This document shows, in pieces, positions 1 through 50,861 of a DNA stretch of 50,861 nt (the stretch's first letter is position 1; each line of letters begins with the position of its first letter). The stretch lies in contig DVKM01000068.1 of NCBI GenBank assembly GCA_018716015.1, positions 1 to 50,861 of the forward strand, given 5' to 3'. The position numbers and the translations under genes are program-made. This DNA is from Candidatus Enterenecus stercoripullorum (GTDB taxonomy: Bacteria > Bacillota > Clostridia > Oscillospirales > Oscillospiraceae). The notes below the pieces were generated by a model that did not search any database, was not told the origin of the DNA, and saw only the letters and a list, made by a program, of their open reading frames with translations.

Positions 1-1274
<1,274 letters not shown>

Positions 1275-1291
1275 TCAGCGTTCCGGAAAGC

Positions 1292-2812
1292 TCACTTCAC
1301 AATCAGGCTCTCCCCGGTCATCTCCGCGGGCTTAGGCAGGCCCATGAGATCCAGCATAGTGGGGGCCAGATCGGCCAGGCGGCCGTCCCGCAGCTTCACG
1401 TCCGCGCCCACTACGCAGCAGGGCACCAGGTTAGTGGTGTGGGCGGTGAAGGGTGTACCGTCTTCATTGCGCATATGCTCGGCGTTGCCGTGGTCGGCAG
1501 TGATGATGGCCACGCCGCCCATCTTCAAGGTGGCGTTCACCACCTGGTTCACACCGTCGTCCACCGCTTCCACCGCCTTAACGGCGGCGTCATACACGCC
1601 GGTGTGGCCCACCATATCACAGTTGGCGAAGTTGAGGATGACCACGTCGTACTTCCCGCTCTCGATGCGGGCCACGGCCTCCTTCGTCACCTCGGGCTCG
1701 CTCATCTCCGGCTGGAGGTCATAGGTGGCCACCTTGGGAGAGGGGATCAGGCAGCGGTCCTCCCCAGGGAAAGTCTTTTCCACGCCGCCGTTAAAGAAGA
1801 AGGTGACATGGGCGTACTTCTCCGTCTCGGCAATGCGCAGCTGGGTCAGGCCCTTGTCTGAGATATATTCCCCGAAGATATTGTACAGCTGCTCCCGGGG
1901 ATAGGCCACCTCCACGTTGGGCATGGTGGCGTCATACTCGGTGGTGCACACATACTGCACTGGGAAGTAGCCCTTCTTGCGCTCAAAGCCGGAAAAGTCC
2001 GGGTCCACAAAGGTCCGGGTGATCTCCCGGGCCCGGTCGGGCCGGAAGTTGTAGAAGATGATGGAGTCCCCCGCTCCCACGCCCGCACCCTGGGCGCACA
2101 CCACGGGCTCCACGAACTCGTCGGTGACCCCAGCGTCATAGGACTTCTGAACCGCGGCCACGGGGTCAGCCTCATAGGGGGCCTCGCCGTAGGCGATGGC
2201 GTCATAGGCCCGCACCACCCGCTCCCAGCGGTTATCCCGATCCATGGCGTAATACCGGCCCATGACGGTGGCGATCTGGCCCACGCCCAGCTGCTTCACA
2301 TAGTCCTGAAGGCGCTGGACAAAACCCTTGCCGGAGGTGGGGGGCACGTCCCGGCCGTCCAGGAAACAGTGGACATATACTTTGTCCAGTCCCCGCTCCT
2401 TGGCCATGCGTAGCAGGGCAAACAGGTGTTCGATGTGGGAATGCACGCCCCCGTCGCTGAGAAGGCCAAACAGGTGCAGGGCGGTGCCCTTCTCCTTGCA
2501 GACATCCATGGCCCGCACATAGGCGGGGTTTCGGAAAAAGCCGCCCTCCTGGATATCCAGGGAGATCCGGGGCAGGTCCTGGAACACCACCCGGCCGGCG
2601 CCGATGTTGGTGTGACCCACCTCGCTGTTGCCCATCTGGCCGTCGGGCAGGCCCACATCTAAGCCGGAGGCAGACAGCTTGCAGCAGCTGTTCTCCCCAA
2701 AAATCCGGTCCAAATTGGGCTTCTTGGCTGCGGCGATGGCGTTATCCCCCGCCGCGGTGGAGTTGGACAGGCCGAAACCGTCCATGATCATTAAGACAAT
2801 TGGTTTCTTCAT
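1292..2812 (-). CDS. gpmI: 2,3-bisphosphoglycerate-independent phosphoglycerate mutase
   Basis: Interconverts 3- and 2-phosphoglycerate using two Mn2+ ions and a phosphoserine intermediate. At 506 residues it has the normal family length. The alkaline-phosphatase-type metal site is visible as MDGFG with Asp11, the catalytic Ser63 lies in GNSEVGHTN, and the C-terminal metal motif ADHGNAE is intact. GAAAGG lies a short distance upstream of the ATG at 2812. It sits between tpiA and eno on the same strand, in pathway order. The 190 bp separating it from tpiA hold a repeat unit described separately, so co-transcription with tpiA is likely but not certain. Confidence 0.97.
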   Translation of the reverse strand: MKKPIVLMIMDGFGLSNSTAAGDNAIAAAKKPNLDRIFGENSCCKLSASGLDVGLPDGQMGNSEVGHTNIGAGRVVFQDLPRISLDIQEGGFFRNPAYVRAMDVCKEKGTALHLFGLLSDGGVHSHIEHLFALLRMAKERGLDKVYVHCFLDGRDVPPTSGKGFVQRLQDYVKQLGVGQIATVMGRYYAMDRDNRWERVVRAYDAIAYGEAPYEADPVAAVQKSYDAGVTDEFVEPVVCAQGAGVGAGDSIIFYNFRPDRAREITRTFVDPDFSGFERKKGYFPVQYVCTTEYDATMPNVEVAYPREQLYNIFGEYISDKGLTQLRIAETEKYAHVTFFFNGGVEKTFPGEDRCLIPSPKVATYDLQPEMSEPEVTKEAVARIESGKYDVVILNFANCDMVGHTGVYDAAVKAVEAVDDGVNQVVNATLKMGGVAIITADHGNAEHMRNEDGTPFTAHTTNLVPCCVVGADVKLRDGRLADLAPTMLDLMGLPKPAEMTGESLIVK

Positions 2813-2841
2813 ACAAATGCCTTTCTTTCAAAGGATAGAGA

Positions 2842-3013
2842 AATCCGGCGCTTCTTTCTGGTCACGCCTCCGTTCCCTCACGCCCGGGTCGATAAGTCCT
2901 CCGACTACGCCGCCAAACATCCGGGGCCCTCGCCCCTCCTTGGTTTGCCGGCCTTCGCTCCAGCCTTATCTCCCCTGTTCGGGAATCCGGCGCTTCTTCC
3001 TGGTCACGCCTCC
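2842..3013 (-). repeat. Composite intergenic repeat, copy A (X-E-X)
   Basis: Two 30-bp direct repeats with one mismatch (2842-2871 and 2984-3013, offset 142 bp) flank an 80-bp core (2891-2970). Read on the minus strand, the core begins GATAAG and ends CTTATC. It carries a central CCAAGGAGG and a GGATG followed by TTTGGCG. The right-hand 30-bp repeat includes the last codons of tpiA, so the short 3' tip of that gene is duplicated. Two further diverged cores lie at 20663-20741 and 20805-20881. The family identity is unknown to me. Confidence 0.75.
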
Positions 3014-3780
3014 TGGTTGGCTGCGTTGATGATTGCCATGAAGTCCTCTGGCTTCAGGGATGCCCCACCGATCAGGCCGCCGTCGATGTCGGGCTGAGAG
3101 AGCAGCTCGGCGGCGTTCTTGGCATTCATGGAACCGCCGTACTGGATGGTGACGGCCCGGGCCACCCGGGCGCCGTACTGCTTGCGGATGACGGCGCGGA
3201 TGTGGCTGCACACTGCGCCCGCCTGCTCGGCAGTGGCGGTCTTGCCAGTGCCGATGGCCCAGATGGGCTCGTAGGCGATGACCACCCGGCGCACCTGGCT
3301 CTCGGCCAGGCCGGCCAAGGCCACCTTCACCTGGTAGGTGATCAGCTCCTCGGTGACCCCCAGCTCCCGCTGCTCCAGGCTCTCGCCCACGCAGAGGATG
3401 GGGCGCAAGCCGGCGTCCAGAGCGGCCTTCACCTTCTTGTTGACGGTGAAGTCGGTCTCGTTGTAATACTGGCGGCGCTCGGAGTGGCCGACGATCACAT
3501 ACTTGGCCCCCACGTCCTTGAGCATCTCCACGGTGACCTCGCCGGTGTAGGCGCCGGAGGCCTCATAATGGCAGGTCTCGCCGCCGATGGCCACCCGGGT
3601 GTCCTTGAACAGCCGGACAGCGCCGGGAATATTCACAGCAGGCACACACAAAACCACCTCACACCACTTGTGCTTACCCAGCATGGGTTTGATGGCCTCG
3701 GCATAAGCACGGGTCTCGGTGAGGGTCTTGTTCATCTTCCAGTTGCCGGCGATGATAGTCTTACGGTATTTCAGATTCAT
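3004..3780 (-). CDS. tpiA: Triose-phosphate isomerase
   Basis: Interconverts dihydroxyacetone phosphate and glyceraldehyde 3-phosphate. The 258 residues form a complete TIM barrel. The catalytic Lys15 is in GNWKMN, His99 in VIVGHSERR and Glu171 in AYEPIWAIGTGK, which also contains the mobile phosphate loop; IQYGGSM is the second phosphate-binding segment. AAAGGAAG precedes the ATG at 3780. The gene lies between pgk and gpmI on the minus strand. Its last few codons are part of a 30-bp direct repeat, and the reading frame ends normally with NQEA, so the repeat has not damaged it. Confidence 0.97.
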   Translation of the reverse strand: MNLKYRKTIIAGNWKMNKTLTETRAYAEAIKPMLGKHKWCEVVLCVPAVNIPGAVRLFKDTRVAIGGETCHYEASGAYTGEVTVEMLKDVGAKYVIVGHSERRQYYNETDFTVNKKVKAALDAGLRPILCVGESLEQRELGVTEELITYQVKVALAGLAESQVRRVVIAYEPIWAIGTGKTATAEQAGAVCSHIRAVIRKQYGARVARAVTIQYGGSMNAKNAAELLSQPDIDGGLIGGASLKPEDFMAIINAANQEA

Positions 3781-3830
3781 CTTAGGGAACTTCCTTTCTG
3801 CGTTTCTTCTGTCTTAACGCGGCTCAAACC

Positions 3831-3898
3831 TTACTTGTCCAGCAGGCAGGCACCCCCGGCAGTTCCTTGCCTTCCAGGAACTCCAGGGAGGCGCCGCC
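3831..3898 (-). pseudogene. Duplicated 3' end of pgk
   Basis: These 68 bases match the last 69 bases of the adjacent pgk gene (4044-4112) with a single 1-bp deletion. They include the stop codon and the codons for the terminal [18 protein letters not shown] segment. The copy lies 213 bp further downstream in the same orientation, so it is a direct duplication of the gene end. It has no start and the deletion breaks the frame. The near-identity shows either a recent event or continuing gene conversion. Confidence 0.85.
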
Positions 3899-4043
3899 CA
3901 GCGAAGCTGCGCTTCGCCGGGACCCCTTCTTTTACAATCCTCGGGCGAAATGAATTCGCCCTGCGGCAAGGTTTGTTGCGCAAACACTTGTGCGCGCCGT
4001 TCGGCGCGGCTCGCCTGCTCTCGCGCGGCGGCGCTGGAACTCT
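3899..4043. repeat. Hairpin-rich insert between pgk end copies
   Basis: A 145-bp segment sits exactly between the intact pgk 3' end and its duplicate. It contains several short perfect inverted repeats: GCGAAG/CTTCGC around 3902-3917, GGGCGAA/TTCGCCC with a 5-nt loop around 3944-3962, and a TTTG-GCGC-CAAA type stem near 3973-3988. No coding potential is apparent. The placement between direct repeats suggests an inserted mobile or RNA-like module. Confidence 0.55.
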
Positions 4044-5237
4044 TTACTTGTCCAGCAGGCAGGCCACCCCCGGCAGTTCCTTGCCTTCCAGGAACTCCAG
4101 GGAGGCGCCGCCGCCGGTGGAGATGTGGGTCATTTTGTCGGCATAGCCCAACTGGGCCACGGCCGCCGCGCTGTCGCCCCCGCCCACGATGGTGATGGCG
4201 CGGCTCTCGGCCAGGGCCTTGGCCATGGCCCGGGTGCCCTCGGCAAAGGCGGGGAACTCAAACACGCCCATGGGACCGTTCCAGATGACGGTACCCGCAT
4301 CCTTTACCGCGTCGGAGAACAGTTCAATCGTCTTGGGACCGATGTCCATGCCCATACGGTCATCGGGAATGGCCATGGTGTCCACCAGCTCGGGCTTGGC
4401 GTCGGCGGAGAACTCAGCCGCGCACAGGGTGTCCACCGGCAGCAGGAACTTCACGCCCTTGGCCTTGGCCTTGTCCATCATCTCCTTGCAGTAGTCCAGC
4501 CGGTCCTCCTCCAGCAGGGAAGTGCCCACGGTGCCGCCCATGGCCTTGACAAAGGTGTAAGCCATGCCGCCGCCGATGATGATGGTGTCGGCAATATCCA
4601 GCAGGTTGTTGATCACGCCGATCTTGGAGGACACCTTCGCGCCGCCCAGGATGGCCACCAGGGGGCGTTTGGGATTGGCCAGCGCGCCGCCCATGATCTC
4701 CAGCTCCTTCTGGATCAGGAAGCCGGATACGGCAGGCAGGTAAGCCGCCACGCCGGCGGTGGAGGCGTGGGCGCGGTGGACGGTACCAAAGGCGTCGGAC
4801 ACATACACATCGGCCAGAGAGGCCAGGGCCTTGGCGAACTCGGGGTCGTTGGCCTCCTCCCCCTTGTCAAAGCGCAGGTTCTCCAGCAGCATGATCTGGC
4901 CGGGCTGCAACGCGGCGGCCTTGGCCCGGGCGTCCTCGCCGATGATATCCTTGGCAAAAATAACCTCCTGACCCAGCAGCTCGCTCAGGCGCTTGGCCAC
5001 GGGCGCCAGAGTCAAAGACTCTTTCCACTCCCCCTTGGGCTTGCCCAGATGGGAGCAGGCGATCACCGCCGCACCCTGCTCCAGCAGGTACTTCAGGGTG
5101 GGCAGGGCGGCCACGATGCGCTTGTCGTCAGTGATGGCGCCGGTGGCCTTGTCCTGGGGCACATTAAAGTCGCAGCGGCACAGCACCTTCTTGCCCTTCA
5201 CATCGATGTCTTTGACCGTTTTCTTGTTGTAATTCAT
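4044..5237 (-). CDS. pgk: Phosphoglycerate kinase
   Basis: Transfers phosphate from 1,3-bisphosphoglycerate to ADP, the first ATP-yielding step of lower glycolysis. At 397 residues it is full length. The N-lobe substrate site is seen in CRCDFNVP and SHLGKPKG, the hinge region in LENLRF and [13 protein letters not shown], and the nucleotide site in [19 protein letters not shown] and the terminal [15 protein letters not shown] lies before the ATG at 5237. It is the first glycolytic gene of the minus-strand cluster and starts 90 bp after trmL. The 3' end is duplicated immediately downstream, with the functional copy being this one. No gapA is present in the cluster. Confidence 0.97.
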
Positions 5238-5327
5238 ACTTCAGTTCTCCTTTCACATAATCGCAAGGAAAGAAACAGGAGGGCGATCCCTCCAGGGGTC
5301 ACAAATGAACATATGCCAGTGGCGGGC

Positions 5328-5819
5328 TCACGGCTGGGCCCGCGCCATCTCCCCCTCTCCGCAAAGTCCGGGGAAGCCTTGCTGCCGCAGAGCCTCGTAG
5401 GTGAGGATAGCGACGCAGTTGGCCAGGTTCAGGCTGCGGGCATCGGGCCGCATGGGAATGCGCAGACACCGGTCGGCGTATCGGTCCCGGAAGGTCTGGG
5501 GCAGTCCGGCGGTCTCTTTCCCGAAGAACAGCCAGCACCCGTCCCGGAACCGGGCCTTGGTATAATCCCGGGGCGCTTTGGTGGTGGCCAGCCACAGATC
5601 GGGGTCCGGATTCTGAAGAAACAGCTCCTCCAGGCTGGGGTAAACCCGTAGGTCCACCATGGGCCAGTAGTCCAGGCCCGCCCGGCGTACCGCCCGGTCG
5701 CTGATGTCAAACCCCAGGGGCTCCACCAGGTGCAGTCGACATCGGGTTGCGGCACATGTACGGGCAATATTGCCGCAATTCTGCGGAATTTCAGGCTCTA
5801 CCAACACAATATTGACCAT
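5328..5819 (-). CDS. trmL: tRNA (cytidine(34)-2'-O)-methyltransferase
   Basis: A SPOUT-class methyltransferase that 2'-O-methylates the wobble base of tRNA-Leu isoacceptors using S-adenosylmethionine. The 163-residue length fits TrmL, which is a minimal knotted SPOUT domain without an extra RNA-binding domain. Motifs visible are NIARTCAAT near the N-terminus, FGKETAGLP, and the C-terminal trefoil-knot segments RIPM and RSLNLANCVAILTYEAL. The start at 5819 follows a strong AAGGAGGG. A matching promoter lies just upstream, so trmL probably begins the transcript that continues into pgk. Confidence 0.93.
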   Translation of the reverse strand: MVNIVLVEPEIPQNCGNIARTCAATRCRLHLVEPLGFDISDRAVRRAGLDYWPMVDLRVYPSLEELFLQNPDPDLWLATTKAPRDYTKARFRDGCWLFFGKETAGLPQTFRDRYADRCLRIPMRPDARSLNLANCVAILTYEALRQQGFPGLCGEGEMARAQP

Positions 5820-5842
5820 AATTGCCCTCCTTAACCATGGAC

Positions 5843-5871
5843 ATTATATGCGTTCCCGAGGCAAAATACAA
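5843..5871 (-). promoter_or_regulatory. Sigma-A promoter for trmL (and pgk cluster)
   Basis: On the minus strand a TTGTAT -35 box (5866-5871) is separated by 17 bp from a perfect TATAAT -10 box (5843-5848). It lies about 25 bp before the trmL start codon. Confidence 0.75.
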
Positions 5872-5971
5872 GAGCAAATCCGGCATAAGTGTGAAAATTT
5901 TAACTTTTCGCCCTTTTTATCTAAAAAGTTTCTTCTTTTCGGGGAATTTAACCAAAAAGCTGATAAACCGG

Positions 5972-6001
5972 TTGCCAACCATATCGGGGCGATGATACAA
6001 T
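5972..6001 (+). promoter_or_regulatory. Sigma-A promoter for udk
   Basis: TTGCCA (5972-5977) and TACAAT (5996-6001) with an 18-bp spacer, 51 bp ahead of the udk start. The surrounding 5820-6052 interval is AT-rich and holds the divergent trmL and udk promoters and no gene. Confidence 0.65.
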
Positions 6002-6052
6002 AGCGTATCCTAAACATTGGCAGGCCCCCGTTTAAAAAAAGGAGCTGATTTT

Positions 6053-6670
6053 GTGGATACTATCATTATTGGGATTGCCGGCGGCACCGGCTCGGGCAAG
6101 ACCACCCTGACCCGCAAGCTCCAGGAGACCTTCGGCCCGGATGTGTCGGTGGTCTATCACGACAACTACTATAAGCGCCACGACGGCATGACCTATACCC
6201 AGCGTGCGGCGCTGAACTATGACCATCCCGACGCCTTTGACACCGTGCTGATGGTGGAGCATCTCAGGCAGCTGCTGGACGGCCGGAGCGTTCAGTGCCC
6301 CGTCTACGACTACACTGTCCACAACCGCTCTGATGAGACCATTGAGGTCCGCCCCACCAAGGTCATGATCGTGGAGGGCATTTTGATCTTTGAGAACAAG
6401 TCCCTGCGGGATCTCATGGACATCAAAATTTTTGTGGATACCGACGCGGACGTGCGTATCCTGCGCCGCATCCTCCGGGACGTGAAGGAGCGTGGCCGCT
6501 CCCTGGACTCCGTCATCAGCCAGTATCTCACCACCGTCAAGCCTATGCACGAGCAGTTTGTCCAGCCCAGCCGGCAGTACGCCGACATCGTGGTGCTGGA
6601 GGGCGGACACAACCTGGTGGCCTTGGACATGATTATCAACCACATCCGCGGCCATATCTCCCAAAACTGA
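6053..6670 (+). CDS. udk: Uridine kinase
   Basis: Phosphorylates uridine and cytidine to UMP and CMP in pyrimidine salvage. The P-loop GIAGGTGSGKTT lies about eight residues from the start, and the HDNYYK segment of uridine kinases follows at the expected distance. I place the start at the GTG at 6053 because GGAG ends eight bases before it; a TTG at 6017 in the same frame has no ribosome binding site. The resulting 205-residue product matches the family length. It stands alone after its own promoter; the next gene begins 170 bp later and is functionally unrelated. Confidence 0.95.
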   Translation: MDTIIIGIAGGTGSGKTTLTRKLQETFGPDVSVVYHDNYYKRHDGMTYTQRAALNYDHPDAFDTVLMVEHLRQLLDGRSVQCPVYDYTVHNRSDETIEVRPTKVMIVEGILIFENKSLRDLMDIKIFVDTDADVRILRRILRDVKERGRSLDSVISQYLTTVKPMHEQFVQPSRQYADIVVLEGGHNLVALDMIINHIRGHISQN

Positions 6671-6843
6671 CCGCTGGTTTATCTTTACAGCCCGCCGTTT
6701 CGCACCTGAGCTCCTTTTCCCCCGCACCGCCGGCAAAAATTTTTTCAATTCTTTGGGAACCTTTTTGGATCTCCTGCGTCAAATGGTACAGCGCGGGCGT
6801 CCCGCAGCTGAACTTTTCAAAACCAAAAAGGAGTATGAAACCA

Positions 6844-7377
6844 ATGTTGAAAAAGATGACTTCTCTTGTACTGGCGGGCGTTATGGCCCTGTCCCTCGTG
6901 GCCTGCGGCAGCCAGGGCGGCACTCCCTCCGCTGAACCCACTCCCGAGCCCCTGAGCATTGACCTGGCCGCGTTCTATGAGGAGATGTTCAGCACCATCT
7001 TCACCGATCCCGACAACTCCCCCTCCATGATGGAACTCACCGGCGACATGCTGGAGCAGGCCTACCCCGGCCTGGGTGAGGTGGAGACCACCCAGTGCCT
7101 GGTATACGCACCCATGATCACCGCCGTGGCCTATGAGGTGGCCCTGGTGGAGGTGGCCGACGCCGCTGACGTGCAGGCCGTGCAGGACATCTTCCAGACC
7201 CGCATCGACACCCAGATCGAGGGCGGCGCTTTCTACCCCGCCACTGTGGAGGCCTGGCAGAACAACTCTGAGATCGTTGTCCGGGACAATTACGTAGCCC
7301 TGTTCGTGGGCGCGGAGAAGGACCAGATGGTGGAGATGTTCAACGCCGCCGGCGCGTCTGACCCCGCCGCTGAATAA
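6844..7377 (+). CDS. DUF4358 lipoprotein (single domain)
   Basis: A secreted lipoprotein of about 177 residues. The signal peptide ends in a lipobox LSLVAC with Cys21 as the lipidated residue, followed by a short Pro/Thr/Glu spacer. The body, beginning SIDLAAFYEEMF and ending in VVRDNYVALFVGAEKDQ, matches what I know as DUF4358. Its function is not known. I prefer the ATG at 6844 over that at 6835 because AAAAGGAG is only one base from the earlier codon but ten from the later one. It is paralogous to the C-terminal half of the next gene, and both precede an MBOAT and a DHHW gene, a neighbourhood suggesting an envelope-modification module. Confidence 0.85.
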   Translation: MLKKMTSLVLAGVMALSLVACGSQGGTPSAEPTPEPLSIDLAAFYEEMFSTIFTDPDNSPSMMELTGDMLEQAYPGLGEVETTQCLVYAPMITAVAYEVALVEVADAADVQAVQDIFQTRIDTQIEGGAFYPATVEAWQNNSEIVVRDNYVALFVGAEKDQMVEMFNAAGASDPAAE

Positions 7378-7391
7378 ACAGGCCAATCACA

Positions 7392-7412
7392 GGGGGGCGC
7401 TCCGCGCCCCCC
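7392..7412. terminator. Strong GC hairpin between the DUF4358 genes
   Basis: A perfect 9-bp stem (GGGGGGCGC / GCGCCCCCC) with loop TCC lies 15 bp after the first DUF4358 gene. No T-tract follows, so it may act as an mRNA stabiliser or weak terminator rather than a classic intrinsic terminator. Confidence 0.5.
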
Positions 7413-7442
7413 TCCCTTGAAAAGGAGCTGACGATAAGCAAG

Positions 7443-8387
7443 ATGAGGCGTTCATTTTCTTTCCTGACGGTCTTGGCGCTGTGCCTGGCCCTTATGTACG
7501 CCTGTGCGGGGCCCGATCCCCAGGACGTTTCCTCTGTCGCTCCTTCCGCCGTTGTTTCCGGGGAGCCCTCCGAGACCCCCTCTGAAGCCCCCATCCAGGA
7601 GCCTTCCGAGGAGCCCTCTGAGGTCCCCCCTGAATCCCCTTCCCCGCAGCCTTCCACACCCCCCTCCCAGAATCTCCCCTCCCCCCCTTCCAGTAGGCCT
7701 TCCCCGCCGTCTTCCGAGGCTCCGTCCGCGCCCCAGCCCGGCATGGCGCTGGATCGGACCGAGATCGTGTTTACCGCCCCGGAGCACACCTTCCAGCTCA
7801 CCGTCTCCTTCACGGGGATGGAGGACATCCCGGGGGTTGTGTGGACCTCCAGCGATGAGGGGGTGGCTGCGGTGGACGGTAGCGGCCTTGTCACCGCCAT
7901 GGCCCCCGGCACCGCCACCATTACGGCAAAAAGCGACAACGGCCTGGCCGCCAGCTGCATCGTGCGCTGCCGGTGGGAGGAGACTTCCGACCGGCCCATC
8001 GATGTGGATCTCTCCGCCTTCGCCAATGTGGTGCTGTCGCAGTATGCCTTCGGCTCCCCAAGTTTGGCCGGCGACGACTCCATTGCCCAGCATTTCTCCG
8101 GCCTGACCTCCATCAGCGCCCAGCAGCGGCTAGTGTATCTGTGCCAGGAGCCCAAGAACGACGCCGAGCTGGTGCTGATGGAAGTGACCAACGCCGGGGA
8201 TGTGGACGCGGTCAAGGCCATTCTCCAGGCCCGTATCAACACCATGATCAGCGGTGGGGCGTGGTTCCCCGAGTCCACACAAATCTGGGCCGACCGTTCC
8301 CGAATTGTCTCCAACGGCAGCTATATCATGATGGTTGTCCATTCCCAATGCGACGCCATCGTCAGCGCGTTCCACGCCCTGTTCTGA
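7443..8387 (+). CDS. BIg2 plus DUF4358 lipoprotein
   Basis: A 314-residue lipoprotein (lipobox LMYAC, Cys21). Residues about 25-98 are a low-complexity Pro/Ser/Glu linker that should span the cell wall. Next is a bacterial Ig-like group 2 domain (about 100-178, with VWTSSDEGVAAVD and APGTATITA). A C-terminal DUF4358 domain similar to the preceding gene follows (VDLSAFANVV through GSYIMMVVHSQ). No function is known. The ATG at 7443 lies 15 bases after GGAG, unusually far, with no better ATG, GTG or TTG in frame. The Ig-like domain suggests display or carbohydrate contact at the surface. Confidence 0.82.
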   Translation: MRRSFSFLTVLALCLALMYACAGPDPQDVSSVAPSAVVSGEPSETPSEAPIQEPSEEPSEVPPESPSPQPSTPPSQNLPSPPSSRPSPPSSEAPSAPQPGMALDRTEIVFTAPEHTFQLTVSFTGMEDIPGVVWTSSDEGVAAVDGSGLVTAMAPGTATITAKSDNGLAASCIVRCRWEETSDRPIDVDLSAFANVVLSQYAFGSPSLAGDDSIAQHFSGLTSISAQQRLVYLCQEPKNDAELVLMEVTNAGDVDAVKAILQARINTMISGGAWFPESTQIWADRSRIVSNGSYIMMVVHSQCDAIVSAFHALF

Positions 8388-8408
8388 AGGTTATATCCTG
8401 CATACATA

Positions 8409-8440
8409 GCGGGGGGAGCCCCTGGGCTTCCCCCGCTTCT
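8409..8440 (+). terminator. Terminator after the BIg2/DUF4358 gene
   Basis: A 13-bp stem with one G-U pair (8409-8421 with 8424-8436) and a 2-nt apparent loop, followed by TTCT. It may only partly separate the lipoprotein genes from the MBOAT gene 40 bp downstream. Confidence 0.6.
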
Positions 8441-8480
8441 TTGCCCTGATTTCGCCGAATTCTGACGAGAGGTGACGGCC

Positions 8481-9878
8481 ATGGTATTCTCCACTCCGTA
8501 TTTTTTGTTCCTGTATCTACCTGCTGTACTCTTCCTGTACTATATCTCTCCCTTCCGCTACCGGAACTTTATCCTGCTGGTGTTCAACCTGCTGTTCTAT
8601 GGCTGGGGGGAGCCGGTGTATATCCTGCTGATGATCTTCACCATCGTGCTGGACTACTTCGCCGGCCTGATCGTCCACCGGTGCAAGCAGAAGGGCAATG
8701 ACAAAGGCGCTCGATGGGCGGTGGGCGTCTCCCTGGCCCTCAACCTGGCCATTCTCTTCTTCTTCAAATACTGGGATCTGGTGGCCACCACCCTCCAGTC
8801 CATCGGCATCCCCATGCCGGTTTTGAGTCTGACGCTGCCCATCGGCATCTCCTTCTACACCTTCCAGACCATGACCTACCCGGTGGATATCTACCGGGGG
8901 GATGCGGAAGTTCCCAAAAACCTGGTGAGCTTCGGCACTTTCGTCACCCTGTTCCCCCAGCTCATCGCCGGCCCCATCATCAAATATAAGGAACTGGCTG
9001 ACCAGATGAATTTCCGCACCCACTCCCCAGAGCAGTTTGCCTCCGGCGTGCAGATGTTTACCATCGGCCTGGCCAAGAAGGTGCTGCTGGCCAACTCCAT
9101 CGGCCAGCTGTGGGACGTGTATCTGGCCACCCCGGGCGCGCAGTTGACTACCCTGGGCGCCTGGCTGGGCATTCTGGCCTTCTCCATGCAGCTCTACTTC
9201 GACTTCTCCGGCTATTCGGACATGGCCGTGGGCATGGGCCAGATGATGGGCTTCAAGTTTTTGGCCAACTTCAACTACCCCTACCTGGCCAAGTCTGCCA
9301 CCGAGTTCTGGCGGCGCTGGCACATCTCCCTGGGCAGTTGGTTCCGGGAGTACCTGTATATCCCCCTGGGGGGCAATCGGGTAAAGGCCCCCAGACTGGT
9401 CTTCAACCTGTTTGTGGTGTGGGCCTGTACGGGTATCTGGCACGGCGCCAGCTGGAACTTCCTCCTCTGGGGCATGTACTACTTCCTCATCATCGTCTTT
9501 GAGCGCTTTTTCTTCTCCAAGGTGCTCCAGAAGCTGCCCGGCTGGATGGGCCACGTCTACGGGCTGTTTATTGTCATGGTTGGCTGGGCCCTGTTCGCCG
9601 TGGAGGATTTTTCCGCCATGGGCCTCTACCTCAAGGCCATGTTCGGCATGGGCGCAGGGCTGTTGGACTCCACCTTCCTATACTACCTGCGCAACTATCT
9701 GCCCATTCTGATCATCGCCCTTCTGGCGTCCACACCCCTGGCCGCCACCCTGTGGAAGAAGTTCTCCCCCCGGGTCAAACAGGTGGCCATTCCCGTCCTG
9801 GTGATTGCGGGTCTGGCCCTGGCCACCGCCTATCTGGTGGACGGCACCTACAACCCCTTCCTTTATTTCAGATTTTAA
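8481..9878 (+). CDS. MBOAT family O-acyltransferase (AlgI-like)
   Basis: A polytopic membrane acyltransferase of about 465 residues, related to AlgI, DltB and PatA, that passes acyl groups across the membrane for transfer to an extracellular glycan. The MBOAT core is clear: TEFWRRWHISLGSWFREYLY and the invariant-histidine segment TGIWHGASWNFLLWG. The N-terminus MVFSTPYFLFLYLP is typical of AlgI-type proteins. The ATG at 8481 is eight bases after GAGAGG; the GTG at 8472 overlaps that site and is less likely. The DHHW gene follows 12 bp downstream, so the pair is almost certainly co-expressed. The acceptor polymer is not visible from the sequence. Confidence 0.93.
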   Translation: MVFSTPYFLFLYLPAVLFLYYISPFRYRNFILLVFNLLFYGWGEPVYILLMIFTIVLDYFAGLIVHRCKQKGNDKGARWAVGVSLALNLAILFFFKYWDLVATTLQSIGIPMPVLSLTLPIGISFYTFQTMTYPVDIYRGDAEVPKNLVSFGTFVTLFPQLIAGPIIKYKELADQMNFRTHSPEQFASGVQMFTIGLAKKVLLANSIGQLWDVYLATPGAQLTTLGAWLGILAFSMQLYFDFSGYSDMAVGMGQMMGFKFLANFNYPYLAKSATEFWRRWHISLGSWFREYLYIPLGGNRVKAPRLVFNLFVVWACTGIWHGASWNFLLWGMYYFLIIVFERFFFSKVLQKLPGWMGHVYGLFIVMVGWALFAVEDFSAMGLYLKAMFGMGAGLLDSTFLYYLRNYLPILIIALLASTPLAATLWKKFSPRVKQVAIPVLVIAGLALATAYLVDGTYNPFLYFRF

Positions 9879-9890
9879 GGAGGCGCCGGC

Positions 9891-11021
9891 ATGAGCAAAA
9901 AGTATTCCATTTTCATCACCGTGCTGTTCTGCCTGTTCACCTTCGGCTTCGGCGCCGCCCTGATTCTCCTTCCGGACCGGGCGTTTTCCGAGCAGGAAAA
10001 CCGCTACCTGACCCAGTTCGAGGCCCCTACTCTGGACAACGTCTTTGGGGAGAATGGCGAGTTCATGACCAATTTTGAAAAGTACGTCAACGACCAGTTT
10101 CCCCTGCGGGACGAGTGGATCCATCTGAAGGCCTGGTCAGAGCGGCTGCTTGGTAAGCAGGAGAACAACGACGTCTACTTCGGCGGCGACGGCCAGCAGA
10201 CCCTCTTTGCCCAGTACACCCCGCCCACCGACCTGGAGCAGCGGGTGGACTACGTCAACCAGCTGGCGGACAATGTGTCCGTCCCCGTCTACTTTGCCCT
10301 CATCCCCGACAAAAGCTATGTGTGGGCGGATCGTCTGCCGGGCAACGCCCCTCTTGTGGACGACGGGTCTACCATTCAGCAGGCCCAGGGGCTGGTCTCC
10401 AGGAACGTGAACTTCATCGACCTGTCCGACGCCCTCAGCGGGGACGACGTATTCTACCGTACCGACCACCACTGGTCCACCATAGGGGCCTACCAGGGCT
10501 ACGTGGCCCTGATAACCGCCATGGGCGGCTCCGTCACAATTTTGGACTACGAGCCCACCCTGGTGTCCGACAGTTTTTACGGCACCACCTGGTCCTCCGC
10601 CGGCGCTGCCTGGGTGCGCCCGGACGCGATGTACACCTGGGTGCCCGAGGGCGGCCTGACAGGGAGCACCACCGTCACCCGCTATCCCAACGGCTCTCCG
10701 GTGGAAGGTTCCTTCTACGACCTGTCCAAGCTGGAGGTCAAGGACAAGTACTCCATGTTCCTGGGGGGCAACCAGGGGTTGTGCATCATCCAGAACCCAG
10801 ACGCGGAGGGGGACAATCTGCTGGTCATCCGAGATTCCTATGCCGACTCCCTGGCCCCCTTCCTGTCCCTGGACTATCAGGAGGTCCACCTCTTCGACCT
10901 GCGGTACAACCGCCTGTCCCTGAAGCAGTATGTACAGGACAACGGCATCGATCAGGTTCTGGTGCTCTACTCCAACTCCAACTTCTCCACCGACACCAAC
11001 CTGGCCCTGCTAGGGCTGTGA
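9891..11021 (+). CDS. DHHW family protein (AlgX/AlgJ-like)
   Basis: A 376-residue protein with one N-terminal membrane or signal segment (residues 6-27) and a large extracytoplasmic domain. The family motif is present as RTDHHWSTIGAY, and LLVIRDSYADSL is the serine-containing element of SGNH-like folds such as AlgJ and AlgX. Partners of MBOAT proteins in alginate and cellulose acetylation have this architecture, so a role in glycan O-acylation is inferred. TAAGGAGG precedes the ATG at 9891, only 12 bp after the MBOAT stop. A strong terminator closes the unit 44 bp downstream. Confidence 0.9.
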   Translation: MSKKYSIFITVLFCLFTFGFGAALILLPDRAFSEQENRYLTQFEAPTLDNVFGENGEFMTNFEKYVNDQFPLRDEWIHLKAWSERLLGKQENNDVYFGGDGQQTLFAQYTPPTDLEQRVDYVNQLADNVSVPVYFALIPDKSYVWADRLPGNAPLVDDGSTIQQAQGLVSRNVNFIDLSDALSGDDVFYRTDHHWSTIGAYQGYVALITAMGGSVTILDYEPTLVSDSFYGTTWSSAGAAWVRPDAMYTWVPEGGLTGSTTVTRYPNGSPVEGSFYDLSKLEVKDKYSMFLGGNQGLCIIQNPDAEGDNLLVIRDSYADSLAPFLSLDYQEVHLFDLRYNRLSLKQYVQDNGIDQVLVLYSNSNFSTDTNLALLGL

Positions 11022-11064
11022 ATCCGCCTACACCCTGGAATATGTGGAGCGCTTTTTCCAAAAA

Positions 11065-11100
11065 GGCCCCGGGAAGCACATGCTTCCCGGGGCCTTTTTT
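11065..11100. terminator. Bidirectional terminator
   Basis: A 13-bp perfect stem (11065-11077 with 11082-11094) with a 4-nt loop is flanked by an A-run on the left and a T-run on the right. It ends both the MBOAT/DHHW unit and the convergent DUF4015 gene. Confidence 0.9.
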
Positions 11101-11131
11101 ACAGCCAAAATGCAGTTGTTTCCAGTCCTTC

Positions 11132-12220
11132 CTATCCGGCGGGATCGGCCAGTGTGGTCCAGCTGCCTTCCTCCCTTGCACCGCCCAGGCTGACGATCCG
11201 CTGCCCGGCCTGCTCCATGCCGGCCTGCTCCAACGCCGCAGCATAGTCTCCCACGCCCTGCTCCGGCAGGGACACCCACACCCGGTAGACATACCCGGCC
11301 AGCAGCTCCGGGGTAAGCCCCGTGTGCGTGTCCGTCCCCAGCACCGTCTGCTGGGAGGTCACAACGGACACCGCCGTCCCCGTATCCTCCAGCGCCCCGG
11401 ACAGCTGGCTCAAAAATTGGGTCACCGGCGCGGTGAGTTCCTCCGGTCGGTTCTCGGAGGTGGCCAGTACATAGGTCTCCCCCCGGTCCGGGAACCCGGC
11501 GCTCTCCAGCAGGATCTCGTCAAAGCCCATCTCCGTCAGCTCCGCGCACAGCCCGGTCAGATAATCCCGCACCTGCTGGGACACAGGGCTGACCCATCGG
11601 TAGCCGGAGGCGTCATACCAGACATTTCCGCCCCGGGTCATCAGGGGGCCGCCCACCCCGGCGCTGGCCAGGGCCTGATCCCGGAAGCAAGAGATCCGGG
11701 CCACCAGGTAAAGCTCCCCCTCCCGCGCCAGGGCGGACACCGCCTGGGCCACGCCGCCGTCCTGGGCGTTAACGCCCAGGGCAACCGCCTGCTCCGTCTG
11801 GGATACCCAGGCCAGCCGGCCGGTTAGGTCCTTCATCTCCACCACAAGCGCATTGCCGCCGGCCTCCGCCACCGCCTGGGCGGCGGTGCCCTCCGTCAGC
11901 TGCTGCACGCTGACCTCCACCGCGCCAATGGGCTCCAGGGATGGGGCCGTCTGCCCCCGGGCGGGTGATTGCGAGGGGTCATCCGTGATGATGACCACAG
12001 GGTCGGTGGCCACCGGCTCCCCCGCTTCCCCCTCTTGCAGCCAGGGCAGGTTCACCCGCACCCCGCTGTCCGTATACTCCACATACCGCCCCAAAAAGAC
12101 AATCAATAAAATTCCCGCCACCAGCAGCACCAATAGCAGCACGATGATGATCTTCAACACCAGGCTGCCCCGTCTGCGCCCCCGGTGGGCGCGGTATCCC
12201 CATGTATTTCTCCTGGCCAT
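11132..12220 (-). CDS. Membrane-anchored DUF4015 glycoside hydrolase-like protein
   Basis: About 362 residues: a basic N-terminus (RAHRGRRRG), one transmembrane helix (SLVLKIIIVLLLVLLV...), a linker, then a TIM-barrel-like domain. Segments NALVVEMKDLTGRL, LYLVARISCFRD, RWVSPVSQQVRDYL and GFDEILLESAGFP match the putative glycoside hydrolase family DUF4015. Acidic residues sit at typical barrel-strand ends, but which are catalytic cannot be assigned. The substrate is unknown. The start is uncertain: an ATG at 12220 has a weak GGACGG eight bases upstream, and a GTG at 12229 is an alternative. It lies about 150 bp downstream of bofA on the same strand and could be sporulation-associated, but this is inference. 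Confidence 0.75.
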   Translation of the reverse strand: MARRNTWGYRAHRGRRRGSLVLKIIIVLLLVLLVAGILLIVFLGRYVEYTDSGVRVNLPWLQEGEAGEPVATDPVVIITDDPSQSPARGQTAPSLEPIGAVEVSVQQLTEGTAAQAVAEAGGNALVVEMKDLTGRLAWVSQTEQAVALGVNAQDGGVAQAVSALAREGELYLVARISCFRDQALASAGVGGPLMTRGGNVWYDASGYRWVSPVSQQVRDYLTGLCAELTEMGFDEILLESAGFPDRGETYVLATSENRPEELTAPVTQFLSQLSGALEDTGTAVSVVTSQQTVLGTDTHTGLTPELLAGYVYRVWVSLPEQGVGDYAAALEQAGMEQAGQRIVSLGGAREEGSWTTLADPAG

Positions 12221-12372
12221 TCCATACACCGTCCAGCTATCAAATTCCCGCGCGCCTGCGCCCGGCCTCCCCGGTCAGCCCGCTTTCGGGTTTTCTTTTG
12301 TCGTTTATCGTCGTTATCATAACACAACCACGCACCCATTTCCACCCCAAAAACGCGGGAAATGTTAAGTTT

Positions 12373-12630
12373 TTATGAGGAAACCAGCCATTGCACCATA
12401 AGAAGAAGGGCAAATCCGGGAACTCCCAGCACGCCCAGAACCAGCGCGTTGAACAGGTTTACCCCCAGCTGGGCCCCCAGCCAGCTGCCCAGAGTCTGGA
12501 AGGCCCAGAGAAACATGAGCCCTAAGCTGGAGCGGCCCACCAGCCGACCCAGGGCCCGCAGGGGGCGTCTGGCCAGGACCAGCGTCAGCAGAACTGCCGC
12601 CGCCACCGCGGCCCAGGCCCATCCGCTCAT
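12373..12630 (-). CDS. bofA: BofA family sporulation protein
   Basis: A small membrane protein of 85 residues with two to three hydrophobic helices. BofA holds the SpoIVFB intramembrane protease inactive until late sporulation, delaying pro-sigma-K cleavage. The C-terminal family signature is seen as LGVNLFNALVLGVLGVPG followed by ALLLMVQ. It starts with ATGA overlapping the yaaL stop codon (4 bp), with AAAGGGG upstream, so the two are translationally coupled. The yaaL-bofA order is the same as in Bacillus. A longer upstream extension in this frame is the shadow of yaaL and is not part of the gene. Confidence 0.88.
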   Translation of the reverse strand: MSGWAWAAVAAAVLLTLVLARRPLRALGRLVGRSSLGLMFLWAFQTLGSWLGAQLGVNLFNALVLGVLGVPGFALLLMVQWLVSS

Positions 12631-12875
12631 CCCACATCCCCTTTCCCGGCCTCCAGTAGCTTGATCTGCCGCACCAGATAAGAATGCCGGCTGCGCAGGG
12701 CATTGATGGTAAACACACAGGAGTCCACCAGGTCCGGGTCGCTTTGCACATTGAAATCCGCGTAGGCCTGGTTGAGCTGCAGCCTGGTCTGGGCCATCTC
12801 TTCCATCAGCTGCTGCCGCGCCTCCTCTTCCGGAGTCAACATCCTCCGCCGCCTGAATTTCACTGCTTCCGCCAT
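12627..12875 (-). CDS. yaaL: YaaL family protein (DUF2508)
   Basis: An 82-residue soluble protein predicted to be mostly helical. The family signature QSDPDLVDSCVFTINALRSR, with the aromatic/Arg tail SYLVRQIKLLE, identifies DUF2508/YaaL. It has no known biochemical role; the constant link to bofA suggests a part in sporulation. I choose the ATG at 12875 because AAAGGAAG lies nine bases upstream; the longer start at 12923 has none. It is followed by bofA with a 4-bp overlap and preceded by spoIID after 76 bp. Confidence 0.88.
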   Translation of the reverse strand: MAEAVKFRRRRMLTPEEEARQQLMEEMAQTRLQLNQAYADFNVQSDPDLVDSCVFTINALRSRHSYLVRQIKLLEAGKGDVG

Positions 12876-12951
12876 GATCGCACACTTCCTTTCCATACAG
12901 CACTCTATGTCCAGTCTGGACAAATATTCCAGCCCCTATACCTTTCTTTTC

Positions 12952-13977
12952 CTATTCGCCCCAGCTTTCAATATTCACCCCCGTATAGTAGTGGGTCACA
13001 ATCTCCCGCCAGCCGCTTCCCTCCTTGGCCATGGCGTTGGCGCCGTACTGGCTCATGCCTACGCCGTGGCCATACCCGGTGACAGAAAAGGTAAAGCTGC
13101 CCTCTGATTCCTCCACCTGGAAGCAGGCCGAGCGCAGGCCGAACAGGGTCCTGGCCGCCCCGCCGCTCATACTCACTCCGCCCACCTCTATGTTGGACAC
13201 CCGCCCGGAGGCGTTGTAACTCACGTTGGAAATCCACTCCGACGGATTTGCCGACAGGTCCGCATCCGGGTATTGTCCCGTCACCAGCTCCCGCAGCTGG
13301 TCAGCGGTCAGGGTCACCGTAGAGTGGTAGTTGGGTACCTCCTCCCCCTCCGGGCTGGACACAGATACCAGGTAGGGCAGGCTGTTACCCCACACCTGGG
13401 CGGCGTCCTCAGTGGCATCGGTGGAGGAGGAAAAGAACACCGCCTGGATGGGCTGGCCGTCATAGGTGAGCACCTGGGCGTCGGTGTCCGCCACGGCGGC
13501 GGCGATCTTTTCTGAATAGGTCTGGGAGGAATCCCCCCAGTTTTCTCCGGCCTGCTCCGGCTCGATGTACGCCTGGCAGCAACCAGAGTCGGTACACAGG
13601 TCCGCCCCCTCCTCCCGGTGGCTGCCCGCAGCCATTTTCCACAGGCTGTAAGTCCGGGCGCACACCGCCTGGGCCCGCAGGGCCTCCTGCTCAAAGGAGG
13701 CCGGCATTTCCGCCGCCACCACCCGCCACAGGTAGCCGCCCAGAGACATCTCCTCCACCGCCCCGTCCTCCTGGAGCACCCGCAGCGTCTGCCCGTTGTC
13801 CCAGCTCTCGGCGGGGGTCTTCTGGGAGGGCACCGGCGTGGGCTCCGGCGGCAGCACCGCCACCTCCTCGCCTTCCACCCCAAGGAATATCACGGGCATC
13901 AGAAACACCAGCACCCCCAGAAACGCCCCCATGGCAAACGCCCTGCGCACAGGCTTCCAGAACTCCAATATCTGCAA
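12952..13977 (-). CDS. spoIID: Stage II sporulation protein D
   Basis: SpoIID is a lytic transglycosylase that works with SpoIIM and SpoIIP to thin peptidoglycan during engulfment. The 341 residues comprise an N-terminal membrane anchor (about residues 15-33), a Pro-rich linker, and the SpoIID/LytB domain. The probable catalytic Glu is in WRVVAAEMPASFEQEALRAQ; FSSSTDATEDAAQVWG and the closing GYGHGVGMSQYGANAMA are also hallmarks. The start appears to be a TTG at 13977 behind a purine-rich GAGGGAGAGAGGG; the exact codon is uncertain. It leads a minus-strand group with yaaL and bofA. No spoIIR or spoIIP is in the window. Confidence 0.93.
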   Translation of the reverse strand: MQILEFWKPVRRAFAMGAFLGVLVFLMPVIFLGVEGEEVAVLPPEPTPVPSQKTPAESWDNGQTLRVLQEDGAVEEMSLGGYLWRVVAAEMPASFEQEALRAQAVCARTYSLWKMAAGSHREEGADLCTDSGCCQAYIEPEQAGENWGDSSQTYSEKIAAAVADTDAQVLTYDGQPIQAVFFSSSTDATEDAAQVWGNSLPYLVSVSSPEGEEVPNYHSTVTLTADQLRELVTGQYPDADLSANPSEWISNVSYNASGRVSNIEVGGVSMSGGAARTLFGLRSACFQVEESEGSFTFSVTGYGHGVGMSQYGANAMAKEGSGWREIVTHYYTGVNIESWGE

Positions 13978-14060
13978 GTTCCCTCTCTCCCTCTTGCATT
14001 TTTATCCAAATACCAACGAATATTTCGGGCATAAACCGGCATTCTTCGGGTGTTTTTGCA

Positions 14061-14089
14061 TTGACGCACGCGTATCGCTGCGCTATACT
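14061..14089 (+). promoter_or_regulatory. Sigma-A promoter for citrate synthase
   Basis: TTGACG (14061-14066), 17-bp spacer, TATACT (14084-14089), 42 bp upstream of the citrate synthase ATG. Confidence 0.85.
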
Positions 14090-14131
14090 GAGATAAACGC
14101 TCCATAGATCCTGCGCGCGCGGAGGTGCCCC

Positions 14132-15514
14132 ATGAATTACAATGCCATGCCTGATCTCCTTGACAGCCAGTCCTTGTCCTTCCTTCAAGACATATGCGGT
14201 CAGTACGTTTCCCAGAACCGGATTTCTCCCGACCTGTATGAGCGATATGGGGTGAAGCGGGGTCTGCGCAACGCCGACGGCACCGGCGTGATGGCCGGCA
14301 TCACCCAGATCGGCAGCGTCCGTGGCTACTACATCCAGGACGGGGAAAAGGCGCCTGCGGAAGGGCAGCTGATCTACCGCGGCATCGACGTCACAGAGTT
14401 GATCCGGGGTTTCATGAGCGAGGGCCGGTTTGGGTTTGAGGAGACCGCCTATCTCCTTTTGTTCGGCAAACTTCCCGACCGGGCGCAGCTGGATGCCTTC
14501 CGCTCCCTGCTGGAGCACTACCGCACCCTGCCTCCCGGCTTCACGGAGGACATGATCCTCAAAGCCCCCAGCCCGGATGTGATGAATAAGCTGGCCCGGT
14601 CCACCCTGGCCCTGTATTCCTATGATCCAGACCCGGAGAACAGCTGCCTGGAAGCGGAATTCTTCCGCGCCATCCAGCTCATCGCCCATTTCCCGGTGAT
14701 CGTGGCCCACGCCTTTGCCTGCAAGCGCCACTACTACGACAACGAGTCCCTCTACCTCCACCGGCCCCAGGCTGGGCTGAGCTTGGCGGAGAACTTTCTC
14801 TACTCTGTGCGCCACGACAACCAGTTCACCCAGGACGAGGCCCGGTTGCTGGATCTATGCCTGGTGCTCCACATGGAGCACGGCGGGGGCAACAACTCCG
14901 CCTTTGCCTGCCGGGTGCTGTCCTCCTCCGGTACGGATATCTACTCCGCCATCGCCGCTGCGGTAGGCTCGCTGAAGGGTCCCCGCCACGGGGGAGCCAA
15001 CAAGAAGGTCATGGAGATGTTCCATCATATTGAGCGGGAGGTCTCCGACTGGACAGACGAGGGGGAGGTCTCTGCCTACCTGGAAAAACTGCTGCGCCGG
15101 GAGGCGGGGGATAGGTCCGGCCTCATCTACGGCATGGGTCACGCCATCTACACCCTGTCCGATCCCCGCGCCGTGCTGCTCAAGCAGTTTGCCCGGGGTG
15201 TGGCGGAAAGGAAGGGCATGCTGGCCGAATTTGAGCTGTTTGAACTGGTGGAACGGCTGACTCCCGGGCTGTTCCACCGGGTCACCGGTCAGGACAAGGC
15301 GATGTGCGCCAATGTGGACTTTTACTCCGGGCTGGTGTACAAGATGATGGGAATCCCCCCGGAGCTGTATACTCCTCTGTTTGCCATTGCCCGCGTCGTG
15401 GGCTGGTGCGCCCACCGGATCGAAGAGGTGTTCGCCTCCTCGGGACGGATTATCCGTCCCGCCTACAAAGCCGTGTGTCCCCAGCGCCTCTATACTCCTT
15501 TGGACCAGCGTTAA
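14132..15514 (+). CDS. gltA: Citrate synthase
   Basis: Condenses acetyl-CoA and oxaloacetate to citrate. The three catalytic residues of the family are visible: His in LHMEHGGGNNSAF, His in YGMGHAIYT, and Asp in ANVDFYSG. At 460 residues it is longer than the ~430-residue proteobacterial type, with an extended N-terminus before the conserved QLIYRGIDVTEL, as in clostridial enzymes. Methylcitrate synthase activity cannot be excluded. GGAGGTG precedes the ATG at 14132. It is a single-gene unit with its own promoter and terminator; no aconitase or isocitrate dehydrogenase is adjacent, so a biosynthetic role toward glutamate is the likely use. Confidence 0.93.
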   Translation: MNYNAMPDLLDSQSLSFLQDICGQYVSQNRISPDLYERYGVKRGLRNADGTGVMAGITQIGSVRGYYIQDGEKAPAEGQLIYRGIDVTELIRGFMSEGRFGFEETAYLLLFGKLPDRAQLDAFRSLLEHYRTLPPGFTEDMILKAPSPDVMNKLARSTLALYSYDPDPENSCLEAEFFRAIQLIAHFPVIVAHAFACKRHYYDNESLYLHRPQAGLSLAENFLYSVRHDNQFTQDEARLLDLCLVLHMEHGGGNNSAFACRVLSSSGTDIYSAIAAAVGSLKGPRHGGANKKVMEMFHHIEREVSDWTDEGEVSAYLEKLLRREAGDRSGLIYGMGHAIYTLSDPRAVLLKQFARGVAERKGMLAEFELFELVERLTPGLFHRVTGQDKAMCANVDFYSGLVYKMMGIPPELYTPLFAIARVVGWCAHRIEEVFASSGRIIRPAYKAVCPQRLYTPLDQR

Positions 15515-15519
15515 ACAAA

Positions 15520-15553
15520 GCGTCCCACCGCATAGTGGGACGCTTCTCTTTTT
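15520..15553 (+). terminator. Terminator of citrate synthase
   Basis: A 9-bp perfect stem (GCGTCCCAC / GTGGGACGC) with a 6-nt loop, followed by TTCTCTTTTT. It starts six bases after the gene's stop codon and overlaps the 3' end of the convergent trmO. Confidence 0.9.
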
Positions 15554-16247
15554 ATAATCTGGTTTCCGGCTGTTCGGGCGCGGGATGGACGTCCTGTACA
15601 TAAAGTATCCCGTCCCGAACCGTAAAGCACACCTCCAGCCCGGCAAAGCCGAACCCATACACCCGCTCTGGGTCCCGCTGATAGGCGGGGCGTGGATCCT
15701 GAGCCAGCACCCCTTTCAGGGCCGCCCGATCCTCTTCAGGCACCCGGTCCAGCAGTTCCGGTGGGATCTCCACTTTAAGAAGCCTGGCGATATCCGGGGG
15801 AGCAAAGCCCTGGGTGGCCTCCGGGTGGCAGTCGGCATAGGGCACATAGGGTTTGATGTCATATATGGGCGTGCCATCCATCAGGTCCGCCCCCAGCACA
15901 TGCACCGCCGGGCCCTGAGGGCCGTCCCACTCCACCCGTTCCAGCCGGACGCAGGACAGCCCGATGGGGTTGGGCCGAAAGGGAGAACGGGTGGCGAACA
16001 CCCCCATGCGGGCATTACCCCCCAGCCGGGGCGGGCGCACTGTGGGCGACCAGCCCTCCCGCCTGTTCTGGGAGAACTCCCAGATCAACCACAGGTGAGA
16101 AAAGCCCTCGATCCCCCGCAAGGCCTCGGGGTTGCGGTACTCCGGCTCCAATATGATTTTGGCCTTCAGGTCCTTGACCAGCCCTGCCTGTCGGGGGATA
16201 CCGAACTTGGCAGGGAAAGCGGAACGGATGTGGGCAATGGGTTTCAT
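15552..16247 (-). CDS. trmO: tRNA (N6-threonylcarbamoyladenosine(37)-N6)-methyltransferase
   Basis: TrmO (formerly TsaA/YaeB) uses S-adenosylmethionine to methylate the t6A37 base of certain tRNAs. It has a characteristic single-sheeted beta-barrel. Family signatures are AFPAKFGIPRQAGL near the N-terminus, FSHLWLIWEF, ATRSPFRPNPIGLSCVRLE and GTPIYDIKPYVPYAD. The 231 residues include the usual C-terminal extension. AGGAGG lies eight bases before the ATG. A hairpin with a T-tract sits immediately before that ribosome binding site. No operon partner is evident; it converges on citrate synthase with a few bases of overlap between its end and that gene's terminator. Confidence 0.93.
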   Translation of the reverse strand: MKPIAHIRSAFPAKFGIPRQAGLVKDLKAKIILEPEYRNPEALRGIEGFSHLWLIWEFSQNRREGWSPTVRPPRLGGNARMGVFATRSPFRPNPIGLSCVRLERVEWDGPQGPAVHVLGADLMDGTPIYDIKPYVPYADCHPEATQGFAPPDIARLLKVEIPPELLDRVPEEDRAALKGVLAQDPRPAYQRDPERVYGFGFAGLEVCFTVRDGILYVQDVHPAPEQPETRL

Positions 16248-16262
16248 GGACAGCGCCTCCTG

Positions 16263-16296
16263 AAAAAAGGCCCGCCCCAGACGGACAGACGGGCCT
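16263..16296 (-). terminator. Attenuator-like hairpin in the trmO leader
   Basis: On the minus strand AGGCCCG (16290-16296) pairs with CGGGCCT (16268-16274) across a 15-nt loop, followed directly by T residues at 16263-16268. The T-tract abuts the CAGGAGG ribosome binding site. It could stop read-through from the mobile remnant or attenuate trmO. Confidence 0.55.
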
Positions 16297-16312
16297 AGTC
16301 TTCTCGCTGGAA

Positions 16313-16341
16313 ATTATATCACAACTTTGGTTGTTTTCATA
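16313..16341 (-). promoter_or_regulatory. Possible trmO promoter with internal inverted repeat
   Basis: A perfect TATAAT -10 box is present on the minus strand (16313-16318), but no good -35 hexamer. Between them lies the inverted repeat ACAAC-TTTG-GTTGT (16321-16334), a plausible operator for an activator or repressor. Confidence 0.35.
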
Positions 16342-16600
16342 GCTGGCATGAACTCGGGCCAGGCTGTAAAAGAATTGTAAACACGGGTTTTTCAGCTTTC
16401 TCTCAGGGATAAGTTTTATTCTGTTAATAATTTAATAGATTTCAGATTATCTCTTTAGAAATTCTTATATGCCGGTATAGCCCATAACTACGGGCTTTTC
16501 CGGCATTTTTGATAACGGAAGAAGTTCACGTTTTTTCTCATTTCCCTTCACGTCTTTGCCATGGGAAGTAGTAGAAACGGTAGTAAATACCGGCTTACTA
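16342..16600. other. AT-rich end of the mobile remnant; one hairpin
   Basis: No gene is seen here. Composition is clearly more AT-rich than the flanking host genes. A two-part hairpin lies at 16469-16506 (ATGCCGG / CCGGCAT outer, AGCCC / GGGCT inner) followed by TTTT, terminator-like on the plus strand. The left junction of the Tn916-like element probably lies within this stretch, but I could not define an attachment site. Confidence 0.45.
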
Positions 16601-16987
16601 CTAAGCGGTAGCCTTGGTTTCCTCCATGTTCTCCACGGTGGTTTCCGCAGCGGCTACGGTGGTTTCCACCTTGGCCACTTCCAGCCGCGCCATTTCCGCC
16701 TGTGCGGAATGGAATGTGGCGTGTGCGTAATAGTTCAGCGCCATAACGATGTCGGCGTGTCCCATGATGTACTGCAAAGCCTTGGGGTTCATCCCGGCGT
16801 TTGCCATCCTTGTGCAGAATGTATGCCTCATGGTGTGTGGCGTCATTACTGGCGGCAACGGCTCCTTGTGACACTTGTTGAATTTTTTGGCAAGGCCCTT
16901 AAACATGGCATCACAGTTGACGGCCACTTTCGGCAGGCCGTTTCGGTTCAGGAACAGGAAATTGCTGTACCCGCCAACCTTATTCAA
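16601..16987 (-). pseudogene. Tyrosine recombinase (Tn916 Int type), C-terminal stub
   Basis: Only the last ~128 residues of a ~380-400 residue integrase remain. The stub carries HTMRHTFCTRMANAGM (box II His and Arg), the second His in YIMGHADIV and the catalytic Tyr in MALNYYAHATF. The N-terminal DNA-binding domains and the first catalytic Arg and Lys are gone. Its first codons follow 12 bp after the xis stop, where an intact int would normally begin, so an internal deletion joined the end of xis to the middle of int. The C-terminal tail is a Thr/Glu/Ala-rich extension. It cannot be an active recombinase. Confidence 0.85.
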
Positions 16988-16999
16988 GGCCCGATTTCA

Positions 17000-17203
17000 C
17001 TATATGGCGTCAAGGCCATCAATAATTTTTTCAAACTGCTTCCGCTTGATTTGGATGCAGTTGCCGTTCATAATTACCCAGCCAGCGGTAGGGTTTTCCT
17101 CGGCTAATTTACGCAGCTTGTTTTCCCCGACGCGAAAATATTTAGACGCTTCCTCAATCGTCAGCGTGTATTTTTCCCAGATAGGCACATCAGTGTTATT
17201 CAT
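17000..17203 (-). CDS. xis: Excisionase, Tn916 Xis family
   Basis: A 67-residue winged-helix protein that bends DNA at element ends to drive excision. [31 protein letters not shown] and the tail [18 protein letters not shown] are typical of Xis from Tn916 and Tn1549-like conjugative elements (identification from the family, not from a search). The frame is intact and the ATG at 17203 is preceded by GGAAAGGGGG. With its integrase partner truncated it has no obvious substrate, so it is probably a leftover, although it may still bind related elements elsewhere. Confidence 0.88.
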
Positions 17204-17577
17204 TCTTTTAGCCCCCTTTCCAATGGCTAAAAAAGGTTGATTGTTGCAAAAGGAGCCATAACGGACGGCTGTTGGCGCAGCTCCACGGGACTTTCACCCC
17301 CGCGTGGTTCTCACGCGGCCCTACCCATCGCCTGCGACGCTTTTAACGCTCGGACTGTGGCTATAGGGGAGCATCGCCCGCTTGTGTGTCGTCGCCCGCA
17401 AGCTGTCACACTTGCTTTCCGGCGCGGTGTTGGTCGCTCCGCTTTTCCCGTAGGGAAAAGCCTCTTGGCGCATCTGCCGTATGGCTCGGCACAGACGAAA
17501 AGTGTCCGTTTTGCCCTATGATGCGCCGCCGTTATCTTGCGGGCATTTTTGTCAAAGTGCAGCCTACGGCCTCCGGG
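17204..17577 (-). other. Structured non-coding segment of the element
   Basis: These 374 bases between xis and the HTH gene have no convincing reading frame. On the minus strand they contain several tight hairpins, including CTTTTCCC-GTA-GGGAAAAG (17442-17460) and GCGTG-AGAAC-CACGC (near 17304-17318), the latter followed by GGGGGTGAAAGTCCCG. This suggests a folded RNA leader or origin-type structure of the element. It is inferred, not established. Confidence 0.45.
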
Positions 17578-17874
17578 TCATCGGAAACATGGAAAGGAAG
17601 AATAAAGACATTTCCGTTTCCGGGGCCGGTTCCGTCCCTCTATCGTGACAACGATGGAATGAATGAGCTTGATCTGCAATCGACGCTTCATGTATTCGTC
17701 CACGTCATAATGCACATTGCCGCTTCCGTCGATGTGCTTTCTGACACACAATTTGTTTATGTACCCGTCGTAATGGCGCAAAATACGGTCCATCGCATCA
17801 ACGTCACCGGCGTAGGCTGCGTCAATTACAGCATCAGACAAAGGGGCAAAGCCCTTATAGCTCGGCTGCTTCAT
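17578..17874 (-). CDS. Helix-turn-helix protein of Tn916-like elements (HTH_16)
   Basis: A 98-residue protein beginning MKQPSYKGFAPLSDAVIDAA and containing AGDVDAMDRILRHYDGYI and the Val-Asp-Glu-Tyr/Met-Lys-Arg-Arg-Leu segment. These are typical of the small helix-turn-helix protein encoded upstream of xis in Tn916/Tn1549-type conjugative elements. GGAGG lies eight bases before the ATG at 17874. The usual protein ends soon after the KLIHSI region; here the frame continues about 25 basic residues further, perhaps after loss of its normal stop. It is one of three recognisable genes left from the element and its role is likely vestigial. Confidence 0.75.
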   Translation of the reverse strand: MKQPSYKGFAPLSDAVIDAAYAGDVDAMDRILRHYDGYINKLCVRKHIDGSGNVHYDVDEYMKRRLQIKLIHSIVVTIEGRNRPRKRKCLYSSFPCFR

Positions 17875-17898
17875 TTTCTCAACCTCCCTCCGGCATGA

Positions 17899-18375
17899 TT
17901 GCCATTTGTACTGAAAATCGGGGACTACGACGGGGCGTACTGCTACGCCAGGATCGCCGGCTCTCAGATGGTCTACTACATCGACAACACCGGGGCCGAC
18001 GCCATGATCTACCCGAGCCTGGACTCCCTGTTGCCTGACGACAGTTTGCTTCTGGACTACGACACTGTAAACTCCATGGACATCACTCTGGACGGGGAGA
18101 CTTACCATGTGGAAAAGGTCACCGAGGAAACCACCGACGAGGATGGCAACACCACTCAAGTGACCGTCTGGACCCTGAACGGCGCTGAGATTGATTTGCA
18201 GCCGGTACTCACGGATCTCACCTCCCTCACCTCCACCGGCAGCCAGAGCGGCCTGACCCCGGACCGGTCCATGTCAGGCCAGTCCGGACGTTTCGTAAAA
18301 CACATCGATATCCTCCTTGACACAGCTCCACCCCGGCTGGTAAGATGGGAGGGAGGCGCTTCCTCAACCATCTGA
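17899..18375 (+). pseudogene. DUF4340 protein fragment
   Basis: The stretch from LKIGDYDGAYCYARIAGS to LTSTGSQSGLTPDR resembles the middle of DUF4340 proteins, extracytoplasmic proteins encoded with gliding-type ABC transporters. The N-terminus is missing: the similarity starts right at the mobile-element junction with no ribosome binding site. After LTPDR the frame continues into sequence that overlaps a promoter and reads as nonsense, so the C-terminus is lost too. The ABC transporter genes that normally precede it are absent. I interpret it as a doubly truncated remnant left by an insertion and deletion. Confidence 0.7.
18317..18346 (+). promoter_or_regulatory. Promoter for the AIM24-like gene
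   Basis: Perfect TTGACA (18317-18322), 18-bp spacer, TAAGAT (18341-18346), 50 bp before the next start codon. It lies inside the 3' part of the DUF4340 remnant frame. Confidence 0.6.
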
Positions 18376-18396
18376 GAAAGGACAGGAGGATCTAGT

Positions 18397-19074
18397 ATGA
18401 ACTATGAGATTGCCGGCGGCGTATTCCCCGTGGCGATCTGCCAGCTGCTGGACGGCGAACAGATGATCACCGAGCGGGACTCCATGGCCTGGATGAGCCC
18501 CAACATGGAGATGGAGACCCGGGGCGGCGGCCTGGGTAAGATGTTCTCCAGAGCTTTTTCCGGCGAGAGCATATTCCAGAACATCTACACCGCCCACGGC
18601 CCCGGTATGATCGCCTTTGGCTCCAGCTTCCCAGGCAAAATTATCCCGCTGAATATTGCCCCGGGCCACGAGATGATCCTTCAGAAGAACGCCTTCCTGG
18701 CCTGCCAGTCCAGCGTGGAGCTGTCCATCCACTTCAGTAAAAAGCTGGGGGTCGGCTTCTTTGGCGGCGAGGGCTTCATTATGCAGCGCCTGTCCGGATC
18801 CGGCATGGCTTTCGTGGAGATCGACGGCGAGCTGGTGGAATACACCCTGGCCCCGGGTCAACAGATCGTGGTGAATACCGGAAACGTGGCGGGCTTTGAG
18901 CCCACGGTGGCCATGGACATTCGACAGGTGCCCGGTCTGAAAAACAAATTTCTCGGCGGAGAAGGCCTGTTCAACACTTTGCTCACCGGCCCCGGAAAGG
19001 TCTGGCTCCAGACCATGCCCATCAGCAATGTGGCCTTGGCTATCCGGCCCTTCATCCCTACCGGGAACGGCTGA
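18397..19074 (+). CDS. AIM24 / TIGR00266 family protein
   Basis: A 225-residue protein of the TIGR00266 family (bacterial AIM24 relatives), a beta-rich fold with repeated strands. Features that support it are the Gly-rich GGGLGKMFSRAFSGES, the central LNIAPGHEMILQKNAFLA, the GGEGFIMQRLSGSG segment and the late TGNVAGFEPTVAMDI. No signal peptide or membrane helix is present. The molecular role is unknown; in mitochondria the eukaryotic relative shapes inner membranes. ACAGGAGGA precedes the ATG at 18397. It has its own promoter and ends at a long perfect hairpin. Confidence 0.87.
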   Translation: MNYEIAGGVFPVAICQLLDGEQMITERDSMAWMSPNMEMETRGGGLGKMFSRAFSGESIFQNIYTAHGPGMIAFGSSFPGKIIPLNIAPGHEMILQKNAFLACQSSVELSIHFSKKLGVGFFGGEGFIMQRLSGSGMAFVEIDGELVEYTLAPGQQIVVNTGNVAGFEPTVAMDIRQVPGLKNKFLGGEGLFNTLLTGPGKVWLQTMPISNVALAIRPFIPTGNG

Positions 19075-19087
19075 TTTATGGTACTTA

Positions 19088-19144
19088 GATATAAAGAAGA
19101 AAGGGTTTTGGGCGTCACGCCCAAAACCCTTTCTTCTTTATATC
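19088..19144. terminator. Bidirectional terminator with 27-bp perfect stem
   Basis: Bases 19088-19114 and 19118-19144 are perfect inverted repeats separated by TCA. The outer part is A/T-rich and gives a T-rich run in either direction. It separates the AIM24-like gene from the convergent scoB. The stem is unusually long for an intrinsic terminator. Confidence 0.8.
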
Positions 19145-19169
19145 CTTGAACTCTACTTATATGGAAACC

Positions 19170-19823
19170 TTACACCATTGGCTTCAGGTCGGGGCTGACG
19201 ATCAGCTCAGCCTCAGTGGCAGCCTGAATCTGTTCCACCGTAAACTCGGGGTTATACTCGGTGAGCACCAGGCCCTTGTCCGTCACCTCCATCACGCCCA
19301 TCTCGGTGATGATCTTATCCACACACTTAACCGCAGTATAAGGCAGGCGGCACTTCTTGAGAATCTTCGGAGCGCCCTTAGCGGTGTGCTCCATGGCCAC
19401 AATGACCGTCTTGGCACCCACCAGCAGGTCCATGGCACCGCCCATGCCGGGCATCTTCTTGCCGGGGATAAGCCAGTTAGACAAGGAGCCCTCCTGATCC
19501 ACTTCCAGGCCACCCAGCACAGTGGCGTCCACATGGCCGCCCCGGATCAGGGTGAAGGAGGTGGCGGAATCAATAAAGCAGCCGCCCGGTCGCACCCCGG
19601 AGGGGGATCCGCCCGCATCCACGACATGGATCGGGTCGGGGTTATCCCCGGCGGGAGCAGACCCCACGATGCCGATCTCTGCCTGGAGGGTCACATGGAC
19701 GCCCTCAGGCAGGTAGTTGGGAACCAGGGTTGGTACGCCGATGCCCAGGTTAACTACGTCACCGTCCTTCAGCTCCTTGGCCACACGGGCGGCAATAAAA
19801 CCTTTGATCTGAGATTTTTCCAT
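19170..19823 (-). CDS. scoB: Acyl-CoA:3-oxoacid CoA-transferase, beta subunit
   Basis: The beta subunit carries the catalytic Glu that forms the enzyme-CoA thioester when CoA moves between acetoacetate and acetate, butyrate or succinate. In this protein Glu49 lies in LQAEIGIVGSAP, at the place of the family's ENG motif, with Ile replacing Asn. The 217-residue length is normal, and GGHVDATVLGGLEVDQEGSLSNW and PGMGGAMDL are typical. The start codon shares one base with the scoA stop, so both subunits are coupled. The exact substrate pair cannot be read from sequence; the nearby thiolase and short-chain fatty acid carrier favour acetoacetate/butyrate. The symbols scoB and atoA are both in use. 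Confidence 0.9.
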   Translation of the reverse strand: MEKSQIKGFIAARVAKELKDGDVVNLGIGVPTLVPNYLPEGVHVTLQAEIGIVGSAPAGDNPDPIHVVDAGGSPSGVRPGGCFIDSATSFTLIRGGHVDATVLGGLEVDQEGSLSNWLIPGKKMPGMGGAMDLLVGAKTVIVAMEHTAKGAPKILKKCRLPYTAVKCVDKIITEMGVMEVTDKGLVLTEYNPEFTVEQIQAATEAELIVSPDLKPMV

Positions 19824-20512
19824 TAGTAGAGACCTCCCTCAACCACGTAATCCACAAACACCCCAGGGGTACGCACATCCTCCGGAGCAATGGTTCCCAC
19901 TTCCACCACCTGCTCGGCCTCGGCAATGACGGCGTCAGCGGCGGTAGCCATTACAATGCTGTGGTTCATGGTGGTACCCTTATACCACACGTTGCCCGCC
20001 TTATCAATCTTATAGCCGGAAATGACGGCGAAGTCGGCGTGCAGCGGAGCCATCAGCAGATAGTCCTTGCCATTGATGGTCTGCTTGCCCAGGCAGAGGG
20101 GGCTCTCCTCCACCACAGTGCCTACACCGGTGGGGGTGAGCACTCCGCCCAGGCCGGCGCCGCCGGCCCGGATCATCTCGGCTAAGGAGCCCTGGGGCAC
20201 CAACACCACTTCCAGGGTACCGTCCTGCATGTTCTGCTGGGCCACCTCAGGATTCAGGCCCACGTGGCTGGTAATCAGCTTCTTCACCTGCTTGTTGTGG
20301 ATCAGCTTGGCTACACCGTAGTAGTCCTCCCCTAGGGGACCGCCGGGCATGGAGCCGTCGTTGCAGATCATGGTCAGATCCTTGACGCCGCTCTTGCTCA
20401 GCGCGTCAATGAACTTGTGGGCGCTGCCGCATCCCATGAAGCCACCGAACATCACAGTGGCGCCATTGGGGATCAGCTTGACCGCCTCTTCGATGCTTAC
20501 AAATTTGGGCAT
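19823..20512 (-). CDS. scoA: Acyl-CoA:3-oxoacid CoA-transferase, alpha subunit
   Basis: The alpha subunit (229 residues) pairs with ScoB to form the active CoA-transferase. The CoA-binding Gly-rich segment is MFGGFMGCGSAHKFIDAL, followed by the typical GGPLGEDYYGVAKLI, VPQGSLAEMIRAGGAGLGG and TPTGVGTVVEE. The ATG at 20512 is used because GAGGAGG lies nine bases upstream; a longer frame to 20602 has no ribosome binding site and runs through a hairpin. It overlaps scoB by one base. A possible separate promoter and a leader hairpin lie upstream, so the pair may be expressed independently of the thiolase. Confidence 0.92.
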   Translation of the reverse strand: MPKFVSIEEAVKLIPNGATVMFGGFMGCGSAHKFIDALSKSGVKDLTMICNDGSMPGGPLGEDYYGVAKLIHNKQVKKLITSHVGLNPEVAQQNMQDGTLEVVLVPQGSLAEMIRAGGAGLGGVLTPTGVGTVVEESPLCLGKQTINGKDYLLMAPLHADFAVISGYKIDKAGNVWYKGTTMNHSIVMATAADAVIAEAEQVVEVGTIAPEDVRTPGVFVDYVVEGGLY

Positions 20513-20528
20513 TTCATTTGACCTCCTC

Positions 20529-20560
20529 AAATTAAAGGGGACGGGCCAAAAGCCCGCCCC
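20529..20560 (-). terminator. Hairpin with T-rich tail before scoA
   Basis: On the minus strand a 9-bp GC stem with one bulge (20552-20560 with 20537-20546, loop of about five) is followed by TTTAATTT and then the GAGGAGG ribosome binding site. It may act as a leader attenuator, similar in placement to the trmO hairpin. Confidence 0.45.
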
Positions 20561-20603
20561 CTTCGCGGGTCGCGTAACTTGTGTACTTGTTTTCCCCAGC
20601 ACT

Positions 20604-20633
20604 AGTTTAGCGCCAGTTAGGAAAGCCTGTCAA
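20604..20633 (-). promoter_or_regulatory. Possible promoter for scoAB
   Basis: Minus-strand TTGACA (20628-20633), 18-bp spacer, TAAACT (20604-20609), followed by the leader hairpin and scoA. Confidence 0.5.
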
Positions 20634-20634
20634 G

Positions 20635-20912
20635 TGCTTCTTTGATTCTGCTCAAGCGGGTCGATGAGCCGTCCAGCTTCGGGCAGACCCGGTCCGGCCT
20701 CTGGCCGCCCCTGGGCTCTATCCATTGGCTCCCGTCTTATCTCCCCTATGCGTCTATTCTCGCGCTTCTTTGCTGTCACGATGCGGCGGCTACACGATGC
20801 GGTTCTAAGCCCTGCGACTGCGCCAAACCCCATCCGGCCCTTTGGGGCCTCCTTGGGCTTTTGGCTCCGCTCTAGTCTTAGCCCGCTGCTCCGCTCGCCT
20901 CAGCGCTTTCCA
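20635..20912 (-). repeat. Composite intergenic repeat, copies B1 and B2
   Basis: No gene is present in this stretch between the thiolase and scoAB. On the minus strand it holds two diverged cores of the repeat also found after tpiA. B1 (20805-20881) has CTAAG-type ends, CCCAAGGAGG and GGATG followed by TTTGGCG. B2 (20663-20741) starts GATAAG and ends CTCATC. Between and after them lie X-type modules (20761-20779 and 20635-20651) sharing AAAGAAGC. From its GGGTCGAT edge to the GTGAC edge, B2 spans 122 bp, the same as copy A. Confidence 0.65.
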
Positions 20913-22172
20913 TCAGCACTTCTCAAAGATGGTGGCAACGCCCATGCCGCCTCCGATGCACAGGGTGGCCAGGCCCTTCTTGACCTCGGGCCGCTTGGCC
21001 ATCTCGTGCAGCAGGGTGACGATGATACGGGCGCCGGAAGCGCCGACGGGGTGGCCGATGGAGATGGCACCGCCGTTGACGTTCACCTTGCTCATATCAA
21101 AGCCCAGCTCCCGGGCAACCGCGATGGACTGGGCAGCAAAAGCCTCGTTGGCCTCCACCAGGTCGATATCCTCGATCTTCAGGCCGGCCTTGGCCATGGC
21201 CTGACGGGAAGCGGGCACGGGGCCCACGCCCATGATCTTGGGATCCACGCCGCCCTGGCCCCAACTCACCAGCTTGGCCATGGGCTTCAGGCCATACTTC
21301 TCAACCGCCTCGCCGGAGGCCAGCACGATGGCGGCCGCGCCGTCATTGATGCCGGAGGCGTTGGCGGCGGTCACCCGCTGCACATGCTTGTGGGCGTCGT
21401 CCACGTGGACCTGGGCAGGCTCAAAGGTGTGAACGATCTCGTCCTCCACGCCGTCGGGGCCCACGGGGAAGGCCCCGCGCAGCTTGGCGATGCTCTCGGT
21501 GGTCACGCCGGCCTTGGGGTACTCGTCCACCTTAAACTCCACCATTTCCTTCTTCTTCTTGACCATCACGGGGACGATCTCAGCCTCAAACCGGCCCGCT
21601 TTCTGGGCGGCTTCGGCTTTCTGCTGGGAAGCGGCGGCAAAGGCGTCCTGCTCTTCCCGGGTAATGCCCCACACATCGTTGATGTTCTCGGCGGTGGTGC
21701 CCATGTGATAGTTGTTATAAGCATCCCATAGGCCGTCCTTGATCATGGTGTCCACCACTTTCTTATCACCCATGCGGGCGCCCCAGCGCTCATCGGGCAG
21801 CGCGAAGGGGGCGGCGGACATGTTCTCAGTGCCGCCAGCCACAATGACGTCCGCGTCGCCGGCCAGAATGGCCCGGGCACCCTCGATGACGGACTTCATG
21901 CCGGAGCCGCACACCATACCCACGGTATAGGCGGGCACGGAGTAAGGCAGACCGGCTTTCACACCTACCTGGCGGGCCACGTTCTGGCCCTGGGCAGCGG
22001 TGAGAATACAGCCGAACATCAGCTCATCCACCTGCTCGGGCTTGACCCCGGCGCGATTCAGAGCCTCCTTCACCACCACAGCACCCAGATCAGCAGCGGG
22101 GGTATCCTTCAGGGAACCGCCGAAGGAGCCCACTGCGGTGCGGCAGCAGTTGACAACATATACATCTCTCAT
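20913..22172 (-). CDS. thlA: Acetyl-CoA C-acetyltransferase (thiolase)
   Basis: Thiolase condenses two acetyl-CoA to acetoacetyl-CoA, or runs in reverse. The acylated Cys88 is in MVCGSGMKS, the catalytic His in [15 protein letters not shown], and the second Cys in [10 protein letters not shown]. At 419 residues it is about 27 longer than the usual ~392. The surplus is an insertion at about residues 237-266, between LRGAFP and [12 protein letters not shown], rich in His and Asp (VHVDDAHKH). The frame is intact and GGAGG precedes the ATG by nine bases. It has a good promoter and probably supplies acetoacetyl-CoA to the downstream CoA-transferase. Confidence 0.93.
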
Positions 22173-22213
22173 GACACATAACCTCCAATTATTTTAATTC
22201 GTCAGGTGTTATT

Positions 22214-22242
22214 ATGATAAAGCACACATTGCCAGAAGTCAA
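22214..22242 (-). promoter_or_regulatory. Sigma-A promoter for thiolase
   Basis: Minus-strand TTGACT (22237-22242), 17-bp spacer, TATCAT (22214-22219), about 42 bp from the start codon. It lies just downstream of the P-type ATPase stop codon, so the thiolase need not depend on read-through. Confidence 0.7.
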
Positions 22243-22253
22243 GGCAAAGCTGC

Positions 22254-24878
22254 TTAAGCGGAGGTCTTATCCCTGGCGCGGCTGACGGCCTTGGTGATCT
22301 CGCTGATGATCAGCGGACACAGGCCCAGGCCGACCACGATAGCCCAGTCCTGAGCGGGCAGGTTGGTGATACTGAAAATAGACTGCAGGGGCGGAATGAA
22401 CAGCACGCATAGCTGCAGGCCCAGGCCCACCACGAAGGCGATGTTCATGGTCTTGTTGCTAAACAGGCCGATCTGGAAAATACTCCGCTTCTCGCTGCGC
22501 ACCGCGAAGGCGCGGGTCAGCTCGCAGAACACCAGGGTGGCGAAGGCCATGGTATTGGCGTAACCGTCGCGCATCACCGGATCAACCACGTCCCTGGACA
22601 GCACATACTCGCCCAGAGCATAGGCCAGCAGGGTAATGCCGCCCACCAGCACGCCGTAGAACACCATGCTCACGGCAAAGCCGTTGGCAAACAGACTGGC
22701 GCTGGGATCCCGGGGCTTCTGCTTCATCACGCCCGGCTCCACAGGCTCCATGCCCAGAGCCAAGGCGGGCAGGGAGTCGGTCACCAGGTTCAGCCACAGC
22801 AGCTGGATGGTCACCAGGGGCATCTGGCGGAAGTCCAGGGCGGTGGCCACGAACATGGTGATGATCTCGCCGATGTTGCAGCTGAGCAGATACTGGATGG
22901 ACTTTTTGATGTTGGAGTAAATGCCGCGGCCCTCTTCCACTGCGTGGACGATGGTGGCAAAGTTGTCGTCGGTGAGGATCATATCTGCCGCGCCCTTGGC
23001 CACGTCGGTCCCAGTGATGCCCATGGCGCAGCCGATGTCGGCAGCCTTCAGGGCGGGGGCATCGTTCACGCCGTCGCCGGTCATGGCCACCACGTTACCC
23101 TTGGACTGCCAGGCCTGCACAATGCGCATCTTATGCTCGGGAGACACACGGGCGTACACCGCGTACTTCTCCACGTTCTGCTCCAGGGTGGGCTGGTCCA
23201 TGGCGTCCAGGTCCTCGCCGGTGATGGCCAGGTCCCCGTCCCGGAAAATGTCCAGCTCCTTGGCGATGGCCACGGCGGTCAGCTTGTGGTCGCCGGTGAT
23301 CATCACCGGGCGGATGCCGGCGCCGTAGCACTCGGCCACCGCCTGCTTGACCTCCATCCGGGGCGGATCAATCATGCCCACCAGACCCACGAAGGTCAGC
23401 CCGTTCTCCAGCTCCTCGCTGGTCAGCTCGCCCTCGGGGATGCTGTCGATGTCCTTGTAGGCCACGCCCAGCACCCGCAGGGCCCGGGAGGCCATTTCCG
23501 CATTCTTGTCCAGCACCGTTTTCGCGGTTGCCTGGTCGATGACGCACCGCCCCAGCAGCACATCGGGGGCGCCCTTCACCATCACCCGGTGCTTGCCCTC
23601 GTTGGGGTGAATGGTGCTCATCAGCTTCCGCTCAGAGTCGAAAGGCAGCTCCGCCACACGGGGCATGGTCTTCTCGATCTCATTCTTGTCCAGCCCTTCC
23701 TTCACCGCGATGTCCACAAAGGCAGTCTCGGTGGGATCCCCGGCGGTCTTGGGAGAACCGTCCTCATTGTAGGTTAGCACCGTGTCGTTGCACAAAGAGC
23801 CAATGGTCAGCGCCAGGGCGCGCTCGCCCTCCTGCCGGGTCCACACCTCCACCACGGTCATCTTGTTCATGGTCAGGGTGCCCGTCTTATCCGAGCAAAT
23901 CACGCTGGCGCAGCCCAGGGTCTCCACTGCGGGCAGCTTCTTCACGATGGCGTTGCGCTTGACCATGCGCTGCACCCCCAGGGCCAGCACGATGGTGACT
24001 ACCGCGGCCAGGCCCTCAGGAATGGCGGCCACGGCCAGAGCCACGGCGCTCATGAAGATCTCCAGGATCTCCCGCTGATACAACAGGCCCACCACGAACA
24101 TGACCACGCACACGCCCAGGCAGATGACAGACAGCACCTTGGAGATCTCCGTCATCTTCTTCTGCAGCGGGGTCTCGTTATCCTCGTCGGTGGACAACAT
24201 CTGGGCGATACGGCCCACCTCAGTCTCCATGCCGGTTCCGGTGACCACGCAGGTGGCCCGGCCGTTGGTGATCACCGTGGAGGAGATGACCATGTTCTTC
24301 CGGTCGCCCAGCACGGTCCCCTCCGGCAGGGACGAAATAGCCTGCTTGCTCACGGGGACGGACTCGCCGGTCATCGCCGACTCGTCCGCCTTCAGGTTGG
24401 CCGACTCTAGGATACGGGCGTCGGCGGGCACCAGGTCGCCAGCCTCCAGCACGATGACGTCGCCAGGCACCAGCTTGTTGGTCTCCACCCGGACGATCTC
24501 GCCGCCCCGGATCACTTTCGCCAGGGGCGCCGACATCTTCTGCAGCGCTTCCAACGCCTTATTGGCGTTGTCCTCCTGGGTGATGGAGATCACCGTATTC
24601 ACCACCACGATCAGCAGGATGATCAGCGGCTCCACCCAGTCGGTGAAACCACTGGAAACATACGACACCACCGCAGCAGCCAGCAGCACGATGATCATGG
24701 GGTCCTTCAACTGCCCCAGGATCCGCTTGATCATGCTCTCCTGCTTGTGCCCCTCCAGCTCGTTGGGGCCGTACTTTTCCAGGCGGGCAGCGCTTTCCGC
24801 TCCAGACAGACCGGTTTCCCGGTCTGTCTGGAGCTCTTTCAATACTTCTTCTTCAGAAAGAGTATACCATGATTTCAT
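22254..24878 (-). CDS. Calcium-type P-type ATPase (P2A)
   Basis: An ATP-driven cation exporter of about 874 residues with the SERCA-like P2A layout. The actuator loop has MTGESVPV, the phosphorylated Asp is in CSDKTGTLTMNK and the hinge is TGDGVNDAPALK. Ca2+ ligands match SERCA site patterns: Glu in AAIPEGLAAVV (M4), Asn and Glu in CNIGEIITMF (M5), Asn and Asp in NLVTDSLPALALG (M6). This favours Ca2+ over Na+ or heavy metals, but transport has not been tested here. The ATG at 24878 is seven bases after AGGAG; a TTG three bases earlier is less likely. It follows atoE by 59 bp and is probably transcribed with it. Confidence 0.9.
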   Translation of the reverse strand: MKSWYTLSEEEVLKELQTDRETGLSGAESAARLEKYGPNELEGHKQESMIKRILGQLKDPMIIVLLAAAVVSYVSSGFTDWVEPLIILLIVVVNTVISITQEDNANKALEALQKMSAPLAKVIRGGEIVRVETNKLVPGDVIVLEAGDLVPADARILESANLKADESAMTGESVPVSKQAISSLPEGTVLGDRKNMVISSTVITNGRATCVVTGTGMETEVGRIAQMLSTDEDNETPLQKKMTEISKVLSVICLGVCVVMFVVGLLYQREILEIFMSAVALAVAAIPEGLAAVVTIVLALGVQRMVKRNAIVKKLPAVETLGCASVICSDKTGTLTMNKMTVVEVWTRQEGERALALTIGSLCNDTVLTYNEDGSPKTAGDPTETAFVDIAVKEGLDKNEIEKTMPRVAELPFDSERKLMSTIHPNEGKHRVMVKGAPDVLLGRCVIDQATAKTVLDKNAEMASRALRVLGVAYKDIDSIPEGELTSEELENGLTFVGLVGMIDPPRMEVKQAVAECYGAGIRPVMITGDHKLTAVAIAKELDIFRDGDLAITGEDLDAMDQPTLEQNVEKYAVYARVSPEHKMRIVQAWQSKGNVVAMTGDGVNDAPALKAADIGCAMGITGTDVAKGAADMILTDDNFATIVHAVEEGRGIYSNIKKSIQYLLSCNIGEIITMFVATALDFRQMPLVTIQLLWLNLVTDSLPALALGMEPVEPGVMKQKPRDPSASLFANGFAVSMVFYGVLVGGITLLAYALGEYVLSRDVVDPVMRDGYANTMAFATLVFCELTRAFAVRSEKRSIFQIGLFSNKTMNIAFVVGLGLQLCVLFIPPLQSIFSITNLPAQDWAIVVGLGLCPLIISEITKAVSRARDKTSA

Positions 24879-24937
24879 CAAAGGTCTCCTATCTTAGTTG
24901 ACGATTTACATACTGCAATTATTTTTGGGCCTCTGCG

Positions 24938-26305
24938 CTACCACATGATGGCCCAGACACCGAAGAAAATCAGCGTCAACACCACGAAGAAGACGATACA
25001 GTAACCCATGATATCCCTCATTTTCAGGCCTGCAATGCCCAGCAGAGGGATAGCCCAGAAGGGCTGGATCACGTTGGAGATCGTCTCGCCCGCAGTGAAG
25101 GCAATCACAAACTTGTTCGGCTCCAGTCCGACACTCAAAGCAGCCTCGCCCAGAGGACGGCCGGCCACCATGAAGATGCCGCCGGAGGAGGGGATGAAGA
25201 AGTTGATGATGGCCATACAGAAGTAGCACAAGTAGGGGAAGGTGGCGGTGGTAGAGCCGTCGGCAAAGACATTGGCGATCAGCGCAACCAGGCCGGAGGC
25301 CTCCATCATGCCCTGGATACCAGCGTAAAATGGGAACTGGAGCAGCACACCGTAGGCGCTGCGCACCCCTTCCTCCGCGGCGGTGAGCAGGTTGCGGGGA
25401 GAGCCATGGCACAGGATGCCGATCATCAGCAGCAGGAAATTCATAATATCCAGGTTCAAATCGAAACCTTCTCTGGCAAAGTAGATGACCAAGTAGATGA
25501 TACCGGCGATGCCGATGAGGGTGGTAGTAATCCAGCTGTTGTCCACCCGCTCGGCAAAGGTCATGTCCTTCTTGCTCTTGCGGTTGGCCTTCAGCTCGCG
25601 CACAGCCTCCTCCTGAGCCAGGAAACGGTCTAGAATATCCTTGGGCATCTCGGGGGTGTCCTTGGGGGAGGTGTGGATCAGGGCAGCCAGCAGGGGCACC
25701 ACGATGATCATACCCAGCAGCTGCTGGATGAGCATGGACGGCTCGAACACGGTCTGGCTCAGGGGAATCAAGCCCAGCAGGTCCTCCAAGAAGTAGCCGT
25801 CGGTGTTGACCAGCAGAAACTCAGAGCCGGAGATGCCGAACAAGCCGCAGCTGATGGCGCCGGTGTAGGCCACGGCCACATACAACTTAAAGTCCACCTT
25901 GCGCAGGTTCAGCGCCACGGAACGGGCTAAAATGGCGCCGGCCACCAGACCCAGCCCCCAGCTGATCCAGCCCAGGATGGCGCTGGCAATGCCGATGAAA
26001 ACCACACCTTGCACGCCGTTCTTGGGGATCCTGCACAGCCGGATCAGCCCCCGCTTGATGATGGGGGCCTCGGATACGATATAACCGGTGGCGATGATCA
26101 TGGCCATCTGCATGGAGAACTCCAGGAATTCCCAAAAACCGTCGCCCCAGTAGGTAATCATGTCCAGAGGGCCGGACTCCGTCAGAATAAGGCCCATGAT
26201 AAAGGTAATAAACGTCAGTACGAAGGCCAGTACAATTGCGTCCGGCAGAACCTTATCCATGCCGAAATTCAGCGCGCCGGAAATCTTCCTCAATGCCTTA
26301 CGCAT
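24938..26305 (-). CDS. atoE: Short-chain fatty acid transporter, AtoE family
   Basis: A polytopic carrier of 455 residues with about eleven to twelve hydrophobic segments, assigned to the short-chain fatty acid transporter family (SCFA_trans). Supporting segments are the N-terminal LPDAIVLAFVLTFITFIMG, the central FAERVDNSWITT, and the late IPSSGGIFMVAGRPLGEAA. In E. coli AtoE imports short-chain fatty acids alongside AtoDA CoA-transferase and AtoB thiolase; here all three functions lie within 7 kb. Whether this organism takes up or exports butyrate or acetoacetate cannot be decided. GAGGAGG precedes the ATG at 26305. Its consensus promoter lies about 565 bp upstream, leaving a very long structured leader. 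Confidence 0.88.
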   Translation of the reverse strand: MRKALRKISGALNFGMDKVLPDAIVLAFVLTFITFIMGLILTESGPLDMITYWGDGFWEFLEFSMQMAMIIATGYIVSEAPIIKRGLIRLCRIPKNGVQGVVFIGIASAILGWISWGLGLVAGAILARSVALNLRKVDFKLYVAVAYTGAISCGLFGISGSEFLLVNTDGYFLEDLLGLIPLSQTVFEPSMLIQQLLGMIIVVPLLAALIHTSPKDTPEMPKDILDRFLAQEEAVRELKANRKSKKDMTFAERVDNSWITTTLIGIAGIIYLVIYFAREGFDLNLDIMNFLLLMIGILCHGSPRNLLTAAEEGVRSAYGVLLQFPFYAGIQGMMEASGLVALIANVFADGSTTATFPYLCYFCMAIINFFIPSSGGIFMVAGRPLGEAALSVGLEPNKFVIAFTAGETISNVIQPFWAIPLLGIAGLKMRDIMGYCIVFFVVLTLIFFGVWAIMW

Positions 26306-26866
26306 ACATGTTGTCCTCCTCTTTTTTCTATGATTTCAGGGGTCTCACCACCCGCACCAGGAAGCCGAAGCTGGGAAAACACCTCCTATGTCTTGAATTT
26401 GCGCGTGGCGCCAACACCTCAGGACCGTTGTGGGCCCTCCCCTATGAGGCCAGAGCAAAAGATACCGAAAGCGAACCTCTCTCTACGGAGCCATCAGCTC
26501 CCGTGCAGCCCGCTGCCGGAAAGCCGGTCCGCCCCTCCCTGCAGCCCCAAAAGGCATCTAACGCGCAAAGGGCTTCCCTCTGCACGCTCTCGCCGACAGC
26601 CGGTCTAGCTTTTCCAAGCCAGCATCATTTTACTCTTTTGGTACGAAAAGGCACACCTTTGAGCAGAAAAGACCCGCTCAGCAGGGCACTCATGTGAAGA
26701 ATCGCGCTGCCGAACAGGTCTCTGCGTTTCAGGCGGACCCGATCTGTGGGAGTGTCCCGCAGATGTCTTGACGAATCCGTCTCGTACCAAAAGAGGCACG
26801 ATGCATACTCCCCTATCCATCTTTTCAGAGAGGGTTTTCCGTACTGAAAGAGGTTTCTTAACGTTT
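26306..26866 (-). ncRNA. Long structured leader or independent RNA upstream of atoE
   Basis: About 560 nt lie between a perfect promoter and the atoE start codon without a credible gene. The minus-strand RNA has dense local pairing. A 14-bp closing helix (26782-26795 with 26633-26646) surrounds a multi-hairpin domain that includes GACG-GAUU-CGUC (26770-26781), AUCUG...CAGAU with an inner GGGA/UCCC (26742-26764) and AAAGG-UGUG-CCUUU (26647-26660), which stacks directly against the closing helix. A second half holds CCGG-CUUU-CCGG (26516-26527), a bulged ACGG/CCGU-GAGC/GCUC stem (26485-26504) and further GC helices. I cannot match it to a known riboswitch, RNase P, tmRNA, SRP or 6S consensus. 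Confidence 0.6.
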
Positions 26867-26870
26867 CGAA

Positions 26871-26899
26871 ATTATATCACGTTATGGCTCTTTTGTCAA
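26871..26899 (-). promoter_or_regulatory. Consensus sigma-A promoter upstream of atoE
   Basis: Minus-strand TTGACA (26894-26899), exactly 17 bp, TATAAT (26871-26876). Both hexamers are perfect matches. TTTCGAAACG overlaps the last -10 base and extends to the start site. Confidence 0.9.
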
Positions 26900-27043
26900 T
26901 CATAATCGCCATTTCGTTAATTTTTTGTCATTTTTTATTTGAATTGTCTGTTCTTTATCACATCTCCAGCCGTGCCGCCGGCGCACCAGGCATCCGGGCG
27001 GCGACTCCTTCTCCGCCCCTGCCCTTCTTGCCAAGAATTATGG

Positions 27044-27072
27044 TTGCTTTTCCTCCCCAATCCCGGTATAAT
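27044..27072 (+). promoter_or_regulatory. Sigma-A promoter for glnS
   Basis: TTGCTT (27044-27049), 17-bp spacer, TATAAT (27067-27072), 64 bp before the glnS ATG. The interval 26900-27043 shows no other feature. Confidence 0.75.
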
Positions 27073-27136
27073 ATTTTGACCCCGTCCCGAACGCCCGGGA
27101 CGCCGGACTCTAACAGTTTACCGAGGAGTGACAGAC

Positions 27137-28828
27137 ATGGCAGAAGAACTGAACGCATCCATGGGCCAGAACTTTATCCACGACTTGATCGACGAGGACC
27201 TCGCTCAGGGCGGACAGTATGAGGGCATGACTGTCCACACCCGCTTTCCCCCTGAGCCCAACGGCTATCTCCACATCGGCCACTGCAAGGCCCTGACCAT
27301 CGACTTTGGCACTGCGGAGAAGTATGGGGGGCTTTGCAACCTGCGCATGGATGACACCAACCCCGCCAAAGAGGACACAGAGTACGTGGACGCCATTCAG
27401 GATGACATTCACTGGCTGGGCTTTGACTGGGGGGACCGGTTTTACTACGCCTCCGACTACTTTGAAAAGATGTATGAGTATGCCGAGGAACTGATCCAAA
27501 AGGGCCTGGCCTACGTCTGCCAGCTCTCCCCCGAGGAATTTAAGGCCAACCGGGGCTCCATCGGCGTGCCCGCCACCTCCCCCTACCGGGACCGGCCTGT
27601 GGAGGAATCCCTGGACCTGTTCCGCCGGATGCGGGCCGGGGAATTTGCCGAGGGCTCCATGACCCTGCGGGCCAAGATCGACCTGGCCAGCGGCAACTTC
27701 AATATGCGCGACCCGGTACTCTACCGGATCAACTTTGCCCACCACCACCGCCAGGGGGACAAATGGTGCATCTACCCCATGTACGATTTCGCCCACCCCA
27801 TCGAGGACGCCCTGGAGGGAATCACCCACTCCCTGTGCTCCCTAGAGTTCCAGGACCACCGTCCCCTGTACGACTGGGTGGTGAGCAACATCTCCATCCC
27901 TTACCATAAGCCCCGGCAGATTGAGTTCTCCCGCCTGGGCATCGACCACACGGTGATGAGCAAGCGTAAGCTGCGCGCGCTGGTGGAAGAGGGCCGGGTG
28001 TCCGGCTGGGACGACCCCCGGATGCCCACTCTGTGCGGCATGCGTCGCCGGGGCTATACCCCCCGCTCCATCCGGGATTTCTGCGAGCGGGTGGGAGTGA
28101 CCAAGTCGGACAACACCATCGAGTACGCCCTTTTGGAGCACTGCCTGCGGGAGGATCTCAACGAGTCGGCCCGGCGGGTGATGGCGGTGCTGCGCCCCGT
28201 CAAGCTCGCCATCGTCAACTACCCCGAGGGCCAGAGCGAGACTTTTGAGGTGGAGAACAACCCCAACCGCCCCGAGGACGGAACCCGCGCCGTTACCTTC
28301 TCCAAGCATCTGTATGTGGAGGCGGAAGACTTCCTGCCCGAGCCCGTACCCAAGTATAAACGTCTCTACCCAGGCGGCCCGGAGTGCCGCCTGAAAGGGG
28401 CCTACCTCATCCGCTGCATGGGCTACGAGACGGACGAGGACGGCAACGTCACCGAGATCCTGGCGGAATACGACCCGGACAGCCGGGGCGGCAACCCCGC
28501 CGACGGCCGGAAGGTGAAGGGGGCTACCATCCACTGGGTGGACGCCGCCACCGCCCTGGACGCGGAGGTGCGGCTGTACGACAACCTGTTCTCCGACCCC
28601 GATCCCGACGCGGCGGGCAAGGATTTCCTGGCCTGCCTGAACCCCAACTCTCTGGAGGTGCTCACTGGGGCCAAGGTGGAGGCCGGACTGGCCGCCGCCC
28701 AGCCTTCCGACCGCTTCCAGTTCCTGCGCCAGGGCTACTTCTGCGCCGACAGCAGGGACAGCAAACCCGGCAAGCTGGTATTCAACCGCTCGGTGAGCCT
28801 GAAGGACAGCTTCAAGGCCCAGCGGTAA
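27137..28828 (+). CDS. glnS: Glutaminyl-tRNA synthetase
   Basis: Charges tRNA-Gln with glutamine. A class I synthetase: the HIGH motif is [14 protein letters not shown], the KMSKS motif is [21 protein letters not shown] and [28 protein letters not shown] distinguish it from glutamyl-tRNA synthetase. It is full length at 563 residues, including the C-terminal anticodon-binding beta barrels. The ATG at 27137 has GAGGAG eight bases upstream; a GTG at 27128 overlaps that site. Many Firmicutes lack GlnRS and use the GatCAB transamidation route, so its presence is characteristic of some clostridial lineages. It is a single-gene unit with its own promoter and terminator. Confidence 0.96.
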
Positions 28829-28846
28829 AAATCCCATCAGGAAACA

Positions 28847-28881
28847 CCAGGACCCGCCGGGGGACGCCGGGCGGGTCCTGG
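28847..28881 (+). terminator. Terminator after glnS
   Basis: A 12-bp GC-rich stem (CCAGGACCCGCC with GGCGGGTCCTGG, 28847-28858 and 28870-28881), loop about 11 nt, followed by CGTCTATTT. The T-tract is weak but the stem is strong. Confidence 0.7.
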
Positions 28882-28962
28882 CGTCTATTTGGTCAAAAGT
28901 ACGATGTTTCCACCGGTTTTCCGCCGGAACGTGAACGAAACGTAAACACTGGGAGCCGGGCA

Positions 28963-28991
28963 TGGACTTTTCCCGCCGGGTATGATATACT
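28963..28991 (+). promoter_or_regulatory. Promoter for the GT26 glycosyltransferase gene
   Basis: TGGACT (28963-28968), 17-bp spacer, TATACT (28986-28991), 40 bp before the start codon. Confidence 0.65.
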
Positions 28992-29031
28992 GTGTGGCAA
29001 CTGTGAAGGGACCCTGCAAGGAGGAACCGTG

Positions 29032-29754
29032 GTGCGGACGGATATTTTGGGCATAGCCTTTGACAATGTGACCATGGAGGAGGCGGTGGACCGGGCCATG
29101 GCCCTGCTGGAGCAGGATGGCCCTCACCTGGTGGTCACCCCAAACGCCGAGATCGTACAGCAGGCCGGGTCCGATCCCGAGTTTGCTGCGCTGATCGCCC
29201 GGGCCGACCTGGTCCTCCCCGACGGGGTAGGCGTGATCTACGCCTCCAAAATCCTGGGCCGTCCCCTGCGGGGGCGGGTGCCTGGGGTGGACTTTGCCAG
29301 CGCCCTCATGGACCGTATGGCCCAAACCGGCAAGCGCCTATTCCTGCTGGGGGCCAAGCCCGGCGTGGCTCAAGAGGCCGCCCGGCGGCTGACGGAACAG
29401 CACCCCGGCCTGGTGGTCTGCGGCGTGCACGACGGCTATTTCAAAGAGGACGCCGGCGTGGTGCAGGCCATCCGGGCGGCTCAGGCAGACGTGGTCTTTG
29501 TCTGCCTGGGCGCGCCTAAGCAGGAGAAGTGGGCCGCCGCCCACGGGGAGGCAACGGGTGCCCGGCTGCTCGTCGGCCTTGGCGGCTCCCTGGACGTGTT
29601 CGCCGGACAGGTGGAGCGGGCCCCGGAGTCCTGGCAGAAGCTGGGGCTGGAGTGGCTCTACCGCACCATCCGCCAGCCCTCCCGGTTCAAGCGGGTGGCC
29701 AAGCTGCCCCTGTTTCTCCTCTCTGCGGTGGGGGCCAGGCTCAAAGGAAAGTGA
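29032..29754 (+). CDS. tagA: WecB/TagA/CpsF family glycosyltransferase (GT26)
   Basis: A membrane-associated glycosyltransferase of about 240 residues. In wall teichoic acid synthesis TagA adds N-acetylmannosamine to undecaprenyl-linked GlcNAc; other members act in capsule or enterobacterial antigen pathways. The family motifs are VVTPNAEIVQQA, ADLVLPDGVGVIYASK with the probable catalytic Asp, FLLGAKPGVA and VCLGAPKQEKW. The start is one of two adjacent GTG codons; that at 29032 is seven bases after AAGGAGG and is preferred over 29029. It is followed 10 bp later by tmk. No other teichoic acid or capsule genes are nearby, so the polymer is unknown. Confidence 0.9.
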   Translation: MRTDILGIAFDNVTMEEAVDRAMALLEQDGPHLVVTPNAEIVQQAGSDPEFAALIARADLVLPDGVGVIYASKILGRPLRGRVPGVDFASALMDRMAQTGKRLFLLGAKPGVAQEAARRLTEQHPGLVVCGVHDGYFKEDAGVVQAIRAAQADVVFVCLGAPKQEKWAAAHGEATGARLLVGLGGSLDVFAGQVERAPESWQKLGLEWLYRTIRQPSRFKRVAKLPLFLLSAVGARLKGK

Positions 29755-29764
29755 GGTGTCGGCC

Positions 29765-30421
29765 ATGGCCGGCAGATTGATTGTCTTTGAGGGGACAGAC
29801 GGCTCGGGCAAGTCCACCCAGTTCGCCCTGGCCCGTCAGGCGCTGGAGCGGGAGGGCCGGGAATTTCGCACCTTTACCTATCCCCAGTACCAGGAGGAGT
29901 CCTCCGCCCTGGTGCGCATGTACCTCGGCGGCCAGTTCGGCACCCATCCCTCTGATGTGAACGCCTACGCCGCCTCCACCTTTTTTGCGGTGGACCGCTA
30001 CGCCGGCTACAAGCGCTTCTGGGGCTCTTACTACGAACAGGGCGGGCTGATGATGCTGGACCGGTACACCACCTCCAACGCGGTGCACCAGTCCTCCAAG
30101 CTCGCCCCGCCGGAGCGGGAGGCGTTCTTCCGCTGGCTGGCAGACTTCGAGTACGGCGCGCTGGGGCTGCCCCGGCCCGACCTGGTGCTCTGGCTGGACA
30201 TGCCCACCCAGCTGGCGGTAAATAATCTGCGCCGCCGGGAACGGGTCACCCACACCATCGGCGATATCCACGAGGTGGACGCAGCCTATCTCAGCGCCTG
30301 CCGGGATGCCGCGGCCCAGGCAGCGGACTTTTTCGGCTGGCGGCGCGTCGCCTGCACCGACGGGGGCGGCGCTTTGCGCACCCAGGAGGACATTCATAAG
30401 GAGATTCTCTCTTACATTTAA
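29765..30421 (+). CDS. tmk: Thymidylate kinase (dTMP kinase)
   Basis: Phosphorylates dTMP to dTDP. The P-loop FEGTDGSGKST is at residues 8-18, the DR motif appears in MMLDRYTTSNAVHQ, and LVLWLDMP is the switch strand before the lid region. At 218 residues it is slightly longer than many bacterial enzymes. It starts 10 bp after the GT26 gene and lies on the same strand, so both are likely co-transcribed. The DJ-1-like gene follows after 53 bp. No holB or other replication gene, a common neighbour of tmk in Firmicutes, is next to it. Confidence 0.93.
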   Translation: MAGRLIVFEGTDGSGKSTQFALARQALEREGREFRTFTYPQYQEESSALVRMYLGGQFGTHPSDVNAYAASTFFAVDRYAGYKRFWGSYYEQGGLMMLDRYTTSNAVHQSSKLAPPEREAFFRWLADFEYGALGLPRPDLVLWLDMPTQLAVNNLRRRERVTHTIGDIHEVDAAYLSACRDAAAQAADFFGWRRVACTDGGGALRTQEDIHKEILSYI

Positions 30422-30474
30422 TAAAGGCCCATGGCCGTCCTTTGACCTGAGCCCTGTTGAAAGGTGGTTTCCCC

Positions 30475-31026
30475 ATGGTATATATCTTGCTGGCCCCCGG
30501 TTTTGAGGAGGCCGAAGCCCTGGTCCCCGCCGACCTGCTGCGCCGAGCGAACGTCCCGGTGACCCTGACCGGCGTGGGTGGCGATTGCGTCACCGGCGCC
30601 CACGGCGTCCCGGTGCGCGCCGATGCGGCGGTTGAACAGGTGGCGCTGTGCGCCGGCGATATGCTGGTGCTGCCCGGCGGCCCCGGCGTGGCCGCCCTGG
30701 AGGGCAGCGGCGCAGTCCTATCCCTGATCCGCCAGGCCGCCCAGCAGGAGGATCTGTGGCTGGCCGCCATCTGCGCCGCCCCTACCCTGCTGGCCCGGAT
30801 GGAACTGCTCCCCGGCCGCCAGGCGGTGTGTTACCCTGGCATGGAGGACGATCTAACCGCCCACGGCGCCACGCCCCGGATGGAGTGTTCCACCGTGCGG
30901 GATGGCAGGTTCATCACCGGCCGGGCCCCCGGCTCCGCCTTTGATTTCGGTCTGGCCCTGGTGGAAGCTCTGGCCGGCCCCCAGACCGCCCAGCAGGTGC
31001 GCGCCGGCATTCATTATCACGGCTGA
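30475..31026 (+). CDS. DJ-1/PfpI family protein
   Basis: A 183-residue class I glutamine amidotransferase-like protein of the DJ-1 branch. The reactive Cys100 sits in the nucleophile elbow AAICAAPTLLA, and the conserved N-terminal acidic pair is in APGFEEAEALVP. VLPGGPGV and the late FITGRAPGSAFDFGLALVEAL are standard. Members act as stress-responsive deglycase-like or chaperone proteins, or in thiamine-related roles; the specific activity here is unknown. The ATG at 30475 has GAAAGGTGG seven bases upstream. It probably extends the GT26-tmk transcript and ends at a perfect hairpin. Confidence 0.9.
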   Translation: MVYILLAPGFEEAEALVPADLLRRANVPVTLTGVGGDCVTGAHGVPVRADAAVEQVALCAGDMLVLPGGPGVAALEGSGAVLSLIRQAAQQEDLWLAAICAAPTLLARMELLPGRQAVCYPGMEDDLTAHGATPRMECSTVRDGRFITGRAPGSAFDFGLALVEALAGPQTAQQVRAGIHYHG

Positions 31027-31054
31027 ACAGGCCTGTCCACTCCTGGGGCAGCAA

Positions 31055-31080
31055 GACGGAGGGGCGTGCGCCCCTCCGTC
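31055..31080. terminator. Perfect 12-bp hairpin
   Basis: GACGGAGGGGCG (31055-31066) pairs with 31069-31080 around a TG centre. There is no T-tract on the plus strand; on the minus strand it is followed by TTGCTG. It lies between the DJ-1 gene and the convergent Cys-rich small gene. Confidence 0.6.
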
Positions 31081-31226
31081 CGAATCATCCCAGGGCCGCC
31101 GATGCTTGGCGCGTCAGGCGGCAGGGAAAGCACGCTGTATGTTCAGCCCCGGCAGCGCGCGCCCGGCTGAGCACACCATCCGACCCTCACTCCGCCGCGG
31201 CCGGCGGCCAGGGGCCTTTCTGACAA

Positions 31227-31367
31227 TCAGCAGCAGCCGTCGTTGCAGCCGCAGCTGTTGCCGCAGCCGTTGCCGCTGAAACCGTTGCCGCAGCAGCAGC
31301 ACAGAATGAGAACCAGGATGATGATCCACCAGCAGCCGCCGCCGAAACCATTGTTACCACAACACAT
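31227..31367 (-). CDS. Cys/Gly-rich small membrane protein
   Basis: A 46-residue protein with 12 cysteines. It starts MCCGNNGFGGGCWW, has a hydrophobic stretch IIILVLIL that could span or insert in the membrane, then four consecutive cysteines and a Gly/Asn/Cys tail ending DGCC. GAGGTG lies eight bases upstream of the ATG at 31367, and the codons show no frameshift. Similar tiny Gly/Cys-rich proteins occur in clostridial spore formers without known function; a spore coat or metal-binding role is conjecture. It lies alone on the minus strand among plus-strand genes. Confidence 0.65.
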   Translation of the reverse strand: MCCGNNGFGGGCWWIIILVLILCCCCGNGFSGNGCGNSCGCNDGCC

Positions 31368-31563
31368 GATTTTGTCACCTCACATTTGATGTCCGGTCAC
31401 AGGTACCGGCTCGGACCCCGCCCCCTTCGGGAGCGGCGCCCGAGGCGGCGCCCGTTCTCCGTTTCTGCGTTATCCTATGTGGAGACCGCGGGATTGGTTC
31501 CAGCCCGCCCTTTGATTTGCCCACCTGTGACTTACCCTGAAATTACGATAGGAGCGAAATGCC

Positions 31564-32742
31564 ATGGCAGAAGAACACCGCAGCCCGTCCTCCGGGCAGC
31601 CGCAGCGCCACACCCGGGTCACCCGCAGGCGGCGCAGCCGCAGATCTAAAGTGGCCGGCGCGTTTTTGTACGTCCTGTTCGTCATCGGCCTGTCCGCCGT
31701 ACTGGCCACGGTGGGCTGGGTGTGGGCCAACGACTTGCTGGCCCTGAATAAGGAGTATACCTCCGTGATCATCACCGTCCCTGACGACGCCATCACCTAC
31801 ACCGAGCAGACCGACGAGAACGGGAATGCCTACACTGTCACCCATGCGGATATGGGGCAGATCGTGGATCAGCTGGAGGAGGAGGGACTGATCGAGTACA
31901 AGTTCCTGTTCCAGCTCTACTCCTGGTTCTCCAACGCCGATGAGAAAATCGTGGCCGGTACCTATGAGCTGAACACGGAGATGGACTACCGGGCTCTGGT
32001 CACCAATATGAGCTCGTCCTCCTCCACCCGCCAGACTATTGATCTGACCATTCCCGAGGGCTACACCGTGGACCAGATCTTCGCGCTGCTGGACGAGGAG
32101 GGGGTTTCCACCGCCGCCCAGTTGGAGGAGACGGCCGCCAACCACGACTACGCCTTCGACTTTCTGGAGGGCATCCCCCTGGGGGACTACCACCGGCTGG
32201 AGGGCTACCTCTTCCCTGACACCTACACCTTCTATCTGGGGGAGAACCCCCTGTATGTCATCAACAAGATGCTGGTGAACTTCTACACCCGTATGGAAGA
32301 CTACTTTGACCAGTTCACCCAGGAGAGTGCGTACTCCCTCCACGATATCGTCGTCATCGCCTCCATGATTGAGAAGGAGACGGACGGCGAGGACTATCGG
32401 GACATTTCCTCGGTCATCTACAACCGCCTGGAGAATACCGCCGCCGAGACCGCGGGCTACCTCCAGATTGACGCCACGCTGGTCTATATCAACGGCGGCA
32501 ATGTGCCCACCGACGCCGACCGGGAGATCGACTCCCCCTACAACACCTATCTGTACCAGGGCCTGCCCGCCGGTCCCATCTCCAATCCCGGCATGGAGTC
32601 CCTCTACGCCGCCATGAACCCCAACGACACCAGCTATTATTACTATGTGCTCAACCCAGAGACCGGCCGGCACGACTTCAGCCGCACCTACGCCGAGCAC
32701 CAAGCCAAGGTGGCCCAGTATGCCAACAGTGCGGAAAGCTGA
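31564..32742 (+). CDS. mltG: Endolytic murein transglycosylase MltG
   Basis: Cleaves nascent glycan strands near the membrane and helps set strand length. The 392 residues comprise a basic cytoplasmic tail (RRRRSRRSK), one transmembrane helix at about 31-54, and the YceG fold. The catalytic Glu is in VIASMIEKETDGE; DYHRLEGYLFPDTY, QIDATLVYI, SPYNTYLYQGLPAGPISNPG and YYYVLNPETGRHDFSRTYAEH are typical. GGAGCGAA precedes the ATG at 31564. It overlaps the U32 gene by 23 bp, the same order as in many Firmicutes, so the two are translationally linked. Confidence 0.95.
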   Translation: MAEEHRSPSSGQPQRHTRVTRRRRSRRSKVAGAFLYVLFVIGLSAVLATVGWVWANDLLALNKEYTSVIITVPDDAITYTEQTDENGNAYTVTHADMGQIVDQLEEEGLIEYKFLFQLYSWFSNADEKIVAGTYELNTEMDYRALVTNMSSSSSTRQTIDLTIPEGYTVDQIFALLDEEGVSTAAQLEETAANHDYAFDFLEGIPLGDYHRLEGYLFPDTYTFYLGENPLYVINKMLVNFYTRMEDYFDQFTQESAYSLHDIVVIASMIEKETDGEDYRDISSVIYNRLENTAAETAGYLQIDATLVYINGGNVPTDADREIDSPYNTYLYQGLPAGPISNPGMESLYAAMNPNDTSYYYYVLNPETGRHDFSRTYAEHQAKVAQYANSAES

Positions 32743-33940
32743 GCTTTTGTCCCCGGCGGGGGACCTGGAACGGCTGAGGATGGCTCTGGCCTACGGTGCG
32801 GACGCGGTCTATCTGGCGGGCAACGCCTTCGGCATGCGGGCCTTCGCGGGCAACTTCGATCGGGAGGGCCTGGCCCAGGCCGTGGAGCTAGCTCACCGCC
32901 AGGGGGTGCGGGTCCATGTGACCTGCAACACCCTGGCCCGCAACGATGAGGCCGCAAAGCTGCCTGAGTATTTGGAATATCTAGACGGCATCGGGGTGGA
33001 CGCGGTGATCGCCGCCGGGGTGGACGTGCTGAGCCTGTGCCAGCGCCACGCCCCCCATGTCCAGGTGCATATGTCCACCCAGACGGGCATCACCAACTAT
33101 GAGATGGTCCGGGTGTGGCATGAGTTGGGGGCCAGCCGGGCCATACTGGCCCGGGAGCTGTCCTTGGACGAGGTGGCCCAGATCTGCGCCAAGGCCCCCC
33201 GGGGAATGGAGGTGGAAGCCTTCGTCCACGGGGCCATGTGCGTGAGCTATTCCGGCCGGTGCCTACTTTCCAACTATATGACCGGGCGGGACGCCGCCCG
33301 TGGGGCCTGCGCCCAGCCCTGCCGCTATCAGTACGCCCTCATGGAGGAAAAGCGGCCTGGAGAGTATTTCCCCGTCTTTGAGGAAAACGGGGAGACCTTC
33401 ATCCTCAACAGCCGGGATATGTGCATGATCGACCACATTCCGGAGCTGCTGTCCGCCGGCCTGCACTCTTTGAAGATCGAGGGCCGGGCCAAGAGCGCCT
33501 ATTACACCGGCATGGTCACCGCCGCCTACCGGCACGCCATCGACGCCGCCGCCCAGGGGCTCCCCCTGGATCCGGTCTGGCGGGATGAGGTGGACAAGGT
33601 GAGCCACCGGCACTACTCCACCGGCTTTTACTTCGGCGATCCCGGCCAGTACACCGACTCCGCCCGGTATGTGCGGGACTGGCAGGTGCTGGCGGTGGTC
33701 ACGGATTGCGATGGGGAGGGCAACGCCACGCTGTCCCTGCGTAACAAATTTTCCGCCGGGGACAAGATCGAAGTAGTGGGCCCCGGCATGGCCGCCTTCC
33801 CCCTCTCCGCCCCCATGATGACGGATGAGGCGGGGCAGCCTCTGGCCGAGCCCCGACACCCTCAAATGGTCTTTCACATGAAACTGCCCCAGCAGGTGCC
33901 GCCCCTGTCCATTCTCCGGGCCTGCCGCCCCAATTCCTGA
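32720..33940 (+). CDS. U32 family peptidase-like protein (TrhP type)
   Basis: About 406 residues. U32 proteins of this class are now tied to prephenate-dependent 5-hydroxylation of wobble uridine in tRNA (TrhP), rather than to proteolysis. The N-terminal barrel has ELLSPAGDLERLRMAL and GADAVYLAG. The conserved Cys cluster is in AMCVSYSGRCLLSNY and GACAQPCRYQY, and SLKIEGRAKSAYYTG marks the family signature. The ATG at 32720 is inside mltG, six bases after AAGGTGG; a GTG nine bases later is possible. The GNAT gene follows after 15 bp, so this is probably a three-gene unit with mltG. Confidence 0.9.
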   Translation: MPTVRKAELLSPAGDLERLRMALAYGADAVYLAGNAFGMRAFAGNFDREGLAQAVELAHRQGVRVHVTCNTLARNDEAAKLPEYLEYLDGIGVDAVIAAGVDVLSLCQRHAPHVQVHMSTQTGITNYEMVRVWHELGASRAILARELSLDEVAQICAKAPRGMEVEAFVHGAMCVSYSGRCLLSNYMTGRDAARGACAQPCRYQYALMEEKRPGEYFPVFEENGETFILNSRDMCMIDHIPELLSAGLHSLKIEGRAKSAYYTGMVTAAYRHAIDAAAQGLPLDPVWRDEVDKVSHRHYSTGFYFGDPGQYTDSARYVRDWQVLAVVTDCDGEGNATLSLRNKFSAGDKIEVVGPGMAAFPLSAPMMTDEAGQPLAEPRHPQMVFHMKLPQQVPPLSILRACRPNS

Positions 33941-33955
33941 AAGGAGCTGACCTTC

Positions 33956-34465
33956 GTGGAAATCCGCCACGCCCTCCCCTCTGATCTGGACTGCCTGGCT
34001 GCGGTGGAGGCCCTGTGCTTTCCCCCGGCAGAAGCGGCCGGGGCGGATTCTCTCCGTGGCCGGTTGGCGGTCTACCCCAACCACTTTTGGCTGCTGCTGG
34101 AGGAGGGCCGCCTGGTGTCCTATGTCAACGGTCCCGTCACACAGCAGCCCGACCTGGCTGACTGGATGTACCACGATCCCTGCGTCCATCAGGAAAACGG
34201 TGCCTGGCAGATGATCTTCGGCGTCAGTACCGAGCCCTCCTTCCGAAAGCGGGGATACGCCGGTCAGGTGCTGCGTCAGGTCATTGCCGACGCAGCCGCC
34301 CAGGGCCGGAAAGGCCTGGTGCTCACCTGCAAGGACGCCCTGGTCCGCTACTATGCCGGCTTTGGCTTTGCAGACGAGGGCATCTCTTCCTCTCAGCATG
34401 GCGGCGTGGCCTGGCACCAGATGCGCCTGACCCTCCCTGCCTCCCCTTCCTGCTCGTCTGTCTGA
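33956..34465 (+). CDS. GNAT family N-acetyltransferase
   Basis: A 169-residue acetyl-CoA-dependent transferase. The GNAT core is recognisable by the N-terminal EIRHALPSDLDCLAAVEALCFP, the acetyl-CoA pyrophosphate loop in STEPSFRKRGYAGQVL and the C-terminal VLTCKDALVRYYAGFGFAD. It resembles the arylalkylamine-type subgroup. The substrate is unknown. It starts with GTG at 33956, preceded by AAAGGAG, 15 bp after the U32 gene, and ends at an intrinsic terminator, closing the mltG transcript. Confidence 0.88.
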   Translation: MEIRHALPSDLDCLAAVEALCFPPAEAAGADSLRGRLAVYPNHFWLLLEEGRLVSYVNGPVTQQPDLADWMYHDPCVHQENGAWQMIFGVSTEPSFRKRGYAGQVLRQVIADAAAQGRKGLVLTCKDALVRYYAGFGFADEGISSSQHGGVAWHQMRLTLPASPSCSSV

Positions 34466-34468
34466 TCT

Positions 34469-34496
34469 CCGCCCCGGGTATCCCCGGGGCGGTTTT
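34469..34496 (+). terminator. Terminator of the mltG-U32-GNAT unit
   Basis: A 10-bp GC stem (34469-34478 with 34483-34492) and TTTT follow the GNAT stop codon within a few bases. Confidence 0.9.
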
Positions 34497-34509
34497 GTAT
34501 CGGTTAGCG

Positions 34510-34538
34510 TTGCCTTTCCCTTTTGTTTTTTATATAAT
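34510..34538 (+). promoter_or_regulatory. Promoter for the CDF exporter
   Basis: TTGCCT (34510-34515), 17-bp spacer, TATAAT (34533-34538). The start codon is 112 bp downstream; the leader between shows no clear riboswitch fold that I can recognise. Confidence 0.75.
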
Positions 34539-34650
34539 GCGTAGATAGCCAAACTGCTCCGGCCCCGGCGGCGTCTGTTTTCCGTCCCCTGGGCATACCC
34601 TGTCAACAGGGCTGTTTCCAGATCCGAACCGTATCCAGGAGGTCCTTTCC

Positions 34651-35820
34651 ATGCTCAACGCCATTCTCCGCGCGTTCATCCCCAATTACACCCATACGGA
34701 AGACCCCACCGTCCGCCGCCGGTACGGCGTGGTGTCCGGCGCTACCGGCATTGTACTCAATCTGCTGCTCTTCGCGGGCAAACTGGTCTCGGGGTTGCTC
34801 TCCGGGGCCATTTCCGTCACCGCCGACGCCTTCAACAACCTGTCTGACGCCGCCTCCTCGGTGGTCACCCTGGTAGGCTTCCGACTGGCGGGGCAGAAGG
34901 CGGATGCGGACCATCCCTTTGGACACGGCCGGGCGGAATATCTGGCCGGCCTGATCGTCTCCCTGCTCATCCTGCTGGTGGGGGTAGAGCTGGGCCAGAG
35001 CTCCTTTGAGAAGATCCTGCACCCGGAGGAAACCCTGCTCACCCCCCTCACCGCGGGCATCCTGGTGGCCTCTATCCTGGTCAAGCTGTGGATGAGCTGG
35101 TTTCAAAACGCCCTGGGCAAACGCATCTCCTCCGAGACCCTGCGGGCCACGTCGGTGGACTCCCGGTCTGACGCCATTGCCACCTCGGCTGTTTTGCTCG
35201 GGCTGCTGGTCTCCCGCCTGACCAGCCTGCCCCTGGACGGCTGGGCGGGCCTGCTGGTGGCCCTGTTCATCCTGAAAGCGGGCTTCGGCGCGGCCAAGTC
35301 CACCCTGGATCCCCTGCTGGGCCAGGCCCCGGAGCCGGAGACCGTCCAGGCCATTGAGGACGTGATCCTCTCCCACCGGCAGGTGGTGGGGATCCATGAC
35401 CTGATCATCCACGACTATGGCCCCGGCCGCCGGATGATGAGCGTTCACGCCGAGGTGGCCGCCGACGCGGACCTTCTGGAGGTCCATGATGTCATCGACC
35501 ACATCGAGCGGGAGCTTAACCGGAAGTTTCACATCGAGGCGGTCATCCACATGGATCCCATCCAGATTGGCAATCCGGAGGTGGACCGGCTGCGCAAACT
35601 TACCGCCGCATTGGCCGCCCAGATCCATCCCGCCCTCACCATCCACGATTTCCGCATCACCGCCGGCCCCATGCACACCAATCTTATCTTCGATGTGGTG
35701 GTCCCCTATGAGGTCAGCCTATCAGATGAGGAGGTCCGGACCCGCCTCGCCCAGAGGCTCAAGGAACAGGACCCCCGCTACAACGCGGTCATTCAGGTAG
35801 ATCACAGCTACGTCCTGTAG
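34651..35820 (+). CDS. Cation diffusion facilitator, Mn-type signature
   Basis: A six-helix metal/proton antiporter of 389 residues with a C-terminal cytoplasmic domain. The two metal-binding helices read N-x3-D in FNNLSDAAS (TM2) and D-x3-D in SVDSRSDAIATS (TM5). Zinc-type CDFs have His in one or both first positions, so this pattern points to manganese (MntE/MneP-like), with iron possible. DHPFGHGRAEYL is the conserved loop after TM2. The C-terminal extension beyond residue 300 is longer than in minimal CDFs and contains a second ferredoxin-like segment. It has its own promoter and no regulator next to it. Confidence 0.88.
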   Translation: MLNAILRAFIPNYTHTEDPTVRRRYGVVSGATGIVLNLLLFAGKLVSGLLSGAISVTADAFNNLSDAASSVVTLVGFRLAGQKADADHPFGHGRAEYLAGLIVSLLILLVGVELGQSSFEKILHPEETLLTPLTAGILVASILVKLWMSWFQNALGKRISSETLRATSVDSRSDAIATSAVLLGLLVSRLTSLPLDGWAGLLVALFILKAGFGAAKSTLDPLLGQAPEPETVQAIEDVILSHRQVVGIHDLIIHDYGPGRRMMSVHAEVAADADLLEVHDVIDHIERELNRKFHIEAVIHMDPIQIGNPEVDRLRKLTAALAAQIHPALTIHDFRITAGPMHTNLIFDVVVPYEVSLSDEEVRTRLAQRLKEQDPRYNAVIQVDHSYVL

Positions 35821-35890
35821 CCGGCGCCCGATTGCGCCGCTCCAGCCTGAAAAAGCGGGGGGAAAAGCGGTTTAGAATTCACACTTTATC

Positions 35891-35919
35891 TATACAAATT
35901 CCTCAAATTGCGCTATAAT
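35891..35919 (+). promoter_or_regulatory. Promoter for the two-component system
   Basis: TATAAT (35914-35919) with a poor -35 (TATACA, 35891-35896) at 17 bp; such promoters often need an activator, possibly the response regulator itself. Confidence 0.5.
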
Positions 35920-35968
35920 CTTATCAATTATGATTGCTTGCATGGAGAGCATAGAAGGGGTGCCGCTT

Positions 35969-36658
35969 ATGTCCACCAAAGTATTGGTTGTGGAAGATGA
36001 CAAGAATATTGCCGACCTGCTGCGCATCTACCTGGAAAAGGAGCAGATGGAGTGCAGGATCGCCGGGGACGGCCTGGCTGGGCTGGAGGAATTCAACCAG
36101 TTTCAGCCCGACCTGGTCCTGCTGGATATCATGCTGCCCGGCATGGACGGCTGGTCCGTGTGCAAGAAGATCCGGGAGACTTCCAAAGTCCCCATCATCA
36201 TGCTCACCGCCAAGGGCGAGCTGGAGGACAAGGTATCCGGGCTGGAGATGGGGGCGGACGACTACATCACCAAGCCCTTTGAGATGAAGGAGGTGCTGGC
36301 CCGCATCCACGCGGTGCTGCGCCGCTTCGGCGGTGAGGAACAGCCTGCCGAGCGCAAGCTCACCTTTGACAAGCTGGTGATCAACCTGGATTCTTACGAG
36401 CTGTTGGTGGACGGCAAGCGGGTGGATACCCCACCCAAAGAGCTGGAGCTGCTGTACCACCTGGCCTCCTCTCCCAACCGGGTGTTCACCCGCAACCAGC
36501 TGCTGGACGAGGTGTGGGGCTTTGACTACTTCGGGGACAGCCGCACGGTGGACGTACACATCAAGCGCTTGCGGGAAAAGCTGGAGGGCGTGTCCGACCA
36601 GTGGTCTTTGAAAACCGTCTGGGGCGTGGGCTATAAGTTTGAGGTGAATACCCAGTGA
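35969..36658 (+). CDS. OmpR/PhoB-type response regulator
   Basis: A 229-residue response regulator. The receiver domain has the acidic pair in VVEDDKN, the phosphoacceptor Asp53 in LVLLDIMLPGMDG, the switch Thr/Ser in MLTAKG and Lys in ITKPF. The C-terminal winged helix (about 130-227) contains TPPKELELLYHLA, FTRNQLLDEVWG and the recognition helix RTVDVHIKRLREKL. The ATG at 35969 is eight bases after GAAGGGG; upstream codons to 35930 lack a site. Its stop overlaps the kinase start (GTGA), so both are translated together. The signal is unknown. Confidence 0.93.
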   Translation: MSTKVLVVEDDKNIADLLRIYLEKEQMECRIAGDGLAGLEEFNQFQPDLVLLDIMLPGMDGWSVCKKIRETSKVPIIMLTAKGELEDKVSGLEMGADDYITKPFEMKEVLARIHAVLRRFGGEEQPAERKLTFDKLVINLDSYELLVDGKRVDTPPKELELLYHLASSPNRVFTRNQLLDEVWGFDYFGDSRTVDVHIKRLREKLEGVSDQWSLKTVWGVGYKFEVNTQ

Positions 36659-38073
36659 AAACCATGTACGGCCGGCAGTTCGCCACCATGGCCGGTATGA
36701 TTTTGCTGTCCTTTTTGATGCTGGGTGCCTCCTTCGCCACGCTGAGCTACCAGTACACCATCCAGGAGAAGCGGGACTCCATGAGCCGCAGCGCCAACAT
36801 CATCGCCGCCTACACTTCCGATTATATCAACGCCAACGGGGAGTACTCCTGGCTGGATCTTGGTTTTCAGGGGCAGCTGAGCGTTTTGGCCCTGGTGGCC
36901 GACACCCATGTGATGGTCAGCACCGCCCAGGGCGTGGTGGTCTACGCCACCGACGGAGCCAAGGAGCTGCTGGAGCTGGAAAACCGCTCCATCCCCACGC
37001 AAATTGTGTCGGAAGTGATCGGCGGGTCCTTTGCCGGGGCCACCACCCTGGGGGGGATGTATGAAAAGCCCCGGTATCTGGTGGCGCTGCCCATCCAGAG
37101 CGGGGCAACCCTCCAGGGGCTGGTGCTGGTGTCCTGTGAGGCATCTGAGATCAGCAGCATGTGGGAGGACCTGTCCGGTATTTTCCTGGTCACCGCCGCG
37201 GCGGTCATCCTCATTGCCGCCATCATCAGCTCGGTGACCAGCATGCGCCAGTCCAAGCCCATCAAGGAGATCGCCGCCGCCGCCCGGCAATTCGGCCACG
37301 GAGAGCTGAACGTGCGGGTGGATGTGGGCCACCGCCGGGATGAAGTGGGCGAGCTGGCTGAAGCCTTTAACGCCATGGCCGACTCCCTGGCCAAGAGCGA
37401 GCAGCGGCGGTCTGAATTCATCGCCAATGTGTCCCACGAGCTGAAAACCCCCATGACCACCATTGCCGGTTTTGCCGACGGCATTCTGGACGGCACTATC
37501 CCGCCGGAGAAGGAGCGGGAATACCTTCAGGTTATCTCGTCGGAGACCCGCCGGCTGTCCCGGCTTGTACGTTCCATGCTGGACCTGTCCCGGCTGCAGT
37601 CCGATGAGCGGGCCGCTCAGCAGCAGTTTGACATCAGTGAGACCATGCTGCGGGTGCTGGTCAGCCTGGAGAGCAAGATCAACGCCAAACATCTGAACGT
37701 GGACACCCGGCTGCCTGACGGCCCTGTCCAGGTGTGGGGCGATCAGGACGCTATTACCCAAGTGTGCTATAACCTGCTGGACAACGCCACCAAGTTCTCC
37801 CCGGAGAACGGTCCCTTAAGCATCTTCATTACCACCAAAGGTTCCAAGGCCTATATCTCCATCCGCAACGAGGGGGAGACCATTGCGCCGGAGGAGCTGC
37901 CTTTGATCTTTGACCGTTTCCACAAAACCGACCATTCCCGCAGCGCCGACCGGGACGGTGTTGGCCTGGGATTGTATATCGTCAAAACCATCCTCAACAG
38001 CCATAAGGAAAATATCACCTGTACCAGTGAGGATGGCAAGACCACCTTTACCTTCACTCTTACCCTGGCGTAA
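36655..38073 (+). CDS. Sensor histidine kinase
   Basis: A 472-residue membrane kinase partnered with the preceding regulator. Topology: TM1 at about 12-32, an extracytoplasmic sensor domain to about 172, TM2 at about 175-195, a HAMP linker (AAARQFGHGELNVRVDV), then HisKA with phosphorylated His261 in NVSHELKTPM. The catalytic domain has the N-box NLLDNATKFSP and the G-box GVGLGLYIVK. The start is GTG at 36655, overlapping the regulator stop by four bases. The order regulator-kinase-HtrA suggests an envelope-stress response, by analogy with CssRS-type systems; this is inference. Confidence 0.93.
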   Translation: MKTMYGRQFATMAGMILLSFLMLGASFATLSYQYTIQEKRDSMSRSANIIAAYTSDYINANGEYSWLDLGFQGQLSVLALVADTHVMVSTAQGVVVYATDGAKELLELENRSIPTQIVSEVIGGSFAGATTLGGMYEKPRYLVALPIQSGATLQGLVLVSCEASEISSMWEDLSGIFLVTAAAVILIAAIISSVTSMRQSKPIKEIAAAARQFGHGELNVRVDVGHRRDEVGELAEAFNAMADSLAKSEQRRSEFIANVSHELKTPMTTIAGFADGILDGTIPPEKEREYLQVISSETRRLSRLVRSMLDLSRLQSDERAAQQQFDISETMLRVLVSLESKINAKHLNVDTRLPDGPVQVWGDQDAITQVCYNLLDNATKFSPENGPLSIFITTKGSKAYISIRNEGETIAPEELPLIFDRFHKTDHSRSADRDGVGLGLYIVKTILNSHKENITCTSEDGKTTFTFTLTLA

Positions 38074-38157
38074 CATTCCAGTCTCCCCGGTGATATTGTC
38101 CGGGCCCCGCTACAGGCGGGACGGCGCTTTCCACCCACTCCATGCAGGAGGTATCCG

Positions 38158-39393
38158 ATGCAGAATCATCTATCCTACCGCTGGCCCACCGGTCCCAGCC
38201 TCCGTTCCGTCCCATACGGTTCTCCCAAGCCCCCCCTCCGGCGGCTGGGCCGTGCCGCCCGCACGCTGCTGATCGTCATCGGCTGCCTTGCCGGCCTTGC
38301 CCTGCTGATCTTTGCCGCCTTTTGGGGAGTACTGACCCTAGCGGGTTATTTCTCAAATCAAATCGTGGATGCTCCTCCGCTCCCCACCGGTTCCATCTCC
38401 CGCCCGCAATCGGACGGCTGGTCTCCTGATGATTTGCCGTGGGGCGACCCAGATCCTGCGGTGGAGATTTCGTTGAGCCAGCCCGCATATCAACTCCTCA
38501 CAGCCCAGGAAATCTACCAGCAGGTGCTCCCCTCGGTGGTGTGTGTCCAGGCCGGGCACGGCGAATCATACAGCGTGGGCTCCGGCGTCATCCTCACCAG
38601 CGGCGGCTATATCGCCACCAATTACCACGTCATTGAAAAGGGATCTGACCTGGAGGTGATGCTGCTCTCCACCCAGCGCGTCTACGACGCGGTGCTCATC
38701 GGCTACGACGAGGAGCTGGACCTGGCGGTGCTAAAGGTGGATGCACAGGGCCTCACCCCCGCCCGGCTGGCCGACTCCGACCAGCTTCAGGTGGGCGACC
38801 AGGTTTACGCCATCGGCAACCCCATGGGCTATCTCTACGGCACCATGACCGACGGCATTGTCTCCTCCCTGGCCCGGGAGGTGGAGGTGGACAGCCGTGA
38901 CATGACCCTGATCCAGACCTCCGCCGCCCTGAACTCAGGCAACTCCGGCGGGGCGCTGGTGGACGCCTACGGCCAGGTGGTGGGCATCACCTCCGCCAAG
39001 ATCACCGGCGTCAACGACGACGTGGTCACTGAGGGCATCGGCCTGGCCATCCCCATTACCGACAGCCTGCCCTTCCTCAACTACATCATCCAGACCGGGA
39101 AAACCTGTCGGCCCGCTCTGGGCGTTACCTGTAATATCCATACCGTGGAAGGCCAGCAGCGGGTGATCATCGCGGAGATCTCCCCCGGCGCCCCGGCGGA
39201 AGGTATTCTGGAGCCGGAGGACGAGGTCATCGCCCTCAACGGCCAGCCTTTTGACACCTTCTATCAGCTTACCCGAATCCTCTACGCCACCGGCGTGGGC
39301 AACCCGGTGGAGCTCACCGTGCTGCGAAACGGCCAGGAGATTATCGTCTCCGTCACCCTCTACGACAGTCTCACCGCCACCTCCCAGCCCTGA
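38158..39393 (+). CDS. htrA: HtrA/DegP-type serine protease with PDZ domain
   Basis: A membrane-anchored trypsin-like quality-control protease of 411 residues. One transmembrane helix (about 36-62) is followed by a linker and the protease domain. The catalytic triad is His157 in TNYHVIE, Asp188 in DEELDLAVLK and Ser263 in NSGNSGGAL. A single PDZ domain follows at about 300-400 (GILEPEDEVIALNGQPF). AGGAGG lies seven bases before the ATG at 38158. It directly follows the two-component system, so it may be part of that regulon. Confidence 0.94.
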   Translation: MQNHLSYRWPTGPSLRSVPYGSPKPPLRRLGRAARTLLIVIGCLAGLALLIFAAFWGVLTLAGYFSNQIVDAPPLPTGSISRPQSDGWSPDDLPWGDPDPAVEISLSQPAYQLLTAQEIYQQVLPSVVCVQAGHGESYSVGSGVILTSGGYIATNYHVIEKGSDLEVMLLSTQRVYDAVLIGYDEELDLAVLKVDAQGLTPARLADSDQLQVGDQVYAIGNPMGYLYGTMTDGIVSSLAREVEVDSRDMTLIQTSAALNSGNSGGALVDAYGQVVGITSAKITGVNDDVVTEGIGLAIPITDSLPFLNYIIQTGKTCRPALGVTCNIHTVEGQQRVIIAEISPGAPAEGILEPEDEVIALNGQPFDTFYQLTRILYATGVGNPVELTVLRNGQEIIVSVTLYDSLTATSQP

Positions 39394-39449
39394 CGGGCCG
39401 GGAGGCTGGTTGCTTTCCCCGCAAACTTTTCAAAGGGAGGAACATCTCC

Positions 39450-40424
39450 ATGGATCAAAACTGTGTGCTTGCCCTCCTGGCTGGGGGCAGCGGGTGGCTG
39501 TCCGGCGAGGAGATGAGCCGCGCTCTGGGCGTCACCCGGGCCGCGGTATGGAAGCAGATCACCCAGCTGCGCCAGGCGGGTTGGCCCATTGAGTCCTCCA
39601 CCCGACTTGGCTACCGCCTGTCCGGGCCGCCCCCCTGCCTGTCCGCCTCCTACCTGAACGCCCTGCTGCCGCCGGACGGCCTGTTTTCCGGCAAGATCCA
39701 GACCATTGCCAGCGTGGACTCCACCAACACCCGGCTCAAAGCCCTGGCGGCGGCCGGCGCCCCGGAGGGCACCGTGCTGCTGGCAGAGGAACAGACCGCC
39801 GGACGAGGCACCCGGGGCCGCTCTTTTTCCTCCCCAAGGGGGCAGGGGCTGTACCTGTCTGTCCTGCTGCGGCCCAAGGTCAGTCTGGAGGAGCTGCTCA
39901 CCCTCACCGGCTGGGCAGCGGTGGCCTTTCGGGATGGCATCCAGGCCGCCTGCGGCGCCGGCGTGGGCATCAAATGGCTCAATGATCTCTACCTGGGCAA
40001 TGGCAAGCTGTGCGGTATCCTCACAGAGCTATCCCTGCTGGGGGAGAGCGGAGAGCCGGACTATGTGGTCATCGGCGCGGGTATCAACCTCACCCAGAAC
40101 CAATCGGATTTTCAGGCCCAGGGATTGGACGGCATCGCCACCTCCCTGGCCCTGGAAGGCTTCACCCCGGAGCGGCACCACCTAGCCGCCTGCGTTCTCA
40201 CCGCCCTGGGGGACATGGTCCGGGCCTTTCCTGCCCGGCAGGAGGACTACCTGGCCCGCTACCGGGCCCACTGCATCACCCTGGGCCGTCAGGTTTCCTT
40301 CCAGGAGAACGGGCAAACCCTTGTGGCCGCCGCGCTGGACGTCAGCGACCATTTCGCTCTGGTGGTAGGCTATCCCGACGGCACCCGCCGCACCCTGTCC
40401 TCCGGTTCCATTGCCATGCTTTGA
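39450..40424 (+). CDS. birA: Bifunctional biotin ligase / repressor BirA
   Basis: Attaches biotin to carrier proteins and, through its N-terminal helix-turn-helix, represses biotin genes. The HTH is at about residues 16-50 (SGEEMSRALGVTRAAVWKQI) and the biotin-adenylate loop is AGRGTRGRSFSS. GVGIKWLNDLYLGNGKLCGIL carries the catalytic Lys, and a C-terminal SH3-like domain follows. The 324-residue length is that of the bifunctional class. GGGAGGAA lies upstream of the ATG at 39450. It precedes niaR, another cofactor regulator, by 74 bp. Confidence 0.95.
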   Translation: MDQNCVLALLAGGSGWLSGEEMSRALGVTRAAVWKQITQLRQAGWPIESSTRLGYRLSGPPPCLSASYLNALLPPDGLFSGKIQTIASVDSTNTRLKALAAAGAPEGTVLLAEEQTAGRGTRGRSFSSPRGQGLYLSVLLRPKVSLEELLTLTGWAAVAFRDGIQAACGAGVGIKWLNDLYLGNGKLCGILTELSLLGESGEPDYVVIGAGINLTQNQSDFQAQGLDGIATSLALEGFTPERHHLAACVLTALGDMVRAFPARQEDYLARYRAHCITLGRQVSFQENGQTLVAAALDVSDHFALVVGYPDGTRRTLSSGSIAML

Positions 40425-40456
40425 GGGCAGCATCTTTCCAATCTGTTTTACTTTTG

Positions 40457-40469
40457 CAGACAATGTCTG
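40457..40469 (+). promoter_or_regulatory. Candidate NiaR operator
   Basis: CAGACA-A-TGTCTG is a perfect 6-1-6 palindrome lying 30 bp before the niaR start codon. Its place fits autoregulation by NiaR, but another regulator could use it. Confidence 0.45.
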
Positions 40470-40498
40470 TGCGTATTCTTTTTAAGGAGTCGAGTCCC

Positions 40499-41005
40499 AT
40501 GAATGCCGCCCAACGCCGCAGCCACATCCTTCAGATTCTCCAAGCCTCCCCCCAGCCTGTATCCGCCACCGCCCTGGCTGGCCGGCTGGGGGTCAGCCGC
40601 CAGATTATCGTGGGGGATGTGGCCCTGCTCCGGGCCGCCGGAGCGGACATCACCGCCACCCCCCGGGGCTATGTCATCTTCCGCTCCGCCGGCCTGGAGC
40701 GCCGGGTGGCGGTACGCCACCGGCCTGAGGAGATGGAGCGGGAGCTGAATCTCATGGTCGATCACGGCTGCGCCGTGCTGGATGTGATCGTGGAGCACCC
40801 AGTGTACGGCCAGCTCACCGGACAGCTGGATTTATCCTCTCGGTATGAAGTATTTGAATTTATACGAAAAGTATCGGAAAACCGGTCCCATCCCCTGTCT
40901 GCGCTCACCGACGGCATCCATCTCCACACCCTTTCCTGTCCCGACGAGGATACCTGGAACCGGGTCTTGGACGCGCTGAGGCAGGAGGGATTCCTCCTGT
41001 CCTGA
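40499..41005 (+). CDS. niaR: NAD biosynthesis transcriptional repressor NiaR
   Basis: A niacin-responsive repressor of 168 residues. The N-terminal HTH (AAQRRSHILQILQ, ATALAGRLGVSRQIIVGDVALL) is followed by the 3H ligand domain, whose three histidine clusters appear in VRHRPEEME, VEHPVYGQLTG and DGIHLHTLSC. These bind the metal that coordinates nicotinic acid. AAGGAG is nine bases before the ATG at 40499. No nad or niaP gene is in the window, so targets lie elsewhere. Confidence 0.93.
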   Translation: MNAAQRRSHILQILQASPQPVSATALAGRLGVSRQIIVGDVALLRAAGADITATPRGYVIFRSAGLERRVAVRHRPEEMERELNLMVDHGCAVLDVIVEHPVYGQLTGQLDLSSRYEVFEFIRKVSENRSHPLSALTDGIHLHTLSCPDEDTWNRVLDALRQEGFLLS

Positions 41006-41188
41006 GTCCTTGGCAACCATCGATTGCGAAAAGTTCCAGCCCCGGATGGTGGCCCGCAACCGCTCCGGTATGGTATTCTGCTTCCAGAGGCCGGAGTAAG
41101 TCAGACAGGATGGAGGGACCGGAATAGCTGGAACTGGGATTGGGACATCACCGGCGGCAGTTGAAGTTCCGCAGCCTCCGTCACCAGC

Positions 41189-41305
41189 ATGGGCGAGATT
41201 TTGATGGGCATTGTCAACGCCATTCTGGTCTTTAGCTCTGTAATTCTCATTGCGGGCATTGTCTTGGCGGTCTGGCTGTACCAGAAAGGTCGCAACATCC
41301 ATTGA
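41189..41305 (+). CDS. Putative 38-residue membrane peptide
   Basis: A short frame encodes a single hydrophobic helix (GIVNAILVFSSVILIAGIVL) followed by AVWLYQKGRNIH. An in-frame stop closes off the upstream side, and a perfect intrinsic terminator begins seven bases after the stop, which is what a real transcript end would look like. There is no strong ribosome binding site before the ATG at 41189; the internal ATG six codons... sixteen bases later follows GGGCGAG. It may be a real small protein or the remnant of a larger gene. The rest of 41006-41188 shows no gene. Confidence 0.35.
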   Translation: MGEILMGIVNAILVFSSVILIAGIVLAVWLYQKGRNIH

Positions 41306-41311
41306 GTCCTG

Positions 41312-41357
41312 AAAAGGGTTCTCCCAAAACCGCAACGGTTTTGGGAGAACCCTTTTT
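41312..41357. terminator. Bidirectional terminator with 21-bp perfect stem
   Basis: 41312-41332 pairs perfectly with 41336-41356 around CAA; a T-run closes one side and an A-run the other. It serves the small peptide region (plus) and the Lrp gene (minus). Confidence 0.9.
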
Positions 41358-41373
41358 CCTATCCGATATCTTT

Positions 41374-41832
41374 TTACAGCCGCAGCCCCTTCACGTCTTT
41401 GAGCCGGGATAGGATGATGTTGCAGCTGCAACTGATCACCCCGGGCAAGGGATCGATGACCGTTGCCATCAGCCGTTCCATCTCCTCCCCGGAGGCCGCC
41501 ACGGCGTGGACGTGGAGCTTATTCTTTCCCGTCACCCGGTACACCTGGGTGACAGTGCTGTTTTCTTTCAGGATCTGAGCCGCCCGTGTAAAGGTGTCCG
41601 ACTGGAGCTCAATCTCAAAATAGCAGGACACCGCCCCGCTGATCTTCTGGGGGTTGATGACGGTGGTGTACTCCTCGATGATCCCCCGCCGCTCCAGTGC
41701 CTGCACCCGGGCCTTCACCGCCACCCGGGAGATCCCCACCTTCTGCCCAATCTCGGAATAGGATGCCCTGGCATTCTCGATAAGCAGCGCCACGATCCTC
41801 TGGTCCAGTTCATCCAGTCCGTCCAGGAACAT
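41374..41832 (-). CDS. Lrp/AsnC family transcriptional regulator
   Basis: A 152-residue amino-acid-responsive regulator. The N-terminal HTH is LDELDQRIVALLIENARASY and SEIGQKVGISRVAVKARVQAL; the C-terminal RAM ligand domain has TVTQVYRVTGKNKLHVHAVA and DPLPGVISCSCNIIL. GGGGAGG lies eight bases before the ATG at 41832; a longer frame to 41880 is less likely. It is divergent from the MATE exporter with a 137-bp shared control region, which makes that gene a natural regulatory target. The ligand is unknown. Confidence 0.9.
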   Translation of the reverse strand: MFLDGLDELDQRIVALLIENARASYSEIGQKVGISRVAVKARVQALERRGIIEEYTTVINPQKISGAVSCYFEIELQSDTFTRAAQILKENSTVTQVYRVTGKNKLHVHAVAASGEEMERLMATVIDPLPGVISCSCNIILSRLKDVKGLRL

Positions 41833-41893
41833 GGCCTCAACCTCCCCTTTTTCTTTTATCATACCTTGTTTCGCACTCATTGTAAACAGCGTA

Positions 41894-41922
41894 TTGACCT
41901 GCGTGTGTTTATCTGGTATGAT
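41894..41922 (+). promoter_or_regulatory. Promoter for the MATE exporter
   Basis: TTGACC (41894-41899), 17-bp spacer, TATGAT (41917-41922). The palindrome TTTCGAAA with following CG (41925-41934) lies at the presumed start site and recurs at the atoE promoter. Confidence 0.75.
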
Positions 41923-41969
41923 TGTTTCGAAACGTAAGTTTATTCTTTCAAAGAGGAATGTCGCCTGGT

Positions 41970-43334
41970 ATGAACCAAGATCTGACCCGGGGTCCCATCA
42001 TGGGCTCCATGCTGCGCTTTGCCATTCCCATGATTCTGGGCAACCTACTGCAGCAGTGCTACAATGTAGCGGATACCCTGATCGTGAGCTGGTATCTGGG
42101 GCCCAACGCCCTGGCAGCGGTGGGATCGTCGTTCACCCTGATGACCTTTCTCACCTCCATCCTGCTGGGGCTGTGCATGGGCAGCGGCGCGGTGTTCTCC
42201 ATGCGGTTTGGCCAGCAGGACGAGGCAGGGCTTCGCAGCAGCGCCCGGGCCTCCTTCGTCCTCATCGCCGCCATCACCGCAGTGCTCAATGTAGCGGTCT
42301 TCCTCTGCCTGGACGGGATCCAGGTTTTTCTCCGGGTCACTGACAAGGCCATCTGGCAGATGATGCGGGACTATCTGGCGGTCATCTTCTGGGGTATCGC
42401 GGGCACCTTTCTCTACAACTACTTCGCCTGTTATCTCCGGGCCATAGGCAACTCAGTGGTCCCCCTGATCTTTCTGGCCGTCTGCGCCATTCTGAACATC
42501 GTGCTGGACCTCTGGTTCGTGGCCGGCCTGAACCGGGGGGTAGCCGGCGCGGCGGAGGCCACGGTGATCTCCCAGTATGTGTCGGGCGTGGGGCTGGCCA
42601 TCTTCGCCCTGATCCGCCGGCCGGAACTGCGCCCCCGGCGGAAGGATTCCCCCATCCGTATGGCCCAGATCCGGGAGATCGCCAGCTTTTCCATCCTCAC
42701 CTGTGTCCAGCAGTCTGTGATGAACCTGGGCATCCTCATGGTGCAGGGTCTGGTCAACAGCTTTGGGGGAACCGTTATGGCCGCCTTTGCCGCAGCGGTG
42801 AAGATCGACGCTTTCGCCTATCTGCCCGTTCAGGATTTCGGCAACGCCTTCTCCACCTTTATCGCCCAGAATTACGGGGCACGGAAGCAGGAGCGTATCC
42901 AGGCCGGCCTAAGGGGGGCGGTGCTCCTGTCGGTTTCCTTCAGCCTTGTCCTCTCCGCTGCCGTTTTCCTCTTCGCCCGGCCCCTGATGCTCCTTTTTCT
43001 GGACAGCGCGGACGCCGCCATCATCGGGGAAGGGGTGCGCTACCTGCGCATTGAGGGGGCGTTCTACTGCGGCATCGGCTACCTGTTCCTGCTCTACGGC
43101 CTGTACCGGGCGCTAGGGCGGCCCGGCATGTCTGTGGCGCTCACCGTCATCTCCCTAGGCACCCGGGTGGCCCTGGCCTACCTCTTGTCCGCCATCCCCT
43201 TTTTCGGTGTGACGGGCATCTGGTGGTCAGTCCCCATCGGCTGGTTCCTGGCCGATCTCACCGGCTTTCTATGCTACCATACTCGAAAAAAGCAGCTGCT
43301 GTCCTGGCCGGAAGCGGACAGCACCCGGCGGTGA
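41970..43334 (+). CDS. MATE family efflux transporter
   Basis: A 12-helix cation-coupled exporter of about 454 residues. The N-terminal LTRGPIMGSMLRFAIPMILG, NLLQQCYNVADTLIVSWYLG and the repeat-related second half (FSILTCVQQSVMNLG, IDAFAYLPVQDFGNAFSTF) are typical of the DinF-like clostridial subgroup. The substrate cannot be inferred. The start is either ATG 41970 or ATG 41958; GAGGA abuts the first and lies 12 bases before the second. I use 41970 because MNQDLTRGP resembles the family N-terminus. It is divergent from an Lrp-type regulator. Confidence 0.9.
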   Translation: MNQDLTRGPIMGSMLRFAIPMILGNLLQQCYNVADTLIVSWYLGPNALAAVGSSFTLMTFLTSILLGLCMGSGAVFSMRFGQQDEAGLRSSARASFVLIAAITAVLNVAVFLCLDGIQVFLRVTDKAIWQMMRDYLAVIFWGIAGTFLYNYFACYLRAIGNSVVPLIFLAVCAILNIVLDLWFVAGLNRGVAGAAEATVISQYVSGVGLAIFALIRRPELRPRRKDSPIRMAQIREIASFSILTCVQQSVMNLGILMVQGLVNSFGGTVMAAFAAAVKIDAFAYLPVQDFGNAFSTFIAQNYGARKQERIQAGLRGAVLLSVSFSLVLSAAVFLFARPLMLLFLDSADAAIIGEGVRYLRIEGAFYCGIGYLFLLYGLYRALGRPGMSVALTVISLGTRVALAYLLSAIPFFGVTGIWWSVPIGWFLADLTGFLCYHTRKKQLLSWPEADSTRR

Positions 43335-43342
43335 AAAAACAG

Positions 43343-43370
43343 TTGACAATCTCGCCGCTGCCGGTATAAT
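43343..43370 (+). promoter_or_regulatory. Promoter for the EIIC-like permease
   Basis: Perfect TTGACA (43343-43348), 16-bp spacer, perfect TATAAT (43365-43370). The next 35 bases are a perfect palindrome that begins with the last base of the -10 box. Confidence 0.85.
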
Positions 43371-43405
43371 AGTCTGCGCAGGTGTCATGACACCTGCGCA
43401 GACTA
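43370..43405. promoter_or_regulatory. 36-bp perfect palindrome at the transcription start
   Basis: Bases 43370-43387 are the exact reverse complement of 43388-43405 (centre TGTCATGACA, arms of TAGTCTGCGCAGG type). As DNA it is an ideal operator for a dimeric repressor; as RNA it forms a long 5'-terminal hairpin. No regulator gene adjoins. Confidence 0.8.
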
Positions 43406-43424
43406 CGTTGAGGGAGATGATCCT

Positions 43425-44513
43425 ATGCAGGCAGTCCGTACTTTCCTGAAACGGAAGGGAATCGAGATTTCTCTGCACAGATATGGAATTGACGCTCTGG
43501 GCGCCATGGCCCAGGGCCTGTTCTGCTCGCTGCTCATCGGCACCATTCTGGACACGCTGGGGACGCAGCTGGGCCTTGATTTTATGGTGAGCGTGGGCGG
43601 CTATGCCTCCGCCATGAGCGGCCCCTCCATGGCCATCGCCATTGGCTATGCCCTGAAAGCCCCTCCCCTGGTGCTGTTTTCCATGGCCACAGCGGGCTAT
43701 GCCGCTAACGCCCTGGGTTCCACCACCCTGAGCGGCGGCCAGGGGGCGGGCGGGCCACTGGCGGTGCTGTTCATCGCCGTAATTGCCGCCGAATTTGGCA
43801 AAGCGGTATCCAAGGAGACAAAAATCGATATTTTGGTCACCCCTCTGGTCACCATTTTGGTGGGGGTAGGCCTGTCTGCCTGGTTGGCCCCTGCCATCGG
43901 CACCGCCGCCACGGCGGTGGGTAGCTTCGTCATGCTGGCCACCGATCTGCAGCCCTTCCTCATGGGCATCATCGTCTCCGTGGTCATCGGCATTGCCCTG
44001 ACCCTGCCCATCTCCTCCGCCGCCATTTGCGCGGCCTTTGGCCTGACAGGGCTGGCGGGGGGCGCGGCGGTGGCCGGCTGCTGCGCCAATATGGTGGGCT
44101 TCGCGGTGCTCTCCTTCCGGGAGAACCGCTGGGGCGGCCTGGTAAGCCAGGGACTGGGCACCTCCATGCTCCAGATGGGCAACATCGTCAAAAACCCCCG
44201 CATCTGGCTGCCCGCCATTCTCACCTCTGCCATCACCGGCCCTCTGGCCACCTGCGTGTTCCACTTTGAGATGAACGACCCCTCCGGGGGCGTGGCCTCG
44301 GGCATGGGTACCTGCGGCCTGGTGGGCCCCATTGGAGTGTACGCCGGCTGGGTAGCGGACGTGGCCAGCGGTGTAAAGGATGCCATCACCGCCATGGACT
44401 GGACCGCCATGGCCCTGATTTGCTTTATCCTGCCCGGGGTGCTCACCTGGGCCTTCGGCCTGCTCTTGCGCCGGATGGGCTGGATCCGCCCCGGAGACCT
44501 GACACTGGAGTGA
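43425..44513 (+). CDS. PTS EIIC-like permease (PTS_EIIC_2 type)
   Basis: A polytopic membrane protein of 362 residues with about ten hydrophobic segments, very rich in Gly and Ala. It resembles the free-standing EIIC family PTS_EIIC_2. Supporting segments are FLKRKGIEISLHRYGIDALGAMAQGLF, GGYASAMSGPSMAIAIGYAL, and the late GLVGPIGVYAGWVADV. No EIIA, EIIB, HPr or sugar-catabolic gene is nearby, so phosphotransfer is doubtful and it may be a plain transporter or sensor. GAGGGAG lies eight bases before the ATG. Expression is set by a consensus promoter overlapped by a 36-bp palindrome. Confidence 0.78.
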   Translation: MQAVRTFLKRKGIEISLHRYGIDALGAMAQGLFCSLLIGTILDTLGTQLGLDFMVSVGGYASAMSGPSMAIAIGYALKAPPLVLFSMATAGYAANALGSTTLSGGQGAGGPLAVLFIAVIAAEFGKAVSKETKIDILVTPLVTILVGVGLSAWLAPAIGTAATAVGSFVMLATDLQPFLMGIIVSVVIGIALTLPISSAAICAAFGLTGLAGGAAVAGCCANMVGFAVLSFRENRWGGLVSQGLGTSMLQMGNIVKNPRIWLPAILTSAITGPLATCVFHFEMNDPSGGVASGMGTCGLVGPIGVYAGWVADVASGVKDAITAMDWTAMALICFILPGVLTWAFGLLLRRMGWIRPGDLTLE

Positions 44514-44614
44514 CCTGTCGGTCCACAAAAACCAGTTTTGCCCGTACTAGGGCAGGAAGGATGGATGTGTGAGATGATACGTGTAAAAACTGAGGCGGGA
44601 GGCCGCCGCAGATC

Positions 44615-44941
44615 ATGATTCACCGGAACGTTGAGCGTAAACTGCGCAGACTGGGCCTAACCGGATGCTATCAGGGCTACAACTGCCTGGTATACGCGGC
44701 CATTCTGATCCATCAGGATCCATCCATGCTGGAACTGCCCACCAAGCTGCTCTACCCCGAGGTGGCCCAGCGGTGCCATCTCACCGTCAACGCCGTGGAT
44801 CGGGCCATCCGCACCGCCATCCTGGTCTGTTTCCGCCGCAGCGCTCCAGCGGTATCCTGTATGTGCGGCACTACCGGGCTGCCCACCGTCCAGCAGTTTC
44901 TGTCCGGCCTGTCCGCCTATTGCGGCGGCAGGCAGCGGTAG
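44615..44941 (+). CDS. Free-standing Spo0A C-terminal domain protein
   Basis: A 108-residue protein consisting of only the DNA-binding domain of Spo0A. The conserved run is recognisable as LTGCYQGYNCLVYAAILI, MLELPTKLLYPEVAQ and VNAVDRAIRTAILVCF, corresponding to the helices that contact 0A boxes, with a C-terminal QQFLSGLSAY helix. The receiver domain is absent and no truncated copy of it lies upstream. It may compete with or modulate Spo0A at its sites. GGGAGG lies about 12 bases before the ATG. Its 3' end overlaps the convergent deacetylase gene by 25 bp. Confidence 0.8.
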   Translation: MIHRNVERKLRRLGLTGCYQGYNCLVYAAILIHQDPSMLELPTKLLYPEVAQRCHLTVNAVDRAIRTAILVCFRRSAPAVSCMCGTTGLPTVQQFLSGLSAYCGGRQR

Positions 44942-45648
44942 GTCTCCCCTGGCTGGGGCTGAATGCCCCGCAGGGTAAACAGCTCCTCCACCGTCACAAA
45001 GCAGAATCCCTGGCTCAGCAGCGCATCCACCACCCGCAGCGCGGTATCCACGCTGGATGGGTAGACGTCATGGAGCAGGATGATGTCCCCGTCCTTTGCC
45101 TTGGCCACAATATGGGCCACCTGCCGGTCGGTATTCGTGTCCGCCCAGTCCTCCGGATCCACCGACCAGAGGATTACCGGGCCGCCCAGCTGGCCGCACA
45201 CTTCCGATGTGGTTTTTCCATAGGGCGGACGCACCATGAATTCTGATATGCCCAGTAAGCCGGAAAGGGTGTCCCGCAGGGGTTCCACCTCGGAATAGAT
45301 TGCCTCTGGAGTGGTGAACATATTATGGTTCTGGGCGTGAATCCCCACCTGATGTCCTTCCCGGGCCATGCGCAGGATCAGGTCCTCATTTCCCTCCACC
45401 TTCAGGCCGATCAGGAAGAAAGTGGCCGGCACTCCCCGCTGGGCCAGGCCGTCCAACAGAGGCTGTGTGGTTTTTCGTCTGGGCCCGTCGTCAAAGGTGA
45501 GGGCTACATAACGGCGCTGGGTTTGTTCTACGGCGGTCTGAACTGCCTGTCCCCGCCCCAGTATAGCCAGCGGCAGCCCCTGGGCCAGCATCATGAGGGC
45601 CGCCAGCGCCGCCGCAATCCCTCTTTTCAAAACACACCCCCAGTCCAA
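44917..45648 (-). CDS. Polysaccharide deacetylase (NodB domain)
   Basis: A secreted or membrane-anchored metal-dependent deacetylase of about 243 residues acting on peptidoglycan or another amino-sugar polymer. The NodB motifs are complete: VALTFDDGPRRKT with both Asp, HQVGIHAQNH with the metal His pair, RPPYGKTTSEV, DPEDW and ILLHDVYPS. The hydrophobic segment KRGIAAALAALMMLAQG is the signal or anchor. The start is uncertain: TTG 45648 has GGAGG five bases upstream, TTG 45630 has GGGGG, and a GTG at 45726 would give a longer cytoplasmic tail. It is divergent from a gene with a degenerate copy of the same fold. Confidence 0.87.
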   Translation of the reverse strand: MDWGCVLKRGIAAALAALMMLAQGLPLAILGRGQAVQTAVEQTQRRYVALTFDDGPRRKTTQPLLDGLAQRGVPATFFLIGLKVEGNEDLILRMAREGHQVGIHAQNHNMFTTPEAIYSEVEPLRDTLSGLLGISEFMVRPPYGKTTSEVCGQLGGPVILWSVDPEDWADTNTDRQVAHIVAKAKDGDIILLHDVYPSSVDTALRVVDALLSQGFCFVTVEELFTLRGIQPQPGETYRCLPPQ

Positions 45649-45728
45649 CACTTCCTCCCACCCCTTTCCCGCAACTGCTGTCAGTATGCGCAAAAGGGCG
45701 TTTTTTATGTTCTGGCCGGCCTTCACCC

Positions 45729-45758
45729 TTGCGCAACGGCCGGAGCATATGATACAAT
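45729..45758 (+). promoter_or_regulatory. Promoter for the pseudo-deacetylase gene
   Basis: TTGCGC (45729-45734), 18-bp spacer, TACAAT (45753-45758), 35 bp before the start codon. Confidence 0.6.
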
Positions 45759-45793
45759 TTTAAAATGAAACTGATTGCGGGAGGGATGGGGCT

Positions 45794-46918
45794 TTGAAGA
45801 TTCTGCGCCGGCTGTTCGCCGTGCTGCTGTGCGGTGCGCTGCTGCTGGGCATTGCCGCTGCCAGCGCCAGAAGCACCTCCAACGTCTATTTCATGGCGGT
45901 CAACGAAAAGATCATTGAAATGACCCCGGAGAATATGCCTATGACGGTGGGCGGAACGCTCTATATCCCCTATACCATGCTGTCCATCCGGGATACTGGA
46001 ATCAACCTGGGGGTCAGCGCCCAGTACAGCGCCTCCCGCCGGACCGCCCTGGTCTCTGGCGGGCGCAGGGCCATCACCTTTGACCTTCAGGCCAATACCG
46101 CCTACGACCCCCAGGGCAACTATGTAGACGCCCGGGCGGTGATGCGAAACTCCATGCTTTTCCTGCCCATCGCCTGGATCTGCGAATACTTCGGCGTCAT
46201 CAGCTTCACCACCAGTCGGACTCCCTACGGCACATTGGTGCGCGTCACCAACGCCTCGGTCATCCTCAGCGACGCGGCCCTCATCGACGCCGCCGACGGC
46301 ATGCTGCGGGACAACCTGGCCAGCTACCAGCAGGCCATTCAGGCTCAGCAGCCCTCTGCCGACCCCGCCAACCCAGGCTCCGATTCCTCTGTGCAGCCGG
46401 ATTCCGGTCCCATCGTCTACCTGTCCTTTCTCTGGGGCGACGCCGTGGAGGATGTGGCCCGGCAACTGGAGGCCCTGGGCCGCCAGGCGCTGTTCTTCTT
46501 CACTCCCCAGCAGCTGCTGGAGCAGGACGACCTGGTACGCCGCCTGGTGGGCGCCGGGCACAGTGTCGGCCTGGACCTCACCGGCACCACGGTATCCCAG
46601 TGTGTTCAGCAGGCCCAGGAGGGCAGCCGGCTGCTGGCCAGCATCGCCTGCTGTCCAGTCTATATCGTCCGGGCGTCCTCTTTAGATGCGGCGCAGCGCA
46701 GCCAGCTCAGCCAGGAGGGCTGGGCGGTCTGGTCGGCCACTCAGAGCTGGGAGGACACCTCCAGTTCCTATCAGCTTCTAAGCCAGCTCAGCTACGGCCA
46801 GGACAACTACGTGGAGGCGATGTGCTCCAGCGAAAATCTTTCCGCCCTTTCCTCCGCCCTGCGCAGCCTGACCGGCAGCGGCTATCAGCTGCGCCAGACC
46901 GTGGCCCCCGCGCTGTAA
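45794..46918 (+). CDS. Copper-amine-oxidase-N domain fused to a degenerate deacetylase domain
   Basis: A secreted protein of 374 residues. A signal peptide (to about Ala24) is followed by a Cu_amine_oxidN1-type domain at about 30-155 (AVNEKIIEMTPENMPMTVGG, YVDARAVMRNSMLFLPI), a wall-binding module in clostridia. After a Ser/Pro linker comes a domain with the NodB strand pattern: PIVYLSFLWGDA in place of TFDDGP, ALFFFTPQQL like ATFFLIG, and GAGHSVGLDL in place of GHQVGIH. The catalytic Asp pair and metal histidines are missing, so it should be inactive, perhaps glycan-binding. The start is a TTG at 45794 behind GGGAGGGA. Confidence 0.75.
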   Translation: MKILRRLFAVLLCGALLLGIAAASARSTSNVYFMAVNEKIIEMTPENMPMTVGGTLYIPYTMLSIRDTGINLGVSAQYSASRRTALVSGGRRAITFDLQANTAYDPQGNYVDARAVMRNSMLFLPIAWICEYFGVISFTTSRTPYGTLVRVTNASVILSDAALIDAADGMLRDNLASYQQAIQAQQPSADPANPGSDSSVQPDSGPIVYLSFLWGDAVEDVARQLEALGRQALFFFTPQQLLEQDDLVRRLVGAGHSVGLDLTGTTVSQCVQQAQEGSRLLASIACCPVYIVRASSLDAAQRSQLSQEGWAVWSATQSWEDTSSSYQLLSQLSYGQDNYVEAMCSSENLSALSSALRSLTGSGYQLRQTVAPAL

Positions 46919-46946
46919 ACCCAAGTTTCCCATTGGAGGTGCTGAG

Positions 46947-47276
46947 ATGAAACGCACTGTCATCCTGGATCCCACCCATCCGGACTGGGCCGGGCCCCAA
47001 ACCGACCCCGTCCTGTGCCGCCGCCTCACCGGCCACCTGGCGGCCCGGCTGAGGGAGTACACGGAAGAGGGTATCGCCCCTGTGGATATTCTTCGGGACG
47101 GCCTAGTATCCGCCCAGATCGCCGGGGTGGACCCACATCAGGCGGTATCCGCCCTGGCCCGGCAGCGGGTGTTCTGCCAGAGCCGGGAGGGAGCGCTGCT
47201 CTTTTCCATCGGCGCAGACACCAGCTTTGAGGATCTGGACTATGTCCAGGCCGTGGCGGCACAGCTGCTGAAATAG
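46947..47276 (+). CDS. Conserved-looking hypothetical protein
   Basis: A 109-residue soluble protein that I do not recognise. It begins MKRTVILDPTHPDWAGP and ends with LDYVQAVAAQLLK; there is no signal peptide or membrane helix, and it has two cysteines (VLCRRL, VFCQSR). TTGGAGG lies before the ATG at 46947, 28 bp after the pseudo-deacetylase gene, so the two are probably co-transcribed. A strong terminator follows. Codon usage is like that of neighbours, so it appears to be a real gene. Confidence 0.6.
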   Translation: MKRTVILDPTHPDWAGPQTDPVLCRRLTGHLAARLREYTEEGIAPVDILRDGLVSAQIAGVDPHQAVSALARQRVFCQSREGALLFSIGADTSFEDLDYVQAVAAQLLK

Positions 47277-47300
47277 ACGCCCCACCGTCTTGTAAGAAAG

Positions 47301-47341
47301 ACTGCCCCAATGCCACGCAGTTTGCGTGGCATTGGGGCAGT
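47301..47341. terminator. Bidirectional terminator with 19-bp perfect stem
   Basis: 47301-47319 pairs with 47323-47341 around GTT; AAGA- and TCTT-type flanks extend the stem after a short mismatch, with T-runs on both sides. It separates the hypothetical gene from the convergent thiI. Confidence 0.9.
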
Positions 47342-47373
47342 TGTCTTTTCCCAGAAATTACGGGGGCAGCAAC

Positions 47374-48546
47374 TCACAGCTCCAGCATCACCCGCTGGAT
47401 ACCGGCCACGGCCTCGTCCACCAGGGCCTGGACGTTCAGAGCCTTCTCCGCCTCCTCCAGATCGGCCACATGGGGCCGGGTCTTGGGATGCTTGGGGGTA
47501 AACACGGTACAGCAGTCCTCATAGGGCAGGATGGAGGTCTCAAAGGTGCCGATCTTCCGGGCGATACGCACAATCTCCTCCTTGTCCATCCCCACCACCG
47601 GGCGCAGCACGGGAATGGTGCACACCGCGTTGGTGCAGGCCATAGCCTCCAACGTCTGGCTGGCCACCTGGCCCACCGACTCCCCGGTGACCAGGGCCTG
47701 GATACCGGTTTTCTCCGCCACAGCGCAGGCGATGCGCATCATGAAGCGGCGCATGAGGATGGTAAACAGCTCCTCGGGGCAGGACCGGCGCAACTCCTCC
47801 TGAATCCTGGTAAAGGGCACCACATGAACACAGGTCTTACCGATGTAGGGCACCAGCAGCCGGGCCAGGTCCAGCACCTTCTCCTTGGCCTCCGGGGAGG
47901 TGTAGGGGTAAGAGTAATAGTGGATCATATCCACAATGACCCCCCGCTTGGCGATCATCCAGGAGGCCACTGGGGAGTCGATGCCGCCGGACAGAAGGCT
48001 CAATGCCCGGCCTCCTATGCCCACGGGCAGGCCGCCCGCCCCCTCTTCCGGGTCAGCATGGACAAAAGCCTCATAGTCCCGCACCTCCACATGGACGGTG
48101 AGCTCCGGGTGGTGCACGTCCACAGTCAGGTGGGGGAAGGCGTCGTGGAGCTCGCCCCCCACATATTGAGACAGCTGGATGGAGGTCATGGGGAAGGTCT
48201 TGTCCGCCCGCTTAGACTCCACCTTGAAGGATTTGGCCAAGCGCAGCTTGTCCCCCAGATACTCCTTGGCACAGGCCACGATGGCGTCCTTGTCCTTGGG
48301 GCAGGCCCGGGCCCGGCACAGCCCGGCAACTCCGAACAGCTTCTCCATGGCCTGCCAGGCCCCTTCAAAGTCGCAGTTCTCCTCCTGGGGCTCCACATAG
48401 GTGGCCGACTGCCGGGTGTATACCTTGAAAGAGCCGTACTTCTTCAGCCGCCGCCGAGCATTACCCATCATCTTCTCCTCGAAGCCCCGCCGGTTTAAAC
48501 CCTTGAGCACCATTTCTCCCTGCTTGAGCAGCATGATCTCTCTCAC
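47374..48546 (-). CDS. thiI: tRNA 4-thiouridine synthase ThiI
   Basis: Uses persulfide sulfur to make 4-thiouridine at tRNA position 8. The 390 residues include an N-terminal ferredoxin-like region, a THUMP domain (about 60-165) and the PP-loop LLSGGIDSPVASW for adenylation; ESVGQVASQTLEAM follows. The rhodanese domain of the E. coli enzyme is absent, as in most Firmicutes, so it depends on a partner cysteine desulfurase not seen here. The start is GTG 48546, seven bases after GGAGGG. Confidence 0.95.
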   Translation of the reverse strand: MREIMLLKQGEMVLKGLNRRGFEEKMMGNARRRLKKYGSFKVYTRQSATYVEPQEENCDFEGAWQAMEKLFGVAGLCRARACPKDKDAIVACAKEYLGDKLRLAKSFKVESKRADKTFPMTSIQLSQYVGGELHDAFPHLTVDVHHPELTVHVEVRDYEAFVHADPEEGAGGLPVGIGGRALSLLSGGIDSPVASWMIAKRGVIVDMIHYYSYPYTSPEAKEKVLDLARLLVPYIGKTCVHVVPFTRIQEELRRSCPEELFTILMRRFMMRIACAVAEKTGIQALVTGESVGQVASQTLEAMACTNAVCTIPVLRPVVGMDKEEIVRIARKIGTFETSILPYEDCCTVFTPKHPKTRPHVADLEEAEKALNVQALVDEAVAGIQRVMLEL

Positions 48547-48702
48547 ACATTTTCCCTCCGTTATTCAAAAAAGCGCCCTGACAGGCGCGTTCATTCGGAT
48601 TGCGGATTCCGTATCGTCCTATTTTACCCTGACTGGCGATCACTGTCAAGGCAAAGGGCCGGGCGGCGGAACATTCCCCTGCCCGGCAGCCCCTGATTTT
48701 TC

Positions 48703-49968
48703 TTACAGCGTCTCAATCTCCAGGCCCGCCAGCCAGCGGCGGATCATGTCAAAGCCATGGTTGGCCGCCAGGGTGCGTACCCGGTCCCGGCGCTCCCGGG
48801 CCCCGGCCAGGCGGAGCTTTCGCACCCAGCACCCCTCCGGGGCGGCCAGGGCCACGTACACCAGCCCCACCGGGTTGCCCCACTCGTCGCTGTCGGGGCC
48901 GGCCACGCCGGTGGTGGCCACCGCCGCGTCGCAGCTCAGCACCCGGCGGGCCCCCTGGGCCATGGCCCGGGCCACCTCATCACACACCGCGCCCTGCTCG
49001 TCCAGCAGGGTCTGGGACACCCCCAGCACCCGATGCTTCACCTCGTTGGTATAACTCACCACGCCCCCCCGGAACACCGACGAGGCCCCGGGCAGGTCGG
49101 TCAGCCGTTTGGCCAGCAGCCCGCCGGTACAGCTCTCGGCAGTGCCCAGGGTGAGTCCCCGTGCCTTCAGCCCCTCCAGCACCACTTTCTCCAGGCTGTC
49201 TTCCTGGCCGCCGTAAATCATGGGTCCCAGTACCACCCGCACCTCCTCCTCCACCGGAGCGATGAGGGCCTTGGCAGTCTCCTCGTCCTGCGCCTTGGCG
49301 GTAATGCGCAGCTCCATCTCCCCCTCCTTGGCATAGGGGGCCAGGGTGGGATTGGTCAGCTGGTCCATCCGGTCCCGCAGCAGGCTCTCCACCTGGGATT
49401 CCCCCCAGCCAAACACCCGCAGGGTGTGGGAGCGAATCACTCCCTCGCTCAGGCGGCCCAGCCAGGGGGCGGCCTCCTGCCGGAACATGGGCAGGCACTC
49501 CCTGGGTGGGCCGGGGAGCATCACCACATAGTTCTCCCCACTTTGGAAGGCGCACCCCGGGGCGGTGCCCCAGCGGTTTTCCAGCACGGCGCACCCTTCG
49601 GGCAGCCATGCCTGCTGAAGATTATTCTCCGTCATCACCCGGCCGGAGGCGGCGAAATAATCACGGATGGCCTGGGCGCACTCGGGGTGGTAGACCAGCA
49701 CTTTCCCAAAGGTCTCCGCCACCACTCGTTTGGTGAGATCGTCGCAGGTGGGCCCCAGCCCGCCGGTGGTGATGAGCACGTCCGCGCGGCTGCGGGCCAG
49801 CTCCACCGCCCGGCGCAGCCGCTCCGGGTTGTCCCCCACCACCGAGTGGTAGTATACGTTCAGGCCCAGGGCGGACAGCTCCCGGGACAGCATTTGTGCG
49901 TCAATGTTGGCGGTGTTGCCCAGCAGCAGCTCGGTACCCACCGCCAGCAGTTCCACGACGTGGCTCAT
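48703..49968 (-). CDS. cinA: CinA, competence/damage-inducible protein A
   Basis: A two-domain protein of 421 residues. The N-terminal molybdopterin-binding-like domain (AVGTELLLGNTANID, ITTGGLGPTCDDLTK) carries ADP-ribose pyrophosphatase-type activity in relatives. The C-terminal CinA domain (TAESCTGGLLAKRLTDLPGA, VATTGVAGPD) is the nicotinamide-mononucleotide deamidase, which recycles NMN to NaMN. AAAGGAG lies ten bases before the ATG at 49968. It follows thiI on the minus strand after 156 bp, but is probably separately transcribed. No recA is adjacent. Confidence 0.95.
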   Translation of the reverse strand: MSHVVELLAVGTELLLGNTANIDAQMLSRELSALGLNVYYHSVVGDNPERLRRAVELARSRADVLITTGGLGPTCDDLTKRVVAETFGKVLVYHPECAQAIRDYFAASGRVMTENNLQQAWLPEGCAVLENRWGTAPGCAFQSGENYVVMLPGPPRECLPMFRQEAAPWLGRLSEGVIRSHTLRVFGWGESQVESLLRDRMDQLTNPTLAPYAKEGEMELRITAKAQDEETAKALIAPVEEEVRVVLGPMIYGGQEDSLEKVVLEGLKARGLTLGTAESCTGGLLAKRLTDLPGASSVFRGGVVSYTNEVKHRVLGVSQTLLDEQGAVCDEVARAMAQGARRVLSCDAAVATTGVAGPDSDEWGNPVGLVYVALAAPEGCWVRKLRLAGARERRDRVRTLAANHGFDMIRRWLAGLEIETL

Positions 49969-50030
49969 GGCAGTTCAACTCCTTTGTTCCAACATGGTAC
50001 GCCCCTTCCGAGAAGTTGTCAAGAAAACCC

Positions 50031-50059
50031 TTGCAATCTATCTGCTCATGGGGTATACT
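50031..50059 (+). promoter_or_regulatory. Promoter of the DAHP synthase leader
   Basis: TTGCAA (50031-50036), 17-bp spacer, TATACT (50054-50059). The leader peptide starts 30 bp downstream. Confidence 0.75.
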
Positions 50060-50089
50060 ATGGATAACCATCGAACGCGAGGTATTCTC

Positions 50090-50188
50090 ATGAATCTCTG
50101 CCACGCCCACAGCTTTACCTTCTCCTTTGGCTGGACTCGATTTACCGGGTTCGGCTATTTTGCCGTGGAGAAACAGCGGGTGTTGTGA
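50090..50188 (+). CDS. Aromatic-rich leader peptide
   Basis: A 32-residue frame with a reasonable ribosome binding site (CGAGG, six bases before the ATG). Eight of 32 residues are aromatic: six Phe, one Trp and one Tyr, clustered in HSFTFSFGWTRF and the following GFGYF. It lies between the promoter and an intrinsic terminator ahead of the first enzyme of aromatic amino acid synthesis, the classic arrangement for ribosome-mediated attenuation. The mixture of codons suggests sensing of Phe above all, with Trp and Tyr contributing. It is unlikely to have a function as a protein. Confidence 0.8.
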   Translation: MNLCHAHSFTFSFGWTRFTGFGYFAVEKQRVL

Positions 50189-50235
50189 GTTTCTGGCCCT
50201 CTTTTCAGGGCCGCGCCGATAGGCTATGGATGCTG

Positions 50236-50280
50236 AAGCTCATTGACACGCTTGCTGTCAATGGGCTTTCTTTTATTTTT
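50236..50280 (+). terminator. Attenuator terminator before aroF
   Basis: A 13-bp stem (50236-50248 with 50256-50268, one G-U pair) and loop CGCTTGC are followed by a long T-rich run. An upstream hairpin GGCCCT-CTTTTC-AGGGCC (50195-50212) directly after the leader peptide stop may be the competing or pause structure. Confidence 0.8.
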
Positions 50281-50304
50281 AAAAAGAAAGGGCTGATCGA
50301 GCGT

Positions 50305-50861
50305 ATGGTTATCGTTATGAAGCCGGGTACCCGGCAGGAGGACATTCAGGCACTGGTAAACCATCTGGAACGGGATCACGGCGTCAAGGTGGGTATCACC
50401 AACGGCGTGGGCTGCTCCATCCTGGGACTGGTAGGGGACACCACCCACATCGACATGGACAAGCTGTCTATGAACGACCACGTGGAGCGGGTCATGCGGG
50501 TGCAGGAACCCTATAAGAAGGCCAACCGGAAATTCCATCCCGAGGACACGGTAGTGGACGTGTGTGGAGTACCCATCGGAGGGGGCGCCTTTACCGTCAT
50601 CGCCGGTCCCTGCTCGGTGGAGAGCCGGGAGCAGATCATCGAGGTGGCCCGGGACGTAAAGGCCTCCGGCGCGGCCCTGATGCGGGGGGGCGCCTTCAAG
50701 CCCCGCACCTCCCCCTACTCCTTCCAGGGCATGGGCACCACCGGCCTAGACCTGCTCATGGAGGCCCGGGAGAATACCGGGCTGCCCATCGTCACCGAGA
50801 TTATGGACCCCCGCCTGTCCGACCTGTTCGAGCGGGAGGTGGATGTCGTCCAGGTGGGCGC
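50305..50861 (+). CDS. aroF: 3-deoxy-7-phosphoheptulonate synthase (3' end outside window)
   Basis: DAHP synthase condenses phosphoenolpyruvate and erythrose 4-phosphate, the committed step of aromatic amino acid synthesis. The first 185 residues are present. A ferredoxin-like N-terminal regulatory domain (VIVMKPGTRQEDIQALVNHL) identifies the type I-beta class. The barrel begins with VIAGPCSVESREQI, then GAALMRGGAFKPRTSPYSFQ and GLPIVTEIMDP, all substrate-binding segments. The first ATG (50305) is used; a second at 50317 is possible, and the ribosome binding site is weak. Expression appears to be governed by the upstream leader peptide and terminator. Confidence 0.94.
   Translation, partial: MVIVMKPGTRQEDIQALVNHLERDHGVKVGITNGVGCSILGLVGDTTHIDMDKLSMNDHVERVMRVQEPYKKANRKFHPEDTVVDVCGVPIGGGAFTVIAGPCSVESREQIIEVARDVKASGAALMRGGAFKPRTSPYSFQGMGTTGLDLLMEARENTGLPIVTEIMDPRLSDLFEREVDVVQVG

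Follow-up and report, generated by a model that had tools for sequence, protein, structure and literature searches.

A divergent yybP-ykoY riboswitch, very probably a Mn2+ ON-switch, ahead of a carrier-pump operon in Candidatus Enterenecus stercoripullorum

A long leader separates a consensus promoter from atoE

What is encoded in the interval of about 560 nt that lies between a strong promoter and the atoE gene of Candidatus Enterenecus stercoripullorum? We analyzed contig DVKM01000068.1 (assembly GCA_018716015.1) over its full length of 50,861 nucleotides, hereafter the window. On the minus strand, the promoter is followed by the leader, atoE, a P-type ATPase gene and a thiolase gene (Table 1). 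The consensus promoter that a first-pass annotation had described, TTGACA-17-TATAAT, lies at 26899-26871, matches in all 12 positions and has a TG preceding the -10 box. Exact TTGACA/TATAAT sites occur twice in the whole window and in none of 100 shuffles, and the leader promoter is also kept in G041, a sister species from the same genus. The other exact match is located at 43343-43370 on the plus strand, with a spacer of 16.

The pump obtained its top NCBIfam score with the PMR1-type model (755.9, under that model's cut-off of 798.3), and it scored 537 with the PMCA-type model, over the cut-off of 507.05. As the annotation had held, there is no credible gene ahead of atoE: a Pfam search at E<=0.1 gave nothing for the four ORFs of the interval, and a decayed protein gene was rejected on this ground. 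Elsewhere in the window, a pemK RNA (RF02913) is found at 17283-17375 on the minus strand, with 41.3 bits, over the gathering score.

The annotation had offered two readings of the leader, a new structured RNA of about 560 nt or a large sensor controlling a short-chain fatty acid carrier and a calcium pump. The second was essentially right, as we found an aptamer of the yybP-ykoY type. Our results make it very probable that the leader carries a divergent yybP-ykoY Mn2+ riboswitch of the ON type ahead of the carrier-pump operon. In place of a candidate new large RNA stands a testable function, that of a Mn2+ ON-switch governing a carrier-pump operon of gut Oscillospiraceae. Of interest are this operon, a gap in Rfam and an additional pairing within the leader, here called anti-P2.

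Table 1. Features of the leader and its operon (window coordinates; paired strands of a helix are separated by a slash)
Feature	Position	Strand	Evidence or remark
Promoter TTGACA-17-TGATATAAT with extended -10	26871..26899	-	12/12 consensus match
yybP-ykoY-type aptamer	26712..26818	-	R1 and R2 matches, covariation, core residues
P1.1	26812-26818/26712-26718	-	aptamer outer helix
L1	26806-26811	-	aptamer loop
P1.2	26803-26805/26723-26725	-	aptamer helix
P2	26795-26801/26782-26788	-	aptamer helix
P3	26773-26779/26734-26740	-	aptamer helix
L3, UCAAGAC	26765..26771	-	adenosine column present in 39/40 rows, one gap
Terminator-like hairpin, 15 outer pairs, then UUUCUGC	26670..26721	-	-31.3 kcal/mol; all 15 outer positions pair
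Anti-P2 segment	26633..26646	-	perfect 14-bp complement of 26782-26795; reached in 0/60 and 0/200 shuffles
Remaining leader	26306..26632	-	no structure beyond base composition (z -0.9 for 26321-26666); ORFs without protein family
atoE, short-chain fatty acid transporter	24938..26305	-	PF02667, E 7.9e-118
P-type ATPase, calcium/manganese-type	22254..24881	-	NCBIfam model scores
Thiolase	20913..22172	-	downstream of the P-type ATPase

Relatives of the leader share a yybP-ykoY core

A DNA comparison with 99 genomes recovered the whole leader in G041 only, at 90%, while the first 228 of the 611 query bases were also present in genomes G003 and G035, at 73%; the two other matches covered fewer than 40 bases each. 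In G003 and G035 the leader lies directly ahead of the P-type ATPase gene, with no intervening atoE. A scan of 395 relatives of G041 returned only these three genomes at E<=1e-6, and the window type is therefore known here from five sequences. The same core is found in Candidatus Intestinimonas stercoravium (L015), where by eye it is followed by a terminator with nine T.

The core common to window-type leaders reads GGGGAGUAUGC...GUCAAGAC or GUCAUCAC...CGG...GCAGAGACC. It was this core that suggested a yybP-ykoY Mn2+ riboswitch, and membership in the class was tested afterwards. The annotation had recognized no common riboswitch motif, which was a mistake, as GGGGAGUA in L1, GUCAAGAC in L3 and the closing GAGACC form the yybP-ykoY core. 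The window leader retains both conserved loops, and adenosine 26769 in L3 is the equivalent of A41 in L. lactis and A48 in X. oryzae, described as contacting Mn2+ through N7 in crystal structures (PMC6754395, PMC9190785). In the alignment of 40 sequences presented below, the GGAGUA of L1 is intact in 39 rows, the exception being a gap, and the Mn-contacting adenosine is as widely kept (Table 1).

The window shares with known members of the class (RF00080; L. lactis yoaB, X. oryzae and E. coli mntP) the P1.1/L1/P1.2/P2/P3/L3 layout, the GGAGUA, the L3 adenosine, the GAGAC closing strand, a hairpin competing with P1.1, and exporter genes downstream. It differs from them in being unreported by the Rfam model, in a P1.2 that starts with U-A, in that no P4 helix was seen, in the atoE gene that separates switch from pump, and in the anti-P2 segment.

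Homology and covariation place the aptamer in the class

We built two models. R1 draws solely on the five window-type sequences, that of the window and those of four relatives, and R2 on 40 matches. With R1, the mntP leaders of four other members of the genus (L021-L024) all matched, at E-values between 1.1e-7 and 5.7e-6; RF00080 gives these same leaders about 30-36 bits, below its cut-off of 45. R2, whose E-values are rough and which includes sequences from some of the scanned genomes, matched the mntP leader of E. coli (E 4.9e-5), and L1, L3 and the closing GAGACC were aligned in register. The E. coli alx region had no R2 match, and R1 matched neither the mntP nor the alx region. The leader is thus homologous to accepted yybP-ykoY members, through R1 to four mntP leaders and through R2 to E. 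coli mntP, not alx.

The 40-row alignment had been fitted to the R1 structure. Two-sided changes are seen in it at 21 of 25 pairs, a number that none of 500 shuffles reached, and 94.6% of cells are paired, versus 28-43% in slid controls; the poorly aligned rows L096, L045 and L040 were retained in all of these counts. The five window-type rows alone have two-sided changes in 2/25 pairs, as many as 285 of 500 shuffles reach, so it is the wider family that provides the covariation evidence. An R1 family scan at E<=0.1 gave 17 matches in 16 of 400 genomes; six of these matches (L041-L044, L046 and L047) were discarded since they are without the GGGAGUA core and look like chance.

A hairpin competes with P1.1 of the aptamer

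Directly visible in the window is a terminator-like hairpin (Table 1) that overlaps the 3' strand of P1.1 and is followed by a weak U-tract. By computation, the fold with the hairpin has -70.9 kcal/mol, versus -63.6 kcal/mol when the aptamer helices are enforced. In L. lactis, Mn2+ is described as stabilizing P1.1 against a competing hairpin of this type (PMC11087558). By analogy with the class, we infer Mn2+ as the ligand, the ON direction, termination at the hairpin and the substrate of the pump. In our model, transcription would start near 26865, and the aptamer would be made first. With sufficient Mn2+, L1 and L3 would dock around the metal and hold P1.1; the hairpin, which needs the 3' strand of P1.1, would then not form, and transcription would read through into atoE and the pump gene, whose product would export excess Mn2+ and/or Ca2+. 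In the absence of Mn2+, formation of the hairpin would stop transcription.

The aptamer could also be real and its platform something other than an intrinsic terminator, involving Rho or translation, or the switch could be decaying. The tail in the window is UUUCUGC, leaders L003 and L004 carry a comparable hairpin without a U-tract, and sister leaders such as L099 have longer T runs past the hairpin, all of which would fit such a platform. Against it, the aptamer and the hairpin are identical to those of G041 at 102/107 and 43/45 aligned bases, respectively, versus 269/313 in the remaining leader, and the 15 outer hairpin pairs are kept in both the window and G041. We consider this alternative unlikely and retain termination at the hairpin as the probable platform.

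Structure is confined to the promoter-proximal part of the leader

The whole leader folds better than its own shuffles (z -5.67). This, together with a 14-bp helix, is what speaks for a large structured RNA of a new kind, about 560 nt long. The surplus stability, however, is located in 26667-26866 (z -4.9), while 26321-26666, towards the 3' end, has a z of -0.9. In the latter segment, 30 of the 44 substitutions relative to G041 fall at paired positions (228 of 346 positions are paired in the predicted fold), and of its 114 predicted pairs 10 break and two stay paired by two-sided change. The second structured domain of the annotation finds no support here, as the differences from G041 do not avoid paired positions. 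Given in addition that the full length is common to G041 only among the 99 genomes searched, and that a known class explains the 5' part, a new large RNA is extremely improbable. The structured part spans about 150 nt, comprising aptamer and hairpin, and its core, fold, covariation and gene context assign it to a known riboswitch class; most likely it is an ordinary Mn2+ ON-switch and a divergent class member rather than a new kind of RNA.

The perfect 14-bp helix of the annotation, 26633-26646 with 26782-26795, is real; the longest helix in 60 dinucleotide shuffles had 10 bp. With G-U pairs allowed, it extends to 16 bp, in G041 as in the window. Its upstream strand comprises the P2 loop and 3' arm together with the final base of the 5' arm, so the helix cannot coexist with P2. 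In G003 and G035, where the P2 letters differ, 9 bp can form between the P2 3' arm and a downstream segment, at an offset of 176 versus 170-172 and with a shuffle frequency of 0.02 versus 0/200 for the window. With 25 leaders examined, a frequency of 0.02 would carry little weight by itself; what makes it a lead is that place and distance match. Among the other 21 leaders (L015, 13 of pump genes, five of mntP and two of Na/Ca exchanger genes) the lowest shuffle frequency was 0.09, and in L015 the shuffle test revealed no anti-P2 complementarity. The window with G041 and G003 with G035 may thus keep the pairing with different letters. Tentatively, the anti-P2 segment could be a second switching element, kept in these two lineages, that invades P2 through its loop and dismantles the aptamer after readthrough, supplementing or replacing the weakened terminator, although we regard this as doubtful. 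A platform of this kind, if the pairing is functional, would be unusual within the class.

The switch goes with metal exporters in the genus

With R2, the element was found upstream of mntP in 16 of 20 stretches of the genus and at 18 of 30 pump loci; nine of these 34 context matches lie outside the model alignment (L061, L066, L068-L070, L076, L077, L088 and L093). Twelve pump loci were unmatched; L078 and L079 are those of the window and G041, where the aptamer lies beyond atoE and outside the locus. The window's own genome also bears the aptamer in its mntP leader (L058). In contrast, the element was absent at all 10 other atoE loci of the genus (L151-L160) and at five of five further atoE loci (L016-L020), which rules out atoE as the conserved target, and it precedes atoE in three genomes only, those of the window, G041 and L015. 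The switch thus accompanies the pump, and in the window's lineage atoE seems to have come between the two later. The association with metal exporters is thus observed both in the window, as a P-type pump in the operon, and in the genus, as mntP and pump leaders.

Upstream of other pump copies, none of 10 stretches (L108-L117) matched the element; four of these belong to second copies in G000, G041, G003 and G035, and six to the best copies of other genomes. The second copies (G000:C49, G041:C9, G003:C10 and G035:C38) are 67-71% identical to the window's pump, and no aptamer was found upstream of them, all four genomes having a window-type switch.

A switch ahead of a Ca-type pump could have kept the fold and recognize another ion, for example Ca2+. 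Window-type sequences do form a group of their own (R1 scores of 93-127 bits versus at most 57 for others), their relatives in the family also precede Na/Ca exchanger and OadB genes, and the yybP-ykoY switch ahead of the Mn/Ca pump gene mgtA in S. pneumoniae is called Mn/Ca-sensing (PMC11434433). On the other hand, the window retains L1 and the Mn-contacting adenosine, and its L3, UCAAGAC, is close to the UCAAUUC of L. lactis. A change of ligand is accordingly quite improbable, and Mn2+ remains the preferred ligand. By description, not by sequence, the mgtA system resembles the window in having a class switch before a Mn/Ca P-type pump, and differs in that the pump is described as directly downstream of the switch.

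Elsewhere in the family and order, the same aptamer type was present before Na/Ca exchanger genes (L034 and L037). It was also seen before genes for OAD_beta (L035 and L132), Band_7 (L038 and L045), NfeD (L039) and a Na/Pi cotransporter (L146); for L036, L040, L123 and L141, likeness was judged by eye only. One would not expect a Mn2+ switch to have sodium-linked targets such as OAD_beta. The Na+-I (DUF1646) riboswitch was set aside, having no Rfam match in the window interval (E<=10) or in L035 and L036 (E<=1).

The Rfam model appears to under-report the class

The annotation had proposed a search with Rfam models, in which a match to a known family would rename the RNA. No model reached its gathering score on the leader interval, E<=10 gave three weak matches to vertebrate lncRNAs on the opposite strand, and RF00080 had no match at E<=10 in the window leader, L003 or L015. 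The silence of RF00080 is weak evidence, since the E. coli K-12 mntP leader (L147, 962-1058) scores 41.6 bits, below the gathering score of 45, and E<=1 yields no match in the alx region. Among 60 relatives, nine match RF00080 at E<=1 and none exceeds the cut-off. Of 394 genomes of the order, some of which supplied sequences to the model, 149 match R2 at E<=0.001. Set against the 0/60 of RF00080, this suggests that the current Rfam Mn model under-reports the class.

A further Rfam family, RF02617 (SSRC10, 'Streptococcus sRNA 10'), matches L024 at 1506-1623 with 43.6 bits (cut-off 56). This match spans the aptamer and terminator of an mntP leader and overlies the RF00080 match; SSRC10 is, however, filed as an sRNA and, at E<=10, does not match the window interval. 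In S. pyogenes, SSRC10 is described as preceding a putative calcium transporter (PMC3675131), and it may represent the RNA that a yybP-ykoY riboswitch yields on termination.
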